The position numbers were made by a program, and so were the translations under genes. Below the pieces are notes generated by a model. The model was not told where the DNA came from, ran no database searches, and worked only from the letters and a program-made list of their open reading frames with translations. Below are positions 1 through 64,000 of a stretch of DNA of 64,000 bases, one piece after another (position 1 is the stretch's first letter; each line of letters starts with the position of its first letter). This DNA comes from an uncultured Prevotellaceae bacterium (GTDB taxonomy: Bacteria > Bacteroidota > Bacteroidia > Bacteroidales > Bacteroidaceae). The stretch lies in the NCBI GenBank assembly GCA_947304115.1, contig CAMZAE010000001.1:124001-188000 (forward strand), read 5' to 3'.

Positions 1-829
1 GGCGGGCGACATCATCACGCTTGTCCTCGACCATCCGAAGCGCGACTGGGAAATCATTCCCGAAGACCTGCCCCTTGATGTTGTCTATGAGGATGATGCC
101 CTGCTCGTCATCAACAAGCCGGCGGGCTTGGTTGTGCATCCAGGTTGCGGCAACTACAGCGGGACGCTCGTCAACGCTCTTGCCTGGCATCTTCGTGACG
201 ACAAGGGCTTCGATCCAAACGATCCGACGGTAGGTCTTGTGCATCGTATCGACAAGGACACAAGCGGCCTGCTGGTCATCGCAAAGACGGCAGACGCAAA
301 GACGAACCTGGCAAAGCAGTTCTTCTACCATACCTGCCGCCGAGAATATAATGCCCTCGTCTGGGGACCATTCGCCGACGACGAGGGGACCATTACGGGC
401 AACATCGGCAGGCACGCGAAAGACCGCTTGCAGATGGATGTCTATCCGATGGACGGAGAGGTGGGGAAGCCAGCCGTCACACATTACCGAGTGCTGGAAC
501 GCTTCGGCCCCGTCACGCTTGTGGAGTGCCACCTTGAGACAGGCCGCACGCATCAGATTCGTGCCCACATGCGGCACATTGGGCATCCGCTCTTTGCCGA
601 CGAGCGTTACGGAGGCTGCCAAATCCTTCGGGGCGAGCAAACGGCTTCCTACAAAGCCTTCATCCACAACTGCATGGAGCTTTGCCCCCGACAGGCACTT
701 CATGCCAAGACACTCGGCTTCGTCCATCCCACGACAGGTGAGGAGATGTTCTTCTCGTCGGAACTGCCCGATGATATGGAAGCATTACTGAATAAATGGA
801 GAAGAAGAACAGCCCCAATAAATAGTTAA
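1..829 (+). CDS. RluD/RluA-family 23S rRNA pseudouridine synthase (5' truncated by window edge)
   Basis: The reading frame is open from the first bases of the window (frame starting at base 2), so the N-terminus, where an S4 RNA-binding domain would normally lie, is outside. The visible part is the catalytic domain. It includes the family signature HRIDKDTSG with the aspartate that attacks the uridine ring, followed by LLVIAKT, and ends with the conserved RTHQIRAHM block and the HPLFADERYGG segment. Members of this family isomerise uridines in 23S rRNA. RluD, the commonest Bacteroidales member next to ddl, acts on helix 69, but the paralogue cannot be fixed without the N-terminus. ddl follows after 40 bases and is probably co-transcribed. 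The ORF-track start at 128 is an artefact of the truncated frame. Confidence 0.9.
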   Translation, partial: AGDIITLVLDHPKRDWEIIPEDLPLDVVYEDDALLVINKPAGLVVHPGCGNYSGTLVNALAWHLRDDKGFDPNDPTVGLVHRIDKDTSGLLVIAKTADAKTNLAKQFFYHTCRREYNALVWGPFADDEGTITGNIGRHAKDRLQMDVYPMDGEVGKPAVTHYRVLERFGPVTLVECHLETGRTHQIRAHMRHIGHPLFADERYGGCQILRGEQTASYKAFIHNCMELCPRQALHAKTLGFVHPTTGEEMFFSSELPDDMEALLNKWRRRTAPINS

Positions 830-869
830 ATAGTAAATAAATCGTAAATAGTAAATCATCAAATAGTAA

Positions 870-1883
870 ATGAAGAAGACAATTGCAATAGTTTGTGGAG
901 GCGACAGCTCGGAGCATGATGTGAGTATGCGGAGCGCGGAGGGTATCGCCTCGTTCATCGATTCCGCGCGTTATAATATATATAAGGTAGAGATTCGTGC
1001 TGGCAAATGGGAGGCCCTGCTTCCCGATGGCAGTCGCTCGAAGGTTGATAAGGATGACTTCAGCTTCGAGGTCGAGGGCAAGAAAGTTCGTCCAGACTTC
1101 GCCTATATCACCATTCATGGCGCTCCAGGCGAGAACGGCATACTGCAAGGCTACTTCGACCTCATCGGGATGCCATACTCAACTTGCGGCGTGCTCGTGG
1201 AGGCCATGACCTACGACAAGTTCGTGCTCAACAACTACATGCGGGCATTCGGCGTGTCGGTGGCGGACAGCCTGCTCGTCAAGATAGGTCACGACACAGA
1301 GGTCACAGACGAAGAGATTGTCTCCCGCATCGGCCTGCCTTGCTTCGTGAAGCCCTCCAGAGGCGGCTCTTCCTTCGGCACGACGAAGGTGAAGACCATC
1401 GAAGCCCTTCGTCCGGCCATCGACCTTGCCCTGAAGGAAGGCGAGGACGTGATGGTGGAGGCTTTTATGGACGGTATGGAACTAACCTGCGGCTGCTACA
1501 AGACGCGGGAGAAGAGTGTCGTGTTCCCCATTACGGAAGTGGTCTCCAAGAACGAGTTCTTTGATTATGCTGCCAAGTACAATAATGAGAGCGACGAGAT
1601 TACGCCTGCCCGCATCAGCGACCGCCTTGCCGAGAGAGTCTCGAAACTGACCTCTATGCTCTACGACCTGCTGGGCTGCTACGGCATCATCCGTATTGAC
1701 TACATCATAACGGCTGGCGAAAAGATTAACCTGCTGGAAGTCAATACTACGCCGGGTATGACGGCCACGAGCTTCATTCCGCAACAGGTCCGTGCCGCAG
1801 GGCTGGACATCAAGGATGTGATGACGGATATTATAGAGGATAGCCTCACCCCCGCCCCCTCTCCGAGGAGAGGGGAGAATTAA
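870..1883 (+). CDS. ddl: D-alanine--D-alanine ligase
   Basis: This is an ATP-grasp ligase that joins two D-alanines for the peptidoglycan stem peptide in the cytoplasm. The sequence shows the N-terminal CGGDSSEHDVS loop (about residues 9-19), the ATP-grasp segment FVKPSRGGSSFGTTKV (about 160-175), the MDGMELTCG strand and the Mg-binding LLEVNTTPGMT block near residue 290. The length of 337 is normal. The last dozen residues (SLTPAPSPRRGEN) are not family sequence. They are translated from a GC-rich palindromic repeat that also supplies the stop region (see the repeat at 1849-1880). The ATG follows an AT-rich linker made of AAATAGTAAAT units. The gene is followed closely by the acyltransferase gene, so a shared transcript is likely. 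Confidence 0.96.
   Translation: MKKTIAIVCGGDSSEHDVSMRSAEGIASFIDSARYNIYKVEIRAGKWEALLPDGSRSKVDKDDFSFEVEGKKVRPDFAYITIHGAPGENGILQGYFDLIGMPYSTCGVLVEAMTYDKFVLNNYMRAFGVSVADSLLVKIGHDTEVTDEEIVSRIGLPCFVKPSRGGSSFGTTKVKTIEALRPAIDLALKEGEDVMVEAFMDGMELTCGCYKTREKSVVFPITEVVSKNEFFDYAAKYNNESDEITPARISDRLAERVSKLTSMLYDLLGCYGIIRIDYIITAGEKINLLEVNTTPGMTATSFIPQQVRAAGLDIKDVMTDIIEDSLTPAPSPRRGEN
1849..1880 (+). repeat. GC-rich palindromic element encoding the C-terminus of ddl
   Basis: The sequence contains the hairpin CCCCTCTCCGAGGAGAGGGG (1856-1875), preceded by CCTCACCCCCG. It is read in the ddl frame as LTPAPSPRRGE. The same kind of element, in the same translation frame, occurs in res (35.58 and 35.89 kb) and in trmO (63.47 kb). 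Confidence 0.75.
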
Positions 1884-1905
1884 ATTGTAAATGGTAAATT
1901 ATCAA

Positions 1906-3081
1906 ATGGCAAATGACTTTGATGAGATCCGCCCCTTTGCTGAGGGCGAAATAAAGCAAGCCGTCGAGAGCCTTCTTGCCGACAGGCAGTTCTCGCGGAT
2001 GCTGAAGGGCTTTGTGCCTTGGATGCCGAAGTGGATGCGGAACGGCTTGATGCGCTTGGCTTTCGTCGGCGTCAATACGCCCCTGCAGTTCCAACTCCGT
2101 TTTATGAAGCCTGTCGTGAAGCACATCCTTCGCAAGTGCAGCAGTGGCTATAGCTTTTCCTATAGCGGCATTGCGCCTGGCCCGGAGCGTTACACCTTCA
2201 TCAGCAATCATCGTGACATCGTGCTCGACAGCGCCATCCTCGACCTGATGCTCTACGAACATCATTTCCCAACGACCTGCGAGATAGCCATCGGCGACAA
2301 CCTGCTCATCTATCCATGGATAAAGACACTCGTCAAGCTCAACAAGGCCTTCACGGTGAAGCGAGGTCTCAGCCCCCGGGAACTTTTGGAGAGCAGCCAA
2401 AAGATGAGCCGCTACATGCACTACGCCATTACGGAGAAGCACGAGAACATCTGGATTGCGCAGCGCGAAGGGCGGGCCAAGGACAGCAGCGACCAGACGC
2501 AAGAGTCTCTGCTCAAGATGCTTGCAATGGCTGGAGAGGGCAGCGTCATCGACCGCCTCAAGGAGATCAATCTCGTGCCGCTCAGCATCAGCTACGAGTA
2601 CGATCCCTGCGACTACCTTAAGGCGCAGGAGTTCCAGCAGAAGCGTGACAATCCAGCCTTCAAGAAAAGCAAGCAGGACGACCTGGACAACATGAAGACA
2701 GGCATCCTTGGCAAGAAGGGACGCATCCACTACGAAGCCATGCCTTGCATCAACACTTGGCTGGACGAACTTGCAGAGTTGCCCAAGACAGAAGTCTTTG
2801 GCGAGATAGCCCGCCGCATCGACCAGCAGATACATTCCGGGTACTGTCTTTTCCCTGGCAATTACATTGCCCTCGACTTGCTTCAAGGCACTTCAACCCA
2901 TGCTGACAAGTACACTCAAAAAGAAAAGCAAACCTTCGAGGTCTACCTGCAGAACCGCATCGACCTCGTGCAGATAGAGAACAAGGACGAAGCCTTCCTG
3001 CGGGAACGCATCCTGACGATGTACGCCAATCCGGTCATCAATAAGCAAAAAGCATTGAACAGAATTAAAGCAGTTAAGTAG
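1906..3081 (+). CDS. PlsC-like acyltransferase (1-acyl-sn-glycerol-3-phosphate acyltransferase family)
   Basis: The likely product is a membrane-associated glycerolipid acyltransferase of about 391 residues. About 100 residues in is SNHRDIVLDSAIL, equivalent to the family's HX4D catalytic block but spaced H-X5-D here. It is followed by FTVKRG and by IWIAQREGRAKD, which resemble motifs II and III that bind the glycerol-phosphate substrate. The ORF-track start at 1891 lies inside an AT-rich linker repeat (ATGGTAAATTATCAAATGG). The ATG at 1906 (MANDFDEIRP) is preferred for that reason, although 1891 cannot be excluded. The gene lies 22 bases after ddl. The acyl donor and acceptor are unknown. 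The family assignment rests on the motif block alone, because the C-terminal 150 residues are not diagnostic. Confidence 0.75.
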   Translation: MANDFDEIRPFAEGEIKQAVESLLADRQFSRMLKGFVPWMPKWMRNGLMRLAFVGVNTPLQFQLRFMKPVVKHILRKCSSGYSFSYSGIAPGPERYTFISNHRDIVLDSAILDLMLYEHHFPTTCEIAIGDNLLIYPWIKTLVKLNKAFTVKRGLSPRELLESSQKMSRYMHYAITEKHENIWIAQREGRAKDSSDQTQESLLKMLAMAGEGSVIDRLKEINLVPLSISYEYDPCDYLKAQEFQQKRDNPAFKKSKQDDLDNMKTGILGKKGRIHYEAMPCINTWLDELAELPKTEVFGEIARRIDQQIHSGYCLFPGNYIALDLLQGTSTHADKYTQKEKQTFEVYLQNRIDLVQIENKDEAFLRERILTMYANPVINKQKALNRIKAVK

Positions 3082-3095
3082 CTATCGCTTCGCTG

Positions 3096-3142
3096 GTAGT
3101 TAAGCCAAATGTATCGGCTGCCAAATGTATCGGCTTAACTAC
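3096..3142. repeat. Short direct repeat inside a perfect 11-bp hairpin
   Basis: GTAGTTAAGCC (3096-3106) pairs perfectly with GGCTTAACTAC (3132-3142). The loop carries two direct copies of GCCAAATGTATCGGCT. It lies between the acyltransferase stop and the NigD-like gene and may act as a transcript end or mRNA stabiliser. The next bases repeat TTAACTACTTAACTAC. Confidence 0.6.
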
Positions 3143-3166
3143 TTAACTACTGACTACAGATAAACG

Positions 3167-3769
3167 ATGAATTCTAAATACCTCTTTTCCCTTCTTCTCC
3201 TTCTTTTCTCTTGCAAGGGCGACAACACTTCGGACTTCTATCCCAACGTCATAACAGAGTTCGCTTTGGTAAAGACCGACGTTTCGGGAACGATGACGGA
3301 GCTGACCACCGATGACAACCGAACCTATACCATCAGCAATCCGCAAGGTGGCTATAAAAAGGACTATATCTATCGGGCTGTCTGCGGCTTCGTGCCCGAC
3401 GGACAAACCGCAACCCTCTATAGCGCTACGGCTGCCCACATCCTGCGCGACTCTACATCTCTGGCATACGAACCCGATGTCATCAAGGTGACAAGCGTAT
3501 GGCAATCAGGCCGCTTCATCAATATGCATCTATCCCCTCTCACGCAAGGCGGCACGCAATACTGGGGCTACCGCATCGACGGTGTGAGCGGGAATACCAC
3601 CCACATCAGCCTTCATCACCGGCAGAACGGCGACCCGCTGTCCTACACCCAAACCGTCTATGCCAGCATCCTCTTAGATAACTTCGAGACCGTTCCCTCT
3701 GGCGACAACATCGCCCTCCACATCAAGACCTTCGCCGGAAACAAAGTCTGGACTTTCAAAAAACCGTAA
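3167..3769 (+). CDS. NigD-like secreted lipoprotein
   Basis: This 200-residue protein begins with a short lipoprotein signal peptide. The hydrophobic run LFSLLLLLFS is followed directly by C (LFSCKGD), so the mature protein would be lipid-anchored and probably exported to the outer membrane. The body alternates short beta strands (FALVKTDVSGTMTELTTDDN, then YIYRAVCGFVPD), as in the two-domain beta-sandwich NigD-like proteins of Bacteroidales. The C-terminal part ends in KVWTFKKP. I recognise the fold type rather than a specific protein. The biological role of NigD proteins is unknown. It precedes a TlpA-like gene on the same strand. Confidence 0.55.
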   Translation: MNSKYLFSLLLLLFSCKGDNTSDFYPNVITEFALVKTDVSGTMTELTTDDNRTYTISNPQGGYKKDYIYRAVCGFVPDGQTATLYSATAAHILRDSTSLAYEPDVIKVTSVWQSGRFINMHLSPLTQGGTQYWGYRIDGVSGNTTHISLHHRQNGDPLSYTQTVYASILLDNFETVPSGDNIALHIKTFAGNKVWTFKKP

Positions 3770-3777
3770 GCCGCAAC

Positions 3778-3845
3778 AACACATGTGTCGTTGGCAATCT
3801 TAACGTATGTCGTAACCACTTAACGTACCTCGTTAGAAACGATAG
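3778..3845. repeat. Degenerate array of about 20-22 nt units
   Basis: Three consecutive imperfect units begin ACATGTGTCGTTGG, ACGTATGTCGTAACC and ACGTACCTCGTTAG. They fill the spacer between the NigD-like and TlpA-like genes. The period is similar to the other intergenic arrays in this window, but the sequence is different. Confidence 0.4.
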
Positions 3846-3884
3846 CGGCAGGAAGTTGAAACGATTAACGCAGAATAAAGATTT

Positions 3885-4928
3885 ATGAGGAAAACAATCA
3901 TAACCATCATGCTCAGTCTCGTTGCAATGGTAGGACAGGCGCAAATACATTATCGCATAGAAGGAAACATCGGCAAGCCTGGCTTCACGGGGAAGGCCGA
4001 AATATGCAATGTAATGAAAGCCATTGTGAGTGACACAATAGATGTTGTGAATGGCATTGTAGTTCCCAAAGAGGGCGACTTGCCAGAGATGGCATTCTGC
4101 GTTTTCAAGGAAATTATGCCAGAGGGTGAGGAAGAGAACACATCGGGGCCGCCATATCTTTTCCTGTTCATCGACCAAGGTACTACGCGCTTGGAAGGAA
4201 CAGACGAGAACGGATGGCTTCGTTACGACGGCACACCCATCTGCGAAGAGATAAAGACCTTCAAGACAACCTTCCGCTTTGACAAGAGCCAGAAAATGTC
4301 CGACTATCTCTACGACCTTATCAGCCGTCATGCTTCTGATGTCTATGGTCTCTACATCCTAATAAACGAAGCGCGTGCCAGCCTCAAGCCCGCCGTATGG
4401 CTGGAGCTTTACGACAAGCTATTGCGTTCCAACGGAGATTATATCAAAGCCACGCCTTACCTTTCAATAGACTTGGAAAAGACAAAGAGCAAGATGGAAA
4501 AGGTGCCGACTACCGATGAAGGCAGCAAGTTCGTGGACTTCGCTGTAGAGTACGACGGCAAGACAACTCGCCTTAGTGATTATGTGGGCAAAGGGCAGTA
4601 TGTTCTCGTTGACTTCTGGGCTTCGTGGTGTGGTCCTTGTCGTGCAGAGATTCCCAACCTCATCGCCGCCTATAATAAATATAAGGATAAAGGATTGGAG
4701 GTGGTGGGTATTGCAGCATGGGACAAGCCCGAAGCCACTCTGAAAGCCATCGAGGAAGAACAAATTCCCTATCCGCAAATCATCAACTCGCAGCAGATAG
4801 CCTCCGACATCTATTTCATCACAGGCATTCCCCACATCATCCTCTTTGCCCCCGACGGCACCATACTCAAGCGAGGCCTTCGCGGCGATACCATCGAAAA
4901 GACGCTCGAAGGAGTCTTCGGACAATAA
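3885..4928 (+). CDS. TlpA-like thiol:disulfide oxidoreductase with N-terminal DUF4369-like domain
   Basis: The 347-residue protein starts with a signal peptide (MRKTIITIMLSLVAMVGQAQ), which points to the periplasm or envelope. Residues about 22-130 form the beta-rich domain commonly found in front of thioredoxin folds in Bacteroidetes (DUF4369-like). The C-terminal thioredoxin domain has VDFWASWCGPCRAEIPNL, with both cysteines of the CXXC motif near residues 248-251, and the cis-proline segment TGIPHIILF. It probably reduces or isomerises disulfides of exported proteins. Upstream, bases 3845-3892 contain a sequence that is duplicated at 5249-5299 after the gene. Confidence 0.85.
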   Translation: MRKTIITIMLSLVAMVGQAQIHYRIEGNIGKPGFTGKAEICNVMKAIVSDTIDVVNGIVVPKEGDLPEMAFCVFKEIMPEGEEENTSGPPYLFLFIDQGTTRLEGTDENGWLRYDGTPICEEIKTFKTTFRFDKSQKMSDYLYDLISRHASDVYGLYILINEARASLKPAVWLELYDKLLRSNGDYIKATPYLSIDLEKTKSKMEKVPTTDEGSKFVDFAVEYDGKTTRLSDYVGKGQYVLVDFWASWCGPCRAEIPNLIAAYNKYKDKGLEVVGIAAWDKPEATLKAIEEEQIPYPQIINSQQIASDIYFITGIPHIILFAPDGTILKRGLRGDTIEKTLEGVFGQ

Positions 4929-5141
4929 TATACGCTTGCCAACACTTCGGCAAAAGCAAACTTTAACACAGGCGAACCTGCCGCTGCGTCGGAAAGAATG
5001 AACGGACATGGCTTTAACCTTTATTTCCGAAAAAAGCTGCCCGAAGGCTTCGATTGCGAGGCGAGTTCAATTCAAAATAACTATGTTCAAAATCCAAAAT
5101 AAAGTGCGGTAGCAAATTCTTCATTCTTCATTTTTTTGTCG

Positions 5142-5149
5142 TACCTTTG
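5142..5149 (+). promoter_or_regulatory. Bacteroidota -7 element TACCTTTG
   Basis: TTTTTTTGTCGTACCTTTGC lies directly before the 49-codon ORF at 5153. It matches the TAnnTTTG consensus repeated through the window. Confidence 0.6.
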
Positions 5150-5152
5150 CAA

Positions 5153-5302
5153 ATGCAAAAAAGAGATATGACAAAAGAGAATAAATACCTCCTAATGAAG
5201 TTGCTTCGGCAACATATGGAGTTGGGCATTTCAGAACAAATAGACTACGGCAGCAGGAAGTTATTGAAGCAATTAGCGCGAATAACGATTTATGAGGAAT
5301 AA
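5153..5302 (+). pseudogene. Short ORF resembling the N-terminus of a Fic-family protein, probably a remnant
   Basis: This 49-codon ORF is below the ORF-track cutoff. Its first 32 residues end in LRQHMELGISEQIDY, which I associate with the start of Bacteroidetes Fic/DOC-type AMPylase-like proteins. After this the sequence changes to SRKLLKQLARITIYEE. That tail is encoded by a copy of the region upstream of the TlpA gene (GGCAGGAAGTT...GATTTATGAGGAA at 3847-3892). The catalytic HPFxxGNG region of Fic is absent. This looks like a deletion or recombination product that still has its promoter. The Fic assignment is tentative. Confidence 0.35.
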
Positions 5303-5341
5303 TTTTCTTAATCGGACAGGCTCACATTTCATTTTTTTTTC

Positions 5342-5349
5342 TAATTTTG
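5342..5349 (+). promoter_or_regulatory. -7 element TAATTTTG of the Crp-type regulator gene
   Basis: TTTTTTTTCTAATTTTGCAG matches TAnnTTTG. The ORF-track start for the next gene (TTG at 5347) lies inside this element, so translation must start downstream at 5374. Confidence 0.65.
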
Positions 5350-5373
5350 CAGAGAGAAACAGGACTTAAGACA

Positions 5374-6063
5374 ATGATTGGAAAGGATGATGTGCTAAAG
5401 AAGTTGCCCGAATTGGACAAAGTTCTGATGCCGGAAGAACGCGAACAGGTATTGGATGAGATGCAGGTTCGGACGTATCGAAAAAACGAAATCATTTACT
5501 GCGAGGGGGACGTGCCTTCGCATCTTTTGTGCCTCTTCAGTGGCAAGGTGAAGATATACAAAGACGGCGTGGGCGGCAGGCCGCAAATAGTGCGCGTGAT
5601 AAATGCCGTGGAGTGTTTCGGATACCGTGCTGCCTTTGCCGAAGAGAACTATGTGACAGCCGCTGCTGCTTTCGAACCATCGACTATTGCCAGTATCCCT
5701 ATTGGACTTATTCGCCGACTTATCATGCGAAACCCCGCCCTGTCCTGTTTCTTCATGCGACGTCTGGCTATCGCGCTGGGCAGAAGCGACACCAGAACAG
5801 TAAACCTCACACAGAAACACATTCGCGGCCGATTGGCAGAAAGCATACTCTTTCTCAAAGAAAGTTACGGAGCAGGGAATGACGGCAAGACGCTGAATGC
5901 CCGTCTGAGCCGCGAGGATATGGCGAATCTGAGTAATATGACCACAAGTAACGCCATCCGCACGCTGAGCGTCTTTGCGCAGGAAGGGCTTATCGAACTC
6001 GACGGGCGCAAGATAAAGATCCTTGATGAACCGGCCCTGCAGAAAATATCTCGCATGGGATAA
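5374..6063 (+). CDS. Crp/Fnr-family transcriptional regulator
   Basis: The product is a cytoplasmic DNA-binding regulator of about 229 residues. The N-terminal cupin-like cNMP-binding domain covers about residues 10-125 (NEIIYCEGDVPSHLLCLFSGKVKIYKDG, with the beta-barrel pattern but no obvious cAMP phosphate cassette RSAR). The dimer helix comes next, then a C-terminal winged helix with LSREDMANLSNMTTSNAIRTLSVFAQEGLIELDGRKIKI as recognition region. The ligand is unknown. No Fe-S cysteine cluster of Fnr type is visible. The ATG at 5374 is chosen because the upstream TTG is part of the -7 element. It is a single-gene unit in front of the GH84 gene, and its target is not apparent. Confidence 0.88.
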   Translation: MIGKDDVLKKLPELDKVLMPEEREQVLDEMQVRTYRKNEIIYCEGDVPSHLLCLFSGKVKIYKDGVGGRPQIVRVINAVECFGYRAAFAEENYVTAAAAFEPSTIASIPIGLIRRLIMRNPALSCFFMRRLAIALGRSDTRTVNLTQKHIRGRLAESILFLKESYGAGNDGKTLNARLSREDMANLSNMTTSNAIRTLSVFAQEGLIELDGRKIKILDEPALQKISRMG

Positions 6064-6128
6064 TCTCATTTACCATTTGACTTCTATACATTATATTATC
6101 TATATAACTCTCAATTTGACTATTTCCC

Positions 6129-8213
6129 ATGAAACGACATGATTTGTTTATACTTCTTTGGACTATTTGTCTCTGTTGCTTTGGCGAGCCTGGAAAAATT
6201 GTCGGGACTATTGGCGACAAGGCCGTGAAGACCTATCGAAAGAAGATTCCCCTGCAGGCTGAAGGCTATTACATAAAGGTAACTCCGAAGGAAATTGTAG
6301 TGGCAGGCAGAGACGAGAGCGGCCTCTTCTATGGGAAACAGGCATTAAAGACGCTCTCTAACACTTCCTTAAAGGGAGAGGACCTTTTCAAATTTCTAAA
6401 GTCCCAATATAAAGAAGTCTCTCCTTTAAGGGGAGATTCTGATGGGGCCTTTGAAATCCGTGATTGGCCGAGCGTCAGTTGCAGAGGCGTCATCGAGGGC
6501 TTCTACGGCAATCCTTGGAGCCACGAGGACAGGCTTCGGCAATTCGACTTCTACGGCAAGCACCGTCTGAACATCTATGTATATGGTCCGAAGGATGATC
6601 CTTATCATCGTGCGCATTGGCGCGAACCTTATCCCGAGGCAGAAGCTGCAAAACTGAAGGAACTTGTCGAGGCTGCGCATCGTAATAGGGTGCAGTTCGT
6701 TTGGGCCATTCATCCCGGAGGCGACATCAAGTGGAACCTTCAGGATAGCTTGGCCGTGGTGAAGAAACTTAACCTCATGTACGACCTCGGCATACGCACC
6801 TTTGCCGTCTTCTTCGATGACATCGGGGGCGAGGGCGCAAGGGGCGAGAAGCAGGCCGGCTTGATGAACTACCTGACCGACAACTTCGTCCGCAAACACA
6901 AGGATGTGGAGCCGCTCATCATCTGTCCAACGCAGTATAACAAAGCGTGGAGTGGCGGCGACTATCTCTCCACGCTTGGCACAAAGATGTACCCAGAGGT
7001 GCGCATCATGTGGACGGGCAACAGCGTGGTCGATATGATAGAGCGCGACGATATGGAGTGGATAAACGCGCAAATTAAGCGCAAGGCGTTCATCTGGCTC
7101 AACTATCCTGTCAACGACTACTGCCAGAGCCGCCTGCTCATGGGCAAGACCTACGGCAACGGCCTCGACATCGCAGACCTTGTATCAGGCTTCTGCAGCA
7201 ATCCGATGGAATACGCCGAAGCCTCGAAAGTCTCGCTCTACAGCATTGCCGACTACTGCTGGAACATGCCAGCCTACGATGCCGAGAAGTCCTGGGAAGA
7301 TGCACTCGACGAGTTAATGCCTACAAGCCGCGAGGCCTTCCGCTTCTTCTGTGAAAACAATGTCGATTTAGGCAAAACATATCATGGTTTGCGTCGCGAT
7401 GGCGAAAGTCCTGAGTTTAGGAAGGTCCCGAATGACGTCTATTTTAGTCGGCTTGTAACAGAAGCCGACGCTCTTCTTGCCGATAGCCTCTCACAGCCGG
7501 AGATGCTTAGGGAGATTGCACCGTGGGTGGAAAGTATGCGAGTGCTTGGGCAGAGAGGCTTGCAGGTGATGGCGATGCAAAAAGCACTGGAGGCGGCAGA
7601 CACCGTCGGCTTCATTGCCCATTACCGTGCAGAGCAACGACTCGAAGAAAAGCAGAAGTCCATCATCAGTCGCAACTACGAAGGTTCCGTCGTCAAGGCA
7701 AAGCCCATCGTTAGCGGCACCATAGTTACACCTTGGGTGAACGAAGAAACGCTTCAACTTGTCAAGAATTACAAGAAGAACTTTGCTTATGGTCTTGAGT
7801 TCCTTCCCCAGCAAGTCATCGAAGACGGAGCATACTTCATCAAAGCCAACGGGAAGTTCTTGACTGATGTCAATGCTTCAGCAGAAAGAACGGGCGATTG
7901 TCCTGTTTTTGTGGCGGAAGCCGACACCATCAATCCGCAGAGACAACTCTGGAACATCGAATTAATACCTGCCACGGGCCGCTATAAGATAACTAACGTA
8001 CAGGATGGACGCTATTTGAATGAACGCGGAACTTTTTGGCAGGACAAAGCCCAGAATCCTTTCGATGCAGACTGGCACACTTTCGTCATTGCAAAGACAG
8101 AGGGAGGCTACACCATTCAGTGTGGAGGTCGTGGAGGTTCTGGCTATTGGGTTACAGAGAAAGACCGCATCAAAAATGATAAGAAAGGAACTGTATTCCT
8201 GATAGAAAAATAA
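6129..8213 (+). CDS. Family GH84 beta-N-acetylglucosaminidase (O-GlcNAcase/hyaluronidase-like)
   Basis: This secreted glycosidase has 694 residues and an N-terminal hydrophobic segment (LFILLWTICLCCF). A GH20b-like domain (GYYIKVTPKEIVVAGRDESGLFYGKQAL) leads into the GH84 barrel, marked by VIEGFYGNPWSHEDRL, YVYGPKDDPYHRAHW and FVWAIHPGGDIKW. The FAVFFDDIGGEGARG block carries the two adjacent catalytic aspartates (D230 and D231), which work by substrate-assisted catalysis. The last 130 residues (GAYFIKANGKFLTDVN ... GRYLNERG) look like a ricin-type beta-trefoil, presumably sugar binding. The linker at residues 78-101 (LKGEDLFKFLKSQYKEVSPLRG) is encoded by an inverted repeat, CCTTAAAGGGAGA/TCTCCTTTAAGG, and looks inserted. 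The probable substrate is host or dietary GlcNAc glycans such as mucin. Confidence 0.93.
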   Translation: MKRHDLFILLWTICLCCFGEPGKIVGTIGDKAVKTYRKKIPLQAEGYYIKVTPKEIVVAGRDESGLFYGKQALKTLSNTSLKGEDLFKFLKSQYKEVSPLRGDSDGAFEIRDWPSVSCRGVIEGFYGNPWSHEDRLRQFDFYGKHRLNIYVYGPKDDPYHRAHWREPYPEAEAAKLKELVEAAHRNRVQFVWAIHPGGDIKWNLQDSLAVVKKLNLMYDLGIRTFAVFFDDIGGEGARGEKQAGLMNYLTDNFVRKHKDVEPLIICPTQYNKAWSGGDYLSTLGTKMYPEVRIMWTGNSVVDMIERDDMEWINAQIKRKAFIWLNYPVNDYCQSRLLMGKTYGNGLDIADLVSGFCSNPMEYAEASKVSLYSIADYCWNMPAYDAEKSWEDALDELMPTSREAFRFFCENNVDLGKTYHGLRRDGESPEFRKVPNDVYFSRLVTEADALLADSLSQPEMLREIAPWVESMRVLGQRGLQVMAMQKALEAADTVGFIAHYRAEQRLEEKQKSIISRNYEGSVVKAKPIVSGTIVTPWVNEETLQLVKNYKKNFAYGLEFLPQQVIEDGAYFIKANGKFLTDVNASAERTGDCPVFVAEADTINPQRQLWNIELIPATGRYKITNVQDGRYLNERGTFWQDKAQNPFDADWHTFVIAKTEGGYTIQCGGRGGSGYWVTEKDRIKNDKKGTVFLIEK
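6366..6434. repeat. Inverted repeat within the GH84 coding region
   Basis: CCTTAAAGGGAGA near 6367 is the near-complement of TCTCTCCTTTAAGG near 6419. The element keeps the reading frame and encodes a charged linker that is not part of the GH84 fold. Confidence 0.5.
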
Positions 8214-9728
8214 TCACCCCTTTAGTTTACGAGCCAAGCCCTTCATGCTGTCCGAGCGGTGAAGAAGCTGATACAAGCTCAAAGCAGATGCTACGACAAA
8301 GGCAATGGCACCTGTTACATATTTCTCCTCTTTAGAAGGAGAGACGAGGTAACAATACTCCACTGCCACCAACAAACAGACAAATTGTCCAAGGCAGAAA
8401 AGCAATGTGCTTTTGCGGAACACAAATCCATAGCGGAAATGGCAGTAAAGGAAATAGACCACTACATCGTATAAGGCTCCTGCAGAGAAAGCAATTCCTG
8501 CGCCAACAAGCCCGAATGAATTATAACACCACCAAACCAGCAGGCCAAAGAACACATCATAACACACCTCCAGCGCCAGATATGCGATACTATGTCCTTT
8601 GGCAAGGATGCTGTAACCCATAGGCAGTGAGATACAACGCAGAAAGGAATAGAAAACGGAAAGCGTAGCCATACCCGTTACGACCAAAAATTCCTCTTTG
8701 TAAAGTATGTTCAAAACAAGAGGCATGAACACAACAAGCAGGATGAGCATTGGAGTAAGAATGAGCGTACAAACGTCAATCTGTTGATTGATGGTGTCGT
8801 TCATTCGTTGATTATTATTGTTGACGGAAGAAAGTCTCGGGAAATAATCCGACTCCAAAGCAAGGAAAACGAGACCAGAATAGCCGACCATCAGCTTCCA
8901 ACCAGCACTATAGTGTCCCAACTCGGCTTCCGAATGGCTGGAAAGGATAATAGCAACGATAACCATCGGCAGGAAGGAATTGGCAACGCCTGCAAGCACA
9001 TAAGGAATGCCTACCTTGATGAGCGGCAAGCCCTCGCAGAAAGTCCTTTGGGAAAGAGGTTTCACCTTATACGAAACCAAACGGAGCGAGAAAGAAAAAT
9101 GCACCACAGCCGACATGAAACCGCAGGCGATAAGCCCCAAGATGACACCGCGAATGCCCAACAGATAATACATCGGAATGGTGCAAAGCAATGTTCCGAG
9201 TGCCAAAATCGTCTCGATAATTGCCACCTTTCTCACTTGTCGTAAACCCTTCAGGATGGCACACTCGCCCTCGGCAATGATATTGCTCACAGCCACAAGC
9301 GAGGTAAGCATTACTACAGGCCAGCGATGCCAGTCATGGTCGAAGTAGAAATAACTGATGATGGGCGAAAAGAAAAGGCAGATGAACACTGAAAGGAGTG
9401 CCGACCAAAGCACCCAAGTACGAATCACCATTACCTGATGCTCAATATCTTCCTCTGTACCGTTCTCGAAAAGCTCACCTGTCTTTCGCGTCGCATTTAA
9501 GGGAATACCCATATTGCTGGCATTGTTAAGAAACTCATAGACAGAGTTATAAGCAGTAATAAGACCTATTCCCCAACCACCGAGAAGAAGAGCAGTAAGC
9601 TTCTCGCGTATGACGCTGACAAGCATCTTCAAGCCTTGCACGCCGCCAAAGATGCCTGTGTACTTCAGGACATGGTCATAAGAGGTGTCATTCGTCTCGG
9701 CATTATGAAGATTCTTTAGTTCGTCCAT
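8214..9728 (-). CDS. Polysaccharide (O-antigen type) flippase, MATE/Wzx-like
   Basis: This is a polytopic inner membrane protein of about 504 residues with 12 or more hydrophobic segments. The N-terminal LKYTGIFGGVQGLKMLVSVIREKLTALLLGG and TAYNSVYEFLNNASNMGIP segments are typical of O-antigen translocases that move lipid-linked oligosaccharides to the periplasmic face. The ORF-track TTG start at 9752 belongs to the -7 element (rc TACCTTTGC), so the ATG at 9728 (MDELKNLH) is used. It is divergent from the GT2 gene at 9837. The two probably act in one surface-glycan pathway, separate from the large locus at 38-52 kb. The gene runs convergently up to the GH84 stop with no spacing. Confidence 0.85.
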   Translation of the reverse strand: MDELKNLHNAETNDTSYDHVLKYTGIFGGVQGLKMLVSVIREKLTALLLGGWGIGLITAYNSVYEFLNNASNMGIPLNATRKTGELFENGTEEDIEHQVMVIRTWVLWSALLSVFICLFFSPIISYFYFDHDWHRWPVVMLTSLVAVSNIIAEGECAILKGLRQVRKVAIIETILALGTLLCTIPMYYLLGIRGVILGLIACGFMSAVVHFSFSLRLVSYKVKPLSQRTFCEGLPLIKVGIPYVLAGVANSFLPMVIVAIILSSHSEAELGHYSAGWKLMVGYSGLVFLALESDYFPRLSSVNNNNQRMNDTINQQIDVCTLILTPMLILLVVFMPLVLNILYKEEFLVVTGMATLSVFYSFLRCISLPMGYSILAKGHSIAYLALEVCYDVFFGLLVWWCYNSFGLVGAGIAFSAGALYDVVVYFLYCHFRYGFVFRKSTLLFCLGQFVCLLVAVEYCYLVSPSKEEKYVTGAIAFVVASALSLYQLLHRSDSMKGLARKLKG

Positions 9729-9749
9729 CTGTTTATGACATTGGGGCTG

Positions 9750-9757
9750 CAAAGGTA
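9750..9757 (-). promoter_or_regulatory. -7 element TACCTTTG of the flippase gene
   Basis: The forward strand reads CAAAGGTA. It sits 22 bases upstream of the ATG at 9728 and overlaps the spurious TTG start. Confidence 0.65.
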
Positions 9758-9799
9758 CGAAATTATTCGTTACTTCATTCAGAATTCATAATTATTTTG

Positions 9800-9807
9800 T
9801 ACCTTTG
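9800..9807 (+). promoter_or_regulatory. -7 element TACCTTTG of the GT2 gene
   Basis: ATTATTTTGTACCTTTGTGC lies about 30 bases before the GT2 start, back to back with the flippase promoter. Confidence 0.65.
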
Positions 9808-9836
9808 TGCGAGAATTGGTAAATGCTAAATGATAA

Positions 9837-10823
9837 ATGGCAAATCTCCCAAACCTCATATCCGTCATTGTATGCACCTATAACCAACAGGATACGATTA
9901 GCCGGACGATTGAAAGCATTCTGTCGCAGAAGTGCCATCTGCCAATAGAAATCGTCATAGGTGAGGACTGCTCTACAGATGACACCCTGGCCATCTGTCA
10001 TCGGTATCAGAAACTGCATCCTGACACGATTCGCATTCTGGCAAACAAGCCCAACAAAGGTCTTGTGAAGAACTATTTTGACTGCATCCGCGCTTGCAGG
10101 GGGAAATATATTGCTGATTGCGCTGGCGACGACTTCTGGATAGACGACCTGAAACTTGAACAGGCTTCCCTCATTTTAGAGCAAAACGAGGATGTGGGCA
10201 TTGTGCATACTGATTGGCTTAGGTACAATGAGAAGACGGGAAAGCTGACTTCACCAGGAGGGGGAAGCAGAAAAGCAGAGTTGGCAGACATCCTTATGCC
10301 GAAAGAACGACCAGCCATTCAACTATGTACTTCTCTTTATCGTAATGACTGGATACTGCAAGCAATGCAGGATTATCCGCAATTCTTCAACCCAGAAACA
10401 TACCTATGCGAAGACTTACAGATTGCATTTTTCCTTGCCCGGATGGGCGACGTGGCTTACATCGACCGCCCTACCCTTGCCTATTCCTGCGGCGGCACAA
10501 CCATCTCCAATCCCGATAGTGAAGAAAAACAGTTCTACTTCTGGGCAAACGTCACACGCCTCTCCTTCGACCTGGCTCAAACCTTTGACATAAAAGACAG
10601 CCGACTTGACGAGTTTTTTCAGACTCGCATCCACAAACTCCTGATGCATGCCTTCCGTAGCGGCAAATCATCCTTGCAGTCAAAGGCTTTGCAGATGCAA
10701 CAGGAGATGAACGTCGCCGACAATCGTCAAATTCGTTTTACAAAAGTCCTTCTGCTTCCTATTGTTTGGCCGATAATGCGTTTCTTTAGAAACGTCTTGA
10801 AATCCTCAAAAACACGAAAATAA
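9837..10823 (+). CDS. Family 2 glycosyltransferase
   Basis: The 328-residue cytoplasmic or membrane-peripheral enzyme starts with the GT-A fold signature LISVIVCTYNQQDTISRTIESIL. It is followed by IEIVIGEDCSTDDT and the nucleotide-sugar/metal-binding region YIADCAGDDFWIDD (about residues 95-108). The acceptor and donor sugars cannot be inferred. The C-terminus is basic (MRFFRNVLKSSKTRK), consistent with membrane association. It is transcribed divergently from the flippase gene, with 108 bases between start codons that contain both promoters. The adjacent AT-rich linker (GGTAAATGCTAAATGATAAATGG) abuts the start. Confidence 0.9.
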   Translation: MANLPNLISVIVCTYNQQDTISRTIESILSQKCHLPIEIVIGEDCSTDDTLAICHRYQKLHPDTIRILANKPNKGLVKNYFDCIRACRGKYIADCAGDDFWIDDLKLEQASLILEQNEDVGIVHTDWLRYNEKTGKLTSPGGGSRKAELADILMPKERPAIQLCTSLYRNDWILQAMQDYPQFFNPETYLCEDLQIAFFLARMGDVAYIDRPTLAYSCGGTTISNPDSEEKQFYFWANVTRLSFDLAQTFDIKDSRLDEFFQTRIHKLLMHAFRSGKSSLQSKALQMQQEMNVADNRQIRFTKVLLLPIVWPIMRFFRNVLKSSKTRK

Positions 10824-10855
10824 GCACTTTGGCAAGAAAAAAGTCTTGCTAATGC

Positions 10856-10885
10856 TTGTAGAATAATGAAAAAGTTGTACCTTTG
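10856..10885 (+). promoter_or_regulatory. rplM-rpsI promoter (-33 TTG, -7 TACCTTTG)
   Basis: TTG at 10856-10858 and TACCTTTG at 10878-10885 are separated by 19 bases, a good match to the Bacteroidota two-part promoter. Confidence 0.75.
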
Positions 10886-11032
10886 CACGCCGATTATTAT
10901 CAAAGGGGCACAAAACTGTCCCTTCGAAGCGTGTGAATAGTCCGCATCATTGGCCTGAACGGACGGTTCGTGAATCGCAACGAAACAAGAGAAATAACTT
11001 AGGTAGAAACAAAAACAAAAGTAAGACAAAGA
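10886..11032 (+). promoter_or_regulatory. Structured 5' leader of rplM-rpsI
   Basis: The untranslated leader is about 145 bases. AAGGGGCA (10903-10910) can pair with TGTCCCTT (10917-10924), and GTCCG (10940-10944) with CGGAC (10960-10964). Leaders of this operon are targets of L13 autoregulation in other bacteria. That this is one is inference from position and pairing. Confidence 0.4.
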
Positions 11033-11494
11033 ATGGATACTTTGAGTTACAAGACCATCTCAATGAACAAGGCTACCGTAAAGAAGGAATGGGTAGTAGT
11101 TGACGCTACTGACCAGGTTCTCGGTCGCCTCTGTACTAAGGTGGCAAAATTGCTGAGAGGCAAGTACAAGGCAGAGTTCACTCCCAATGTGGATTGCGGT
11201 GACAATGTAATCATCGTGAATGCCGATAAGATTATCATCACTGGTAAGAAGATGACAGACCGTACTTATCTGTCCTACACAGGCTACCCCGGTGGCCAGC
11301 GCGCTACAACTCCTGCCGATATTCTGGCTAAGCCAAATGGAGCAGACAAGTTGATTCGCCGCACAGTAAAGGGTATGTTGCCCAAGAACAAGCTGGCTGA
11401 CAAGCTCATCACCAACCTCTATGTTTATGGTGGTGCAGAGCACAAGCAGCAGGCACAGAGCCCCAAGGCTATTGATATTAACCAGTATAAATAA
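11033..11494 (+). CDS. rplM: 50S ribosomal protein L13 (uL13)
   Basis: The 153-residue product carries the L13 hallmarks WVVVDATDQVLGRLCTKVAKLLRGKYKAEFTPNVDCGDNVIIVNADKI and the YLSYTGYPGG block, plus the RRTVKGMLPKNKL segment. L13 binds 23S rRNA early in assembly of the large subunit. The frame opens with MDTLSYKTISMNKATVKKEW. The first ATG is plausible and matches the usual Bacteroidales N-terminus. The internal ATG at residue 11 is a possible alternative. rpsI follows after nine bases, the classic two-gene operon. Confidence 0.97.
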   Translation: MDTLSYKTISMNKATVKKEWVVVDATDQVLGRLCTKVAKLLRGKYKAEFTPNVDCGDNVIIVNADKIIITGKKMTDRTYLSYTGYPGGQRATTPADILAKPNGADKLIRRTVKGMLPKNKLADKLITNLYVYGGAEHKQQAQSPKAIDINQYK

Positions 11495-11503
11495 TCACCA
11501 AAC

Positions 11504-11899
11504 ATGGATACGAAATACATAGCTAATGCGCTGGGCCGCCGCAAGTGCGCCGTTGCCCGCGTCTATGTCAAAGAAGGTAATGGTAAGATTACCATCAACA
11601 AGCGCGACCTTACCGAGTACTTCCCCAGCACCATCCTGCAGTTCGTAGTTAAGCAGCCTCTGGCTCTGCTTGACGTGGTTGAGAAGTACGACATCAACGT
11701 CAACCTCTACGGTGGCGGCTACACAGGTCAGTCTCAGGCCCTTCGCCTGGCTATTGCCCGCGCCCTCGTGAAGATTAACGCTGAGGACAAGAAAGCACTC
11801 CGTGCCGAAGGCTTTATGACACGCGACAGCCGCGAGGTCGAGAGAAAGAAGCCCGGACGTCCAAAGGCACGCCGTCGCTTCCAGTTCAGCAAGCGCTGA
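11504..11899 (+). CDS. rpsI: 30S ribosomal protein S9 (uS9)
   Basis: The product has 131 residues. It shows the S9 N-terminal ALGRRKCAVARVYVKEGNGKITINKRDL, the YGGGYTGQSQALRLAIARALV block, and the invariant basic C-terminal tail KKPGRPKARRRFQFSKR, which reaches the ribosomal P site. It is co-transcribed with rplM. Confidence 0.98.
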   Translation: MDTKYIANALGRRKCAVARVYVKEGNGKITINKRDLTEYFPSTILQFVVKQPLALLDVVEKYDINVNLYGGGYTGQSQALRLAIARALVKINAEDKKALRAEGFMTRDSREVERKKPGRPKARRRFQFSKR

Positions 11900-12171
11900 T
11901 ACTATTTACTATTTGACGATTTACAATTTACATTTTATTTACGATTGGACTATTGAGTCTTTTATTGGAAGCAATAACCAAGTCACTAAATTGTCAATAA
12001 ATAGTAAATGGTAAATTGTCAAATTGTGAAATCAACGAAGGTTTAGTATCTAAATCTGCCTGACTCCCCCTTATATATTATATATAATGTATAGAGGGAC
12101 TACTCGCAGATTGGTTCTAACACAAAAGAATTAACAAAGAAAGTAAACAACAATCAAAACAAACAAGAACA
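11900..12171. other. Spacer between rpsI and rpsB with AT-rich linker repeats and a hairpin
   Basis: The first part is made of units such as TTTACTATTTGACGATTTACAATTT and, in reverse sense, AATAGTAAATGGTAAATTGTC. A possible stem-loop CCCTTATATATT...ATGTATAGAGGG lies at 12067-12097 in the rpsB leader. I could not find a convincing TAnnTTTG element here, so rpsB-tsf may rely on read-through or a divergent promoter. Confidence 0.4.
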
Positions 12172-12981
12172 ATGTCAAGAACTGATTTTGAGACTTTATT
12201 GGAGGCCGGATGTCACTTCGGCCACCTCAAGAGAAAGTGGAACCCCGCTATGGCTCCTTACATCTTCATGGAGCGCAACGGCATTCATATCCTCGACCTG
12301 CACAAGACTGTTGCTAAGATTGACGAGGCTGCAGAAGCTATGAAGCAGATTGCCAAGAGCGGTAAGAAAATCCTCTTTGTCGCTACCAAGAAACAGGCCA
12401 AGCAATGCGTTGCCGACCTCGCCACCTCTGTAGGCATGCCCTACGTTATCGAGCGCTGGCCCGGCGGTATGCTTACCAACTTCCCCACAATCCGCAAGGC
12501 TGTGAAGAAGATGACCACCATCGATAAGCTCATTGCCGACGGAACATTCAGTAACCTCTCCAAGCGTGAGATTCTGCAGGTTAGCCGCCAGCGTGCCAAG
12601 CTCGAGAAGAACCTCGGTTCTATCGCTGACCTCAACCGTCTGCCCTCTGCCCTCTTCGTTGTTGACGTACTGAAGGAGCAGATTGCAGTTCGTGAGGCAA
12701 ACCGCCTCGGCATTCCCGTGTTCGGTATCGTTGATACCAACAGCAATCCCGACAACATCGACTTCGTCATCCCCGCTAACGATGATGCAAGCAAGAGCAT
12801 CGAAGTAATCCTCCAGGCTTGCTGCGCAGCAATCAACGAGGGCCTTGAAGAACGCAAGATTGAGAAGGCCGATAGCGATGCAGCTTCTGAGCAGGAAGAC
12901 CAGCCCGTAAAGAAGGGCCGTCGCAGTGGCAAGGCTCGCGAGGCAGAGGCTGAAGTTGAAGAAGCTCTTGAGGCTGAATAA
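12172..12981 (+). CDS. rpsB: 30S ribosomal protein S2 (uS2)
   Basis: The product has 269 residues. It starts with FETLLEAGCHFGHLKRKWNPAMAPYIFMERNGIHILDLHKT, the typical S2 opening, and contains KKQAKQCV, RWPGGMLTNFPTIR and GIPVFGIVDTNSNPDNIDFVIPANDDA. S2 joins the 30S head late in assembly. The acidic, lysine-rich C-terminal tail (EEDQPVKKGRRSGKAREAEAEVEEALEAE) is an extension of the kind common in Bacteroidetes. It is followed by tsf after 36 bases, in the usual rpsB-tsf arrangement. Confidence 0.98.
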   Translation: MSRTDFETLLEAGCHFGHLKRKWNPAMAPYIFMERNGIHILDLHKTVAKIDEAAEAMKQIAKSGKKILFVATKKQAKQCVADLATSVGMPYVIERWPGGMLTNFPTIRKAVKKMTTIDKLIADGTFSNLSKREILQVSRQRAKLEKNLGSIADLNRLPSALFVVDVLKEQIAVREANRLGIPVFGIVDTNSNPDNIDFVIPANDDASKSIEVILQACCAAINEGLEERKIEKADSDAASEQEDQPVKKGRRSGKAREAEAEVEEALEAE

Positions 12982-13017
12982 AGAAACCAATAATAACTTT
13001 TAATTATTATTTGTACT

Positions 13018-14010
13018 ATGGAAGTTACAATGAATGATATCAAGAAGCTCCGCGAAATGACGGGCGCTGGTTTGGCAGACTGCAAGAAGGCTCTGGCAGA
13101 AAGCGACGACATGGACGGTGCTGTAGCATACCTGCGCAAGAAAGGTCAAGCTGTTGCTGCTAAGCGTAGCGACCGCGAGGCTGCCGAGGGTTGCGTGCTC
13201 GTAAAGGCAGAGAACGGATTTGGTGCTATCATCGCCCTCAAGTGCGAGACCGACTTCGTGGCTAACAATGCCGATTTCGTAGCTCTCACCAAGCAGATTC
13301 TCGACGCTGCCGTTGCAGCAAAGTGCAAGACGCTCGACGAGGTGAAGGCCCTGCCTATGGGCGAAGGAACCGTCCAGGACGCAGTTACGGCTCGCAGCGG
13401 TATCACTGGCGAGAAGATGGAACTCGACGGCTATTGCACCATCGAGGGCGAGAACATCGCTACCTACAACCACATGAACCGCAACGGCCTCTGCACCATG
13501 CTCAACCTGAGCAAGAAGGTTGAGGACGAGACTGTAGGTAAGAACATTGCCATGCAGATTGCAAGCGCTTCTCCTGTGGCTATCGATGAGAGCGGTGTGC
13601 CTCAGAGCGTTAAGGACAACGAGCTGGCTGTTGCCATCGAGAAGTCCAAGAGCGAGCAGGTTCAGAAGGCTGTAGAGGCTGCCATCAAGAAGGCTGGCTA
13701 CAACCCCGCACACTTCGACAGCGAAGACCACATGGAGAGCAATCAGACTAAGGGTTGGATCACAGCCGAGGACGTTGCCAAGGTGAAGGAAATCATCGCA
13801 ACTGTATCTGCGGAGAAGGCTGCGAACCTCAACCCCGCAATGATTGAGAACATCGCCAAAGGTCGTTTGAATAAGTTCCTTAAAGAGAACTGCCTGATGA
13901 GTCAGGAGTACATTTGGGACAAGAACCTTACCGTTGCCTCATATCTTCAGAGCATCGACAAGGGACTCACCGTCACCGACTTTAAGCGCTTCACTCTCCG
14001 CGCCGAGTAA
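13018..14010 (+). CDS. tsf: Translation elongation factor Ts
   Basis: The 330-residue guanine nucleotide exchange factor for EF-Tu begins with a UBA-like domain (IKKLREMTGAGLADCKKALAESDDMDGAVAYLRKKG, from about residue 8). It continues with the core ECETDFV-type motif (KCETDFVANNADFV) that contacts EF-Tu. A coiled-coil region and the second dimerisation subdomain end in LNKFLKENCLMSQEYIWDKNLTV. The first codon may be ATG at 13018 (MEVTMND) or at 13030. The former is preceded by an AT-rich stretch without a strong ribosome site, as is usual in this phylum. Confidence 0.98.
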   Translation: MEVTMNDIKKLREMTGAGLADCKKALAESDDMDGAVAYLRKKGQAVAAKRSDREAAEGCVLVKAENGFGAIIALKCETDFVANNADFVALTKQILDAAVAAKCKTLDEVKALPMGEGTVQDAVTARSGITGEKMELDGYCTIEGENIATYNHMNRNGLCTMLNLSKKVEDETVGKNIAMQIASASPVAIDESGVPQSVKDNELAVAIEKSKSEQVQKAVEAAIKKAGYNPAHFDSEDHMESNQTKGWITAEDVAKVKEIIATVSAEKAANLNPAMIENIAKGRLNKFLKENCLMSQEYIWDKNLTVASYLQSIDKGLTVTDFKRFTLRAE

Positions 14011-14028
14011 GCAACAAGCTCGTCGCAA

Positions 14029-14070
14029 ATAACAAGAGGGGATATACCGATTGGCATATCCCCTCTTATT
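14029..14070. terminator. Intrinsic terminator between tsf and folD
   Basis: AAGAGGGGATATACC pairs with GGCATATCCCCTCTT around a GATT loop, a 15-bp stem with one G-U pair. It sits between convergent genes and can serve both strands. Confidence 0.85.
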
Positions 14071-14127
14071 GTATTGGTTCATAAGCATTACATATCGCAC
14101 AATGCTTTTGAGAAATCTCTATACCTG

Positions 14128-15003
14128 TTAGTAATAGAGATGCTTTCCTGCGGCAAGGGTGTTGAGCATAAGCATACAAATCGTCATAGGGCCAACGCCT
14201 CCAGGAACGGGAGTGATGTAAGAACAGAGCGGCGCAACGTTCTCGAAGTCAACGTCGCCGCAAAGACGGAAGCCGCTCTTACGCGAGGCATCGGGTACGC
14301 GGGTGGTGCCCACATCGATGACGACAGCCCCAGGTTTCACCATATCCGCCTTCAGGAAGGCTGGCTGACCGATGGCTGCGATAATGATGTCTGCCTGGAG
14401 GCATTCCTCTTTGAGCGTTCTGCTACGACTATGACAAACGGTCACGGTGCTGTCGCCATACTGCTTCTGCATCATCAACTGTGCCATTGGTTTGCCTACG
14501 ATGTTGCTACGGCCAAGGATAACGCACTTCTTGCCACTGGTCGGAATCTCATAACGACGAAGCAACTCAAGGATGCCCTTCGGCGTGGCACTGATGTAAC
14601 AAGGCAGACCGATAGCCATGCGACCTACATTGATGGGATGAAAACCATCCACGTCCTTCCTATAGTCGATAGCCTCGATGACCTTCTGTTCGCTGATGTG
14701 CTTAGGCAAAGGAAGTTGGACGATGAAACCGTCCACAGACTCATCCTTGTTAAGCTTCTCGACTTCCAAAAGCAACTGCTCCTCTGTGATATCGTCTTCG
14801 AAGCGTAGCAAAGTGCTTTGAAAGCCACAAGCCTCACATGCCAATACCTTGTTGCGGACGTATGTCTCACTGCCCCCGTCGTGGCCTACGAGAATGGCTG
14901 CCAAGTGTGGACACTTGCCGCCCTTCGCCACGATGTCTTCTACCTCTGCCTTAATCTCTGCCTTGATGGTGGCAGCCGTTTGTTTACCGTCAATTAATTT
15001 CAC
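14128..15003 (-). CDS. folD: Bifunctional methylenetetrahydrofolate dehydrogenase / methenyltetrahydrofolate cyclohydrolase
   Basis: FolD interconverts 5,10-methylene-, methenyl- and 10-formyl-tetrahydrofolate in cytosolic one-carbon metabolism. The 291-residue protein shows the catalytic lysine region [13 protein letters not shown] (K in the YxxxK motif), [12 protein letters not shown], the [13 protein letters not shown] block, the Rossmann [18 protein letters not shown] motif and the C-terminal [15 protein letters not shown]. All are diagnostic. The length is normal. It lies 35 bases downstream of ffh on the same strand, so it may be co-transcribed. Confidence 0.98.
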
Positions 15004-15038
15004 AATCTAACTATTATGCGATTTGACAATTGAGTTGG

Positions 15039-16376
15039 CTAAAAGGGAGCACGACCTTTCATCATGCCTGCCATTTGTTGCATTTTGCTTTTGTCCGTCA
15101 CCATCTTCATCATCTTGCGTGTCTGGTCGAACTGCTTGATGAGCTTGTTCACCTCCTGGATGTTTGTGCCAGAGCCTTTGGCAAGGCGCATCCTTCGGCT
15201 CGTGTTGAGGCATTCGGGATGAGTACGTTCCTTGGGTGTCATGCTCAGGATGATGGCTTCGATGTTCTTGAAGGCGTTGTCGTCGATGTCCAAGTCCTTG
15301 ACGGCTTTGCCCACGCCGGGAATCATGCCGACCAAGTCCTTCAAGTTGCCCATTTTCTTTATCTGCTGAATCTGCTTGTAGAAGTCGTTGAAGTCGAACT
15401 GGTTCTTCTTAATCTTCCTTTCCAAGCGACGGGCTTCTTCTTCGTCATACTGTTCTTGTGCTCTCTCGACAAGCGAGACGATATCACCCATTCCAAGGAT
15501 GCGGTCGGCCATTCGGCTTGGATGGAAAGGATCGAGTGCCTCCATCTTCTCGCCCGTACCGACAAACTTGATGGGCTTGTTGACAACACTGCGGATGCTG
15601 AGGGCAGCGCCGCCACGGGTGTCACCGTCAAGCTTGGTGAGGATGACGCCTGTGTAGTCGAGCCTGTCATTAAACTCCTTTGCCGTGTTAACGGCATCCT
15701 GGCCTGTCATGGCATCAACGACGAAGAGAATCTCATCGGGCTGCACGGCATCGCGAATGTCTTGTATCTGCTGCATCAACTCCTCATCGACGGCCTGACG
15801 ACCAGCGGTATCAATGATGAGGACATCATGCCCCTTGGCCTTTGCATGCTGTATGGCGTTCTTGGCGACGCTGACAGGATCGGTAGCACCTTCCTCGATA
15901 TAGACGGGCACGCCCACCTGTTCGCCCAGCACGCGCAACTGCTCCATAGCGGCAGGGCGGAAGGTGTCGCAGGCAGCCAGCAATGGATTCTTTCCGCGCT
16001 TCTCATGCAGGAGCTTTGCCAGCTTTCCGCTCATGGTTGTCTTACCAGCACCATTCAAGCCTGCCATGAGGATGATGGCGGGATGCCCCTTGAGGTTCAT
16101 GTCGGTGGTCTCGCCACCCATGAGTTCTGTCAATTCATCGTGAACTATCTTCACCATCAACTGCTGTGGCTTGATGGCTGTCAAGACGTTCTGTCCCAAG
16201 GCTTTCTGCTTGACGGTATCGGTGAAGGTCTTTGCCACCTTGTAGTTGACATCGGCATCGAGCAAAGCCCGACGCACATCCTTCAGCGTCTCTGCGACAT
16301 TGATTTCGGTGATTTTGCCTTCACCTTTCAGGATTTTGAACGACCTCTCCAATCGTTCACTTAAGTTTTCAAACAT
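15039..16376 (-). CDS. ffh: Signal recognition particle protein Ffh (SRP54)
   Basis: The 445-residue GTPase delivers nascent membrane proteins to FtsY/SecYEG. It has an N domain (residues about 1-90), a G domain with the P-loop GLNGAGKTTMSGKLAK, the DTAGR motif (IIDTAGRQAVDEELM), the TKLDGDTRGGAALS block and the closing GTGEKMEALDPFHPSRMADRILGMGD. The methionine-rich M domain binds SRP RNA and signal peptides, and the protein ends MMKMVTDKSKMQQMAGMMKG. The SRP RNA itself is not visible nearby. The start ATG at 16376 is well supported by the usual MFENLSERL opening. Confidence 0.98.
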   Translation of the reverse strand: MFENLSERLERSFKILKGEGKITEINVAETLKDVRRALLDADVNYKVAKTFTDTVKQKALGQNVLTAIKPQQLMVKIVHDELTELMGGETTDMNLKGHPAIILMAGLNGAGKTTMSGKLAKLLHEKRGKNPLLAACDTFRPAAMEQLRVLGEQVGVPVYIEEGATDPVSVAKNAIQHAKAKGHDVLIIDTAGRQAVDEELMQQIQDIRDAVQPDEILFVVDAMTGQDAVNTAKEFNDRLDYTGVILTKLDGDTRGGAALSIRSVVNKPIKFVGTGEKMEALDPFHPSRMADRILGMGDIVSLVERAQEQYDEEEARRLERKIKKNQFDFNDFYKQIQQIKKMGNLKDLVGMIPGVGKAVKDLDIDDNAFKNIEAIILSMTPKERTHPECLNTSRRMRLAKGSGTNIQEVNKLIKQFDQTRKMMKMVTDKSKMQQMAGMMKGRAPF

Positions 16377-16406
16377 CTACTTTATCTACTATTTGACGAT
16401 TTACTA

Positions 16407-17003
16407 TTATCTTTTCACTTCGAGGCTTGCCTCAACCAGTGGCATCACGACCTTGCTCAGCACCTTGTCGTTGAGGAAGTGTTCGCCATCGAAAAGCACC
16501 ATCTGCTCCTTGCCGTAATGCTTCACGAAGTCGGCCTGGCAGTTGACAAGGTTGTCCTGCCTGCCGAAGAGTCCCCACACAAGGGCTTTCTCCTTTGCGT
16601 CTATACCCTTGAAGCTATCCTTCTCCAACTGCTGAAACTCTTGTATCATCTGCTTATCGACCTTGAACTCCGTCGCGCCGTCCTGCCGCTTGTTGCGGAA
16701 CTCGCGCTTTCCCAAGCCACGAAAGGTCAGCAGCCGCGCCATGTGGAAGGAGGGGTTGACCAGTATCCTGGGGAAGCCTTTGAGTTGTTCGGCATAGAGT
16801 GCCCCCATGCTGGTGGCAACGACGAGGGTTGGCTGTTCTCTTCCTACGAAGTCTTTCAGGAATGACATGGCTTCAAGCGGTTCGACAGGGACGTCCGGAC
16901 TTATCACCTGCACACCCTTCGGATAGAGGTGATTACGCATCTGAGTGGCAGAACCTGTGCTGCCTGCAGATGCAAAGCCATGTATATATAAAACCTTCTT
17001 CAC
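16407..17003 (-). CDS. YqiA/YcfP-type alpha/beta hydrolase (esterase-like)
   Basis: This small cytoplasmic alpha/beta-fold protein of about 198 residues begins KKVLYIHGFASAGSTGSATQM. It has the nucleophile elbow VVATSMGALYAEQL (serine in TSMG), the oxyanion HG near the start, and the catalytic Asp/His candidates in GRQDNLVNC and FDGEHFLN. The UPF0227/YqiA family has weak esterase activity and an unknown physiological role. The ORF-track TTG at 17030 lies upstream of the -7 element TATCTTTG. The only sensible start that keeps the IHGF strand is the GTG at 17003, just five bases after that element, so the mRNA would be leaderless or nearly so. Confidence 0.75.
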   Translation of the reverse strand: MKKVLYIHGFASAGSTGSATQMRNHLYPKGVQVISPDVPVEPLEAMSFLKDFVGREQPTLVVATSMGALYAEQLKGFPRILVNPSFHMARLLTFRGLGKREFRNKRQDGATEFKVDKQMIQEFQQLEKDSFKGIDAKEKALVWGLFGRQDNLVNCQADFVKHYGKEQMVLFDGEHFLNDKVLSKVVMPLVEASLEVKR

Positions 17004-17008
17004 GGGTG

Positions 17009-17016
17009 CAAAGATA
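17009..17016 (-). promoter_or_regulatory. -7 element TATCTTTG of the YqiA-like gene
   Basis: The forward strand reads CAAAGATA. Only five bases separate it from the GTG start codon. Confidence 0.65.
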
Positions 17017-17091
17017 CGAAAATAATTCAAGAATAAAGAACCATGATATAAGAATTTGCAATTAAGGACCTACTAAGTGCCCCAATACGAG

Positions 17092-17151
17092 TTGTCCCCC
17101 GAGGGCAAAAACCTTCGAGGGACAATCTCACTCTCTCCCCGTGGGGAAAAG
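17092..17151. terminator. Hairpin region downstream of the DUF2582 gene
   Basis: TTGTCCCCCGAGG (17092-17104) pairs imperfectly with CCTTCGAGGGACAA (17112-17125). A second palindrome, CTCTCCCCGTGGGGAAAAG (17133-17151), follows and resembles the GC-rich elements found inside genes. It is likely the 3' end of the minus-strand DUF2582 transcript. Confidence 0.5.
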
Positions 17152-17162
17152 AAAAGGTGTCT

Positions 17163-17363
17163 TTACTTCAGTGTGACAGTCACTACCTTTTCGGACTCTG
17201 CGATTGTCACCTTGTCCTCGCGAAGCAACCAGCCAAGAGCCAGGAACAAATCCTTGTCGGTCTTGATCTTGGCAACCTTCTTAAGGTCCTTGGTGTTCAA
17301 CGCACCATTCTCATTGAGGGCAGTCCATACGGCACCTGCCAACGTTCCAACTGTTTCAGCCAT
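17163..17363 (-). CDS. DUF2582 winged-helix protein
   Basis: This 66-residue protein reads MAETVGTLAGAVWTALNENGALNTKDLKKVAKIKTDKDLFLALGWLLREDKV. That is the pattern of the small winged-helix DUF2582 family, which is common and usually monocistronic in Bacteroidales. It probably binds nucleic acid or protein. The function is not known. It has its own promoter at 17428 and a hairpin after the stop. Confidence 0.8.
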   Translation of the reverse strand: MAETVGTLAGAVWTALNENGALNTKDLKKVAKIKTDKDLFLALGWLLREDKVTIAESEKVVTVTLK

Positions 17364-17427
17364 TTTTCTTGTGTTTTGATTATTATTCTTTTATCAATCC
17401 TAATCAGAGATTTAACTCTCTCGTGTG

Positions 17428-17435
17428 CAAAGGTA
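17428..17435 (-). promoter_or_regulatory. -7 element TACCTTTG of the DUF2582 gene
   Basis: The forward strand reads CAAAGGTA, about 65 bases upstream of the start codon. Confidence 0.6.
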
Positions 17436-17541
17436 CTATGACTTCTGAAATCTGACAAGTATTAAGGGTATTATTTTATGTTATTTGGCATATTATTGAC
17501 ATTTATCAAGAGACAAGGGGCGTTTGTTTCAAGAAAAAGTA

Positions 17542-17549
17542 TATCTTTG
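17542..17549 (+). promoter_or_regulatory. -7 element TATCTTTG of the lipoprotein/regulator unit
   Basis: AAAAAGTATATCTTTGCGGC lies 22 bases upstream of the ATG at 17572. Confidence 0.65.
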
Positions 17550-17571
17550 CGGCTCGACTTAATCAAAGATT

Positions 17572-17985
17572 ATGCGCATTAAGAAGGTTTTAGCTGTCGC
17601 CTGCATCGGCGCAATGACAGTCTGCGGTTCATGCAAACGCGAGACGAAGGACGAGAAGTTCAAGCGCGACTTCGAACAGTTCACGCTGAAGGAATGCCCT
17701 AAATTCATGGATGCCTGCACTCGCATGGACAGCGTCTGCTACGACATAGAGAGCCGGACATTGACAGAATACTACACCGTTTTGGACAAACTCGATGTTG
17801 ATTCTATCTATACTGACGAACAACTCATCAGCACTTTCAATGAAACATTGCTGAAAGGGCTGAAAAGCAGCATCCAACTCAAGCAATACAAAGACGAAGG
17901 CATCACCTTCCGCTACACCTACCGCAGCCTTTCGACAGGTAATACGCGGCTCGAACTCACCTTTACCTCTGAAGATTATAACTGA
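17572..17985 (+). CDS. Small putative lipoprotein, first gene of a two-gene unit
   Basis: The 137-residue protein has a lipoprotein signal peptide (KKVLAVACIGAMTVCGSC) with cysteine following GS, so it is probably membrane anchored. The mature part is charged, mostly helical at first (KRDFEQFTLKECPKFMDACTRMDSVCYDI), then rich in beta strand at the end (ITFRYTYRSLSTGNTRLELTF). I do not recognise the family. Its stop is only two bases before the GTG of the winged-helix protein, so the two are surely co-transcribed and possibly translationally coupled. A TonB-dependent receptor follows. A sensory or accessory envelope role is a guess. Confidence 0.7.
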   Translation: MRIKKVLAVACIGAMTVCGSCKRETKDEKFKRDFEQFTLKECPKFMDACTRMDSVCYDIESRTLTEYYTVLDKLDVDSIYTDEQLISTFNETLLKGLKSSIQLKQYKDEGITFRYTYRSLSTGNTRLELTFTSEDYN

Positions 17986-17987
17986 CG

Positions 17988-18701
17988 GTGCAGAAAGTCA
18001 TCAATTACGCCGACTTGCTTGTCGATAGCGCCTCGCATCTGGTCTTTCAGTCGGGCAAAGCTGTGACGCTTACCGACACAGAATACCGGCTGCTAACCTA
18101 TTTGCTGAGACATCAAGGCATCGTGTGCCGACGCGATGACATCATCGAAGGTGTCTGGGGAGAGCGGTTCCTTTATGACACTGGCACGCTCGACGTGCAC
18201 CTCTCTTCGCTCCGCCACAAGCTGGGATGGACCAAGGAAGGTCCCGTGCGAGCCATCCGAGGCGTAGGACTCATCCTGCCACACGAAGCACCAGCATCGG
18301 GCGTAGTGAAGATAGACGCTTTCCTGCGGGAGCTGCTGATGTGCCACGAAGATGCGTTGCGCGAGAAAGACATCCGCTGCTACCTCCGCCTCACACCCTT
18401 CGTCTATGAGATTATGATAGACGAAGCCATCCTGCGGCAGATATTCTCCGCCGTCTTTTCCCTCTTTTTGCAATATGCCCCAAATGGTGCCAGATGGGAG
18501 ATTGTATCGCAGTTGACAATGCGCGATTACACCCTGACACTGACCTCATCAGGCTCCTGCCCCGACTTTACCGACATGCAGGCGGCCCGGCAGCAGGCAG
18601 CCTTTCTCGGCATACCCATCCGCATGGGCAACAGGCACACAGATGAGGGGGACATCATGGGCGTTGAGCTTGCAATCCCAATGGAGAGCACAGATTCTTA
18701 A
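17988..18701 (+). CDS. OmpR-type winged-helix protein with degenerate histidine-kinase-ATPase-like C-terminus
   Basis: The 237-residue protein has an N-terminal Trans_reg_C-like winged helix (about residues 12-98: VTLTDTEYRLLTYLLRHQGIVCRRDDIIEGVWG ... LDVHLSSLRHKLG ... IRGVGLIL). There is no receiver domain in front of it. The second half (about 108-235) has the spacing of a GHKL ATPase. ILRQIFSAVFSLFLQYAPNGARWEIV sits where the N-box helix would be and GVELAIPM where the last strand would be. The Asn, DxGxG and G2 motifs are missing, so ATP binding is unlikely. GTG is the only start that gives the full domain. It directly follows a lipoprotein gene and lies 70 bases before a TonB-dependent receptor gene that it may control. 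Confidence 0.75.
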   Translation: MQKVINYADLLVDSASHLVFQSGKAVTLTDTEYRLLTYLLRHQGIVCRRDDIIEGVWGERFLYDTGTLDVHLSSLRHKLGWTKEGPVRAIRGVGLILPHEAPASGVVKIDAFLRELLMCHEDALREKDIRCYLRLTPFVYEIMIDEAILRQIFSAVFSLFLQYAPNGARWEIVSQLTMRDYTLTLTSSGSCPDFTDMQAARQQAAFLGIPIRMGNRHTDEGDIMGVELAIPMESTDS

Positions 18702-18734
18702 GGCAATCTTAAGACAAAACTGAATCTTTTGTCG

Positions 18735-18742
18735 TATCTTTG
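18735..18742 (+). promoter_or_regulatory. -7 element TATCTTTG of the TonB-dependent receptor gene
   Basis: CTTTTGTCGTATCTTTGCGG lies 30 bases before the receptor ATG, so the receptor has its own promoter. Confidence 0.65.
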
Positions 18743-18771
18743 CGGGCAGTTATAAAAATTCATCATAAATA

Positions 18772-21138
18772 ATGAACGCAAGACTTTCTCTACTGTTGCT
18801 TTTTTCTCCCACCCTACTCCTTGCCAACGAAATGGACACCCTCTCCGTCCACAACCTGGACGAGGTGGTCATTGTTAGCACACCAAAAGAGCACGCCTCT
18901 CTCCGCGAGCAACCCCAGTCGTCCACATCAATCGGCACCACACAATTGCAGCAGAAAGGTATCAACAACATCAAAGACCTGACAGCCCACATCCCTGGTC
19001 TCTTCATCCCCAACTACGGCAGCCGCCTGACAAGCAGCATATACCTTCGAGGCGTGGGCAGCCGCATCGGAACGCCTGCCATCGGCATGTACGTCGATGA
19101 CATTCCCTTGGCAAACATGAGCAGTATGGACCAGGACCTCAGCGACGCCGACCGTATCGACGTGCTGCGAGGCCCGCAAGGGACGCTCTACGGGCGTAAC
19201 ACCATAGGCGGACTCATTCGCGTCTATACGAAGAACCCTATGAACTATCAGGGCACGGACATCATGCTTGGTGGTGCTACATATAATAATTATCGCGCGC
19301 GCGTGACACATTATCATCGTCCGGCAGACAAATTCGCTTTCAGTGCAGGCGTCAGCTACGAACACCTTGGTGGTTTCTACAAGAACCAAGCCCTCGGAGG
19401 GCATCATGCCGACAAGGGCGACGACCTGGCAGCCCGTTGGAGGGGCATCTTCATCCCGTCAGACAAAGTCCGCCTCGACCTCTCTGCCCGCTACCAATGG
19501 ACAAAGCAAGGCGCCTATCCATACGCCGCCAAAGAGGGCGGCGATGCAGGCGAAGTGGCTTATAACCGCGCTTCCCACTATCGCCGGAACCTGCTCTCCG
19601 TCGGTCTCAACGCAGAGCACGACCTTGGCCGCATCATGATGACCAGCACAACAGGCTTCCAATTCCTCAAGGACGACATGCTCATGGACCAGGACTTCTC
19701 GCGCCAAGACCTCTACACGCTCCAGCAGAAGCAGAACAGCAAGAGCGTCAGCGAAGAGATAGCCGTGAAGTCAAAAGGGGACAAGCGCTGGAAGTGGACA
19801 AGCGGTGTCAACTTCCAGTACCAATGGCTTAACACCAATGCGCCCGTCACTTTCTATCAGGAAGGCGTTGACTGGCTCTCAGAAACCATCAACGGCGATC
19901 TGCCAGACCTCACCGCCCAAGGCATGGGACCGATGTCCATCACACTGAACAACAACACGCTGTCTATGGGCGGAACCTTCGACACGCCTACCCTCAACTT
20001 CGGTCTCTTCCATCAGTCAACCATAGAGATTGTCAAGAACCTCTCCCTGACAGCCGGTGTGCGATTGGACGACGAGCATCACAAAATGGTGTACGACGCA
20101 CCGGGCAATGTTGACTTCAACTTCGCCATCAACAGCGCCAGGCCACAAAACACCGTCATGCTCAACGACCTCAACATCACGCCTTCCTTTCACGGCAAGA
20201 CAAGCAATCACCATTGGCACGTGCTGCCAAAGGTTTCACTGAAGTACGACTTTGGGGAGACTGGCAACATCTATGCTTCCGTGAGTCGCGGCTACCGTTC
20301 TGGAGGTTACAACGTGCAGATGTTCAGCGACCTGCTGAAAAAAGAGATGCGTCGCCAGATGATGAGTGCCATTGATGCCGGAACGGAAGCCTACCTGAAC
20401 AATCTTTTTGCAAACAATCCCCGCATCCCCGCAGGACATGTCGATATGATTATGGGACGCATTCGCAGCAATATGCCTACAATCGAATCACCCGACGTGG
20501 CACAAGATGCCTACTACAAACCCGAGACAGCATGGAACTACGAGATAGGCACACACCTCAACCTCTTCGATGGCAAGCTCAAGGCCGACCTCGCCGCCTA
20601 TTGGATTGAGACACGCGACCTCCAGCTCAGCCAAATGTCGGAGAGCGGCATGGGACGTGTCACGGTCAATGCAGACAAGAGTCGAAGCATCGGCATGGAG
20701 GCATCGCTGACAGCTTCCCTCACCAACGAACTCTCCATCAATGCGGGTTATGGCTACACCCACGCCACACTCAGGCATTCTGGCAACAACGAGCACCCTT
20801 CCGACTACTTGGTTCCCTTTACTCCAGAGCACACGATGTCTTTGGGAGTGTTACATGTCTGGCAAACCAGCGGCTGGGCACAGCACATCAGTCTCTACAC
20901 TGGGTATAAAGGCACCGGACGCATCTACTGGACTCGCGAGAACGACCTCTCACAGCCTTTCTATGCTATGCTCGACGCAAAGCTTACAGTAACACACGAC
21001 AATCTTGAGCTTGCATTTTGGGGCAACAACCTGACCAAAACACGCTACGACGCCTTCTGCTTCGTAACGCGCAACCAAGTCTTCGCACAAAAGGGCACTC
21101 CCCTACAAGTCGGCCTCGACTTAAGGTTGAAATTGTAA
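18772..21138 (+). CDS. TonB-dependent outer membrane receptor
   Basis: This 788-residue protein has a signal peptide (LSLLLLFSPTLLLANE) and a TonB-box-like start (DTLSVHNLDEVVIVSTP). The plug domain includes IKDLTAHIPGLFIPNYGSRLTSSIYLRGVGSR, YVDDIPL and the strongly conserved DADRIDVLRGPQGTLYGRNTIGG. The long C-terminal beta-barrel ends in LQVGLDLRLKL. There is no SusC-type carboxypeptidase-like extension and no SusD partner. That points to import of a metal chelate, cobalamin-like or aromatic ligand rather than polysaccharide uptake. The substrate is not deducible. The preceding lipoprotein/winged-helix pair may regulate it. Confidence 0.92.
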   Translation: MNARLSLLLLFSPTLLLANEMDTLSVHNLDEVVIVSTPKEHASLREQPQSSTSIGTTQLQQKGINNIKDLTAHIPGLFIPNYGSRLTSSIYLRGVGSRIGTPAIGMYVDDIPLANMSSMDQDLSDADRIDVLRGPQGTLYGRNTIGGLIRVYTKNPMNYQGTDIMLGGATYNNYRARVTHYHRPADKFAFSAGVSYEHLGGFYKNQALGGHHADKGDDLAARWRGIFIPSDKVRLDLSARYQWTKQGAYPYAAKEGGDAGEVAYNRASHYRRNLLSVGLNAEHDLGRIMMTSTTGFQFLKDDMLMDQDFSRQDLYTLQQKQNSKSVSEEIAVKSKGDKRWKWTSGVNFQYQWLNTNAPVTFYQEGVDWLSETINGDLPDLTAQGMGPMSITLNNNTLSMGGTFDTPTLNFGLFHQSTIEIVKNLSLTAGVRLDDEHHKMVYDAPGNVDFNFAINSARPQNTVMLNDLNITPSFHGKTSNHHWHVLPKVSLKYDFGETGNIYASVSRGYRSGGYNVQMFSDLLKKEMRRQMMSAIDAGTEAYLNNLFANNPRIPAGHVDMIMGRIRSNMPTIESPDVAQDAYYKPETAWNYEIGTHLNLFDGKLKADLAAYWIETRDLQLSQMSESGMGRVTVNADKSRSIGMEASLTASLTNELSINAGYGYTHATLRHSGNNEHPSDYLVPFTPEHTMSLGVLHVWQTSGWAQHISLYTGYKGTGRIYWTRENDLSQPFYAMLDAKLTVTHDNLELAFWGNNLTKTRYDAFCFVTRNQVFAQKGTPLQVGLDLRLKL

Positions 21139-21191
21139 AAGGATTAGGGATTAAGGATTAAGGATTAGGGATTAAGGATTAGGGATTAAGA
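21139..21191. repeat. Tandem repeat AAGGATTAGGGATT between convergent genes
   Basis: Three copies of the 14-mer AAGGATTAGGGATT and one 7-base half unit (AAGGATT) lie head to tail right after the receptor stop. The repeat runs into the C-terminus of the minus-strand gene and supplies its stop codon (21179-21181). Confidence 0.85.
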
Positions 21192-22105
21192 TTTATTATG
21201 TCTGCCCACTTCGTGTCCCAATAAAGGTTGATGCCTGTATCGTAAGCTTCAACGTCTGAGGAGGATGACTCCTCGAAGAATCTTCCCTGCCACTGCGTCA
21301 AGACATTGATGCGAAGCGGCACATCCCTAAATCGCCTCTCATAAAGCACTTTGTCTCCCTGCCCAAGAGCCTGAACGGTATAGTTGCCAGCAGACTGTTC
21401 CTCGAGCAGGAAAAGGTACGAAGTGAACATTCCTGGCTTGCCTACGCTGTCAGCAGGAACGACAATCTCTGAAGTCCTGCCCTGGTTCTGCGGCGTGAAT
21501 CCTGTTGTTGCGTCCAAGACAGTACCGCCCACGGAGCTGCTGAAACGCATCTTCTTGAGTTCGGAAGGAATAGCATCCTCTGTCTCTATACGGAAAGCGG
21601 TAACGACATGCCGAAGCGTAATCTGCTGGTCGGGGTTGGTATTCTTGTCGAGTGTAAAGCCATTGCAATAAAGGAACGTATTGGGCACATAGTTATCTTC
21701 CCATGAGATATGGTTGAGCGAGGCAATTTCGCATTCTCTGGAGCCATTGAACCCAAGAGCAAGTATGCGATATTGACCATAAGGCAGCGTCACAGAGAAC
21801 TTTGGATAGACATCGTTTTGTTTCGTATAATCCTTTTGATCATGTCGTACAAAACAAACCTGCTCGCCAGTTTCCTCATCATAGACAGCAACCAACAGAT
21901 GAGCCAACGTTGCAGGATGGTCACTTGGTACGGCTCTGCTCATTGCCGATGTCGCGAGGTCGTCAAAGCTGATTTGTTTATAGTTGCTGACAGAGAAGGT
22001 GACAGTGCATTGTCCTTCGGGGTTGGCTGTGCCGTCAAGCCCTGACTGGCATGACATTAACAGGCTGACACAAAGGAGTATGCAATAACAACAATATTTA
22101 TTCAT
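21179..22105 (-). CDS. FimB/Mfa2-like fimbrillin-family lipoprotein
   Basis: The product has about 308 residues when started at the ATG at 22105 (MNKYCCYCILLCVSLLMSCQSG), which gives a clean lipoprotein signal with the lipobox LMSC. The longer ORF-track start runs through the promoter region. Two transthyretin-like beta domains follow (HPATLAHLLVAVYDEETGEQVCFVRHDQ ... TLPYGQYRILALGFNG; LRHVVTAFRIETED). These are typical of FimB/Mfa2 anchor or minor fimbrillin proteins of Bacteroidales that terminate or tether type V pili. No pilin gene is adjacent, so it may act alone or with subunits elsewhere. The last residues and the stop are encoded by a tandem repeat. Confidence 0.7.
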   Translation of the reverse strand: MNKYCCYCILLCVSLLMSCQSGLDGTANPEGQCTVTFSVSNYKQISFDDLATSAMSRAVPSDHPATLAHLLVAVYDEETGEQVCFVRHDQKDYTKQNDVYPKFSVTLPYGQYRILALGFNGSRECEIASLNHISWEDNYVPNTFLYCNGFTLDKNTNPDQQITLRHVVTAFRIETEDAIPSELKKMRFSSSVGGTVLDATTGFTPQNQGRTSEIVVPADSVGKPGMFTSYLFLLEEQSAGNYTVQALGQGDKVLYERRFRDVPLRINVLTQWQGRFFEESSSSDVEAYDTGINLYWDTKWADIINLNP

Positions 22106-22146
22106 GCGTCTTAGGGGAATTATCTCGGTTTTGTCGTTTCTGTATG

Positions 22147-22154
22147 CAAAGTTA
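22147..22154 (-). promoter_or_regulatory. -7 element TAACTTTG of the FimB-like gene
   Basis: The forward strand reads CAAAGTTA. It lies about 41 bases upstream of the ATG at 22105. Confidence 0.6.
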
Positions 22155-22253
22155 CACTTATTCTCCCAACCTTGCAAGAGAAAGGCATTTTTATATTAGG
22201 AGAAATCGCTCGCCTCGTTAAGAGAATCCCCCTCCCGCCAAATGAGTTCTTCA

Positions 22254-22332
22254 TTTTACGACGTAAATTGTACAAATTACGACGTGAATTGTACGTTTTA
22301 CGTCGTGAAATATACAATTCACGTCGTAAAAC
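22254..22332. repeat. Array of 21-nt direct and inverted units (ACGACGT family)
   Basis: The units TTACGACGTAAATTGTACAAA and TTACGACGTGAATTGTACGTT are followed by TTACGTCGTGAAATATACAAT and TCACGTCGTAAAAC. TTACGACGTGAATTGTA in the middle is the exact reverse complement of TACAATTCACGTCGTAA at the end. The sequence can form alternative stem-loops. Confidence 0.8.
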
Positions 22333-22411
22333 AAACTTCTCTGGCAATCGCAAACGGTTTCTCCTGCTATTATTTTTCTTTTCTCCGTGTCCTCTTTTCA
22401 TTTTTTTGTCG

Positions 22412-22419
22412 TATCTTTG
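22412..22419 (+). promoter_or_regulatory. -7 element TATCTTTG of the small membrane protein gene
   Basis: TTTTTTTGTCGTATCTTTGC lies 19 bases before the ATG at 22438. Confidence 0.65.
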
Positions 22420-22437
22420 CAGAAAGAATAACACGGC

Positions 22438-22584
22438 ATGGATTTCACTATGATGATACTGCTTGCTTGGGGCGTATTCCTCTGTCTTGTCTATGTGTTG
22501 CTGTGGGGCGACACGTTCTACTACAGGTACAACCTGCCCAAGGTCTGCAAAAAGGTTCTGGATGCTTTTACGGAAGAGGAATAG
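22438..22584 (+). CDS. Small membrane protein (48 residues)
   Basis: This ORF is too short for the track. It starts with ATG 19 bases after a strong -7 element and encodes MDFTMMILLAWGVFLCLVYVLLWG, one clear transmembrane helix, followed by a short cytoplasmic or periplasmic tail ending FTEEE. I do not recognise a family. It overlaps the next gene, whose likely start at 22562 lies 23 bases before this stop, so translational coupling is possible. The position right behind the promoter is the main argument that it is real. Confidence 0.55.
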   Translation: MDFTMMILLAWGVFLCLVYVLLWGDTFYYRYNLPKVCKKVLDAFTEEE

Positions 22585-23113
22585 CATGGCACTGATTTGT
22601 CTGCTGCTTGCCTGTTGTCAGAAGATTGACCTGACCGCAGAGCCGGAGGACACTGGTGTGGCAGACGATTCGGAGAAACCTGTCGCAATTGTCGGCACGG
22701 GAGAAGGCACTGCGGAGTGTCCCTACACAGTGACGGACATAAGCTCCCTGTCTCTCTCCGAGACCGAAGAGGTTTGGGTGATAGGCTATATGGTGGGGAC
22801 TGCGCCACGCTCGCTGAACAATGCTGTCTTTACTGCCGATGCCGGGAACCAATCCAACATTCTGCTCTCCTCTGACTCCCTTTGCTCCGACATTGACAAT
22901 TGTATTCCTGTGGAGCTTCATACAACCAAGCTAAAAGACAGCTTTTCTGTGCCTGCCAACAATGAGCACTTCCGCAAGTGCCTGGTCGTGAAAGGCATTC
23001 CCAAGACGTATCTGTACAAAAATGGCCTGCGGAACGTATCCGCAGGCCACTGGCTGGATGGCTTCGACATTTCTTCCGTCGCGCCAACGATATGGGGATC
23101 TATTACTTTGTAG
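22562..23113 (+). CDS. DUF6359-like OB-fold lipoprotein
   Basis: The product has about 183 residues. The ATG at 22562 gives MLLRKRNSMALICLLLACCQK, a lipoprotein signal with lipobox LLAC. The ATG at 22586 would give a shorter one lacking the basic residues. The mature domain starts GTGEGTAECPYTVTDISSLSLSETEEVWVIGYMVGTAP, the pattern of DUF6359 domains in Bacteroidales envelope proteins, which have an OB-like fold. It continues ILLSSDSLCSDIDNCIPVEL and ends GFDISSVAPTIWGSITL. The function is unknown. It overlaps the end of the convergent export gene by 11 bases, with stops inside each other. Confidence 0.65.
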   Translation: MLLRKRNSMALICLLLACCQKIDLTAEPEDTGVADDSEKPVAIVGTGEGTAECPYTVTDISSLSLSETEEVWVIGYMVGTAPRSLNNAVFTADAGNQSNILLSSDSLCSDIDNCIPVELHTTKLKDSFSVPANNEHFRKCLVVKGIPKTYLYKNGLRNVSAGHWLDGFDISSVAPTIWGSITL

Positions 23114-23921
23114 CAAGCACGACAATTGCAAGCACGGAGGAGACAACGCCCAGGATGGCAGAGCCTGCCCCCAGGAAGGTGTAGAAGGCACTGCTCTTGA
23201 TACTCTGGCTCTTGTTAGGCTCTATGTAAATCATATCGTTCTGCTGCACGTAATAGGCTGGGCTTGAGAAGATGTCACAATCGGTGAGGTCTAAGGAGTA
23301 TTTCTTGCGCTCACCGTTCTCTTCCCGATAAAGTGAAACCTTCTTGCGCAGACCTGTGTCAGCAATATCACCGCAACGGGCAAGGACATCAACAATGGTA
23401 TTGCGCTCGCTCGTCAGTTCAACGACACTCGGGTTCTTCACTGCACCAAGCACAGACACTCTGCCATTGAGCAGGCGGACAGACACCTCCGGATCCTTTA
23501 TGAGGTTGGCGTCAATGATGCTCTGCTCGATGAGACGGGCAGCTTCGTCCGACGTGCGGCCGCCCACTTTAATCGGCCCGACGGCAGGCAGCGTGATAAT
23601 GCCTTCGGTGCTGACAGTATAGCCATACGCATTGTTCATCGAGCTGCCGGACGTGACACTTGACTGGTTTGCACCTCCTCCAGAAGAACCCATCACGACA
23701 TCCTGGGCAAAGATGGAAAGCAGTTCAGGCTCGCTGCAAGTGACTTTGACAAGCACCTGGTCGGCAGGTTTCAGGCGCATCTCATACTGTTGCATGATTT
23801 GCTGCGTCTGTTTGAACAGTTCGTCAGAATCCTGGAAATAGACAATCTTCTTAGTTGACACACAGCTCGACATCATCAGCACGGCTAACAGTGCGAGCAG
23901 AAGGGATGTTGACTTTTTCAT
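23103..23921 (-). CDS. Wza-like polysaccharide export lipoprotein (Poly_export/SLBB)
   Basis: The 272-residue protein has a lipoprotein signal (LLALLAVLMMSSC, lipobox MSSC). A Poly_export domain comes next (YEMRLKPADQVLVKVTCSEPELLSIFA), then an SLBB domain (SVRLLNGRVSVLGAVKNPSVVELTSERNTIVDVLARCGDIADTG). A C-terminal transmembrane helix (FLGAGSAILGVVSSVLAIVVLA) suits the alpha-helical outer membrane barrel of Wza-type exporters. This form is the common short exporter of Bacteroidales capsule systems, but no capsule genes adjoin it here. It might serve the 38-52 kb locus or another one. Confidence 0.88.
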   Translation of the reverse strand: MKKSTSLLLALLAVLMMSSCVSTKKIVYFQDSDELFKQTQQIMQQYEMRLKPADQVLVKVTCSEPELLSIFAQDVVMGSSGGGANQSSVTSGSSMNNAYGYTVSTEGIITLPAVGPIKVGGRTSDEAARLIEQSIIDANLIKDPEVSVRLLNGRVSVLGAVKNPSVVELTSERNTIVDVLARCGDIADTGLRKKVSLYREENGERKKYSLDLTDCDIFSSPAYYVQQNDMIYIEPNKSQSIKSSAFYTFLGAGSAILGVVSSVLAIVVLATK

Positions 23922-23946
23922 TTGTTTCCTTGTTTTTTTTTCTGCG

Positions 23947-23954
23947 CAAAGGTA
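23947..23954 (-). promoter_or_regulatory. -7 element TACCTTTG of the Wza-like gene
   Basis: The forward strand reads CAAAGGTA. It lies 25 bases upstream of the start codon. Confidence 0.6.
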
Positions 23955-24018
23955 CGTTTTTTTCTCTTATCTGCAAAAAATCTTAACCCTTAATCCTTCA
24001 TTCTTCATTATATTTTTG

Positions 24019-24026
24019 TACCTTTG
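24019..24026 (+). promoter_or_regulatory. -7 element TACCTTTG of the HAD gene
   Basis: TATTTTTGTACCTTTGTCCC lies 31 bases before the ATG at 24058. The ORF-track start at 24016 falls upstream of this element and cannot be used. Confidence 0.65.
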
Positions 24027-24057
24027 TCCCAAGAAAAGCCAAAGAACAAACAAAGAT

Positions 24058-24477
24058 ATGACCATAGCTGTTGACTTTGACGGTACAATCGTCGAGCACC
24101 GATACCCTGAAATCGGGCGGGAACTGCCTTTTGCCACACAGACCTTGAGAATGCTCATCGAAGACCGCCACAAGCTCATTCTCTGGAGCGTCCGCGAAGG
24201 CCAATTGTTAGAAGATGCAGTGGAATGGTGTCGTCAGCGCGGCGTGGAATTCTATGCCATCAACAAGGATTTCCCAGAAGAGGACATAAACAAGAACCAA
24301 AGCTTCAGCCGCAAGCTCAAGGCTGATGTCTGGATTGACGACCGCAACATCGGCGGCCTGCCCGACTGGGGAACCATCTACCAGATGATTACCGAGCGGA
24401 AGACCTACGAACAAGTGCTCATGGAGCGTATGGCGCTCAGCGAACCAAAGCCGCAAAAGAAGTGGTGGCAGTTCTGA
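24058..24477 (+). CDS. Small HAD-superfamily hydrolase (BT0820-like)
   Basis: This is a single-domain protein of 139 residues. It starts MTIAVDFDGTIVEHRYPEIG with the DxDGT catalytic motif I, followed by ILWSVREGQLLEDAVEWCRQRG (motif II serine), the lysine in RKLKADVW and WIDDRNIGG as motif IV. No cap domain is visible, as in the small Bacteroides HAD hydrolases. It probably dephosphorylates a small metabolite. The substrate is not known. It is a single-gene unit whose stop codon is part of a hairpin that probably ends transcription. Confidence 0.85.
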   Translation: MTIAVDFDGTIVEHRYPEIGRELPFATQTLRMLIEDRHKLILWSVREGQLLEDAVEWCRQRGVEFYAINKDFPEEDINKNQSFSRKLKADVWIDDRNIGGLPDWGTIYQMITERKTYEQVLMERMALSEPKPQKKWWQF

Positions 24478-24543
24478 AAGAATGAGAAAAATGAGAAAAT
24501 GAAGCGAAAAAAAACCTTTCATTCCTTCATTCTTTCATTTTTT
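24475..24543 (+). terminator. Probable terminator after the HAD gene
   Basis: TGAAAGAATGA (24475-24485, including the stop codon) is the exact complement of TCATTCTTTCA (24527-24537), followed by TTTTTT. The loop is long and AT-rich and may hold further pairs. Confidence 0.55.
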
Positions 24544-24548
24544 CATTG

Positions 24549-24556
24549 TATTTTTG
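24549..24556 (+). promoter_or_regulatory. -7 element TATTTTTG
   Basis: It lies 33 bases before the ATG of the 55-residue membrane protein at 24590. Confidence 0.55.
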
Positions 24557-24589
24557 CAGTGCAAACAATAAAAACGACATACTACTACT

Positions 24590-24757
24590 ATGAATTTGAA
24601 ACAGAATTTAGGCATCCTCCTCATTGTGCTGGGCGCACTGATGCTCATCATCAGCTATTTTGCTGACCTGACGGACTACAACTTCTATAACATCGGCGCA
24701 CTGATCATCATCATTGCAGGTCTTGTGACGCACATTGTTATGACGAAGCGGTCATAG
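24590..24757 (+). CDS. Small two-helix membrane protein (55 residues)
   Basis: This ORF is below the track cutoff. It encodes MNLKQNLGILLIVLGALMLIISYFADLTDYNFYNIGALIIIIAGLVTHIVMTKRS. That is two transmembrane helices joined by a short polar loop with an NFYNIG turn, and a positively charged end. Short proteins with this layout are widespread in Bacteroidales and of unknown function. It has its own promoter and is followed after 36 bases by a beta-barrel protein gene. Confidence 0.75.
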   Translation: MNLKQNLGILLIVLGALMLIISYFADLTDYNFYNIGALIIIIAGLVTHIVMTKRS

Positions 24758-24793
24758 CCCCCTGTTTCCTTATTTGTTACAACCTTCGTAGCC

Positions 24794-25441
24794 ATGAGAC
24801 TCTTACGCTTTACTATGGCTCTCTTTGTCGTACTCTGCCTTGGCCCCAGTGCCTGGGGACAGTTCGATGACGACTATGCAGTGGAGGAATGGACATTGGA
24901 CGATTTTGAGGAGGAGGCTCCGAAGCCACAGCACAAGGAATACAAGAACGCTCTTTACTTGCAGTACTCGCCCTCGCGCTACAAAGTAGGCGACAACAGC
25001 CGCCTGCGCTTCAACGAAATCCTGCTGGGCTACAGCCGCATCATGCAGGTTGTGGAAGACACGCCCTACTTCGTGGAAGCCGGAGCCAGCGTCAAGTTCT
25101 CATGGACAAAATGCGAGGCAGATGCCCGCGCCCTCACGTTCCGCGTCCCTGTCAACGTCCTCTATAAAATTTATCTCTCGAAGAAGAAGGACTATGCCAT
25201 TGCCCCCTTTGCCGGTGCCTCCGTCCGCGCTATCGCTGTGGCCCGCGACTACTCTGGCAACCAGAACACCAACCTCCTGTGTGACGGCGGTTGGAAGAGT
25301 TTCCAAGTTGCATGGCAGGCTGGTGTGCGCTTCTATCTAAACCGTTATTTCCTCGGCATCAGCTATTCGCGCGATTTCCGCGACTCAAGCAAATACCCAG
25401 GTGTGCGCGAGTGCGGCGTACATTTAGGCTATTGTTTCTGA
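24794..25441 (+). CDS. Outer membrane beta-barrel protein
   Basis: The 215-residue protein has a signal peptide (FTMALFVVLCLGPSAWGQ) and a short acidic segment (DDDYAVEEWTLDDFEEE). The remainder alternates hydrophobic and polar residues as in a small porin-like or OmpW/PorT-type barrel (ALYLQYSPSRYKVG, AIAPFAGASVRAIAV, RYFLGISYSRDF). It ends in a terminal aromatic residue (VHLGYCF), a typical beta-barrel assembly signal. The function is unknown. It probably shares a transcript with the small membrane protein upstream. Confidence 0.7.
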   Translation: MRLLRFTMALFVVLCLGPSAWGQFDDDYAVEEWTLDDFEEEAPKPQHKEYKNALYLQYSPSRYKVGDNSRLRFNEILLGYSRIMQVVEDTPYFVEAGASVKFSWTKCEADARALTFRVPVNVLYKIYLSKKKDYAIAPFAGASVRAIAVARDYSGNQNTNLLCDGGWKSFQVAWQAGVRFYLNRYFLGISYSRDFRDSSKYPGVRECGVHLGYCF

Positions 25442-25459
25442 ACCCGTTTTAAGCTGGAA

Positions 25460-25669
25460 CTACCTTTGCTTGCGGCGTGCCAACGGATCGCCGCAATTGC
25501 TGTCTCCCATATTTTGCTCCATCTCCGGAACAATCTCAAATATCTTGCCGTCCCGACATACAACAAGGCTCTGCCGCGCAGCACCTGCACGCTGCAAGAG
25601 GCGAAGCTGGGCACGACGCACGCCTTCATCTATCAGACGCTGCATCTCAAGTATCTCTTTTTCCTTCAT
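25460..25669 (-). CDS. Small protein paired with the zeta-like toxin
   Basis: This 69-residue protein (MKEKEILEMQRLIDEGVRRAQLRLLQRAGAARQSLVVCRDGKIFEIVP) has a helical, basic N-terminal half and a short beta segment. Its start overlaps the stop of the zeta-like gene (ATGA-type overlap, 25666-25669), so the pair is translationally coupled. Similar small ORFs accompany zeta-like kinases in Bacteroidales. It may be the neutralising partner or a substrate-recognition factor. There is no direct evidence for either role. Confidence 0.65.
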   Translation of the reverse strand: MKEKEILEMQRLIDEGVRRAQLRLLQRAGAARQSLVVCRDGKIFEIVPEMEQNMGDSNCGDPLARRKQR

Positions 25670-26274
25670 GCCTTTTCGCCCTCCTCCGGCTTGTTGTATT
25701 TGTCCTGAAGCATTCGGAATGCCTTCTCATCATAAACCACAACCTTGTCTCCGCCAAGGCCGGACGCGATGTGAACTGCAGGACAGTCACTGTTGTCATA
25801 GAGCGACCAACTGTCAACAACAGGCATATATAGCTGGAACAGATTGCTCAAGCCAGCCTCGTAGCGACGAAGGATAACGTCGGTCGGTATGTTGTGTCCG
25901 CCCATTGCCACACGCTTTGCCACACGAGCCACAGCCTGTTCAGGAGTGCTCAGCAGAAAGAAAAGCAGCGTCACAAAATAGCCGCGCTTCTGGGCTTGCC
26001 TGATCAGTTTCACGTATGACCGCGTAGCCAATGTCGTCTCGAAGGCAAAAGTCTCGCCCTCCTTCAGTAAATATATGACGCGGTCAATCATCAATCGGCC
26101 TGCTTGTATGGCCACCCCCTCTGGGTTGAAGGGAGAGAGGCCTGCTGCTATCTCGTCGGCATTGACGAATTCGCGGCAACCCAACATCTCGGGCAGAACG
26201 GTGAACGAGGCAGTTGTCTTGCCCGCCCCATTGCAGCCAGCAATGATGTATAGGTTCATTTTCTTTTTTTCCAT
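25666..26274 (-). CDS. Zeta-toxin-like P-loop kinase (COG4185 type)
   Basis: The 202-residue protein opens MNLYIIAGCNGAGKTTASFTVLPEML, with a Walker A loop, then FVNADEIAAGLSPFNPE (the conserved N-A-D-E-I sugar-binding region). It continues ETFAFETTLATRSYVKLIRQAQKRGYFVTLLFFLL and RVAMGGHNIPTDVILRRYEAGLSNL, all typical of zeta-type kinases. True zeta toxins phosphorylate UDP-GlcNAc. Whether this chromosomal homologue does is unknown. It lies 36 bases after trmD and may be read as the tail of the pyrK-pyrD-trmD transcript. The first ATG is at 26274, and MNLYII begins five codons later. Confidence 0.85.
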   Translation of the reverse strand: MEKKKMNLYIIAGCNGAGKTTASFTVLPEMLGCREFVNADEIAAGLSPFNPEGVAIQAGRLMIDRVIYLLKEGETFAFETTLATRSYVKLIRQAQKRGYFVTLLFFLLSTPEQAVARVAKRVAMGGHNIPTDVILRRYEAGLSNLFQLYMPVVDSWSLYDNSDCPAVHIASGLGGDKVVVYDEKAFRMLQDKYNKPEEGEKA

Positions 26275-26310
26275 ATCTTTACCTTTTAACGCTTTAACTT
26301 TTTAACTTTT

Positions 26311-27000
26311 TCACCTCTTCCCCTTTCCTTCAAGCAGGTCAGGGCGAAGTCGCTGCGTCCTTTCCAAACTCTGCTGCAATTCCCATTCCTTTATCAGACG
26401 CTCGTTGCCGGAAAGCAAAATCTCTGGCACCTTCCAACCTTTGTACTCGGCAGGACGTGTATAGACAGGAGCCGCCAACAGATTGTCCTGAAAGGAGTCG
26501 GACAGGGCACTCTGCTCATCACCAATGGCACCAGGAAGGACACGAACAATGGCATCTGCCATGACTGCCGCTGCCAACTCTCCGCCTGTCAAGACATAGT
26601 CGCCTATGCTCACTTCCTTGGTAATGAGATGCTCACGTATGCGGTAATCAATGCCTTTATAATGGCCGCAAAGGATAATGATGTTCTCGCAGAGAGAAAG
26701 GCTGTTGGCCATCGGCTGGTCGAACTGCTCACCATCTGGGGTAGTAAAAATGATTTGGTCGTAATGTCGCTCAGACGTCAAAGCCGAGATGCAGCGGTCG
26801 ATGGGTTCGCACTGCATGACCATTCCCGCAAAACCGCCAAAAGGATAGTCGTCCACGCGCCGCCACTTATCTAAAGTGTAGTCGCGAAGGTTGTGGATGT
26901 GTATTTCCGCCAAGCCCTTCCTTTGTGCTCTGCCGACGATGGACTCCTGCATGAAGCCCTGTATCAGCTCAGGCAATACGGTTATAATGTCTATTCGCAT
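26311..27000 (-). CDS. trmD: tRNA (guanine-N1)-methyltransferase
   Basis: TrmD methylates G37 next to the anticodon with S-adenosylmethionine, which prevents +1 frameshifting. The 229-residue sequence begins [26 protein letters not shown]. It shows [18 protein letters not shown], the trefoil-knot SAM-binding segment [14 protein letters not shown] and [27 protein letters not shown], then [30 protein letters not shown]. All are diagnostic. The start overlaps the end of pyrD by 10 bases, so it is in the pyr operon. Confidence 0.98.
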
Positions 27001-27899
27001 ATACCTATAATCTCTTTTACACTCTTGAAGCTATGCTTCTCAAGGTATTCGTCAATGCCTTGAACCACCTTGACGCTAATGGTCGGATCAAGGAAATTGG
27101 CTGTTCCTATCTCTATCGCAGATGCTCCAGCCAGCAAGAACTCTATTGCATCCTTCGCGTTGCTGATGCCGCCAAGTCCGATGACAGGCACCTTAACCGC
27201 ACGAGCAACCTGATAGACCATGCGCAGGGCGACGGGCTTGATGCAAGGGCCGCTCAAGCCGCCTGTCCCGATACTTAATATACGCTTGCGCTTCTCTATG
27301 TCGATAGCCATGCCCATCAAGGTATTGATAAGGCTTACGGCATCGGCACCGGCATCCTGAACGGCAAGGGCAATATCGGTTATGCTTGTCACATTTGGCG
27401 AAAGCTTCACGATGAGTGTCTTCTTGTAAGCCTCGCGCACAGCCTTCACCACACTGGCAGCACCTTCGGTCGTTGTTCCGAAGGCCATGCCGCCGTGTTT
27501 GACGTTTGGACAGGAGATGTTGAGTTCTATTGCAGGAATGCAGTCGAGTTCATTGATTCGTGCCGCACATTCTGCATAGTCCTCTGGGCTGTTGCCGGAC
27601 ACATTTACAATCATATTGGTCTTGATGTCCTTTATCTGAGGATAGATATGCCGGCAGAAATAGTCCACGCCCTTGTTCTGAAGACCTACACAATTGAGCA
27701 TACCCTGTGCCGTCTCCGCCATTCTGGGATAAGGATTGCCTTCACGAGGCTCAAGCGTAGTGCCTTTGACAATGATGCCACCCAGTAGACTAAGGTCAAC
27801 AAAGTCTTGGTACTCCAACCCGTAGCCAAAGGTGCCGCTTGCCGTAAGAACTGGATTGGCAAGCCTCAGCCCTGCTATATCTACACACAAATCAGCCAT
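26991..27899 (-). CDS. pyrD: Dihydroorotate dehydrogenase, class 1B catalytic subunit
   Basis: This flavoprotein subunit oxidises dihydroorotate to orotate, the fourth step of UMP synthesis, and passes electrons to PyrK and [30 protein letters not shown], the active-site [13 protein letters not shown] region, [13 protein letters not shown], and the FMN phosphate-binding [32 protein letters not shown] are all present. The ATG at 27899 (MADLCV) is chosen because the track start is a GTG three codons upstream with no support. It lies 12 bases after pyrK, as is usual in class 1B pairs. Confidence 0.97.
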
Positions 27900-27911
27900 A
27901 ATTTCCACTCT

Positions 27912-28691
27912 TCACCATTTTAACTTTTCAACGCCGAAGACCGGCCCTTCCTTGCAGACACAGACGTTGCCGTCAAGCGTGTCTTCAACACAGCACAGGC
28001 AAGCACCCAGGCCGCAGGCCATCATGTTTTCCAAGCTCACCTCACACGGTATTCCCTTTGACTTTGCATAGGAAGCCATTGACATCATCATGGGCTTAGG
28101 CCCGCAAACTGCAATATTATCGAACTTCTCTTTCTGCAATATGCTGTGCTGCGTGACAAACCCCTTTTCGCCTTCCGAGCCGTCTTCTGTGGTGATATAT
28201 ACATCACCGCAGGCACGATAGGCGTCAAGCCTGAGCAAATCCGACTTGCTTCGTGCGCCAAGCAGGAACACAGGTCGGGCACCCTGCCTCTGCATTGCCT
28301 CTCCCATAAACAGGAGGGGAGCGATACCGACACCGCCGCCAACGAGCAGGAAACGCTGTTCCGGCGACAACGGCATGGTGAAGCCCTTGCCCAAAGGAAG
28401 AATAGCATTAAGCGTCGAACCAGGCTGTTTTTGCCAAAGTGAAGCGGTTCCTTTTCCTACCTTCTGCACGAGGAAGCAAACCTCATTCTTTTCATAATCA
28501 ACACTATGCAGGCTGATTGGGCGACGCAGGAAAGTCTCCTTACTGTCATCGATGCGAAGCTGTGCAAACTGCCCCGGGCGCATCTCCGGAAGAGGCCCTA
28601 CAGGATTCGTCGCAGCAAGCAAGACGTATCGCTCGCTCAACCGCTCGACAGAGGTGACTTGCAAGTCCAAAACGCACTTCATCATATACAT
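27912..28691 (-). CDS. pyrK: Dihydroorotate dehydrogenase electron transfer subunit
   Basis: PyrK carries FAD and a [2Fe-2S] cluster and links PyrD to NAD+. The protein has the flavin-binding RRPISLHSVD, the Rossmann FLLVGGGVGIAPLLFMGEAM, the CGPKPMMMSM loop, and four cysteines in ACGLGACLCCVEDTLDGNVCVCKEGPVF. Several in-frame ATGs sit close together (28691, 28685, 28682). Family length suggests MKCVLDLQV, near 28682. The track start at 28721 is nearly on top of the -7 element at 28712-28719. It is the first gene of the pyrK-pyrD-trmD series. Confidence 0.96.
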   Translation of the reverse strand: MYMMKCVLDLQVTSVERLSERYVLLAATNPVGPLPEMRPGQFAQLRIDDSKETFLRRPISLHSVDYEKNEVCFLVQKVGKGTASLWQKQPGSTLNAILPLGKGFTMPLSPEQRFLLVGGGVGIAPLLFMGEAMQRQGARPVFLLGARSKSDLLRLDAYRACGDVYITTEDGSEGEKGFVTQHSILQKEKFDNIAVCGPKPMMMSMASYAKSKGIPCEVSLENMMACGLGACLCCVEDTLDGNVCVCKEGPVFGVEKLKW

Positions 28692-28711
28692 TATTATATA
28701 TAACGCGATGC

Positions 28712-28719
28712 AAAGATAC
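28712..28719 (-). promoter_or_regulatory. -7 element TATCTTTG of the pyrK-pyrD-trmD operon
   Basis: The forward strand reads CAAAGATA. It lies about 20-30 bases upstream of the candidate pyrK start codons. Confidence 0.65.
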
Positions 28720-28756
28720 AAAAAAAACGGAACATACGTTTATGTTCCGGCACTTT

Positions 28757-29212
28757 TCACTGCTTTGCAGAGAAAGTTTCAAAGGTTCCGTCGTCATAAA
28801 AAACTCTTATCTCGGCGATACGACGGGACATTTTGTCAATAATTTTCGCGTCAGAAGGCAAATAGGAAGACTGGAAAGGCATCTGTTGGGAGCCTGCAAC
28901 CTGTTCCATAAAACCAGACTGAATGGGGATGCCAGAAAGCTGTGCTGCGATGGCCGACGGCCTTGTCTCGTTTGGTTCGTTCTGTGCCAAAGCAGAGGCC
29001 GGCGAAGAGAACATCTCCCCATTTCCATTCATCAGCCAATCCATATTAACCTCAGCAAAACGCTCGTGGATGTTATTGAGCGTATTAAGGGTTGGCTTGT
29101 TTCTGCCACTGAAGATGCTCGAAAGCGTTCCCTCCGAAATACAGATTTCGTTGGCGAACTCCTTTTGCGACATCCCGAAATGTTTCATAAGAGTCCTGAT
29201 ACGATCTTTCAT
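28757..29212 (-). CDS. XRE-type helix-turn-helix regulator
   Basis: The 151-residue protein has an N-terminal HTH_3 domain (MKDRIRTLMKHFGMSQKEFANEICISEGTLSSIFSGRNKPTLNTLNNI, residues about 1-50). Next comes a segment common to Bacteroidales phage-repressor-like regulators (NMDWLMNGNGEMF). A linker leads to a C-terminal beta hairpin (RRIAEIRVFYDDGTFETF). No protease catalytic Ser/Lys dyad is apparent. It is a single gene transcribed toward the pyrK promoter, with a long noncoding region upstream. The target genes are unknown. Confidence 0.85.
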   Translation of the reverse strand: MKDRIRTLMKHFGMSQKEFANEICISEGTLSSIFSGRNKPTLNTLNNIHERFAEVNMDWLMNGNGEMFSSPASALAQNEPNETRPSAIAAQLSGIPIQSGFMEQVAGSQQMPFQSSYLPSDAKIIDKMSRRIAEIRVFYDDGTFETFSAKQ

Positions 29213-29265
29213 AAATCCTTACCTATACTTGTTAAACATGGGTCTTTACAATCTTAAACCGTCCG

Positions 29266-29273
29266 CAAAGATA
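29266..29273 (-). promoter_or_regulatory. -7 element TATCTTTG of the XRE regulator gene
   Basis: The forward strand reads CAAAGATA, about 54 bases upstream of the start codon. Confidence 0.6.
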
Positions 29274-29845
29274 CAACAAAAGTTTCGATTTACAAAACTT
29301 TATGTTTGGAAATTCAAAGAAGCGCTGTGCGTTTTGCTTTGCAAAGACATAATTCACGCCCCCAAACGCCAGTCGCTGCAAAATTCTCTTTTCAAAACTA
29401 CGCATCGCGCTGTGCTGCAGAATACAATTAAAGCAACCTGGTTTTGCAAAACCGCATAATCTTTTGGGTTAAAGAGCGTAATGTCAGTCTTTACGTTACT
29501 GAATCAGACCTGCTATCGCCCGTTTTTACACACGGGTGTCTTTTTGCGCAACCTTCCGCGCCGCCATGTTTAACAAACCCTCGTTTCCTTCTGGCTTATA
29601 ACACCTTATACTTGTTATTCGTTTATGCATAATGTTGCATTTAGTTATGCGAACACATACCTTTCCCCCCTGTTAGGCCTATTTGCAAACGCAAATATCG
29701 CCTTGCCGCACATAAGGGTTTTGTAAATTCCGTAGCTTTTCCTTTTAATCCCCTGTCGCCTTTATGGTGTTTTGATTTACAAACCAAAACAAGGCATAAA
29801 CAACAAAACAACTGGAAAAACGACAGGAAACAAGGAAAATCGCAG

Positions 29846-29872
29846 AAAAAAGCCTTCCTTCCGCCCGAAGGC
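29846..29872 (-). terminator. Intrinsic terminator downstream of holA
   Basis: On the minus strand GCCTTC, a nine-base loop and GAAGGC are followed by TTTTTT. It lies about 115 bases after the holA stop and fits as the end of the amn-holA transcript. Confidence 0.7.
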
Positions 29873-29987
29873 AACGACGCAAAAATCCGTGCGATTCTCG
29901 GAGGGGCACAATCCTATATAAGATGTTTTATATCAAGAGATAAAGGCCTAAATTCTGCTTCACGGAGCGAAACAGTTTTGGAAGGAA

Positions 29988-31007
29988 TCAGTGCAAAATA
30001 AAGAAGATTAAGTCTTGCAAAAGCTCCTCGTGGGGTGTTCTTACGCCCCCTACTCCCTTACTTTGGGCATCAGTTTTGCGTATTTCGCTCAAAATTTGCA
30101 TTACCTTTACGCCGGAGTAATTCCTTCGTGCAGGCCCGACATCCTGGCGCACCTTCCACTCACTCTTTCCGAGCCAGGCTGCAATGCCTGCATCTGTCCT
30201 GTCTGGCGCATAGTATGCAAGCATAACGTCGGAAAAAAATGTAAATAAATTTGTAAGTGTTCTGCCGATGAAGAAACTGCGGGGATTGCCTTGATAGTAT
30301 TTGACGATTTGGTTGGCGCGGAAGATATTTCTTTGTGCAAGGGCAGCCATCAGTTCAAAGTCGTTGAAATCCTTGCTCATGCCAGTCAGCTCTTCCACGA
30401 GGGCAGTCCCCACTACCCTATTTCCCCGGGGCAGCGCAATAAGGAGCTTGTCCATCTCTGTCGTCAGGCGGTTCAGGTCCGCCCCCACATGCCCGGCAAG
30501 CATTTGAATGGCCTGCGGTTCGATGTCGGCATTGCGCTGATGCAGATATTGCGAGATGAACGGCGGCAACTGATTGTCGTAGAGTCTTTTGCTCTCGAAC
30601 ACCACCCCCGCCTGCTGCAGGTTTTTGGCAACAGCCTTGCGTGCGTCCAGCCTGCCGTGCTTGTGGCAGAAGACGAGAACCGTTGTAGGCGTAAGATGGG
30701 AAAGATAAGCGTCAAGGCCGTCCAGAGAGCGGATTGCCTGCGCCTCACGCACAAGCACCACACGCCGCTCCGCCATCATAGGATAAGCATGAGCCAGCTC
30801 AATGACCTTGTTGATGTCTGTTTCCGCGCCATACACGATGTCCAGATTGAAATCCCGCTCATCTTTGCTTAGCACAGCATCGACCACGGCATCACTCAGC
30901 TTGTCAATATAATAGTCCTCATCCCCCATCAGATAATAGACAGGAGCTATCTTCTGTGCTTTCAGGTCGCGCAGGATATCGTCGTAGGTGATGCCTCTTG
31001 CCGCCAT
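29988..31007 (-). CDS. holA: DNA polymerase III subunit delta
   Basis: HolA is the clamp-loader wrench that opens the beta clamp. The 339-residue sequence begins TYDDILRDLKAQKIAPVYYLMGDEDYYIDKLSDAVVD. It contains the AAA-like fold with RRVVLVREAQAI, the LEKYL-like helical segments and the delta-specific SFFIGRTLTNLFTFFSDVMLAYYA and KSEWKVRQDVGPARRNYSGVKVMQILSEIR. The ATG at 31007 (MAARGITYDD) is chosen over the TTG at 31013 in the track. It overlaps or abuts the amn stop (31010), so the two genes form one transcript. Confidence 0.93.
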   Translation of the reverse strand: MAARGITYDDILRDLKAQKIAPVYYLMGDEDYYIDKLSDAVVDAVLSKDERDFNLDIVYGAETDINKVIELAHAYPMMAERRVVLVREAQAIRSLDGLDAYLSHLTPTTVLVFCHKHGRLDARKAVAKNLQQAGVVFESKRLYDNQLPPFISQYLHQRNADIEPQAIQMLAGHVGADLNRLTTEMDKLLIALPRGNRVVGTALVEELTGMSKDFNDFELMAALAQRNIFRANQIVKYYQGNPRSFFIGRTLTNLFTFFSDVMLAYYAPDRTDAGIAAWLGKSEWKVRQDVGPARRNYSGVKVMQILSEIRKTDAQSKGVGGVRTPHEELLQDLIFFILH

Positions 31008-31009
31008 AA

Positions 31010-31786
31010 TCAATAGTCGAATTTCAGGTGACGAACCGTCTTCTTTTCCTGCTTAATCATTTCGAGGGACTGGATGCCCATCTTCACATGGTTTATCACA
31101 TAGCTGGCTGTCACCTGCCGGTCGCTTTCGCCCGTCTTCACACCTTCAGGCGTCATCGGGTTGTCGCTGACGAGAAGGAGCGCCCCTGTAGGGATGTGAT
31201 TGGCGAAGCCACAAGTGAAAAGCGTTGCCGTCTCCATGTCCACCGCCATTGCTCTCGTAGTCCTTAGGTACTCCTTGAACTTGTCGTCATGCTCCCAGAC
31301 ACGGCGGTTCGTCGTATAAACCGTTCCTGTCCAGTAGTCGAAGCCGAGGTCTCGGATGGTACTGCTGACGGCACGCTGCAGCATGAACGCGGGCAGGGCA
31401 GGCACTTCCGGCGGGAAGTAGTCGTTGCTCGTACCCTCTCCTCTGATGCCCGCGATGGGCAGGACAAGGTCGCCGCGTTGCGTTTTCGTGGAGATGCCGC
31501 CGCATTTGCCCAGGAAGAGGCAGGCCTTTGGCTTGATGGCACTCAGCAGGTCCATGATGATGGCTGCATTGGGACTGCCCATGCCAAAGTTGATGATTGT
31601 GATGCCGTCTGCCGTTGCGCACCGCATATTAGACGTATAGTCTGGCTTTTCGAGGCCGAAGTTATCGCAGAAAATATCCACATAATTGTTGAAGTTTGTC
31701 AACAGGATATAAGTCCCGAAGCCTTCAAGCGGCATCTGTGTGTATCTTGGCAACCAATTCTCAACGATTTCTTGCTTTGTCTTCAT
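31010..31786 (-). CDS. amn: AMP nucleosidase
   Basis: The enzyme hydrolyses AMP to adenine and ribose-5-phosphate in purine salvage and regulation of the AMP pool. The 258-residue form is the short Bacteroidetes type with only the nucleoside-phosphorylase-like domain: ADGITIINFGMGSPNAAIIMDLLSAIKPKACLFLGKCGGI, RGEGTSNDYFPPEVPALP, and MAVDMETATLFTCGFANHIPTGALLLVSDNPM, the last with the catalytic aspartate near SDNP. Start and length are as expected. The promoter is divergent to the HSDR_N_2 gene. Confidence 0.93.
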   Translation of the reverse strand: MKTKQEIVENWLPRYTQMPLEGFGTYILLTNFNNYVDIFCDNFGLEKPDYTSNMRCATADGITIINFGMGSPNAAIIMDLLSAIKPKACLFLGKCGGISTKTQRGDLVLPIAGIRGEGTSNDYFPPEVPALPAFMLQRAVSSTIRDLGFDYWTGTVYTTNRRVWEHDDKFKEYLRTTRAMAVDMETATLFTCGFANHIPTGALLLVSDNPMTPEGVKTGESDRQVTASYVINHVKMGIQSLEMIKQEKKTVRHLKFDY

Positions 31787-31805
31787 CTTTTATGTATTTT
31801 TGCAG

Positions 31806-31813
31806 CAAATATA
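31806..31813 (-). promoter_or_regulatory. -7 element TATATTTG of amn-holA
   Basis: The forward strand reads CAAATATA, 20 bases upstream of the amn ATG. It overlaps the putative promoter region of the divergent gene (ATGTATTTTTTGCAGC). Confidence 0.5.
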
Positions 31814-31827
31814 CGAAAAAAAAAAAT

Positions 31828-32373
31828 ATGCAGGCACTGAACCTCCCGAAAACAGACCTTAAAATCATTACTAAGGACGGCAAGCAACAAGTTTTCGACA
31901 TTCTGAGACGGAAATATGTGGCTTTGACACCCGAGGAATGGGTTCGCCAGCACTTCGTACACTATCTGATAAGCGCGAAGGGTTATCCTGCCGAATGTAT
32001 TGGCAACGAGATATCCCTCACGCTGAACGGCACCAGGAAGCGTTGCGACACCGTTGTATATGGATGCAACGCGCAGCCAACAATGATTGTAGAGTACAAA
32101 TCTCCACACGTGGAGATAACGCAGAGGGTGTTCGAACAGATTAGCCGGTACAACATACGCATGAGAGTGAAATGGCTCGTCGTGAGCAACGGCCTTCAGC
32201 ACTACTGCTGCCATGTCGATTACGAAAGCGGCACCTGCCAGTTCGTCGAAGACATTCCCTCCTACAGCGACATTCTCCACGACGACAATAGCGCCTCCCC
32301 GCGCCCCAGCAAGTGCTCCGACTCAGGCGAAGGCGGAAGCAAGAGGCGCCAAACCATCCAAGATGTTAGTTGA
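31828..32373 (+). CDS. HSDR_N_2-type nuclease-like protein (not part of the RM system)
   Basis: The 181-residue protein has the fold of the N-terminal domain of type I restriction R subunits. It shows EWVRQHFVHYLISAKGYPAECIGNEISLTLNGTRKRCDTVVYG and MIVEYKSPHVEITQRVFEQISRYN, with D...EYK as a PD-(D/E)XK-like metal site. It has no helicase. In Bacteroidales this small gene is regularly divergent to holA or amn, which argues for a housekeeping role rather than defence. The C-terminal SASPRPSKCSDSGEGGSKRR is low complexity and may derive from a palindromic element. The ATG at 31828 is chosen. The track start at 31696 lies inside amn. Confidence 0.75.
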   Translation: MQALNLPKTDLKIITKDGKQQVFDILRRKYVALTPEEWVRQHFVHYLISAKGYPAECIGNEISLTLNGTRKRCDTVVYGCNAQPTMIVEYKSPHVEITQRVFEQISRYNIRMRVKWLVVSNGLQHYCCHVDYESGTCQFVEDIPSYSDILHDDNSASPRPSKCSDSGEGGSKRRQTIQDVS

Positions 32374-32390
32374 AAGGGGATGTTTTATCA

Positions 32391-32517
32391 CCCTCCACGT
32401 TACGTTGCCAATCTCCCCACGCTGCGATGCCAATCCCTCCACGCTGCGATGCCAATCCCTCCACGCTGCGTTGGCAATCTCCCCGTGGAGCGTTTTACAT
32501 TTCCCTGTGGAGCGTTT
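32391..32517. repeat. Array of 22-nt units (CTCCACGCTGCGATGCCAATCC), later inverted
   Basis: The units starting CTCCACGTTACGTTGCCAATCT, CCCCACGCTGCGATGCCAATCC, CTCCACGCTGCGATGCCAATCC and CTCCACGCTGCGTTGGCAATCT follow each other at a 22-base step. Then two GTGGAGCGTTT units read the CTCCACG core in reverse sense. The array lies between the HSDR_N_2 stop and the mod promoter. It has no spacers of CRISPR type. Confidence 0.8.
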
Positions 32518-32644
32518 CGCCCATGCGGATTTCAAATCTGTCAGGACAGAACTTTCTGAACATGTTTTTCACTTTTCTTGGCAGCTTTAGCACGAAGCCG
32601 CACTTTTTATATGCGGAACATTTCTTCTTATTCACTTAATTTCG

Positions 32645-32652
32645 TATCTTTG
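32645..32652 (+). promoter_or_regulatory. -7 element TATCTTTG upstream of the type III RM genes
   Basis: AATTTCGTATCTTTGCAGAC precedes the doubtful small ORF at 32661 and the mod gene at 32932. Confidence 0.65.
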
Positions 32653-32660
32653 CAGACGGT

Positions 32661-32909
32661 ATGGGCAAAATAGGCCTCAGCGGAGGTGCCCATTCAAATC
32701 TTATTGGCAATAACAACAAGCGTTGGCTATTATACAAAGCGTTCAGAAACTTGCAGGTGAAAGAACATACAATGATTATAATGGTTGCGCTCACTGGAAT
32801 AGTGGGCGTTTTCCTGTTTTCATTGTATAGGTTTCCTGCAAGTACCTTGAACGTTGGACAGCGAAGGCGTCCACGTTTCGTGTCTAATGTCCGCGAGCTT
32901 GACTTGTGA
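32661..32909 (+). CDS. Hypothetical short ORF in the mod leader
   Basis: The 82-codon frame begins eight bases after the -7 element ([20 protein letters not shown]). It contains one hydrophobic stretch ([21 protein letters not shown]) that could be a transmembrane helix starting at an internal ATG (32772). It has no family resemblance and its end is arginine-rich. It could be a leader peptide or a small membrane protein, or it may not be translated at all. Confidence 0.25.
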
Positions 32910-32958
32910 ACACTCGCAAAAAAGGCGTTATATGGCAGAGAGGAGGTACTTGCAGGAA
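32833..32958. repeat. 14-bp perfect inverted repeat around the mod start
   Basis: TTCCTGCAAGTACC (32833-32846) is the exact reverse complement of GGTACTTGCAGGAA (32945-32958). The 98 bases between contain the end of the small ORF and the putative mod start codon. A further copy of CTTGCAGG lies at about 32751. Confidence 0.8.
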
Positions 32959-35025
32959 CTTTTGTTTATTGGCTCGACGCATTATAAGAAATATAATGCT
33001 ATGGCTAAATCATTGATTGAAGAGCTGCCGCGCATTGTGAGCGATGGCAGACGCGAAGCCGCACAGATACTGGAGCGGCTCAGTAGCGGCGCACAAATCG
33101 GGTTGCAGACAAACGAACTTGTGCTGCCAAGTAAGGACACCAGCGGGCTGTTCCGAGGCTTCACCCCGCAAATCCCCAATGCCTTCAATATGGCAGGCGG
33201 CAAAGGCGAATGGATGAACCGCCTTATCTATGGCGACAACCTTTTGGCGATGCAGGCACTTCTTGCAGGCGATGCCCAGACAGGCTTACCCTCGCTTCGC
33301 GGCAAAGTGGACCTCATCTATATTGACCCGCCATTTGATTCCAAAGCAGATTACCGCACAAAGATTTCCCTCCCAGGCACAGACATCGAACAGAAACCTA
33401 CAGTATTAGAGCAATTTGCTTACGCTGATACATGGGAAGAAGGAACAGTCTCGTACTTGAAGATGATATATCCGAGATTAATGATGATGAGAGAATTGCT
33501 TTCTGAAAAAGGAAGTATATATGTGCATATTGATTGGCATGTGGGGCATTATGTAAAAGTTATTATGGATGAAATTTTCGGAAAAGATAATTTCATCAAT
33601 GACATTGTTTGGAAACGTTCAAATGGTGTCACAGGTATTTCTGGAGGAATGAAGAACTTCGCAAGGTTGCAAGACAACATTATCTGTTACAGAAAAAAAC
33701 AACCTTATTTTAATGTTATATATTCCCCTTATTCTTCATCTACTTTAAGGATGTATAAAAACAATGATAACGATGGAAGAGGCCCATATCGGTTACAAAT
33801 ACTACGTAACTATTCGGAAACTTCGATTCAAGAAATGATAAATAATAACCGAATATATACTGACAGCAACGGCAAAAGACATTTAAAACAGTATCTATCG
33901 GATAAAGAAGGTGTAGTCATGAGTGATATTTGGGATGATATTCATCAAGTTCAAGCTTCGAGTAAAGAAAATACTGGCTATGCCACACAAAAGCCTGAAG
34001 CCCTTCTTGAACGCATTATCAAAGCCTCATCTAATGAAGGCGACCTTGTTTGCGACTTCTTCGGAGGCAGCGGCACGACGGCTGCTGTGGCGGAACGTCT
34101 GGGCAGGCGTTGGATTACCTGCGACATCGGGAAGCCTGCTTCGTTGGTGATGCGCAAACGCTTTATCGACCAAGAGGTCAAGCCGTTCCTCTATCAAAGC
34201 ATCGGCGACTATCAGAAGGAAGCTTTCCGCAACAACAAACGCTACAAGCACGTCGGCGACTTGAGCCAAGTGGTCTTGGGATTGTATGGCGCTCTGCCCT
34301 TCACTCCCGAACAGACAAACGACCGAAGCTTTGGATATATTAAAGGTACGCGCACGCTCGTAATGGCCGACTCGCCCAACCGCCTCACGACTGCCGCCAC
34401 TATCCGCAAGGCAGTAGAGGCAAAGGCTTCGTTGCTCGGCGGCGACTGGGAGAGAGTCGTGGTGCTCGGCTGGAACTTCGCCTTCGACATATCGGCAGCC
34501 ATTCAGAAGTATCAGGACTCTAAGGTGGAGGTGCTCGTCATCCCGCCCGACCTGCTTGACAAGCTGGCAAAGAAAGGCTTCAAGAAACTCATCGACGACC
34601 GCTCCGTCCGCTTCTCCTCCCTGCAATACCTCGTGGCAAAGCCCATCGTCACCACAAGACAAGGCGAGGGCGACGAGCTGGACATAGAGCTGGAGAACTA
34701 TGTGCTCCTCTCGCCCGACAACATTCCGCTTGACGAGAAGGACAAGGCATCGCTGCAAAAGGTGATGAACGACGACCCGCTATCCTTGATAGAGTACTGG
34801 AGCATCGACCCCGACTACGACGGCACGACCTTCCGCTCCACTTGGCAGGACTATCGGGAGAACACCGGCAACGACAACGACCCGCTGCACTGCGTCTATA
34901 AGACACGCCTCCGCGTCCCCCACAAGGAAACGCGCCAAGTCTGCATCAAGGCTGTAGATGTCTTCGGCTTCGAGAGCCAAGTGATAGAGACTGTGACAAG
35001 CATAACCACGGATTTATCGGATTAG
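32932..35025 (+). CDS. mod: Type III restriction-modification DNA methyltransferase (adenine-N6), Mod
   Basis: Mod recognises the DNA site and methylates adenine in partnership with Res. The protein has about 697 residues. Motif IV comes first ([14 protein letters not shown], near residue 132), then a long target-recognition region, then motif X/I ([26 protein letters not shown], near residue 376). This is the beta-class order typical of type III Mod proteins. The start at 32932 ([11 protein letters not shown]) is uncertain. The ATG at 33001 ([13 protein letters not shown]) is a strong alternative and avoids the inverted repeat. The central part from about 33,430 to 33,990 is visibly richer in A and T than the flanks, as expected of a swapped recognition domain. 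The stop codon lies within a palindromic repeat. res follows. Confidence 0.9.
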
Positions 35026-35147
35026 ACGGATTGAAAGTAATTACCTTAACCACAGATTTATCGGATTCCCTGCAGATTATAATCTGTTTAATTATGTTTG
35101 AAATTCTTCAAGGAATGAATCCGTTCAATCTGTTTAATCCGTGGTTG
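35004..35147. repeat. AACCACGGATTTATCGGATT palindromic extragenic element
   Basis: The left arm begins AACCACGGATTTATCGGATT (35004). A second copy starts AACCACAGATTTATCGGATT (35048). The right arm ends TTTAATCCGTGGTT (35133-35146), in reverse sense. The inner palindrome CAGATTATAATCTG is at about 35073. The mod stop codon (35023-35025) is inside the left arm. A related sequence, AACCACGAATTGCACGAATT, stands at the very end of the window. Confidence 0.75.
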
Positions 35148-35166
35148 TAATAATAAAACAAGTTTT

Positions 35167-38097
35167 ATGAAAGCAAATAATATATGTGCTTCGCTGGAGT
35201 TAGCTAAGCGACTGAGCGAAGCGGTGAATGCGGCTTGGGAAAGTGGCGAGATGATGGAAAAGGTCACGCCAACGACAGGAGAACTGCTTAAGTTCTGGTT
35301 TTCCGAGGAATACTGTTCGCTGCGGAGCCGCAACTTCCACGCAGGGCAACGGCAAGCCATCCTCAATATCATCTATCTGCACGAGGTGCTGGGCGTAAAG
35401 ACTGTCCTTGAATACTATCAGCAGATAACACCCGATTTGATGCCGATGCTCGACCTCGGCACGATGAGTCGGCAGAAATACCAGATGCCCAAGTATGCCG
35501 TAAAGATGGCTACAGGAACAGGCAAGACGTGGGTGATGCACGCCTTGCTGATATGGCAGATGCTGAACGCAAGGCATAGCCTCACCCCAGCACCCCTCCT
35601 CCCCGGGGGAGGGGGCTTCACAAAGAACTTCCTGATTGTGGCGCCTGGGCTTATCGTCTATGACCGCCTGCTGGATGCCTTCTGCGGAAGACAGGAGAGG
35701 GACAAGGAAGGCCGCAACATCGAGACCAACGACTTCTATCTGAACAAAGAGGTCTTTATCCCTGTCCACTTCCGTCAAGAGGTCTTTTCGTTCATACAGA
35801 ACAATGTCGTCACGAAGGAAGAGGGCATCGGACGCAAGACGACAGGCGACGGATTGATTGCCCTGACCAACTGGCATTTGTTTGAGAACCAAGCCCCCTC
35901 CCCCAATCCCTCCCCCGATGAGGAGGGGAGCGGGATGCTGAGTGTGCCGGAAATGATAGAGCGTCTGCTGCCCATCCGTCCGGGCAAGGCCGCAGGCAAC
36001 GACCTCGGGATGCTCGACCGCCGCTACCTCAAAGGCTCGGAACTGGAATACCTTGCAGGGCTGGACGACATCATGGTCATCAACGACGAAGCGCATCACA
36101 TCCACGAACTCAAGCGCAACGGCGAGACAGAGGAAGTGGAATGGCAGAAAGGCTTGAACGTCATCTCGGAGAAGAAAGGCGACCGCTTCTTCCAAGTCGA
36201 TTTCTCAGCAACGCCCTACGATATGCGAGGCTCAGGCAAGAACACCCAGAAGTCCTATTTTCCGCACATCGTCGTTGACTTTGACTTGGCTACGGCAATA
36301 CGCAAAGGTTTGGTCAAGACACTGCTCTTGGACAAAAGGCAGGAGTTGACAGACCTGAAAGACCTTGATTATAAGGCTGTGCGCGACGACCGCAACAAGG
36401 TCTGCGACCTGAGCGACGGCCAAAGGCTCATGCTCCGTGCTGGCTTGGCAAAGCTAAAGAAGCTGGAAACGGAGTTTACGGCTTTGGATGAGAAGAAGAA
36501 CCCGAAGATGCTGGTTGTCTGCGAGGACACCTCTGTGACACCTTTCGTTGCCAGACTGATGACGGACGAAGGCTTGGGACAGGAAGACGTTGTCGTCATC
36601 GACAGCAACGCCAAAGGCGAAGTCGGCGAGGAAGAATGGAAAGAGACAAAGAAAAAACTCTTCGACATCGACAAACACAAACGGCCCAAGGTCATCATCT
36701 CCGTGCTGATGCTCCGCGAAGGCTTCGATGTCAACAACATCTGCGTCATCGTACCTTTGCGCTCGTCGGAAGCGCCTATCCTGCTGGAGCAGATTGTAGG
36801 TCGCGGCTTGCGGTTGATGTGGCGCGAACAAGAATACCAAAGCACAAAAGAGGAAGAGCGCAAGCGTGTTATTCAACTACACGGCCAACCAAAGAACTAT
36901 CTCGATATGCTCAGCATCATTGAGCATCCCGCTTTCATTCGCTTCTATGACGAACTGCTTGCAGGCGGCTTGGCTGTCGAGGAAACAGAAGAAGTGGGCG
37001 AAGGCGGCTCCACAGGTGACATCCTTCGGGTTGGCTTGCGAGAAGGCTATGAGCAGTTCGACCTCGAATGGCCCATGATAACAAAGGATGCGGAAGAAGA
37101 ACTGGAAGATGCAGAGATAGACATCAACAGCCTTGAACCCTTCACGGCCTTCCCGCTGGAAAGGCTCCGGCAGTTCCTGGCACAAGACGGAGAGACGTTT
37201 ATCTCACAGGAAGCCCTCTCGAAGACACAGTTCGGCAGGTACAAGGTGACGGCCAACCTGTTCTCCGCCACCAGCTACAACGAGTATCTGCAAAAGCTGC
37301 TAAAAACCATCACCAAGCGTTTCGACAAGGTGTCAGCACATAAGGAAATGGAGGTGCCGAACATACAGATTAACGAAGCGAAGACGATTGCCGCTGTTGA
37401 CCAATACATCAGGACAAGACTGTTCGGGCAGCCCTTCAATCCCTTCAACGGAAGCGACTGGAAGATTCTGCTGTCCAGAGAGGCTGTCGTCACAAAGCAC
37501 ATCATCGAGGTCATGGCACGCGCCATCTTCCGCCTGCAAGAAAGAATCTTGACGACGGATGCCGAAGTCTTGCATACGAGGTTCTCTTCTGTAGAGGAAA
37601 TCAAGATGCGAGAAGCCTATTCGATGGAGACAACTAAGACCATCTACGAGCGGCAAGCCTTTCCCACTCATGGCGGAGGCTTGGAGCAGGCTTTCATCGA
37701 ATTCCTCGAAAAGGACGGCGAAGTGGAGCGATACCTGAAGATAAGCGAGAACCAACATCCCTTTGCCAGCATCTATTACATTCGCGGAGACGGACTCATG
37801 GCGACCTATCACCCAGACTTTATCGTTACGACTAAAGACAAGGTTTATCTCATCGAGACAAAGGGCAATGACAAGGTCTTTGACAAGAATGTCCGGCAGA
37901 AGCAGACGGCAACGGTAGAATGGACGCGGAAGATAAACAGCCTGAAATCAGAGGAAAGGATGAACAGGACTTGGGAATATGTCTTGCTAAGTGAAGACAA
38001 CTTCTACAGCCTTGCTGAAAACGGCGCCACGCTGACAGACATCTGCGAGCGGCTGAAAGTCTCGCTTTCGTTCCTCGTCGGAGACTTGTTCGCATAG
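35167..38097 (+). CDS. res: Type III restriction enzyme, helicase/nuclease subunit Res
   Basis: Res is the ATP-dependent translocase/endonuclease that cuts unmodified DNA with Mod. The 976-residue protein has Walker A (MATGTGKTWVMHALLIWQML, near residue 113), a DEAH box in MVINDEAHHIHEL (near 306), and VDFSATPYDM as motif III. VLMLREGFDVNNICVIVPLRSSEAPILLEQIVGRGLRL covers motifs V-VI. A C-terminal PD-(D/E)XK nuclease carries YHPDFIVTTKDKVYLIETKG (near 882-900), so all catalytic elements look intact. Two segments, SLTPAPLLPGGGGF (about 139-152) and APSPNPSPDEEGSG (about 244-257), are translations of inserted palindromic elements. They keep the frame and lie between conserved motifs. Confidence 0.94.
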   Translation: MKANNICASLELAKRLSEAVNAAWESGEMMEKVTPTTGELLKFWFSEEYCSLRSRNFHAGQRQAILNIIYLHEVLGVKTVLEYYQQITPDLMPMLDLGTMSRQKYQMPKYAVKMATGTGKTWVMHALLIWQMLNARHSLTPAPLLPGGGGFTKNFLIVAPGLIVYDRLLDAFCGRQERDKEGRNIETNDFYLNKEVFIPVHFRQEVFSFIQNNVVTKEEGIGRKTTGDGLIALTNWHLFENQAPSPNPSPDEEGSGMLSVPEMIERLLPIRPGKAAGNDLGMLDRRYLKGSELEYLAGLDDIMVINDEAHHIHELKRNGETEEVEWQKGLNVISEKKGDRFFQVDFSATPYDMRGSGKNTQKSYFPHIVVDFDLATAIRKGLVKTLLLDKRQELTDLKDLDYKAVRDDRNKVCDLSDGQRLMLRAGLAKLKKLETEFTALDEKKNPKMLVVCEDTSVTPFVARLMTDEGLGQEDVVVIDSNAKGEVGEEEWKETKKKLFDIDKHKRPKVIISVLMLREGFDVNNICVIVPLRSSEAPILLEQIVGRGLRLMWREQEYQSTKEEERKRVIQLHGQPKNYLDMLSIIEHPAFIRFYDELLAGGLAVEETEEVGEGGSTGDILRVGLREGYEQFDLEWPMITKDAEEELEDAEIDINSLEPFTAFPLERLRQFLAQDGETFISQEALSKTQFGRYKVTANLFSATSYNEYLQKLLKTITKRFDKVSAHKEMEVPNIQINEAKTIAAVDQYIRTRLFGQPFNPFNGSDWKILLSREAVVTKHIIEVMARAIFRLQERILTTDAEVLHTRFSSVEEIKMREAYSMETTKTIYERQAFPTHGGGLEQAFIEFLEKDGEVERYLKISENQHPFASIYYIRGDGLMATYHPDFIVTTKDKVYLIETKGNDKVFDKNVRQKQTATVEWTRKINSLKSEERMNRTWEYVLLSEDNFYSLAENGATLTDICERLKVSLSFLVGDLFA
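35580..35618 (+). repeat. In-frame GC-rich palindromic element, first copy in res
   Basis: CCTCACCCCAGCACCCCTCC is followed by TCCCCGGGGGAGGGGG. It forms a hairpin around CCCCGGGG and encodes SLTPAPLLPGGGG in the res frame. Confidence 0.75.
35890..35934 (+). repeat. In-frame GC-rich palindromic element, second copy in res
   Basis: AAGCCCCCTCCCCCAATCCC is followed by TCCCCCGATGAGGAGGGGAG. CCCTCC pairs with GGAGGG. It encodes APSPNPSPDEEGSG in the res frame. Confidence 0.75.
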
Positions 38098-38136
38098 AAC
38101 CTCTTGCCACCCTATACCATAGCCAGAGGGAACTTA

Positions 38137-38190
38137 AGACAGTAAGAGCATGGCTTTACGACAATATCGTCATGCTCTTACTGTCTTTTT
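38137..38190 (+). terminator. Strong intrinsic terminator after res
   Basis: AGACAGTAAGAGCATG pairs perfectly with CATGCTCTTACTGTCT over 16 bp, followed by TTTTT. It separates the RM genes from the exopolysaccharide operon. Confidence 0.92.
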
Positions 38191-38276
38191 ACTTCTGTTT
38201 CCCTTCTTTATCGCACTAATTTGTCCGAAAGGCACTCAAAACATCTCTAGAATTTTTTTCATACGATTATTTTTTT

Positions 38277-38284
38277 TACCTTTG
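38277..38284 (+). promoter_or_regulatory. -7 element TACCTTTG of the exopolysaccharide operon
   Basis: ATTATTTTTTTTACCTTTGC is the only promoter-like element seen before the 12-gene series. Confidence 0.7.
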
Positions 38285-38423
38285 CCAATTGTTACGACTT
38301 AAAAGATAAGACACAAACCGCACACAATAAAATATCCCTCGCGCGCGTTATATATATATAATGTATCTGAACGACATCTGCGAAGGCATCGCTGTACCAT
38401 TTGATAATAACAACAAAAACTAT
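38285..38423 (+). promoter_or_regulatory. Leader of the exopolysaccharide operon with (CG)n(TA)n tract
   Basis: The leader of about 140 bases contains CGCGCGCGTTATATATATATAATG near 38340-38362. No UpxY-like antiterminator gene, as used by Bacteroides capsule operons, is present. The ATG in the TA tract (38361) starts the track ORF but is not the likely translation start. Confidence 0.4.
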
Positions 38424-40871
38424 ATGAACACAAAATCTCTTTTACTATTACTTTTCTTAGTTCTCCTTCCTTTCCTCTCTCCTGATTTTGGGGCAAAAGC
38501 TCAGAGCATGTCCGATGACCAGGTACTGAGCTATATTGCAAAAGAGGTCAAAAACGGCTCTTCGCAGAATGAGATTGCCATTAACCTGATACGTCAAGGT
38601 GTGACCATGACACAACTTCAGCGTGTGCGCCGCAAAGCAGAGCGCATAAAAGCGGAGGAGCAAACTGCGGTGGAGAAGATTGCCCACAAAAAGGAGGCAG
38701 GCATTGAAGATACTCCTATATCCGACGACAACAAAGATGCTGGCCAGGATCTTACCCTCCGGATGGACGCGAGGAACGACCGGCAGGTCTTCGGGCGCGA
38801 TATCTTTTCGGCGCACAATCTGACTTTTAAACCTTCGCAAAACATTGCCACCCCAGCAAACTACCTTCTGGGACCGGGCGACGAGGTTTCGATTAACATC
38901 TGGGGAGCAAGCCAGCAAACTATCCAACAGAGCATTACACCTGACGGCTACATCGTAATAAACAACATCGGGCCTGTCCGTCTGGCTGGTCTCACAATCA
39001 ACAAGGCCAAGGAGACGCTTCGTGAGAAGTTGGGACAAAGCTATGCCGACTGCCACTTCGACCTCTCGCTTTCGGGTGTGCGCTCCATACAAGTGCATGT
39101 AATGGGCGAAGTCCTACGTCCCGGCACTTACACCCTCTCCAGCCTTTCTTCTGCCTTCAACGCCCTCTATACCGCTGGAGGCATTAACGCAATCGGCACT
39201 TTGCGCAACATCCGTGTGTTCCGAGAGGGCACTCAGATTGCCTCCATTGATGTCTATGACTACATTCTACATGGTAATACGACGAAGGATGTCCGCCTCG
39301 CTGACGGTGATGTCATCATGGTTGGCACCTACGACTGTCTGGTGAAGATAACGGGACATGTGAAGCGCCCGATGTGGTACGAAATGAAGAAGGGCGAAAC
39401 ATTGAAGGACGTACTGGAATATTCGGGCGGCTTCGACGGCAAAGCATATACGAAAAGCCTGCGCCTGAAGCGCACGGTTGGCACAGAATACTCCATCTAC
39501 TCAATTGAAGAGTCGAAGGCAGGCACATTCCAACTGGCGGATGGCGACCTTGTAGAGGCCGACGAGAACATGGTCCGCTATAACAACATTGTCGAGGTGC
39601 GCGGTGCAGTGAAGCATCCCGGAGAATTTCAGCTTGGCGACCAGATACAAAGCATCAAAGACCTGCTCAGGGCTGCGGACGGCCTCGTCGAAAGTGCATA
39701 CACGAAACGGGCTATCCTGCACAGGGAAAAGGAGGACAAGAGCAGGGAGATCATCAGCGTTGACGCAGCCTCCATACTGGAGGGAACAGCCCCAGACATG
39801 CCTCTGCACAATGGTGATGTGCTTTTCATCCCCGACAAGCTTGACATGCAAGGCAACCTCACCATACAAGTGAATGGCGAAATCAATTATCCTGGCACAT
39901 ATCCTTATGCCGAACACACCACCCTCAGAGACATGATACTACTGGCAGGCGGCATTACACAAGCCGGCTCATTGGCCCGTGTGGATGTGTTCCGCAGACT
40001 GCGCGACATATATGCCACAGAAGACACGCCAAAGGCTGCAGAGCACTTCACCTTCGCTCTCAACGAGGACTTCAGCCTGGCAAAAGACACCGTCTTTGAA
40101 CTCAAACCCTACGACATTGTCTCTGTACGCAAGTCGCCTGCTTATGAGGCACAGAAGAACGTCAGCATTGTAGGCCAGGCCAACTTCCCCGGCACCTACA
40201 CCATGACAAAGAAGAACTACCGCCTTTCTGACCTCATTCGCGATTGCGGCGGCATCACCGACCAAGGATATGTTCGCGGAGCTTCGCTTCTGCGCACCAT
40301 GACCAAGGAAGAACGCAATCAGCGAGATGCCAACAACCTGCGCGCCCAAATAAGCATCTACGAAGAAGGCCTGCGCGAAGGCAAAGACCTGAACCTGCAA
40401 ATTGCCGATTCGCTCCTTGCCCTGAAAGCCATTACAGCCAACACATACGCCATTGCCGTCGATTTGGAGAATGCTCTTAAAAAGCCTGGAGACATCAACG
40501 ACCTTGTCCTGCGCGAAGGCGACGTTCTTCACATACCCCTCCCCGAATATACAGTGAAAGTGAGTGGCGAAGTGATGAGTCCTATCTCTATGCCTTATAA
40601 GAAAGGCAAAAGTGTCAAATACTATATCAAGCGTGCAGGCGGCTATGCCAACAGAGCATATAAGCGACACGCATACGGCATTCATATGAACGGCAGCGTT
40701 ATAAAGCTCTCGTCCAAAACTGCAAGCCATATAGAGCCAGGCACAGAGATTGTTGTGCCGTCTAAGGCCACTCGCAAAGGTATGACTACATCCGAAATCA
40801 TGGCTACCGCATCGACAACCGCCTCACTCTCATCCGTCATCGTGTCACTCATGCACATTATTACAAAATAA
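38424..40871 (+). CDS. Multi-SLBB polysaccharide export protein (Wza/YmcA-like, large form)
   Basis: This large outer membrane exporter of about 815 residues starts MNTKSLLLLLFLVLLPFLSPDFGAKAQS, a clear signal peptide. The start at 38424 is preferred to 38361 for this reason. A Poly_export domain (NYLLGPGDEVSINIWGASQQTIQQSITPDGYIVINNIGPVRLAGLTI) is followed by a series of SLBB repeats (VMGEVLRPGTYTLSSLSS, ITGHVKRPMWYEMKKGETL, VRGAVKHPGEFQLGD, VNGEINYPGTYPYAE, IVGQANFPGTYTM, VSGEVMSPISMPYKKG). It probably forms the outer membrane exit for the polysaccharide, together with the Wzz-like protein encoded four bases downstream. It is the first gene of the operon. Confidence 0.93.
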   Translation: MNTKSLLLLLFLVLLPFLSPDFGAKAQSMSDDQVLSYIAKEVKNGSSQNEIAINLIRQGVTMTQLQRVRRKAERIKAEEQTAVEKIAHKKEAGIEDTPISDDNKDAGQDLTLRMDARNDRQVFGRDIFSAHNLTFKPSQNIATPANYLLGPGDEVSINIWGASQQTIQQSITPDGYIVINNIGPVRLAGLTINKAKETLREKLGQSYADCHFDLSLSGVRSIQVHVMGEVLRPGTYTLSSLSSAFNALYTAGGINAIGTLRNIRVFREGTQIASIDVYDYILHGNTTKDVRLADGDVIMVGTYDCLVKITGHVKRPMWYEMKKGETLKDVLEYSGGFDGKAYTKSLRLKRTVGTEYSIYSIEESKAGTFQLADGDLVEADENMVRYNNIVEVRGAVKHPGEFQLGDQIQSIKDLLRAADGLVESAYTKRAILHREKEDKSREIISVDAASILEGTAPDMPLHNGDVLFIPDKLDMQGNLTIQVNGEINYPGTYPYAEHTTLRDMILLAGGITQAGSLARVDVFRRLRDIYATEDTPKAAEHFTFALNEDFSLAKDTVFELKPYDIVSVRKSPAYEAQKNVSIVGQANFPGTYTMTKKNYRLSDLIRDCGGITDQGYVRGASLLRTMTKEERNQRDANNLRAQISIYEEGLREGKDLNLQIADSLLALKAITANTYAIAVDLENALKKPGDINDLVLREGDVLHIPLPEYTVKVSGEVMSPISMPYKKGKSVKYYIKRAGGYANRAYKRHAYGIHMNGSVIKLSSKTASHIEPGTEIVVPSKATRKGMTTSEIMATASTTASLSSVIVSLMHIITK

Positions 40872-40875
40872 CATC

Positions 40876-41946
40876 ATGGAACAGAACAACAGTCAAGGTC
40901 AGATTATCGACCTCTCCAAGATAGCCAAGACGTTGTGGCATAAGCGCCGCAAATTCTATAAAGTGTGGGCATGGACGTTCATACTTTCCTGCATCTGGAT
41001 ATTTCCCCAGCCACGCTACTATATCTGCGATGTGAAGCTTGCACCTGAGATAAGTGGAGACATGAACATTGGAGGCTTCGCTAATTTGGCATCCTCCTTC
41101 GGCATCAGTGTCGGAGAGTCTGGCGGTCAAGATGCCATATATCCCGAACTATATCCGGAACTCTTCAAGAGTCCCGAGTTTATCGTAAATCTATATGACA
41201 TTCATGTTGAAACCAAAGAAGGCGACATCTCCACCGACTACTTCACCTACATTAAGAAGCACCAAAAGAAAAACATACTGACGCTGCCCTATTACACCCT
41301 GAGGGGATATATCAGCAAATTGTTTACCGAGGAAGACAAAACCCCAAGAGTCGAAGACGCAGGAGGAATCAATCCGTTTATGATGAACCGGAAAGACTAC
41401 GACCTTATGCTTGGAATCATGGGACGTATCAATTGCTCTGTTGACAAGAAGAACTATGTCATATCCATTAGCGTACAAGACCAGGACCCCCTAGTTAGCG
41501 CCATTATGGCCGACAGCGTGAAGCAACACCTGCAGGATTTCATCATACAATACCGCACAAGCAAATCCATCGAAGATGTCGCTCACTATCAGCTTTTACG
41601 CGACAGTGCAGAAATCGAATATAATTATGCAATGGAGCAATACAGCCGCTACTGCGACACACACCGGAACATCGTCCTCCAAAGCTATCAGGGCAAGCAA
41701 AACAAATTGGAGAATGAACTGTCCCTGAAGCAAAATGCACTTGGCGTATTAGAAACACAACTGACCGAAGCAAAAGTCAGGTTGCAGGAGAAAACACCAG
41801 CCTTCACAACACTTAAGAGTGCCACCGTTCCTGTGAAACCTGCGGGGCCAAAGCGTATGTTTTTCGTAATTGGCATGTTGATATTTGTCACTATCGGATA
41901 CTCATTGTGGTTGGTGCGTAAAATTCTATTTGTGTCAAGTGAATGA
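40876..41946 (+). CDS. Wzz-like chain-length determinant / polysaccharide co-polymerase
   Basis: This inner membrane protein has 356 residues. The first transmembrane segment lies near residues 33-52 (FYKVWAWTFILSCIWIF) and the second at the C-terminus (MFFVIGMLIFVTIGYSLWLV). Between them is a long periplasmic coiled-coil region (ENELSLKQNALGVLETQLTEAKVRLQEK) and, just before TM2, the proline-rich PVKPAGPKR motif of this family. It controls chain length with the Wzy polymerase. No tyrosine kinase domain is fused or adjacent. It is coupled to the polymerase gene by an ATGA overlap. Confidence 0.88.
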   Translation: MEQNNSQGQIIDLSKIAKTLWHKRRKFYKVWAWTFILSCIWIFPQPRYYICDVKLAPEISGDMNIGGFANLASSFGISVGESGGQDAIYPELYPELFKSPEFIVNLYDIHVETKEGDISTDYFTYIKKHQKKNILTLPYYTLRGYISKLFTEEDKTPRVEDAGGINPFMMNRKDYDLMLGIMGRINCSVDKKNYVISISVQDQDPLVSAIMADSVKQHLQDFIIQYRTSKSIEDVAHYQLLRDSAEIEYNYAMEQYSRYCDTHRNIVLQSYQGKQNKLENELSLKQNALGVLETQLTEAKVRLQEKTPAFTTLKSATVPVKPAGPKRMFFVIGMLIFVTIGYSLWLVRKILFVSSE

Positions 41947-43154
41947 ACCTGCTACGATTTGACATACAACAATCACGGCTGATACCATTCGTTGCTATAT
42001 CTTTGCTGACAACGCATCTGGCTGTTTCTTTTTTTGACATGGAAATGTATTCAGCCTCATACGCTGCATTGGCAGGAATGTCGCTAACCTTTCTTGTCGC
42101 ATTATTTTTACTAATTCGGAAAAAGACTCTCTATTCTTTTGATTTTGTAGTTTTATTATTTATCTTCATATTAGAGGGCATATCACTCTTAAATGGGACA
42201 GACTGGAAAAACTGGCTATACTCAATATTTGCCATCTCCTCATATCTTTTTCTATTCAACTTTTATAAGGAGAAATATCATATCTTAGTATTAGGAATCC
42301 TATTCGTCCTTTCGGTGGCCACATATTGCCAATTATATCAATGCATTACTCACCCGGAAATGTGGTTAATCGAAGAAGAAAAAAATTTCCATGGATTTAT
42401 ACTTGGCGGAAATTATAATGGAATGGGCATACGATTTATCATTGCGTTGACTATGGGCATCTTAAGCTTACAGTACAGCAAATGGTTTTGGCTCAACTTA
42501 ATTCCACTTTTCCTTTGCAGTTTTGCCATTCTTCTTATGGTAAGATCCATGACATCTCTTTCCTGCTTGTCTCTTCTGCTTATCTTCTTTCTTATCAGAA
42601 ACCAGAGGATTTTGTCATTGGGCATTGCTGGTATATACATAGGGGTATTGCTTTTTCAAACCTTAGTATGTTTTTCCGGAAAAGGTATTGAAAATAATGA
42701 CTTAGCGACCTGGTTTGTTATTGACATTCTGGGAAAAGACTTGACTTTTACTGGACGAACAGAGTTGTGGGATGCCTCAATTCGAATTTTCGCAGATTCA
42801 CCAATATGGGGATATGGATTTGTAGATGGTGATTGGTTCATTGCAAATATGTCTAGTCGTGCTGCCGGAGCGCACAATTTTATATTAAACACAATGGTAT
42901 ATGGAGGCATCATTTTACTGATACTTTATTTTACTATCATTTTTAAGAGTCTTCAGAATCTCTTACGCATCAATGACATCTATGCAAAAAGATTACTCTT
43001 AATTTTTGGAGTTATCAGTATTATGATGCTGTTCGAAGCATATCCAACGCCACTGGTATTCCTACTGTTGACAATAATGTTCTATTATCCGGGGCCGTAT
43101 CAACAATTAAATACAAATCCCTGTGACAGACAACAACTCCGTAATTACAAATAA
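41943..43154 (+). CDS. O-antigen polymerase/ligase-like membrane protein (Wzy type)
   Basis: The protein has 403 residues and about 11 hydrophobic helices, beginning LIPFVAISLLTTHLAVSFFDMEMYSASYAALAGMSL. A large periplasmic loop precedes the last helices (DLTFTGRTELWDASIRIFADSPIWGYGFVDGDW), resembling the O-antigen ligase/polymerase loop with its conserved arginine and glycine-rich part. It most likely joins the repeat units on the periplasmic side. From here to the flippase gene the DNA looks richer in A+T than the rest of the window. The start codon overlaps the Wzz-like gene by four bases. Confidence 0.82.
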   Translation: MNLLRFDIQQSRLIPFVAISLLTTHLAVSFFDMEMYSASYAALAGMSLTFLVALFLLIRKKTLYSFDFVVLLFIFILEGISLLNGTDWKNWLYSIFAISSYLFLFNFYKEKYHILVLGILFVLSVATYCQLYQCITHPEMWLIEEEKNFHGFILGGNYNGMGIRFIIALTMGILSLQYSKWFWLNLIPLFLCSFAILLMVRSMTSLSCLSLLLIFFLIRNQRILSLGIAGIYIGVLLFQTLVCFSGKGIENNDLATWFVIDILGKDLTFTGRTELWDASIRIFADSPIWGYGFVDGDWFIANMSSRAAGAHNFILNTMVYGGIILLILYFTIIFKSLQNLLRINDIYAKRLLLIFGVISIMMLFEAYPTPLVFLLLTIMFYYPGPYQQLNTNPCDRQQLRNYK

Positions 43155-43161
43155 AGATTCT

Positions 43162-44340
43162 ATGAACGTATTATATATTCTATGTTCAACACGAAGCGTG
43201 GGTGGGGCGAGCAAGGCTTTTCTGACGTTGGTTTCTGGCATGGTTGAAAAAGGCGTAACCCCCTTTGTTGTCACTCCAGACAAAGGGGATATGTTTAATA
43301 TCCTGCGTGATAAAGGCATTTTCGTTACAGCCATAAATTTACGTTCACGTATTTATCCAAACTTTAGCTCTGTCAAGGACAGATTATTTTTCTTCCCTCG
43401 GATATTATGTCGTATATTCATTGAGTGGAGGGCATCACGCCAGATATTCCATATATGTAAGAAACACAAAATCAACTTAATTCATGCCAATGTTAGTATA
43501 TTGTCTTGTGGATTTTATGCTTCCCGGAAATTACACATTCCTCACATTGTCCATGTCCGGGAATATATGGATGAAAGATCAGGTTTTCACTATTTCCCGA
43601 ACAAACGAGCATACTACAAGACTTTGAATACAAAAAATTCATACATGATATGTATAACACGCGGCATACAAGAATTCCTTCATTTAACAGATAAAAATTC
43701 CAAAGTGGTTTATGATGGTATAGAGCCACACATCAATAAGCAGCACAGCGAATTTCCCCAAGGTTCCTTTTTCCTTTTTGCGGGAAGGATGGAACCTAAC
43801 AAAAATCCTTTGCAAGTAGTTAAAGCCTTTCATATATTCTGCCAGCGTCATCCGGAGAACCACATGACACTAAAGTTGGCCGGTGCTGAAGAAGACATAG
43901 TCTATATGGCCAACTTAAAAGACTTTATCAGACAAAATAAGTTATCTGACAAAGTGCAATTTCTTGGGATTCGAAAAGACATCAGACGCCTTATGCTTGA
44001 TGCTCGCGCACTCATCGTCTCCTCCACCTTTGAAGGTTTTGGATTATGTTTACCAGAGGCCATGCTGTCAAAATGCCTGACTATAGGGAAAGACACGACT
44101 GGCACGAAAGAACAATTTGATAATGGCGTTAAATTGTTTGGCGAAGAAATCGGTTTACGCTATCAAACTACAGAAGAACTTGCAGACCGCATGGAAGAAC
44201 TATGGCCCGACATACCAGAACGATACGAAGCCATGAAAGAACGGGCTTATTCTGCTGTCAAAAAAATGTACTCCAAAGAGTCCAATGTCAACAATATTTA
44301 TTCGTTTTACCAAAATATCTGCGTGAATGGAACCTACTAA
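43162..44340 (+). CDS. Family 4 glycosyltransferase
   Basis: This GT-B enzyme has about 392 residues. The ATG at 43162 (MNVLYILCSTRSVGGASKAFLTLVSGMVEKG) gives the standard N-terminal glycine-rich loop. The track GTG at 43123 lies inside the previous gene. The C-terminal donor domain contains FLFAGRMEPNKNPLQVVKAF, VQFLGIRKDIRRLMLDARALIVSSTFEGFGLCLPEAML and the conserved E-x7-E. It transfers a sugar from a nucleotide donor to the growing lipid-linked unit. The overlap with the flippase gene (14 bases) shows tight operon packing. Confidence 0.9.
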   Translation: MNVLYILCSTRSVGGASKAFLTLVSGMVEKGVTPFVVTPDKGDMFNILRDKGIFVTAINLRSRIYPNFSSVKDRLFFFPRILCRIFIEWRASRQIFHICKKHKINLIHANVSILSCGFYASRKLHIPHIVHVREYMDERSGFHYFPNKRAYYKTLNTKNSYMICITRGIQEFLHLTDKNSKVVYDGIEPHINKQHSEFPQGSFFLFAGRMEPNKNPLQVVKAFHIFCQRHPENHMTLKLAGAEEDIVYMANLKDFIRQNKLSDKVQFLGIRKDIRRLMLDARALIVSSTFEGFGLCLPEAMLSKCLTIGKDTTGTKEQFDNGVKLFGEEIGLRYQTTEELADRMEELWPDIPERYEAMKERAYSAVKKMYSKESNVNNIYSFYQNICVNGTY

Positions 44341-45847
44341 ACGAATTATCATAAACACTGGAGCGCAGTACATCAAAGCCGTACTTAGCATCTGCTTGTC
44401 CCTATATTCGACAAGGCTGATTCTTGATGCGCTAAGCATATCTGACTTTGGCATTTACACAGTGGTTGGCGGCGTAGTTGCTATGCTCGGCTTCATTACT
44501 AATGGACTTGTTGTCACAACTCAACGCTACATCTCCTACTATCATGGGCGTGGAGAACATTCATACGTAGCCAAGATTTTTACCAATAGTCTGATACTTC
44601 ATATTGTCTTTGGTTTGGCCATAGGCGTTGTTCTGGCGCTGCTGAAGCCGTTGTTGTTCGGAGGTGTGCTTAACATACCTTCAGATCGTATAGCAACTGC
44701 CATGAACGTTTTTTATATTACCCTTGCAATACTGTTTGTTACCATTATCATTGCACCTTTCAAGGCCATTTTTATTGCTCGTGAAAATATTGTCTATATT
44801 TCTATAGTAGAAGTATGCGATGGCATCATAAAACTATTCTTTGCCATATCCCTGGCATATGTAAGCCATGACCGTCTAATGGTATATGCCTTGATGATGC
44901 TTGCCATTCAGGTAATGAATCTTCTCGCTTTCACCATTTACGGGAGATTACGATTTGAAGAATGTTCCCTTACTATCCATCGGAGTAGTCTGTCAATGAG
45001 TGTGACACGTCAACTGATGGGCTTTGCCGGGTGGACTATTTATAGCATGGGTACACTAGCTGCAAGAAACCAAGGAATAGCTATAATCATTAACCATTTT
45101 TTAGGGACTGTCGTCAATGCTGCCTATGGCGTGGCTGCACAGGTAGATGGGGCAATCATGTTCATCAGTTCATCAATTGTGAATGCCATGAACCCTCAAA
45201 TAATAAAGGCCGAAGGAGAAGGCGAGAGGCAACGTGTGCTTGCGCTGGCTGGGCAAGAGAGCAAGTATTCCACCATACTGCTTTCTATCTTCGCAATCCC
45301 TATAATTGTTGAACTCCCAGAAATACTTCCCGTTTGGCTAAAAGAGGTTCCTAGCAACACCATCATGTTCTGTACGTTTGCTTTAGCAACATGCCTTGTG
45401 GATCAGATGACCATCGGTATGAATACCGTAAACAGAGCACAAGGTAAGATTGGCCTTTACACTTTACTGATGTTCACACCAAAGCTACTCTGCCTGCCAA
45501 TAGGATGGAGCTTGCTGTACACTGGGCATTCTTTAGAATCAGTGTTATGGACTTCATTCATCATTGAAGCAGTAACTTCTATTGCCCGAATACCTTACCT
45601 CAAAATAACCGCAGGTCTTAACGTATCAATATACATACGGCAAACCATTGCTCCAATTCTTCCACTCATAGGTGGATTGATTCTATGTAGTTGGGGGTTT
45701 GTATTTCTTCTGCCCTTTCATTTCCGTTTCCTTCTATCCATTCCGTTAACGATTATTTTCGGACTTATAATGACCTGGATATTCTGTTTACGGGGAAATG
45801 AAAAAGAATATATAACCAACCTTTTAAAATCAAAATTTAGGAAATAA
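44327..45847 (+). CDS. Polysaccharide flippase (Wzx type)
   Basis: The polytopic protein of 506 residues starts KRIIINTGAQYIKAVLSICLSLYSTRLILDALSISDFGIYTVVGGVVAMLGFI, the classic N-terminus of Wzx/RfbX flippases. It has 12 or more transmembrane helices throughout. It moves undecaprenyl-pyrophosphate-linked repeat units from the cytosolic to the periplasmic face for Wzy polymerisation. It overlaps the GT4 gene upstream. The low GC content is similar to the two genes before it. Confidence 0.92.
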   Translation: MEPTKRIIINTGAQYIKAVLSICLSLYSTRLILDALSISDFGIYTVVGGVVAMLGFITNGLVVTTQRYISYYHGRGEHSYVAKIFTNSLILHIVFGLAIGVVLALLKPLLFGGVLNIPSDRIATAMNVFYITLAILFVTIIIAPFKAIFIARENIVYISIVEVCDGIIKLFFAISLAYVSHDRLMVYALMMLAIQVMNLLAFTIYGRLRFEECSLTIHRSSLSMSVTRQLMGFAGWTIYSMGTLAARNQGIAIIINHFLGTVVNAAYGVAAQVDGAIMFISSSIVNAMNPQIIKAEGEGERQRVLALAGQESKYSTILLSIFAIPIIVELPEILPVWLKEVPSNTIMFCTFALATCLVDQMTIGMNTVNRAQGKIGLYTLLMFTPKLLCLPIGWSLLYTGHSLESVLWTSFIIEAVTSIARIPYLKITAGLNVSIYIRQTIAPILPLIGGLILCSWGFVFLLPFHFRFLLSIPLTIIFGLIMTWIFCLRGNEKEYITNLLKSKFRK

Positions 45848-45879
45848 CTCACCCATCCTGCTTAAAAACAAACCCTCAG

Positions 45880-46620
45880 ATGATAAACATTTTTTCCACA
45901 CTCCGATTCAACATTCAGGCTTTCGGACTTGTAAAAGGACTTCAATTCCCTGTATTCATATATGGGAAAATCAAAATAAGGGAAATTGGTGATATTCGTA
46001 TAGTGTGTCCTATCAGACGCAGACTACTCGTCATAGGTTCAAACCATAGTACCGTGGCAGCTCCATACACAGTATTCCATAACACAGGCATAATAGAAAT
46101 ACATGGCAGAGTTTTCCTTAACTACGGCTCCGTCCTGTCAAACAGCGGGTTGATTGTTTTTCATGGCAATAACCTTTTCGGCAATCAAACGGACATTAAC
46201 ATCGTGAACAGGATAGAATTTGGGAGAAACACCTCCATTGGCTTTGAAAGTCATATTACCGACAACGACCATCACTATGTGCTTGATGTCATGACCCACA
46301 AGGTCTCCCGTAATAACGCCCCCATCACCATAGGAAGTTTTAACTGGATTGGCAGTCATTGTTTTATCAAGAAAGGCACTATCACCCCCGACAATTTCAT
46401 AGTAGCATCACCATGTAGCATGCTCTCAAAAGACTATTCTTCACTACCTCCAAACACCGTAATGGCCGGATGCCCAGCTCATCCAGTGAAGCAGGGAATA
46501 CGACGCATTTATAACTTTCGTGAGGAAAAAAGAATAAAGGAGTATTTTATCAAACACCCCGAAGTTGAATACTTCCAGTACGACGAAGATGCCAATCTCG
46601 ATGAGATATGTAGACTATAA
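45880..46620 (+). CDS. Hexapeptide-repeat acyltransferase (left-handed beta helix)
   Basis: This 246-residue protein shows the repeated [LIV]-G-x-x-x-x pattern (FLNYGSVLSNSGLIVFHGNNLFGNQTDINIVNRIEFGRNTSIGFESHITDNDHHYVLD) and the end block IGSFNWIGSHCFIKKGTITPDNFIVASPCSMLSKDY. It is likely to add acetyl or another acyl group to a sugar of the repeat unit. A WcaB/WcaF-type O-acetyltransferase is the nearest idea, but the acceptor is unknown. One tail segment, TVMAGCPAHPVKQGIRRIYNF, follows the usual family end AGxPAK. Confidence 0.85.
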   Translation: MINIFSTLRFNIQAFGLVKGLQFPVFIYGKIKIREIGDIRIVCPIRRRLLVIGSNHSTVAAPYTVFHNTGIIEIHGRVFLNYGSVLSNSGLIVFHGNNLFGNQTDINIVNRIEFGRNTSIGFESHITDNDHHYVLDVMTHKVSRNNAPITIGSFNWIGSHCFIKKGTITPDNFIVASPCSMLSKDYSSLPPNTVMAGCPAHPVKQGIRRIYNFREEKRIKEYFIKHPEVEYFQYDEDANLDEICRL

Positions 46621-46648
46621 CAAATAACATTATTACATTGTTTCTGTC

Positions 46649-47287
46649 ATGGATTTCGCAAGAAAAATCATCCGATACTTTGCACGATTTGCACATTTAT
46701 GTATTAACCTGCGGACGCTGGATGCACTCAAGGCACCTTTCAAGGTATTCTATTATGAATGGGTTTCTGCAGAATTCAAATCATGCGGTACGCATAACTA
46801 TCTGGAAGGCTTCAGCAGGCTTTTGGGTGGGAAGTACATCTCAATAGGCTCTGGAATGTATGTGGGGAAAAGAGTCGTTTGGGAGGTTTACAAAGTAGAA
46901 GGCTTCCCCGACGGTACTCCCTCGCTGAGTTTCGGGGATAACTCCTCTTTCGGCGACGAGGGGCACATCACCTGTATCAATAAGGTACAAATTGGAAATG
47001 GAGTACGTATCGGGCGGAAGGTATTCATTACGGACAATGCCCACGGCGCTTCTGAACGCAAATTATTAGACATGCCAGCCATCAAGCGTCCTTTGGTAAG
47101 CAAAGGTCCTGTCATCATCGAGGATAACGTATGGATTGGGGAGATGACATGCATCATGCCCGGTGTTACTATTGGGCGGGGAAGCATCATTGGTGCAAAT
47201 GCCGTCGTGACGCACAACATTCCCCCATATTCTGTAGCAGCAGGAAACCCGGCGAAAGTTGTCAAACAATTAGACGATAACCAATAA
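46649..47287 (+). CDS. Hexapeptide-repeat acyltransferase, second
   Basis: This 212-residue protein has the left-handed beta-helix repeats (ISIGSGMYVGKRVVWEV, NSSFGDEGHITCINKVQIGNGVRIGRKVFITDNAHG). The catalytic and C-terminal segment NVWIGEMTCIMPGVTIGRGSIIGANAVVTHNIPPYSVAAGNPAKVVKQL is typical of the maltose O-acetyltransferase/CatB-like class. The histidine in DNAHG is the probable catalytic base. It presumably O-acetylates the polysaccharide. It lies 28 bases behind the first such gene. Confidence 0.9.
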   Translation: MDFARKIIRYFARFAHLCINLRTLDALKAPFKVFYYEWVSAEFKSCGTHNYLEGFSRLLGGKYISIGSGMYVGKRVVWEVYKVEGFPDGTPSLSFGDNSSFGDEGHITCINKVQIGNGVRIGRKVFITDNAHGASERKLLDMPAIKRPLVSKGPVIIEDNVWIGEMTCIMPGVTIGRGSIIGANAVVTHNIPPYSVAAGNPAKVVKQLDDNQ

Positions 47288-47301
47288 AGCAAATAAGAGA
47301 T

Positions 47302-48372
47302 ATGAAACCATTATTCCTATCATACTATCTTCCCCAGTATCACCCGTTCCCGGAGAATGACGAATGGTGGGGGAAAGGATTCACAGAGTGGACAAACGTA
47401 GCCAAGGCAAAGAAACTGTTCCCTGGCCATTACCAACCACGCATCCCTGCCGACCTGGGGTTCTATGACCTGCGTGTTCCTGAGACACGTAAGGCACAAG
47501 CAGAACTGGCGCGCGAGGCGGGGGTGGATTGTTTCTGCTATTGGCATTACTGGTTCAACGGACACAAGATGATGGAGCGTCCCTTCGAGGAAGTGGTAAA
47601 GACCGGTGAACCAGACTTCCCCTTCTGTCTGAGCTGGGCAAACCACTCATGGTTTGCCAAAACATGGAACAAGGACATCCCCGACAAGCTGCTTATCGAA
47701 CAAACCTACGGAGGAGTTGAAGAGTACACAGATCATTTCAATTATCTCCTCCCAGCTTTCCGCGACAAGAGGTATCAGCGACACAACGGAAAGTTGTTGT
47801 TTGGCATATACGATCCTTTTGGATTCTCCGACCTTAAGACATTCATGGACACATGGAACCGCTTGGCAAAGGAGAACGGACTTGAAGGGTTCCACTTCTT
47901 TGCACACACCTTCAAGGAAAAACAAATTGAGGAACTGAGGGGAATGGGATTCGAAACGATATTCATGGACTATACGTTCCACAAGCAAAGCCTGAAGAGA
48001 TGGTTCTACTGGCTTTTGGTAAAATTGCATCTCGCCCCGCAACTCATCCCATATCAGGATTATGTCAAAACCTACCTGCAACGTTTCCCCGATACCGAGG
48101 GAGTGGCACCTCACATCCTTTGCTCTTGGGATCATACGGCAAGAAGTGGCTGGCGTGGCTATCTGTTCACCGGCAACACTCCAGAACGCTTCGGACAGTT
48201 TGTCGATACGTTATTGAAAAAGATAAAACGGCAGAAACATGAAGTGCCATTCGTGATGATTAAATCCTGGAACGAATGGGGCGAAGGCAATTATCTTGAG
48301 CCAGACCTCAAGTATGGCAAGCGTTTCATCAACGAGCTTCGCAAGGCAATAGACAAGAACTATCAACAATAA
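47302..48372 (+). CDS. WbsX-like GH99-type protein
   Basis: The 356-residue cytoplasmic protein begins LFLSYYLPQYHPFPENDEWWGKGFTEWTNVAKAKKLFPGHYQPRIPADLGFYDLR, the signature of the WbsX domain found in O-antigen and capsule clusters. Further blocks are GVDCFCYWHYWFNGHKMMERPFEEV, FPFCLSWANHSW and FVMIKSWNEWGEGNYLEPD, the latter carrying putative acid residues of a GH99-like barrel. It has no signal peptide, so it probably acts on sugar intermediates in the cytosol, possibly as a transferase. The exact reaction is not established for the family. Confidence 0.88.
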   Translation: MKPLFLSYYLPQYHPFPENDEWWGKGFTEWTNVAKAKKLFPGHYQPRIPADLGFYDLRVPETRKAQAELAREAGVDCFCYWHYWFNGHKMMERPFEEVVKTGEPDFPFCLSWANHSWFAKTWNKDIPDKLLIEQTYGGVEEYTDHFNYLLPAFRDKRYQRHNGKLLFGIYDPFGFSDLKTFMDTWNRLAKENGLEGFHFFAHTFKEKQIEELRGMGFETIFMDYTFHKQSLKRWFYWLLVKLHLAPQLIPYQDYVKTYLQRFPDTEGVAPHILCSWDHTARSGWRGYLFTGNTPERFGQFVDTLLKKIKRQKHEVPFVMIKSWNEWGEGNYLEPDLKYGKRFINELRKAIDKNYQQ

Positions 48373-48376
48373 TGAC

Positions 48377-49093
48377 ATGCACATATTTGGATTTGAACTT
48401 GAATTCAATCACGAGACAATAAGGAAGAAGATTGAAGATTGCTGCCACAAACATGCTAAAGGATATGTCTGCATTGTGGACGGGCCAAGTCTTGTGCGTT
48501 CACATACCAATCCAGATTTTCTCCGTCTTCTGCAAGGAGCTTACTTCAACTCGTGCGACGGAGGCTCCGTGGCGGCTATGGCAAGCCGCCTCCATAAGCA
48601 AGACCTAAGGGCCTTCACCGGGCCTGAAATCTTTGCAGAATACATCACACGAACTGAGTTCCGACAAATAATACTTGGCAATACCGAAGAGATGTTCCAG
48701 AAAGTGGTTCAGAAAGTCCAGAATGTTCCACATTTGTCTCATATCCAGCTCCCGTTCTGCGAAGTAGAGGAGTTTGACTACAAAAGTATTGCTCAGGAGA
48801 TAGAGCACCTTGATGCCGATATTATCTGGGTAAGTCTTGGCGCCCCGAAACAAGAGTTCTTTATGCAGAAGCTGCTTCCACACTTGAATCGAGGACTTAT
48901 GCTTGGTGTGGGAGCCGCACTCGGCTTTTATCTTGGTGAGTTCAAAGACTACTCGTTCCGCATCGGAGAATATCGCTTCAACTGGATATACCGTATCTTC
49001 GTCGAACCCAAGAAACAGTTTGCCCGTGTCAGGACCATCTTTCGCTACTATCCACAAATATACCTTAAGGAAAAAAAGCGAATAAACAAATGA
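48377..49093 (+). CDS. WecG/TagA/CpsF-family glycosyltransferase (GT26)
   Basis: This 238-residue enzyme contains CIVDGPSLVRSHTNPDFLRLLQGAYFNSCDGGSVAAMASRL (family opening with the DGxS region) and LDADIIWVSLGAPKQEFFMQKLLPHLNRGLMLGVGAALGFYLGEF. The end block FRIGEYRFNWIYRIFVEPKKQFAR is the hallmark of the WecG/TagA/CpsF C-terminus and is used for membrane association. These enzymes commonly add the second sugar, often N-acetylmannosamine or ManNAcA, to undecaprenyl-PP-GlcNAc. Its presence suggests that the chain is started by a WecA-type enzyme encoded elsewhere. It overlaps the beta-helix gene by 4 bases. Confidence 0.9.
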   Translation: MHIFGFELEFNHETIRKKIEDCCHKHAKGYVCIVDGPSLVRSHTNPDFLRLLQGAYFNSCDGGSVAAMASRLHKQDLRAFTGPEIFAEYITRTEFRQIILGNTEEMFQKVVQKVQNVPHLSHIQLPFCEVEEFDYKSIAQEIEHLDADIIWVSLGAPKQEFFMQKLLPHLNRGLMLGVGAALGFYLGEFKDYSFRIGEYRFNWIYRIFVEPKKQFARVRTIFRYYPQIYLKEKKRINK

Positions 49094-50553
49094 GGCATAC
49101 TTTCTGCATCATATTCTTTGCTCTTCTATCCTCCACAACAGATGCAGGAATAATAAGAGTCTGTACTCAGCAAGACTTCGACCTCCTGAGCGTAAGTATC
49201 CTTGATGCCATAAAAAAAGGAGAGAAGGACATTGTCGTGGAAATAGAAGCTCGTGAACTGACCTTTGCCGACAACCAGATTTCCCTGACAAGCGTCAAAC
49301 GCGATGATGTCAGCATCTCTATTCATGGGAAAGGGGTAAAGATAATGAGCCAGGGACATTATGTAAAAAAAGTGAGCAATCCATCCTATATGTATTTGAA
49401 GAACGGCAAATACTTCAATCCCTGGACAGAGTTCCAACAGCTTCAAGACACGATATCCATTATAGACAAGCCATCGCATCTGTGCCTCATCACAACTCCC
49501 GTGAAGAACAAGAAGAACAAACATCCTCAGAACAAGCACATCAACTACACATGCTGGTACACGTCCAGGACAAGTCCAATCAAAGAAATCAGCAAGAAAC
49601 GGATTACGTTTGACGCAGGAGACTGGGCTGTGGCTCGAAAGGAGAAGTCCCTCAACGTGAACATGGATTACTCCTATGCAAAGAAGTATCCACGTTACCG
49701 CCTGTTTGGGACAAAAAAGATAAAGGGCAAGATATACGAATGCACGGCCTCAACTTTGCTTAAGCTGGCCTTTTGCAACTTCAAGAGTTTTAGCATAGAC
49801 AGCATCAACGCCACAGGCTGCACAAATGAGAATGCCCTTATCATGGTCAACCAATGCCGAGCAAACTTTATAACCATTTCCGGCAGCACCTTCAGTTGCA
49901 TCGGAGGTTCCGTCCTTATTGATAGAAGATCGACAAATGTCTGCTTCACGGGCAACAAGGTTGATGCATTCGTGGGATATGGCATACAGAGCGAAGTGGG
50001 AAGTGTAGGAGCCAAAGTAACGAACAACACTTTCACAAACTGCACATTAGGGATGACGAATGGTTTTGCCATACAGATGCGAAGCAAAGACTTCATTGTC
50101 AGCGGCAACACCATTTCCGATTTCTGCTACGGCGGCATTGGCGTTGGTATCTGGGCAGGAACAAAAACCGAAGACAAATGCAGCGGAATAGTCAAGGACA
50201 ACGAGCTGTTCCTCACCCCACAGTTCCTGAGCAACACAAGTCAGAATACTCTGATGGACAGCGGCGCTATCTACACATGGACGAGAAGCGACGGCATTAC
50301 CATAAACCAAAACTACATCCATGACATATCCGGCATCAAAGATAATCGCGGCATCTTCCTGGACGACGGAACAAAGAATGTCACCCTATCCGAGAACAAG
50401 ATTGAACGGATAGAGAACAGCTACGACATTGACCTCAGGTGGAGTGAGATGTACAAAGAGAAAGTGCCTGACCACAACACGGGTAATCGGATGCTCAACA
50501 ACCAAACGACCGGAAAAGTTCGCTTCGAAACACAAAAGCCAAAGAAGAAATGA
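49090..50553 (+). CDS. Secreted right-handed beta-helix protein
   Basis: The product has 487 residues with a signal peptide (MRHTFCIIFFALLSSTTDAG). From about residue 240 on there are repeated beta-helix turns (IMVNQCRANFITISGSTFSCIGGSVLIDRRSTNVCFTGNKV, IQMRSKDFIVSGNTISDF, GITINQNYIHDISGIKDNRGIFLDDGTKNVTLSENKIERI), the PbH1 pattern of polysaccharide lyases, hydrolases and epimerases. The region before it has an isolated beta domain with basic stretches (KKNKHPQNKHINYTCWYTSRTS). In this operon it probably cuts, epimerises or trims the exported polysaccharide. The catalytic residues cannot be named from the sequence. Confidence 0.8.
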   Translation: MRHTFCIIFFALLSSTTDAGIIRVCTQQDFDLLSVSILDAIKKGEKDIVVEIEARELTFADNQISLTSVKRDDVSISIHGKGVKIMSQGHYVKKVSNPSYMYLKNGKYFNPWTEFQQLQDTISIIDKPSHLCLITTPVKNKKNKHPQNKHINYTCWYTSRTSPIKEISKKRITFDAGDWAVARKEKSLNVNMDYSYAKKYPRYRLFGTKKIKGKIYECTASTLLKLAFCNFKSFSIDSINATGCTNENALIMVNQCRANFITISGSTFSCIGGSVLIDRRSTNVCFTGNKVDAFVGYGIQSEVGSVGAKVTNNTFTNCTLGMTNGFAIQMRSKDFIVSGNTISDFCYGGIGVGIWAGTKTEDKCSGIVKDNELFLTPQFLSNTSQNTLMDSGAIYTWTRSDGITINQNYIHDISGIKDNRGIFLDDGTKNVTLSENKIERIENSYDIDLRWSEMYKEKVPDHNTGNRMLNNQTTGKVRFETQKPKKK

Positions 50554-51662
50554 AGAAAAAAAGGTTGCTCATATTTCATCCTTATCTTGCAACGTATCGC
50601 GTTGACTTATACAACAAACTCAATAAGAATTATGAACTGGAGGTTCTGCTGACCGGTGCACAAGCAGAATTAGATGACTTAGGATTCAATCTGGCAGATG
50701 TCAATGCCAAGGCAGAATTCAAATATACCTATTTCAATAAAGCCGCATACCTCGGACGTCACCCCATGTCCACAATCTTCTGGAAAAAGATAAAGGAATT
50801 CCATCCTGACATTGTGCTCGCCCATGAATACGGCATTAACACTCTGGCAGCAATTTTTGCAAAGCCTTTCTGCAATTATAAATTGTATCTGACATGCGAC
50901 GACAATGAGCAAATGGCGATGGAATACAGTCGGACAAGACGTTTGCTTCGCAAATATGTCGTCAGTCATGTCGATGGCTTCGTTTGTGTCAATCCCAATA
51001 CTGTCGAATATCTTAGGAACACATTCAAAGGCAAGAAGTGCCGGTTCTCGTATTTCCCGATTATTCAAAATGATGAAGTTCTGGCTTCTAAAATCTCAGA
51101 AGCTGAAGGCAAGGCACAGGAATACGAGACAATATACAAGCTTAAAGATAAGAAGGTCTTATTGTTTGTCGGAAGATTAGAACCTGTAAAGTGTATCAGC
51201 CTGGCTATTGATGCCTTTAAGACTGTGTGCAGGGATGATTGTCGTTTTGTGATAGTGGGAGGAGGCCAGTTGGAATACCAACTTAAAAAGCAAGTTGCTG
51301 ATTCTGGTCTTACAGAGTATGTGATGTTCACAGGTCCATTAAGCGGTCTTGACCTATACGGGTGGTATCGTCTCTCTAAATTGTTTGTCCTCCCCAGCGA
51401 CCATGAAGCATTCGGAGCAGTGGTAAACGAAGCTCTCGTTGGCGGTTGCCGCGTTATTGTCAGCGACCATTGCGGCGCGTCTGCCCTTGTGAATGAGAAC
51501 AATGGAACTGTCTTTGAAAGCGGGAACAGGCAACAATTGGAAGTGGCTTTAGATAAAGAGTTCTCTTCTATGCCTTCCATTAAATCACATGTAAGTAAAA
51601 TGCCTAAATCCTTTTCAGACTTTTATAAGGACTTTATCGAGCTGATAGATTCCGAGGCATAA
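50550..51662 (+). CDS. Family 4 glycosyltransferase, second
   Basis: The product has 370 residues. MKKKRLLIFHPYLATYRVDLYNKLNKNYELEVLLTG opens a GT-B enzyme. The donor domain has VLLFVGRLEPVKCISLAIDAFKTV, VMFTGPLSGLDLYGWYRLSKLFVLPSDHEAFGAVVNEALVGGCRVIVSD, with the EAFGxxxxEA motif that holds the nucleotide sugar. It overlaps the beta-helix gene by four bases. The sugar specificity is unknown. Confidence 0.92.
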   Translation: MKKKRLLIFHPYLATYRVDLYNKLNKNYELEVLLTGAQAELDDLGFNLADVNAKAEFKYTYFNKAAYLGRHPMSTIFWKKIKEFHPDIVLAHEYGINTLAAIFAKPFCNYKLYLTCDDNEQMAMEYSRTRRLLRKYVVSHVDGFVCVNPNTVEYLRNTFKGKKCRFSYFPIIQNDEVLASKISEAEGKAQEYETIYKLKDKKVLLFVGRLEPVKCISLAIDAFKTVCRDDCRFVIVGGGQLEYQLKKQVADSGLTEYVMFTGPLSGLDLYGWYRLSKLFVLPSDHEAFGAVVNEALVGGCRVIVSDHCGASALVNENNGTVFESGNRQQLEVALDKEFSSMPSIKSHVSKMPKSFSDFYKDFIELIDSEA

Positions 51663-51682
51663 ATAAGTAAGACACTAATAAT

Positions 51683-52279
51683 ATGAATAAGGAAATCACG
51701 AACCTTCGCCCTGGGCGTTCTGCCTTTATGTTCAGGATACGTGCCGTCGCTAATGTGTTTAGGAACTTAATATGGTTCCATTTCCTTTGCCCATACATGA
51801 AGAAGTCAGGGCTTGTGCGCATTCCCATGAACTGTGACATCTGGTCTCCCCACAAAGACATTACGTTTGGGCATAGGGTTCAGTTTGGCTACAACTGCGT
51901 CATAGCATGTGACATAGAGTTCAAGAACAGCATTCTCTGTGCAAAAAGCGTAAGCTTCGTCGGCAAGGACGACCACAGCACCGACATCCCACAGCAACTC
52001 ATCTGGGATTCTTCCAGGGGAGACACAGCAAAAACGATTGTCGGCAATGACACTTGGATAGGTCATGGTGCTATCATCCTGGCCGGAGTAAAGATAGGCG
52101 ACGGTGCTATTGTCGCTGCAGGCTCTGTGGTGACAAGAGACGTAGAACCCTGTACGATTGTTGCCGGCGTACCTGCCAAAAAGGTTAAGGACAGATTTGC
52201 CACCGAAGAGGAAAAGGCTGCACACCTCAAATACATTGAGTCATACGTCGCAAGCCTAATTCACAAACAAGTCTCTTGA
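51683..52279 (+). CDS. Hexapeptide-repeat acyltransferase, third
   Basis: This 198-residue protein of the CatB/WcaF class contains [41 protein letters not shown], the active-site DDHSTD histidine and the final [55 protein letters not shown]. It is probably an O-acetyltransferase for a sugar residue. It is the last gene of the operon and converges on the CotH gene across 21 bases that hold no evident terminator. Confidence 0.9.
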
Positions 52280-52300
52280 TTATACCTTCTCGATGGACAA

Positions 52301-54388
52301 CTAATTGTAGCCCATCTGTTTGTCCATAAGCTCGATTTTGTCGCGTATCCATTGACGAACCCTTTCAACGCTGTCTTGCACACCGCCCTCATAGGGGAAA
52401 CTTGAATAGAACTTTTTGAATGGGGCGCCTACAAAGTTATCGGGACGTGCAACAGAGGTGTCATCTTTTACCACAGTGATATCCTGTGTCGCACGGAACA
52501 GATAGAAACTGCAATGTCCGTCGTATATTGTATCTCCTGCCTTGTATTTTCCCGGTTTGACAGTCATGTCCTGCCACCATAAGCCATCGTCCTCACCCGG
52601 CGCGTGACCGATATTGTTGTCTTGCAATGAAATATAGTATCGGTTATTATGCTTGCATGCTACACCCGATGAGTATTTTTTCCCCCTTAACCAGTTACTT
52701 GACGCTTCAGAATAGGTAATGTATGACACATTCTGCCATTCCCACCTGTCATCTATTTCTGGATTTCTGTCGCCGGGCGTTTCAGACCATCTTACCTTTT
52801 CCCTTTCGTAGTTCAAAGTCCCGATACTGTCAATCCATTTTTTCATTAGATTCCAAATTGTCTCATAAGAAATGGCACCTGCCTCTCTCAACTGCCGGTA
52901 ACGGGCTTTCATATCGCCGAGATAGTACGCCCAAACGTATCCGGCTGGCGTACTGAGCGACTTGCCGACGATGGTCTGCGCGGGTTTTAGGATATAGAAG
53001 CCCGTCGTAGAATGCACACCAAAACTTGAATCCAAATCATAAGGGTTGACATACCACCTCACTTTGCCGTCAATTTCGCCCCATGTTGTCCATTGCCAGT
53101 TCTTCGCCGTCCCATCCCAATTTTGGAGAATGTTCAAGAAAATGACATAGTCAATAAGGTACTCCATAGAGAATCGCCGTTCTATTTCCGATCTTAAAGT
53201 GGTCAGTGCTTCATCCTTGTTGTTTCCGGAGGCAGAATTATAGGCATTCTCAAACTGCTCGATTTCTTCCATGTATTTGCTCAATGCCACAATTTGGCTC
53301 TTCACCATTGCAGAATTGGTGCAACTGACATCGTTATTGTTGTAATACGGAGAGTCCGCTCCCATCAGTTCGGTGGGTTTGTCACCATCGTATGGTTCAC
53401 CATTCTGACACATCAACGTCCATTTGCTCGGTTTTGGGTCGGGATTTCTCACTTCAAAGGATGTCCAAGAAATGTTACCCTTCCAAATTTGATCGGTTCC
53501 CAAGGTGCCGTCAATATGTATGTGACTGGTGTTATTGCGGTTCATATTGTAGTTGTCTCTATGCTTCTTCAACTGCCAACTATATATGCCGTAAAACTTG
53601 CTGTTTAGGAACACTGCGCAGGGAAAGCCGTCCGGATAACATCGAGCATACTCGTCTTCAAGTCCATAATCCATGAACGGAAGCCGGCGACCTGCGGGCT
53701 TATTCTCCATGAACTTGTCGTAAAGCTTGTAGCCTACAGGACATTCCCCTTTCGTAAAACTGGTGTAGAAGGCCTTGAAGTGGAATGCGTCTTGCGTCAC
53801 CCAGTTGCCTATTACGATGTCTGTCGTTTTATTTCCTTTCCAATCATCCTCGCAGAACTTCACAGAGAAACCTTTCTTAACAAATACCGTCGAGGCGTTA
53901 CCTTGCAGTTTCACGATGGCTTTCTTCTTAAACCTAATCCCGTCAACACCTGTCAGAACCTCCACCCAAGCATGTGCTTCAATGTTCTTCTGAACCGGCA
54001 TGGCGTCTATTCCCATAATATTGATGATGGCAAGGCGAGGCTGTTCGGGAACAGAAATATAATTCGAGTCGTCCATTGAGTTTTCAACATAGTCCTCTCT
54101 GCCGAATGAAACACTGTCAATGAGGTTCAATGGCATCCTGAACTTGGCGTTCACCCCACCCATGTATATATAACTAAAGCACTGGGAATTATCCATTGAT
54201 TCTGACTTCTCTTCAGCAAACACTATGCTGTCAACTTCCGAACAGAAGAAGATGTCCCTGGTGCCGTCCTTTCGAAAAACAGAAAAAGCGTCATCCGGCA
54301 CTTGAGAAAAAGAATCAACACTGCACATCATACAAACAGTCATAAGACATATTGTAGAAATTACAGAAAAGACATGTTTGTTCTTCAT
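52301..54388 (-). CDS. Secreted CotH-family protein kinase-like protein with an inserted CBM-like module
   Basis: The 695-residue protein has a signal peptide (VISTICLMTVCMMCSVDSFSQ). The N-terminal domain contains the FRKDGTRDIFFCSEVDSIVF motif of many Bacteroidales surface proteins. The CotH domain runs from about residue 130 to 550 (IVKLQGNASTVFVKKGFSVKF, the ATP-binding-like strand, then NILQNWDGTAKNWQWTTWGEIDGKVRWYVNPYDLDSSFG with the Asn/Asp catalytic pair). At about 555-625 lies WLRGKKYSSGVACKHNNRYYISLQDNNIGHAPGEDDGLWWQD, which resembles a CBM5/12 chitin-binding-type module inserted in the kinase. CotH kinases phosphorylate secreted proteins. The sugar-binding insert and the position beside the exopolysaccharide locus suggest activity at the cell surface or matrix. 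Confidence 0.82.
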   Translation of the reverse strand: MKNKHVFSVISTICLMTVCMMCSVDSFSQVPDDAFSVFRKDGTRDIFFCSEVDSIVFAEEKSESMDNSQCFSYIYMGGVNAKFRMPLNLIDSVSFGREDYVENSMDDSNYISVPEQPRLAIINIMGIDAMPVQKNIEAHAWVEVLTGVDGIRFKKKAIVKLQGNASTVFVKKGFSVKFCEDDWKGNKTTDIVIGNWVTQDAFHFKAFYTSFTKGECPVGYKLYDKFMENKPAGRRLPFMDYGLEDEYARCYPDGFPCAVFLNSKFYGIYSWQLKKHRDNYNMNRNNTSHIHIDGTLGTDQIWKGNISWTSFEVRNPDPKPSKWTLMCQNGEPYDGDKPTELMGADSPYYNNNDVSCTNSAMVKSQIVALSKYMEEIEQFENAYNSASGNNKDEALTTLRSEIERRFSMEYLIDYVIFLNILQNWDGTAKNWQWTTWGEIDGKVRWYVNPYDLDSSFGVHSTTGFYILKPAQTIVGKSLSTPAGYVWAYYLGDMKARYRQLREAGAISYETIWNLMKKWIDSIGTLNYEREKVRWSETPGDRNPEIDDRWEWQNVSYITYSEASSNWLRGKKYSSGVACKHNNRYYISLQDNNIGHAPGEDDGLWWQDMTVKPGKYKAGDTIYDGHCSFYLFRATQDITVVKDDTSVARPDNFVGAPFKKFYSSFPYEGGVQDSVERVRQWIRDKIELMDKQMGYN

Positions 54389-54434
54389 CTTCTTAAATCC
54401 GGTTTAGGGTATCTCGTAAAACCAGAAGTAAGGT

Positions 54435-55262
54435 TTATTCCTCCTTCTTTTTCATCGTACGCTTGCGAGTGGTCTTCTTCGTAGCCTCCTGGTTCTCGGA
54501 AGGCAGTCCTGCAAGTTCGCGGTCAATCATAATGCGACCACAATACTCGCAAACGATAATCTTCTTGCGACTACGGATGTCAAGCTGGCGCTGGGGCGGA
54601 ATCTTGTTGAAGCAACCGCAGCAGGCGTCGCGCTGTACGGAGACGATGCCCAAGCCATTGCGGCTGTTGCGGCGGATGCGCTTGAAGGCGTTGAGCAGAC
54701 GCGGTTCGATGGTTATCTCCAGATTCTTGGCACGTTCACGGAGTTTTTCTTCCTCGGCCTTCGTTTCACTGACAATTTCCTCCAGTTCTTCTTTCTTCGT
54801 TTCGAGAAGCACGCGGCGGTCGTTGACCTCAAGATTGCAACGTGTCATCTCGGCAGTCTTTGCCTCGACAATTTCCTTTGCTTCACGAATCTTTTTCTCG
54901 TGGAGTTGATTGTCCAGCTCTGCATATTCCACCTGTTTTGTCAGACTGTCGTACTCGCGGTTGTTGCGGACATTGTCCATCTGCGTGGTGTAGCGCTCAA
55001 TGTTGGTCTTGTTTTCCGCTATTTTGCCATTACGCTCGTTGATCTCGCGCTTCAGTTCTGCGATGTCGGCACCAATCTTTTCAATACGGGTTGTCATGCC
55101 TTCGATTTCATCCTCAAGGTCTTGCACCTCAAGAGGTAATTCTCCGCGAAGTGTCTTGATACTGTCAATTTCCGAGAGCATACTCTGCAGAGCATACAGG
55201 TTCTTAAGCTTTTCTTCCACGCTATACTCAGCGGGAGCTTTCTTTACTTTTTCTTTTGCCAT
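54435..55262 (-). CDS. C4-type zinc-ribbon protein with long coiled coil (CdsZ/DUF-like)
   Basis: The 275-residue protein starts with a coiled coil from about residue 15 to 190 (EEKLKNLYALQSMLSEIDSIKTLRGELPLEVQDLEDEIEGMTTRIEKI...). A zinc ribbon with CCGCFNKIPPQ and CEYCGRIM (CxxC pairs near 213-240) follows, and the C-terminus is basic and low-complexity (KKTTRKRTMKKKEE). Bacterial homologues are annotated as possible nucleic-acid or protein-binding factors, related to chlamydial CdsZ. The function in Bacteroidales is unknown. It lies 62 bases downstream of the Nif3-like gene, across an AT-rich linker, in the usual gene order. Confidence 0.85.
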   Translation of the reverse strand: MAKEKVKKAPAEYSVEEKLKNLYALQSMLSEIDSIKTLRGELPLEVQDLEDEIEGMTTRIEKIGADIAELKREINERNGKIAENKTNIERYTTQMDNVRNNREYDSLTKQVEYAELDNQLHEKKIREAKEIVEAKTAEMTRCNLEVNDRRVLLETKKEELEEIVSETKAEEEKLRERAKNLEITIEPRLLNAFKRIRRNSRNGLGIVSVQRDACCGCFNKIPPQRQLDIRSRKKIIVCEYCGRIMIDRELAGLPSENQEATKKTTRKRTMKKKEE

Positions 55263-55324
55263 AACTATATATTTACTATTTGACGATTTACAATTTTCTA
55301 TTTATTTATCTTCACTCTTCATGC

Positions 55325-56140
55325 CTAAAGGTACTTTATCGGATTCGTGCAGACTGTCGTCTTAAAAAGCGGCAACCTGGGACACTTCTCGCCTATTACC
55401 TGATTAAAAATGTCCATTGTATATTGCTCGCTCTGATAATGTCCGAGCACACCTATCTGTATCTGTCCGTCGTGACCGAAGTACTGGTGGTAGTGCATTT
55501 CTCCCGTAAGGAAGGCATCCGCACCGGCTCGCAAGGCTTCATCCAAGAGGAAGTCCCCTGCCCCACCGCAAATGGCGACACTCTCTATGGGGCGGGCCAG
55601 CAGTTCATTATGCATCAGGCACTCCACACCAAAGGCTTGTTTCACTCTTTGCAGGAAAGCCAGCGAATCTTCTCCCTCTGGCAGATAGCCTATCACACCA
55701 GAACCCGCCTGCACGGTATGTGCTTCTTGTCCGGTACCGACGGGAACCTGTCGTGGCTGCAATAGCACGACATCCACAAGCCCAAGCCGCTCTGCCATCA
55801 TATAGTTGACACCATCCACAGCAGCATCCAGATTAGTATGGGCCGAATAGATGGCAATGTCGTTCTGCAAAGCCATTCGGACACACTTCTGCACAGCATC
55901 TGCATCAGTCAGGTGCTTTAATGCATGGAAGATGAGCGGATGGTGCGACACAATCATATTGCATCCCAAATCCTGTGCCTCTCGAATGACACTTTCGGTT
56001 ACATCAAGGCACAATAAAACCCCTGAAACTTCCGCTTCTGTCAATCCTACTTGCAAGCCAGCATTATCGTAGCTTTCCTGCAGAGGCAGAGGCGCGAAAT
56101 CTTCAAGGGCGTCGATAACGTCTTGAACTCTTACGCTCAT
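55325..56140 (-). CDS. Nif3-like dinuclear metal-centre protein (GTP cyclohydrolase 1 type 2 family)
   Basis: The 271-residue protein begins VQDVIDALEDFAPLPLQESYDNAGLQVGLTEAEVSGVLLCLDVTESVIREA. It has the metal-ligand block MIVSHHPLIFHALKHLT, YSAHTNLDAAVDGVNYMMAERLGL and the C-terminal ligands GEMHYHQYFGHDGQIQIGVLGHYQSE. Homologues form hexamers with a dinuclear metal centre and have unclear function. GTP hydrolysis and NAD repair have been proposed. Compared with the longer Bacteroidetes versions it lacks the middle insertion. It forms an operon with the zinc-ribbon protein. Confidence 0.9.
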   Translation of the reverse strand: MSVRVQDVIDALEDFAPLPLQESYDNAGLQVGLTEAEVSGVLLCLDVTESVIREAQDLGCNMIVSHHPLIFHALKHLTDADAVQKCVRMALQNDIAIYSAHTNLDAAVDGVNYMMAERLGLVDVVLLQPRQVPVGTGQEAHTVQAGSGVIGYLPEGEDSLAFLQRVKQAFGVECLMHNELLARPIESVAICGGAGDFLLDEALRAGADAFLTGEMHYHQYFGHDGQIQIGVLGHYQSEQYTMDIFNQVIGEKCPRLPLFKTTVCTNPIKYL

Positions 56141-56172
56141 ACGAACAATGCAATTTGTTTAGAATTGCGCTG

Positions 56173-56180
56173 CAAAGATA
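56173..56180 (-). promoter_or_regulatory. -7 element TATCTTTG of the Nif3-like/zinc-ribbon operon
   Basis: The forward strand reads CAAAGATA, 32 bases upstream of the start codon. Confidence 0.6.
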
Positions 56181-56185
56181 CAAAT

Positions 56186-56220
56186 AAATTAAGAATTAAG
56201 AATTAAAAATTAAGAATTAT
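56186..56220. repeat. AATTAAGAATTA simple tandem repeat
   Basis: AATTAAGAATTAAGAATTAA is followed by AAATTAAGAATT, a short AT-rich direct repeat between the antitoxin gene and the Nif3-like promoter. It is similar in design to the AAGGATTAGGGATT repeat at 21.1 kb. Confidence 0.6.
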
Positions 56221-56275
56221 TTCCTCTTTCTTCCGTTTTTCGCAATTATTCTTCAAAGAAAGCCCAAGAATGACA

Positions 56276-56560
56276 TTATCTTTCTTCACGAGCCAGACGG
56301 ATTTCCTCATTGATTTCTTCCATCGTTAGTTCTGGGCGGTCGCTTTCGGCAACAGCCCTGCGAAATGCATAGAAGTCCTTCATCACTTTGTCCTCAAACG
56401 GAAAAGCCGTGATTTTAAATGGAATACTACCGGTCTTCACCACTGCATTTGCGAAGACATTCATTGCAGCGTTAGCACTCATGCCAAACTGCTGGCAGAG
56501 TGAGTCGAAAGCGGCTTTGATGTCAGAGTCCATACGGACTGTCATAGATACTTGTGCCAT
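56276..56560 (-). CDS. RelB/DinJ-family antitoxin, no toxin gene adjacent
   Basis: This 94-residue protein (MAQVSMTVRMDSDIKAAFDSLCQQFGMSANAAMNVFANAVVKTGSIPFKI) is a ribbon-helix-helix DNA-binding antitoxin of the DinJ type. It has an N-terminal strand, a recognition helix and the C-terminal toxin-binding part (PELTMEEINEEIRLAREER). Its usual partner is a YafQ or RelE-like endoribonuclease encoded immediately downstream. Here there is no such ORF on either side (downstream is the Nif3-like operon), so this is an orphan. It may act as a stand-alone repressor. Confidence 0.85.
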   Translation of the reverse strand: MAQVSMTVRMDSDIKAAFDSLCQQFGMSANAAMNVFANAVVKTGSIPFKITAFPFEDKVMKDFYAFRRAVAESDRPELTMEEINEEIRLAREER

Positions 56561-56582
56561 AGTCTTATTGGTTTATTTAGTG

Positions 56583-56590
56583 CAAAGGTA
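56583..56590 (-). promoter_or_regulatory. -7 element TACCTTTG of the antitoxin gene
   Basis: The forward strand reads CAAAGGTA, 22 bases upstream of the start codon. Confidence 0.6.
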
Positions 56591-56736
56591 AACATTTTGT
56601 TTCATTGTTTCATTCTGCAATCATTTTGGCGTAAATATTCGTCAAATCGCATTGCCATTAATGATTCAATAAGTTACTTTCGCCTGGGAATTAAAAGAAA
56701 AACTCTTTTTTCTTTTGTATTTAGCTCGCTTATTTG

Positions 56737-56744
56737 TACCTTTG
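56737..56744 (+). promoter_or_regulatory. -7 element TACCTTTG of the agmatine catabolism genes
   Basis: CTTATTTGTACCTTTGCGCA lies 23 bases before the ATG at 56768. The earlier ORF-track start at 56552 lies upstream of this promoter. Confidence 0.7.
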
Positions 56745-56767
56745 CGCATCATATTACGCAGTCTTCT

Positions 56768-57844
56768 ATGCAAAACAGTCAAGTTTTCCTGCCTGCCGAG
56801 TGGCACGAACAGAGTGCTGTGCAGCTAACCTGGCCGCACAAAGCTACAGACTGGCGTTATGTCCTGAATGCTGTTACGTCTTGTTATATTGATATGACAA
56901 TGGCTTTGTCGTCGCGCGTTCACGTCATCATCGTCACGCCAAATCCCGACCAGACACACAGGCTGCTCAGAGAGCACTTGCCGATGAAGCACTTTCGGCA
57001 TATCTCATTCTGCAAAGCTCGTACCAACGACACCTGGGCACGCGATCATGGTTTCATTACGTTGCTCGCACCAGACGGCCCACGACTGCTTGACTTCAAG
57101 TTCAACGGTTGGGGGGAGAAGTTTCCTGCCAAGTTCGACAATTGCATTTGCCGAAGGATGGCTGAGAAGAAGATTGTGAAAGGGAAGTACGAAAAGCATC
57201 TTGACTTTGTCCTCGAGGGCGGCAGCATCGAGAGCGACGGCAAGGGAGCCATCCTGACCACCAGCCGATGCCTGCTCGCGCCACACCGCAACCAACCTAT
57301 GACGCAGGCACAAATCGAGGCACGTCTGCTCGAGGCGCTCCATGCCAAGCGCATTCTTTGGCTCGACCACGGCTATCTTGCAGGAGACGATACCGACTGC
57401 CACATTGACACGCTGGCCCGCTTCTGCCCCGACGACACAATTGCCTACGTGCAGTGCCTCGACAAGAATGACGAGCATTACGACGAGTTGCGTCTCATGG
57501 AGGCACAGTTGCAGGAGTTCCGCACGATGGAAGGCAAGCCGTACCGCCTCATTCCGCTACCGATGGCAAAAGCCGTCTATGACGAAGACAAGAACCGTCT
57601 GCCTGCCACATACGCTAACTTCCTCGTCATCAACGGAGCGGTTTTAATGCCCACCTACGGCGACCCCGACACAGACACCCAGGCAAAAGAACGGCTTCAG
57701 GAGGCATTCCCCAAGCACGACATCATCGGCATCGACTGCCGCATCCTCATCACCCAGCATGGCAGCCTGCATTGCTGCACAATGCAGTTCCCGAAAGATA
57801 TGAAGAATGAAGAAATTGCTACCGCCATTGACTTTATTCCCTAA
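56768..57844 (+). CDS. aguA: Agmatine deiminase
   Basis: AguA converts agmatine to N-carbamoylputrescine and ammonia in the cytoplasm, the first step of polyamine synthesis by this route. The protein has 358 residues. MQNSQVFLPAEWHEQSAVQLTWPHKATDWRY is the typical opening. TWARDHGFITLLA, FVLEGGSIESDGKGAILTTSRCLL and the C-terminal QHGSLHCCTMQFP with the nucleophilic cysteine are all conserved. The start is set at 56768 because the track ORF runs through the promoter. N-carbamoylputrescine amidase follows after 37 bases. Confidence 0.95.
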   Translation: MQNSQVFLPAEWHEQSAVQLTWPHKATDWRYVLNAVTSCYIDMTMALSSRVHVIIVTPNPDQTHRLLREHLPMKHFRHISFCKARTNDTWARDHGFITLLAPDGPRLLDFKFNGWGEKFPAKFDNCICRRMAEKKIVKGKYEKHLDFVLEGGSIESDGKGAILTTSRCLLAPHRNQPMTQAQIEARLLEALHAKRILWLDHGYLAGDDTDCHIDTLARFCPDDTIAYVQCLDKNDEHYDELRLMEAQLQEFRTMEGKPYRLIPLPMAKAVYDEDKNRLPATYANFLVINGAVLMPTYGDPDTDTQAKERLQEAFPKHDIIGIDCRILITQHGSLHCCTMQFPKDMKNEEIATAIDFIP

Positions 57845-57881
57845 ACGACCAGTCCCCTAAACGACTAAACGACCAATATAA

Positions 57882-58769
57882 ATGAAAGTCGGCATCATCC
57901 AACAAAGTTGTACTGAAAGCGTTGCAGAGAACCGCAAGAAGCTTGCCGCAAGCATTGCCAAGTTAGCAAAAGACGGCGCACAGCTTGTCGTACTGCAAGA
58001 ACTGCACGACAGCCCATACTTCTGCCAAACGGAGGACACGGCAAACTTCCGCTATGCGCTTCCTATCCCCGGCGAGGCAACGGAGTTCTACGCAAAGGTG
58101 GCAAAGGACAACCGCGTCGTGCTCGTCACAAGCCTGTTCGAGCGCCGTGCCCCTGGCCTCTACCACAACACGGCTGTTGTCTTCGAGAACGACGGCAACA
58201 TAGCTGGTATGCACCGCAAGATGCACATCCCCGACGACCCTGCCTACTACGAGAAGTTCTACTTCACGCCCGGCGACCTTGGCTTCCATCCCATACAGAC
58301 AAGCCTTGGGAAGCTTGGCCTGCAGGTCTGCTGGGATCAGTGGTATCCCGAAGGCGCACGCCTTATGGCCCTTCAGGGTGCCGACCTCCTCATCTACCCC
58401 ACTGCCATCGGCTACGAGAGTAGCGATACGACCGCAGAGCAGCAACGGCAGCGCGAAGCCTGGATAACCATCCAGCGCAGTCATGCCATTGCCAACGGCA
58501 TTCCTGTCATCAGCGTCAACCGTGTCGGCCACGAACAGGACTTAAGCGGCGTGACAGGCGGCATACAGTTCTGGGGCAGCAGTTTCGTGGCAGGTCAGCA
58601 GGGCGAATTGCTCTATCAGGCAAGCGAGACAGAAGAGGAGACGGCCATCGTAGATGTTGACCTCGGACGCACCGAGACCGTCCGCCAATGGTGGCCCTTC
58701 CTGCGCGACAGGCGCATCGAGGAGTTCGCGCCCCTGGCACAAAGGTTCATTGATAATAGTTCGTTATAA
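57882..58769 (+). CDS. aguB: N-carbamoylputrescine amidase
   Basis: This 295-residue nitrilase-superfamily hydrolase removes the carbamoyl group from N-carbamoylputrescine to give putrescine. The catalytic triad is visible: glutamate at 40 (VLQELHDSPYF), lysine at 113 (GMHRKMHIPDDP) and cysteine at 150 (GLQVCWDQWYPEGARLMA). The sequences FTPGDLGF and the closing WPFLRDRRIEEF also fit the family. With aguA it forms a two-step agmatine-to-putrescine pathway. The ATG follows the repeated spacer TAAACGACCAGTCCCCTAAACGAC. Confidence 0.95.
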   Translation: MKVGIIQQSCTESVAENRKKLAASIAKLAKDGAQLVVLQELHDSPYFCQTEDTANFRYALPIPGEATEFYAKVAKDNRVVLVTSLFERRAPGLYHNTAVVFENDGNIAGMHRKMHIPDDPAYYEKFYFTPGDLGFHPIQTSLGKLGLQVCWDQWYPEGARLMALQGADLLIYPTAIGYESSDTTAEQQRQREAWITIQRSHAIANGIPVISVNRVGHEQDLSGVTGGIQFWGSSFVAGQQGELLYQASETEEETAIVDVDLGRTETVRQWWPFLRDRRIEEFAPLAQRFIDNSSL

Positions 58770-58815
58770 CAATATCACGTTATGACGTTATAACACCAAA
58801 TCGTAAATCGTCAAG

Positions 58816-61008
58816 ATGTCCAGCACACTAAGGTTTCAGATTGTAGGCGAGGCTTTCACCAAACGGCCTGTCGAAGTGCCGAACCGCAAGGACCGCCCCA
58901 GCGAGTTCTTTGCCAAATATGTATTCAACCGCCAGAAGATGTCGAAGTATCTGCCTGCCGATATCTACAAGAAGATGTGCGACGTCATCGACGGCGATGC
59001 TGCGCTCGACATGGCAACAGCCGATGCTGTGGCTGCCGGCATGAAGAAATGGGCGATGGAACTTGGTGCGACGCATTGCACGCATTGGTTCCAACCCCTG
59101 ACCGAAGGCACGGCCGAGAAACACGACGGCTTTGTAGAACACAATGGCAAGGGCGGCTTGATAGAGGAGTTCACGGGCAAGCAACTCGTACAGCAAGAAC
59201 CCGATGCCAGTTCGTTCCCAAGCGGCGGCATCCGCAGCACTTTCGAGGCGCGCGGCTACAGCGCCTGGGACCCGACAAGCCCTGTCTTCGTCATTGGCGA
59301 CACGCTGATGATTCCCACCATCTTCATCTCCTATACAGGCGAGGCACTCGACTACAAGGCTCCGCTCAAAAAGTCGCTCAAGGCTGTTGACAAGGCTGCC
59401 ACAGCCGTTGCCCGCTACTTCTATCCCGATGTCAGGAAGGTTGTCAGCAATCTGGGCTGGGAACAAGAATACTTCCTCGTAGATGAAGGGCTTTATACGG
59501 CACGGCCAGACCTACTGATGACGGGACGCACCTTGCTTGGACACAACAGCGCAAAGAACCAGCAGATGGACGACCACTACTTCGGCTCCATCCCCATGCG
59601 CGTGGCCTCGTTTATGAAGGACTTGGAGATACAGGCACTGGAGCTTGGCATCCCCTGCAAGACACGCCACAACGAAGTAGCACCCAACCAGTACGAGCTT
59701 GCCCCCATCTTCGAAGAGACAAACCTTGCCGTTGACCACAATATGCTGCTTATGGGCCTGATGAAGAAGGTTGCACGCAAGCACGGCTTCCGCTGCCTGC
59801 TACACGAAAAGCCCTTTGCCGGCATCAACGGAAGCGGCAAGCACTGCAACTGGAGTCTCGCCACAGACACGGGCGTACTGCTGCACGGTCTGGGCAAGAC
59901 ACCGCTCGACAATCTGCGCTTCGTGACCTTTATCGTCGAGTCGCTCATGGCTGTCTATCGTCACAACGGCTTGCTCAAGGCATCCATCATCAGTGCCACA
60001 AACGTGCACCGCCTGGGCGCAGCCGAAGCTCCACCTGCCATCGTGTCGAGTTTCCTGGGCAAGCAACTCAGCGACCTGCTCGAACATCTCGAAACGAGCA
60101 CCGACGACGAAATCATCAACCTCACGGGCAAGCAGACGCTCACCCTCGACATCCCTCAAATTCCCGAACTGACACAGGACAATACCGACCGCAACCGCAC
60201 CTCGCCTTTCGCCTTCACAGGCAACCGCTTCGAGTTCCGCGCTGTGGGCAGCCAACAGAACTGCGCCGCAGCCATGATTGTCCTCAACACAGCAATGGCA
60301 GAGGCTTTGACAGACTTCAAGACGCGCGTCGATGTCCTTATCAGCGAAGGCACCGAACCAATGAAGGCCATCCTTCGCACCCTTCGCGAAGACATCAAAA
60401 CCTGCAAGCCCATCCGCTTCGACGGCAACGGTTACAGCGACGAATGGAAACAAGAAGCAGCCCGTCGCGGCCTCGACACAGAAACCAGTGCACCCCTCAT
60501 CCTCGACCAGTACCTCACGCCAGAGACCGTAGAGATGTTCTCGCGCATGAACGTCCTGACAAAAGCTGAGTTGGAAGCACGAAACGACATCAAGCTTGAC
60601 ACCTACACGAAGAAGGTACAAATCGAGGCACGCATCTTCGGCGACATCTGCATGAACCACATCATCCCCATCGCAACACGCTATCAGACACAACTCGTCG
60701 ATAACGTACAGAAGATGAAAGCCATCCTGCCAGCCGACGAAGCCGAGAAACTCAACCGCACCAACCTGACTCTCATCAAGCAGATGGGCGAGCACAACAC
60801 CTTCATCATCGAGAACGTGGAACGCCTTATCGAAGCACGCCGCATAGCCAACCGCATCAAAGACAGTCGCGAGCGGGCCATCGCCTACCACGACACCGTG
60901 GCGCCGCTCATCGAGCAAATCCGTTATCACGTTGACCACCTCGAACTCATCGTTGACGACGAACTCTGGCCCCTGCCAAAGTACAGGGAAATGCTTTTCA
61001 TCCACTAA
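58816..61008 (+). CDS. glnN: Glutamine synthetase type III
   Basis: This large dodecameric ammonia-assimilating enzyme of 730 residues is typical of Bacteroidales. It shows the GSIII N-terminal FQIVGEAFTKRPVEVPNRKDRPSEFFAKYVFNRQKMSKYLP, HCTHWFQPLTEGTAEKHD (ATP/Mg site), GWEQEYFLVDEGLYTARPDLLMTGRTLLG, the substrate-binding LGIPCKTRHNEVAPNQYELAPIFE and EKPFAGINGSGKHCNWSLATDTG. The C-terminal helical region carries the segment HIIPIATRYQTQLVDNV. All key motifs are intact. A short AT-rich linker precedes it. It probably follows aguB in the same direction, and a convergent palindrome lies after the stop. Confidence 0.97.
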   Translation: MSSTLRFQIVGEAFTKRPVEVPNRKDRPSEFFAKYVFNRQKMSKYLPADIYKKMCDVIDGDAALDMATADAVAAGMKKWAMELGATHCTHWFQPLTEGTAEKHDGFVEHNGKGGLIEEFTGKQLVQQEPDASSFPSGGIRSTFEARGYSAWDPTSPVFVIGDTLMIPTIFISYTGEALDYKAPLKKSLKAVDKAATAVARYFYPDVRKVVSNLGWEQEYFLVDEGLYTARPDLLMTGRTLLGHNSAKNQQMDDHYFGSIPMRVASFMKDLEIQALELGIPCKTRHNEVAPNQYELAPIFEETNLAVDHNMLLMGLMKKVARKHGFRCLLHEKPFAGINGSGKHCNWSLATDTGVLLHGLGKTPLDNLRFVTFIVESLMAVYRHNGLLKASIISATNVHRLGAAEAPPAIVSSFLGKQLSDLLEHLETSTDDEIINLTGKQTLTLDIPQIPELTQDNTDRNRTSPFAFTGNRFEFRAVGSQQNCAAAMIVLNTAMAEALTDFKTRVDVLISEGTEPMKAILRTLREDIKTCKPIRFDGNGYSDEWKQEAARRGLDTETSAPLILDQYLTPETVEMFSRMNVLTKAELEARNDIKLDTYTKKVQIEARIFGDICMNHIIPIATRYQTQLVDNVQKMKAILPADEAEKLNRTNLTLIKQMGEHNTFIIENVERLIEARRIANRIKDSRERAIAYHDTVAPLIEQIRYHVDHLELIVDDELWPLPKYREMLFIH

Positions 61009-61055
61009 AGAGGTCGCTTTCTGTTGCTCACCTTTATCGGCCTGGCCTGTCCAAA

Positions 61056-61127
61056 TGTTTGCTCATACATGTAGAAGCGATTGCTCATACATGTATAAGC
61101 AATCGCTTCTACATGTATGAGCAAACA
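61056..61127. repeat. Array of three 22-nt units forming a perfect 30-bp hairpin
   Basis: The left arm GTTTGCTCATACATGTAGAAGCGATTGCT (61057-61085) is the exact reverse complement of AGCAATCGCTTCTACATGTATGAGCAAAC (61098-61126), plus one flanking T-A pair. The spacer is CATACATGTATA. Read as units it is GCTCATACATGTAGAAGCGATT, then GCTCATACATGTATAAGCAATC, then GCTTCTACATGTATGAGC in reverse. It lies between the ends of glnN and the FISUMP gene. Confidence 0.92.
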
Positions 61128-61164
61128 ATGTTATGATTTACAGCAGGCGCAAGGTGCTAAAGCA

Positions 61165-62277
61165 TCAATGTACGCGTACGGGCCGGACGCTATAACCATA
61201 GCGGCGGAAGGCATTGCCGGAGTCGCCGGTTAAGGAGAAACCGGCGCTGTAGAACATAAGGTTGTACGCGTGATAAGAGGTGTTCGTGTTGAGTGAACGC
61301 GACCAATAGTAGCCGTAGCCAGGTGAGTAGAGACGCGTGCTTATGCGCCCGTCCGTAGCTGGCAAGAAAATACTATTACCGTTGTTCTTGCTTGTTATCT
61401 TCCTACCTTTCACACCATTATGCGTCGTCCATGTAGTCGTTGCGTAGTTGTACAATTCTTTTATCTGGTCAGGGCTCGGCATCTGCCAACCGCTGCCCCA
61501 ATTCGCGGTCGCAGCATCGTCCTCAGGCTCAAGCTCAGTCTTGTTGTCCGTGAAGCCCTTGTAGCCGTCGTTGCTTCGAGTGCAGTACTTTGTCAACGTG
61601 TTAATCGAGCCATTGCACCATTTGTATGTGCTCCAGTTGTACTCGTTCTTCGGCTCCGTCTCGCCCCAGGCGAAGTAGTCGCCGTACTCCTCGGGCTTGC
61701 TGGCACCCACATTGCATGTCGCCCAAAGGGTGCCGCTTGGCAGGCCGAGGTCAACATACTCATGTTCATTACCAGTGTTTCCAGAATCACCGTTGCTTCC
61801 TCCTTCACTGTTATGACTTTCTTGTAGCCTGATGAATGTAAAAAGTCCGTATTCCTTTCTTTGCCCATCACTAATCTCATAGTAATCCTCATAGAACTCT
61901 GCTGTCAATACATTTCCAGCAACACGAGTTATTACCAAACGTTGGCTGCTGGCATCCCCACTACCAACACCTCTGTAGTCATTCGTACCCACTTGCTCAA
62001 AGTTTCCTGGAATGTCAGGGACCGTTGATGTTATGTGTAACTTCCCATCAACTTTAGTAATACTCAAACCTCGCGATGTGGTTTCGGCATACGTTTCAAG
62101 ATTGCCAGTAGGATCAATACCGCCTCCTTTAGTATATTTCGACCACGCTACCGACTCTACGCGCCATGTACCTTCCACTGTGGCACCCCCAGCACCGCTT
62201 TCGTCGTCACCATTATTGCAAGCAGCAAAACACATTGGCAATACAGCCAATAACAATAAATAGTAATACCTTTTCAT
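61165..62277 (-). CDS. Secreted FISUMP-domain lipoprotein
   Basis: The protein has about 370 residues. The ATG at 62277 (MKRYYYLLLLAVLPMCFAACNNG) yields a clean lipoprotein signal with lipobox FAAC. The track start at 62304 adds an AT-rich upstream stretch (MLNKMRLIKMKRYY...). Residues about 35-145 form a lipocalin-like beta domain (VEGTWRVESVAWSKYTKGGGIDPTGN ... GKLHITSTVPDIPGNFEQVGTND). The C-terminal half is the FISUMP domain (EYVDLGLPSGTLWATCNVGASKPEEYGDYFAWGETEP ... PSPDQIKELYNYATTTWTTHNGVKGRKITSKNNGNSIFLPATDGRI ... FRRYGYSVRPVRVH), which is widely duplicated in Bacteroidales and of unknown role. It has a long structured leader (62278-62501). Confidence 0.8.
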   Translation of the reverse strand: MKRYYYLLLLAVLPMCFAACNNGDDESGAGGATVEGTWRVESVAWSKYTKGGGIDPTGNLETYAETTSRGLSITKVDGKLHITSTVPDIPGNFEQVGTNDYRGVGSGDASSQRLVITRVAGNVLTAEFYEDYYEISDGQRKEYGLFTFIRLQESHNSEGGSNGDSGNTGNEHEYVDLGLPSGTLWATCNVGASKPEEYGDYFAWGETEPKNEYNWSTYKWCNGSINTLTKYCTRSNDGYKGFTDNKTELEPEDDAATANWGSGWQMPSPDQIKELYNYATTTWTTHNGVKGRKITSKNNGNSIFLPATDGRISTRLYSPGYGYYWSRSLNTNTSYHAYNLMFYSAGFSLTGDSGNAFRRYGYSVRPVRVH

Positions 62278-62357
62278 TTTAATTAATCTCATTTTGTTTA
62301 ACATTTAATTGCTTCTTCATAATATAATTGTTTTAGAATGTTTATCAAACAGGGTAC

Positions 62358-62389
62358 AAAAAGAAAACGTGGACTTCTTCGTCTACGTT
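62358..62389 (-). terminator. Intrinsic terminator in the FISUMP leader
   Basis: On the minus strand AACGTAGAC, a GAAGAA loop and GTCCACGTT (one G-U pair) form a stem followed by TTCTTTTT. It lies about 80 bases upstream of the FISUMP start codon, so it would end the transcript early unless prevented. Confidence 0.7.
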
Positions 62390-62501
62390 TCCCAGGTATC
62401 GCCAAACACCTAACAGTCATATACGAGTAAAAGCCCACGCCTTGGCGTGAGCATCCGTGCTTTTACTCTTGACTGTTTCTTCAATTGGCGATTTGGGAAA
62501 C
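62387..62501 (-). ncRNA. Long structured leader RNA (candidate attenuator or riboswitch)
   Basis: Read on the minus strand, GTTTCCCA pairs with TGGGAAAC, ATCGCCAA with TTGGCGAT, AACAGTCA with TGACTGTT and GAGTAAAAGC with GCTTTTACTC. These four stems (34 pairs in total) are separated by small internal loops and capped by CACGC-CAAG-GCGTG. The last bases (GGGAAAC) overlap the 5' side of the terminator stem, so the two folds compete. I cannot assign it to a known RNA family. Confidence 0.6.
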
Positions 62502-62589
62502 AAGAATCTAAGCGGACGCTTCTTTATGTATGTCTCAATTCTTTTGTTTACTTCATTGGCAGGACAAAATTGGAAATGAAATTATGGTT

Positions 62590-63162
62590 TTAGGACTCTT
62601 CTTCTGGAATATGGAATCCGATGGGACGATGAGGCTTTCTTGGCGTTGTCTGCATGGCAGCCAGTGATTGATTAATCAGTTCCAATTGCACACGAGTATC
62701 TTCATTAATCTCGTTCTGGTCTGCAAGGATATCGTTCACCTCTTCTCGTAAAGCCTTTATGCCCTCTGTCAACTCTTGAAGTTTGGCAGGCAGTGCAGGA
62801 ATCGTGAGAATGGTTCGCATTGCAACAAAGGCACGAGTTATTTTTATGCTCATATCTATAGCAATCTCACTCCTTAATACGCTTGCAAGCATGAGCGCAC
62901 CATGTTCCGTAAATGCAAGAGGAAGAGCCGATTTGGGGCGTTTTAGTCTTGATGTCATCACAAATTGTGACGAGATAAACGACCATTCCTGTGGCGCGAG
63001 CTGGAACATAAAGTCTGTGGGGAACCGCCTTATATTACGTTTGACAGCCTGGTTTAACACACGTGTCTCAACACAATATAATGCTGCCAAGTCAAAGTCA
63101 AGCATCACACGCTGCCCGCGTATTTCGTATATCTTGTTTTGTATAACCTGAACTTCATCCAT
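62590..63162 (-). CDS. ORF6N-domain protein
   Basis: The 190-residue protein starts VQVIQNKIYEIRGQRVMLDFDLAALYCVETRVLNQAVKRNIRRFPTDFMFQLAPQEW, the ORF6N (KilA-N-like) domain known from phage and chromosomal regulators. It is followed by PLAFTEHGALMLASVLRSEIAIDMSIKITRAFVAMRTIL. The C-terminal part has a coiled-coil segment (LQELTEGIKALREEVNDILADQNEINEDTRVQLELINQ). It may bind DNA. The function in bacteria is unknown, and such genes are often associated with mobile or accessory regions. It has a promoter of its own at 63189. Confidence 0.88.
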   Translation of the reverse strand: MDEVQVIQNKIYEIRGQRVMLDFDLAALYCVETRVLNQAVKRNIRRFPTDFMFQLAPQEWSFISSQFVMTSRLKRPKSALPLAFTEHGALMLASVLRSEIAIDMSIKITRAFVAMRTILTIPALPAKLQELTEGIKALREEVNDILADQNEINEDTRVQLELINQSLAAMQTTPRKPHRPIGFHIPEEES

Positions 63163-63188
63163 TTTGCATTTCTTGGCAACTCGTTCTG

Positions 63189-63196
63189 CAAAGATA
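63189..63196 (-). promoter_or_regulatory. -7 element TATCTTTG of the ORF6N gene
   Basis: The forward strand reads CAAAGATA, 27 bases upstream of the start codon. Confidence 0.6.
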
Positions 63197-63248
63197 ACGA
63201 ATTATCTGATACGAGCAAAGAAAAGGGCAGTAAAGTTTAACCTTTCCC

Positions 63249-63956
63249 TTATTCTATCCAAGCCTCGACCTCATTATTCCTGATACGGAACTTGACTTCC
63301 TGGCCTGCGAAAGGCATCACATAGACGCGGTCGGCATCGTTGTGATAGTGAGGACGGGGATCGGAAGCAAGGATTTCTCTTAAAGCGGAAAGCCTATCGG
63401 AGTCAAAGGCTGCGAGAATTGAGGGTTGAAAGATGAATGTTGAAAGCTCTGCTTCGGTTCTCCCCTCTCCCCTTGGAGAGGCGTCGGTGGTGAGGCTGCC
63501 CTTGGCGTCGGGATGACAGTCGGTAAAAGGCAAGTAGGGCTTGATATCAAAGATGGGGGTGCCGTCCATAAGGTCGGCACCCTCCACTGTTATTACAGGA
63601 CCTTCTGATGTATGAAGGTCGATGCTCAGGATGCGGACGGAGGAAAGCCCGATGTGGTTGGGGCGGAAGGGGCTGCGCGTGGCCCAAACACCCATGCGAC
63701 GGTTGCCGCCAAGACGTGGCGGACGGACGGTGGGTTGCCACTTGCCGCCATCGCGCCGCGCTTCGCTGAAATCCCATAGAAGCCAGATGTGGCTAAAGCC
63801 TTCCAAGCCTCGCAAAGCCTCAGGGTTGCGATATTCGGGCTGAAAGACAATCCTGCCTTTCAGTCCTTTTACAAGTCCGCTCTGCCGCGGCACACCAAAC
63901 TTCGTAGGGAAGTCTGTCCTGATTGAGGCGATTGCCTTCAACTCGTAACTCTCCAT
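63249..63956 (-). CDS. trmO: tRNA (N6-threonylcarbamoyladenosine37-N6)-methyltransferase (TrmO/TsaA type)
   Basis: The family methylates the t6A base at position 37 of certain tRNAs with SAM. The 235-residue protein (start ATG at 63956) shows KAIASIRTDFPTKFGVPRQSGLVKGLKGRIVF, LEGFSHIWLLWDFSEA, TVRPPRLGGNRRMGVWATRSPFRPNHIGLSSVRIL and VEGADLMDGTPIFDIKPYLPFTD, which form the UPF0066/TsaA beta-barrel. The C-terminal region AFDSDRLSALREILASDPRPHYHNDADRVYVMPFAGQEVKFRI is also family-like. Between them SLTTDASPRGEGRTEAE is an insertion encoded by a GC-rich palindrome. The gene ends close to the window edge, and its promoter would lie beyond the last bases. Confidence 0.9.
   Translation of the reverse strand: MESYELKAIASIRTDFPTKFGVPRQSGLVKGLKGRIVFQPEYRNPEALRGLEGFSHIWLLWDFSEARRDGGKWQPTVRPPRLGGNRRMGVWATRSPFRPNHIGLSSVRILSIDLHTSEGPVITVEGADLMDGTPIFDIKPYLPFTDCHPDAKGSLTTDASPRGEGRTEAELSTFIFQPSILAAFDSDRLSALREILASDPRPHYHNDADRVYVMPFAGQEVKFRIRNNEVEAWIE
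63464..63500 (-). repeat. In-frame GC-rich palindromic element in trmO
   Basis: The forward strand contains CTCTCCCCTTGGAGAG (63465-63480). Read on the minus strand it encodes SLTTDASPRGEG, in the same frame and orientation as the elements in ddl and res. Confidence 0.75.
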
Positions 63957-63977
63957 CAACCCTTGGTATGTTTTATA

Positions 63978-64000
63978 ACCACGAATTGCACGAATTACAC
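63978..64000. repeat. AACCACGAATTGCACGAATT element at the window end (partial)
   Basis: This resembles the palindromic extragenic element at 35004-35147 (AACCACGGATTTATCGGATT). It is cut off by the window edge. Confidence 0.5.

Follow-up and report, generated by a model that had tools for sequence, protein, structure and literature searches.

In an uncultured Prevotellaceae bacterium, the gene for the Res subunit of a type III restriction-modification system harbors two GC-rich palindromes between the codons for helicase motifs I and II, and both keep the reading frame. How did such DNA come to lie inside the helicase of an enzyme, and is the situation peculiar to this gene? The locus is contained in a stretch of 64,000 nucleotides (the window), which belongs to a genome assembly of 2.03 Mb in 60 contigs, 80% complete.

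Two palindromes in the Res gene of a type III operon

The Mod gene precedes the Res gene, as indicated by Pfam (PF01555 and PF04851) and PADLOC matches (Table 1), and the occurrence of a helicase-motif domain beside a type III Mod gene identifies Res, as judged from its sequence, as a type III restriction subunit. The motifs GTGKT, DEAH, QIVGRGLR, and PDF..ETKG are all intact. Res resembles the EcoP15I-type enzyme in its Mod-Res operon, DEAH helicase, and PD-(D/E)XK-type nuclease motifs, while the sequence similarity to EcoP15I Res is weak (E 0.01). Outside the loops described below, dN/dS is 0.046 against the nearest homologue and 0.046–0.069 against the homologues L201, L202, and L230, so that Res is still under constraint. 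No relative of Res encoded on viral contigs was found. Carriers of Res homologues are Prevotella and Bacteroidaceae metagenome-assembled genomes, many of which are named from rumen or other forestomachs, and from these names the host would be a rumen-type member of the Bacteroidota.

Table 1. Features of the Mod-Res operon and palindromic units in Res (window positions)
Feature	Position	Strand	Basis and remarks
Mod methyltransferase gene, partner of Res	32854..35025	+	PF01555 1.6e-46; PADLOC MTase_III 1.5e-75
Res gene, type III restriction-modification system	35167..38097	+	976 aa; ORF; ResIII PF04851 4.6e-12; PADLOC REase_III 6.3e-27
Helicase motif I of Res, MATGTGKT	35506..35529	+	Translation; residues 114-121; invariant in alignment
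Left flank of site 1, AGCCTCACCCCAGCA	35578..35592	+	DNA alignment of site 1
Site 1, short-form palindromic unit	35593..35618	- (C-rich strand)	Codes Res residues ~143-150
Site 2, full-length Y-type palindromic unit	35891..35929	+	Codes Res residues ~242-255; nhmmer 29-36 bits
Helicase motif II of Res, DEAH	36085..36096	+	Translation; residues 307-310; D307, E308, and H310 invariant

Other repeats are found around the operon. An HSDR_N_2 (PF13588) protein encoded at 31696-32373 (+) ends in SASPRPSKCSDSGEGGS, and the DNA behind this tail (about 32295-32370), CCTCCCC..GGGAGGGAG, looks decayed and may represent a further copy of the element that has eroded. Between this gene and mod, a 22-nt unit CCCCCCACGCTGCGATGCCAAT is repeated in tandem in 4.3 copies, followed by a related array of 2.2 copies (32391-32516). 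The mod-res spacer (35003-35146) contains a direct and inverted repeat, TAACCACGGATTTATCGGATT, of an AT-rich class unrelated to the GC palindromes.

A sequence-only reading of the window had placed two in-frame palindromes about 310 bases apart between motifs I and II. Both are indeed present and in frame, as seen in the sequence and its translation, and their starts are ~300 nt apart. Site 1, CCCCTCCTCCCCGGGGGAGGGGGCTT on the plus strand, codes TPAPLLPGGGG, and site 2, AAGCCCCCTCCCCCAATCCCTCCCCCGATGAGGAGGGGAG, codes APSPNPSPDEEGSG. With the full-length models of the repeat (see below), site 1 reaches ~11 bits, a score that alone is at chance level; its minus strand is one mismatch away from a short Y form, AAGCCCCCTCCCCCGAGGAGGAGGGG, of which the reversed genome contains 0 copies even at 4 mismatches. 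The left flank of site 1 is probably derived from the element as well, given that the insert of the homologue L205 begins with AGCCTCACCCC and that L201 retains AGCCTC. On these comparisons, both palindromes are assigned to one repeat family. Against shuffles of equal composition, the stabilities of the two hairpins are not exceptional (z -1.96 and -1.28 for sites 1 and 2), and thus the case for the elements rests on the repeat family and not on folding energy.

Residues 140-148 and 238-258 are predicted as coil with pLDDT below 50 in a model of Res built from 28 sequences (mean pLDDT 68; a model from three close homologues reaches 32), and the secondary structure flanking them, from helix to strand at site 1 and from strand to helix at site 2, is well modelled. 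Accordingly modelled, the two sites are loops of the N-terminal RecA-like domain, in agreement with the earlier suggestion that the inserted linkers may lie in exposed loops. A mapping onto an EcoP15I-like Res had also been proposed: the model supports placement in loops and is not a precise map onto EcoP15I, because the best Foldseek matches of the model, HsdR and RadD helicases, have low TM-scores (~0.25).

A repeat family residing mostly inside genes

Res is only one example of a genome-wide phenomenon and not the special case that it had seemed to be. Per strand, the genome contains 75 matches to the pattern CCCTCCN{2,28}GGAGGG, versus 4 in a reversed control. When the whole genome was searched with iterated profile models of the two main unit types, Y and Z, at a cut-off of 15 bits, 90 units were found, versus 0-1 in the reversed genome. 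The units are GC-rich and 36-39 nt long, with AGCC at or near the 5′ end in 59 of the 90; GTAG is found near the 5′ end of six and CGTC near the 3′ end of one. At ten loci, two units are separated by 80 nt or less, and in all ten of these pairs, which span roughly 70-135 nt, the units are inverted and their AGCC ends point outward. The two units in Res do not constitute such a pair, because their AGCC ends point inward and are ~270 nt apart. Near-identical copies are dispersed in the genome. Across the genus, the Z core is present in 18 of 139 genomes, with most copies in the window's genome, and other species carry variants of their own.

In most descriptions, REP-like repeats are extragenic. 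In the window's genome, using gene calls from a simple hexamer caller, 68 of the 90 units (76%) lie wholly in predicted coding sequences, 16 are intergenic, and 6 are at gene edges, while random placement would give 84, 11, and 5%, respectively. A filter that passes one frame in three would by itself predict a coding share of 64%, below the observed one (p 0.03); perhaps intergenic copies are lost faster. Many of the intergenic copies, on contigs C1, C3, C28, C38, and others, are located a few bases from a gene end, often right after the stop codon, and REPs have been reported at such positions. The 68 intragenic units are spread over 52 genes. Two insertions in a single gene had been regarded as remarkable; 12 of these genes hold more than one unit, and doubly hit uvrA genes have been published (PMC3733652).

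What is conserved is the DNA rather than the peptide, since Z units are found in all six combinations of frame and strand, the same DNA yielding different peptides. Intragenic units are balanced between the strands, 33 on the same strand as the host gene and 35 on the opposite one. Most units lack stop codons in every one of the six frames (56/68 intragenic and 13/16 intergenic, versus 10% of random 36-mers), and because intergenic copies are equally open, this openness is a property of the element itself.

The hosts are diverse. Most of 30 host proteins checked against NCBIfam match enzyme families across the insert, including LigA, TopB, MiaB, XseA, RsmE, TsaE, PurL, and RmlD, and further SufS, Dpp5, PdxT, GluQRS, QueE, MreC, and GltB; LepA matches in two stretches, one on each side of the insert. 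Many of the host genes we take to be essential. When aligned with solved LigA, LepA, and MiaB proteins, the inserts are at loops, and homologues free of the unit align cleanly on both of its flanks. In a FeoA-FeoB fusion (G000:C13:24801-27179, minus strand), an element pair is located in the linker that joins the FeoA and FeoB domains.

Occupied and empty loops in relatives

Among named relatives, 34 Res loci were found, and 32 of them were aligned with the window's Res (33 sequences in total). Neither palindrome is present in the 92% identical homologue L201 (the same record as G090) or in that of G015 (79%). The site 1 palindrome is absent in 25 of the 33, which have a native short loop of the HEDVKSG type instead, and the alignment has site 1 cleanly replacing this loop. 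Site 1 is occupied by related GC palindromes in L205 and L225 and by an unrelated double palindrome, GGGGATTTGAAATCCCC..GGGGATTTCAAATCCCC, in L202 and L216, that of L202 folding at z -7.0. This double palindrome (L202:4410-4500; site 1 of L216) codes VGGDLKSPT..MGISNPH and is found in two species of different clades. At site 2, palindromes of two subfamilies are found in the window, L230, L202, L204, and L205, and none in L201 and 27 further homologues.

The two sites differ in their presence patterns, L204 and L230 having a palindrome at site 2 alone and L225 and L216 at site 1 alone; the two insertions in Res are thus separate events of one class, which supports the earlier proposal of two independent insertions. 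A tree computed without the loops unites the window, L201, L202, and L230 (98/99), while L204 and L205 are placed elsewhere, and the presence label requires four changes on it; site 2 is thus filled in two distinct clades, and the closest relative has it empty. The AGCCTC kept at site 1 of L201, which is nested among carriers and is without site 2, is possibly a scar. Ordinary conservation of the same segments across distant genera was not observed among the aligned homologues. Relative to G090 and G015, site 1 has gained a net 15-21 nt and site 2 a net 12-21 nt, less than one unit in each case, so that the process must include replacement or subsequent erosion; at several sites, part of the native loop has given way to the unit. 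Target-site duplication is not visible, the closest relative being at dS ~0.8.

Reuse of loops is not limited to Res. Ten host segments were searched in relatives; SufS, TsaE, and RsmE had matches in other genomes, and the DNA-level comparison, in seven relatives, covers the remaining segments. The LepA loop contains a different pair in G020, and the MiaB loop contains other pairs in two genomes (G085 and G089) and one unit in G015. In the LigA linker, G085 has a GC pair, G020 carries TTCAAAG in tandem copies, and G089 shows GGAGCAA/TTGCCCC repeats, and PurL of G085 has an inverted repeat, AGTGAAGAG../..CTCTTCACT. XseA and ValS show variants or remnants in relatives, and several genomes have the plain native loop. 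The same loops in relatives, then, hold other, at times unrelated, repeats. Three of the repeat classes just named, GGAGCAA/TTGCCCC, the TTCAAAG tandem, and the AGTGAAGAG/CTCTTCACT inverted repeat, are translated in loops of LigA (L247 and L250) and PurL (L241) in relatives.

Origin of the inserts and relation to known elements

Taking as established the repeat family with its intragenic abundance and in-frame placement, the unit-free homologues, the reuse of loops, and the purifying selection on Res, we infer mobility through a transposase acting in trans, neutrality of the inserts, and selection acting as a filter. Probably, the palindromes are non-autonomous mobile units filtered by selection for frame and loop. 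A dispersed REP/MITE-like palindrome would insert with little regard to coding strand or frame; copies that add, on balance, a multiple of three nucleotides and that fall in a permissive surface loop would be tolerated, and purifying selection would purge the rest. Since the element is nearly stop-free in all six frames, in-frame insertions into loops can be tolerated, and the two sites in the RecA-like domain would be survivors of this process.

Among the alternatives, the one that survives best, though we regard it as rather unlikely, is that intergenic hairpin repeats, whatever their family, are copied into gaps or loops by recombination or template switching, with no dedicated transposase. 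Several unrelated repeat families are found in the same loops (the LigA linker, PurL, and site 1 of Res), and replacement, as opposed to pure insertion, is common. In addition, no Y1_Tnp protein (RAYT, PF01797) was found in the 80% complete genome of the window. Strong RAYT matches are few in the genus, with none in most of the copy-rich relatives, and among the relatives examined RAYT presence does not track copy number; the only strong RAYT among copy-rich relatives, that of G055, lacks flanking copies of the repeat. RAYT as the mobiliser is thus not supported by the PF01797 search of the window's own genome (80% complete) and of the relatives. No transposase is linked to the family, and this, like the net gains below one unit, weighs against the mobile-unit reading. 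Against copying of arbitrary hairpins, however, the units have defined ends, their pairs have a fixed inverted layout, and near-identical copies are dispersed, all of which suggest a true mobile unit.

It is still less likely that the inserts have been domesticated and are kept for a function, as mRNA hairpins that pause ribosomes, as modifiers of RNA stability, or as linkers that tune the enzyme. Their placement only in loops in the cases examined would fit such a role, and so would the preference of Y units on the gene strand for one frame, APSPNPSPEEEG (10/13, p 0.002), and the strong hairpins at some sites, for example, that of -58.8 kcal/mol in lepA. But the functions of the hosts are unrelated, Z occurs on either strand and in every frame, relatives have the same loop vacant or taken up by other repeats, and the two Res hairpins are of ordinary stability for their composition. 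Translational bypassing, in which ribosomes skip the hairpins and the inserted peptides are not made, is known from mobile bypass elements in some mitochondria and would explain hairpins within essential genes; it is very improbable here, as the frame is kept in every copy examined, which bypassing would render needless, and the units are nearly stop-free. Finally, loops are variable in the Res protein family and proline/glycine-rich linkers are common, but ordinary variable loops of this kind with no common DNA origin are refuted by DNA that is conserved while peptides vary by frame, by the 75 versus 4 pattern matches, and by the same units between genes.

In-frame palindromes are already known, best from Rickettsia, and the family that probably moved into Res is a variant of them and not a new kind. 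Rickettsia palindromic elements (RPEs), 105-146 bp in length, are found between genes and also, fused in frame, within conserved genes that are unrelated to one another, where their effect is tolerated; they are known in 19 reading frames, and guanylate kinase with an RPE is active (PMC2229807). Protein-coding palindromes have been reported in Wolbachia too (PMC2229807, PMC3733652), and REP-like RPEs end in CGTC (PMC3733652). The present family resembles RPEs in having both in-frame copies in unrelated genes and intergenic copies (68 versus 16), but differs in its length of 36-39 nt, GC-richness, AGCC ends, occurrence in Bacteroidota, and 76% intragenic share. GTAG/CGTC REPs are palindromes of 20-40 nt that form inverted dimers and are mostly intergenic; intragenic ones are found in several groups, in genes for DNA ligase and tRNA synthetases as well as uvrA, and recB of two Xanthomonas species has different REPs at about one position (PMC3733652). 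The close pairs described here, all inverted, resemble those dimers, whereas the GTAG or CGTC terminal tag is lacking and most units are intragenic. As in REPIN/RAYT systems, short palindromes form inverted pairs in many copies, but no RAYT was found in the window's genome (80% complete) and none is associated with the family in relatives. Prevotella and Bacteroides are not mentioned in the text of PMC3733652, and no report of such a family in Bacteroidota was found in the open-access literature. Notable in this family are its mostly intragenic location and the repeated use of the same loops.

A broader idea may be put forward tentatively, with doubts outweighing confidence: in this clade of rumen-type Bacteroidota, mobile hairpin DNA of several unrelated families might land again and again in certain protein loops, and one of these families, having become open in six frames, would have coding sequence as its main habitat. 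If so, turnover of selfish DNA would largely drive the loop evolution of housekeeping proteins. The family represents a natural insertion screen for the positions at which proteins accept extra peptides, and with it the movement of coding palindromes can be studied outside Rickettsia. It also calls for caution, as a proline/glycine-rich insert in a metagenomic protein can be a DNA repeat and not a functional linker.
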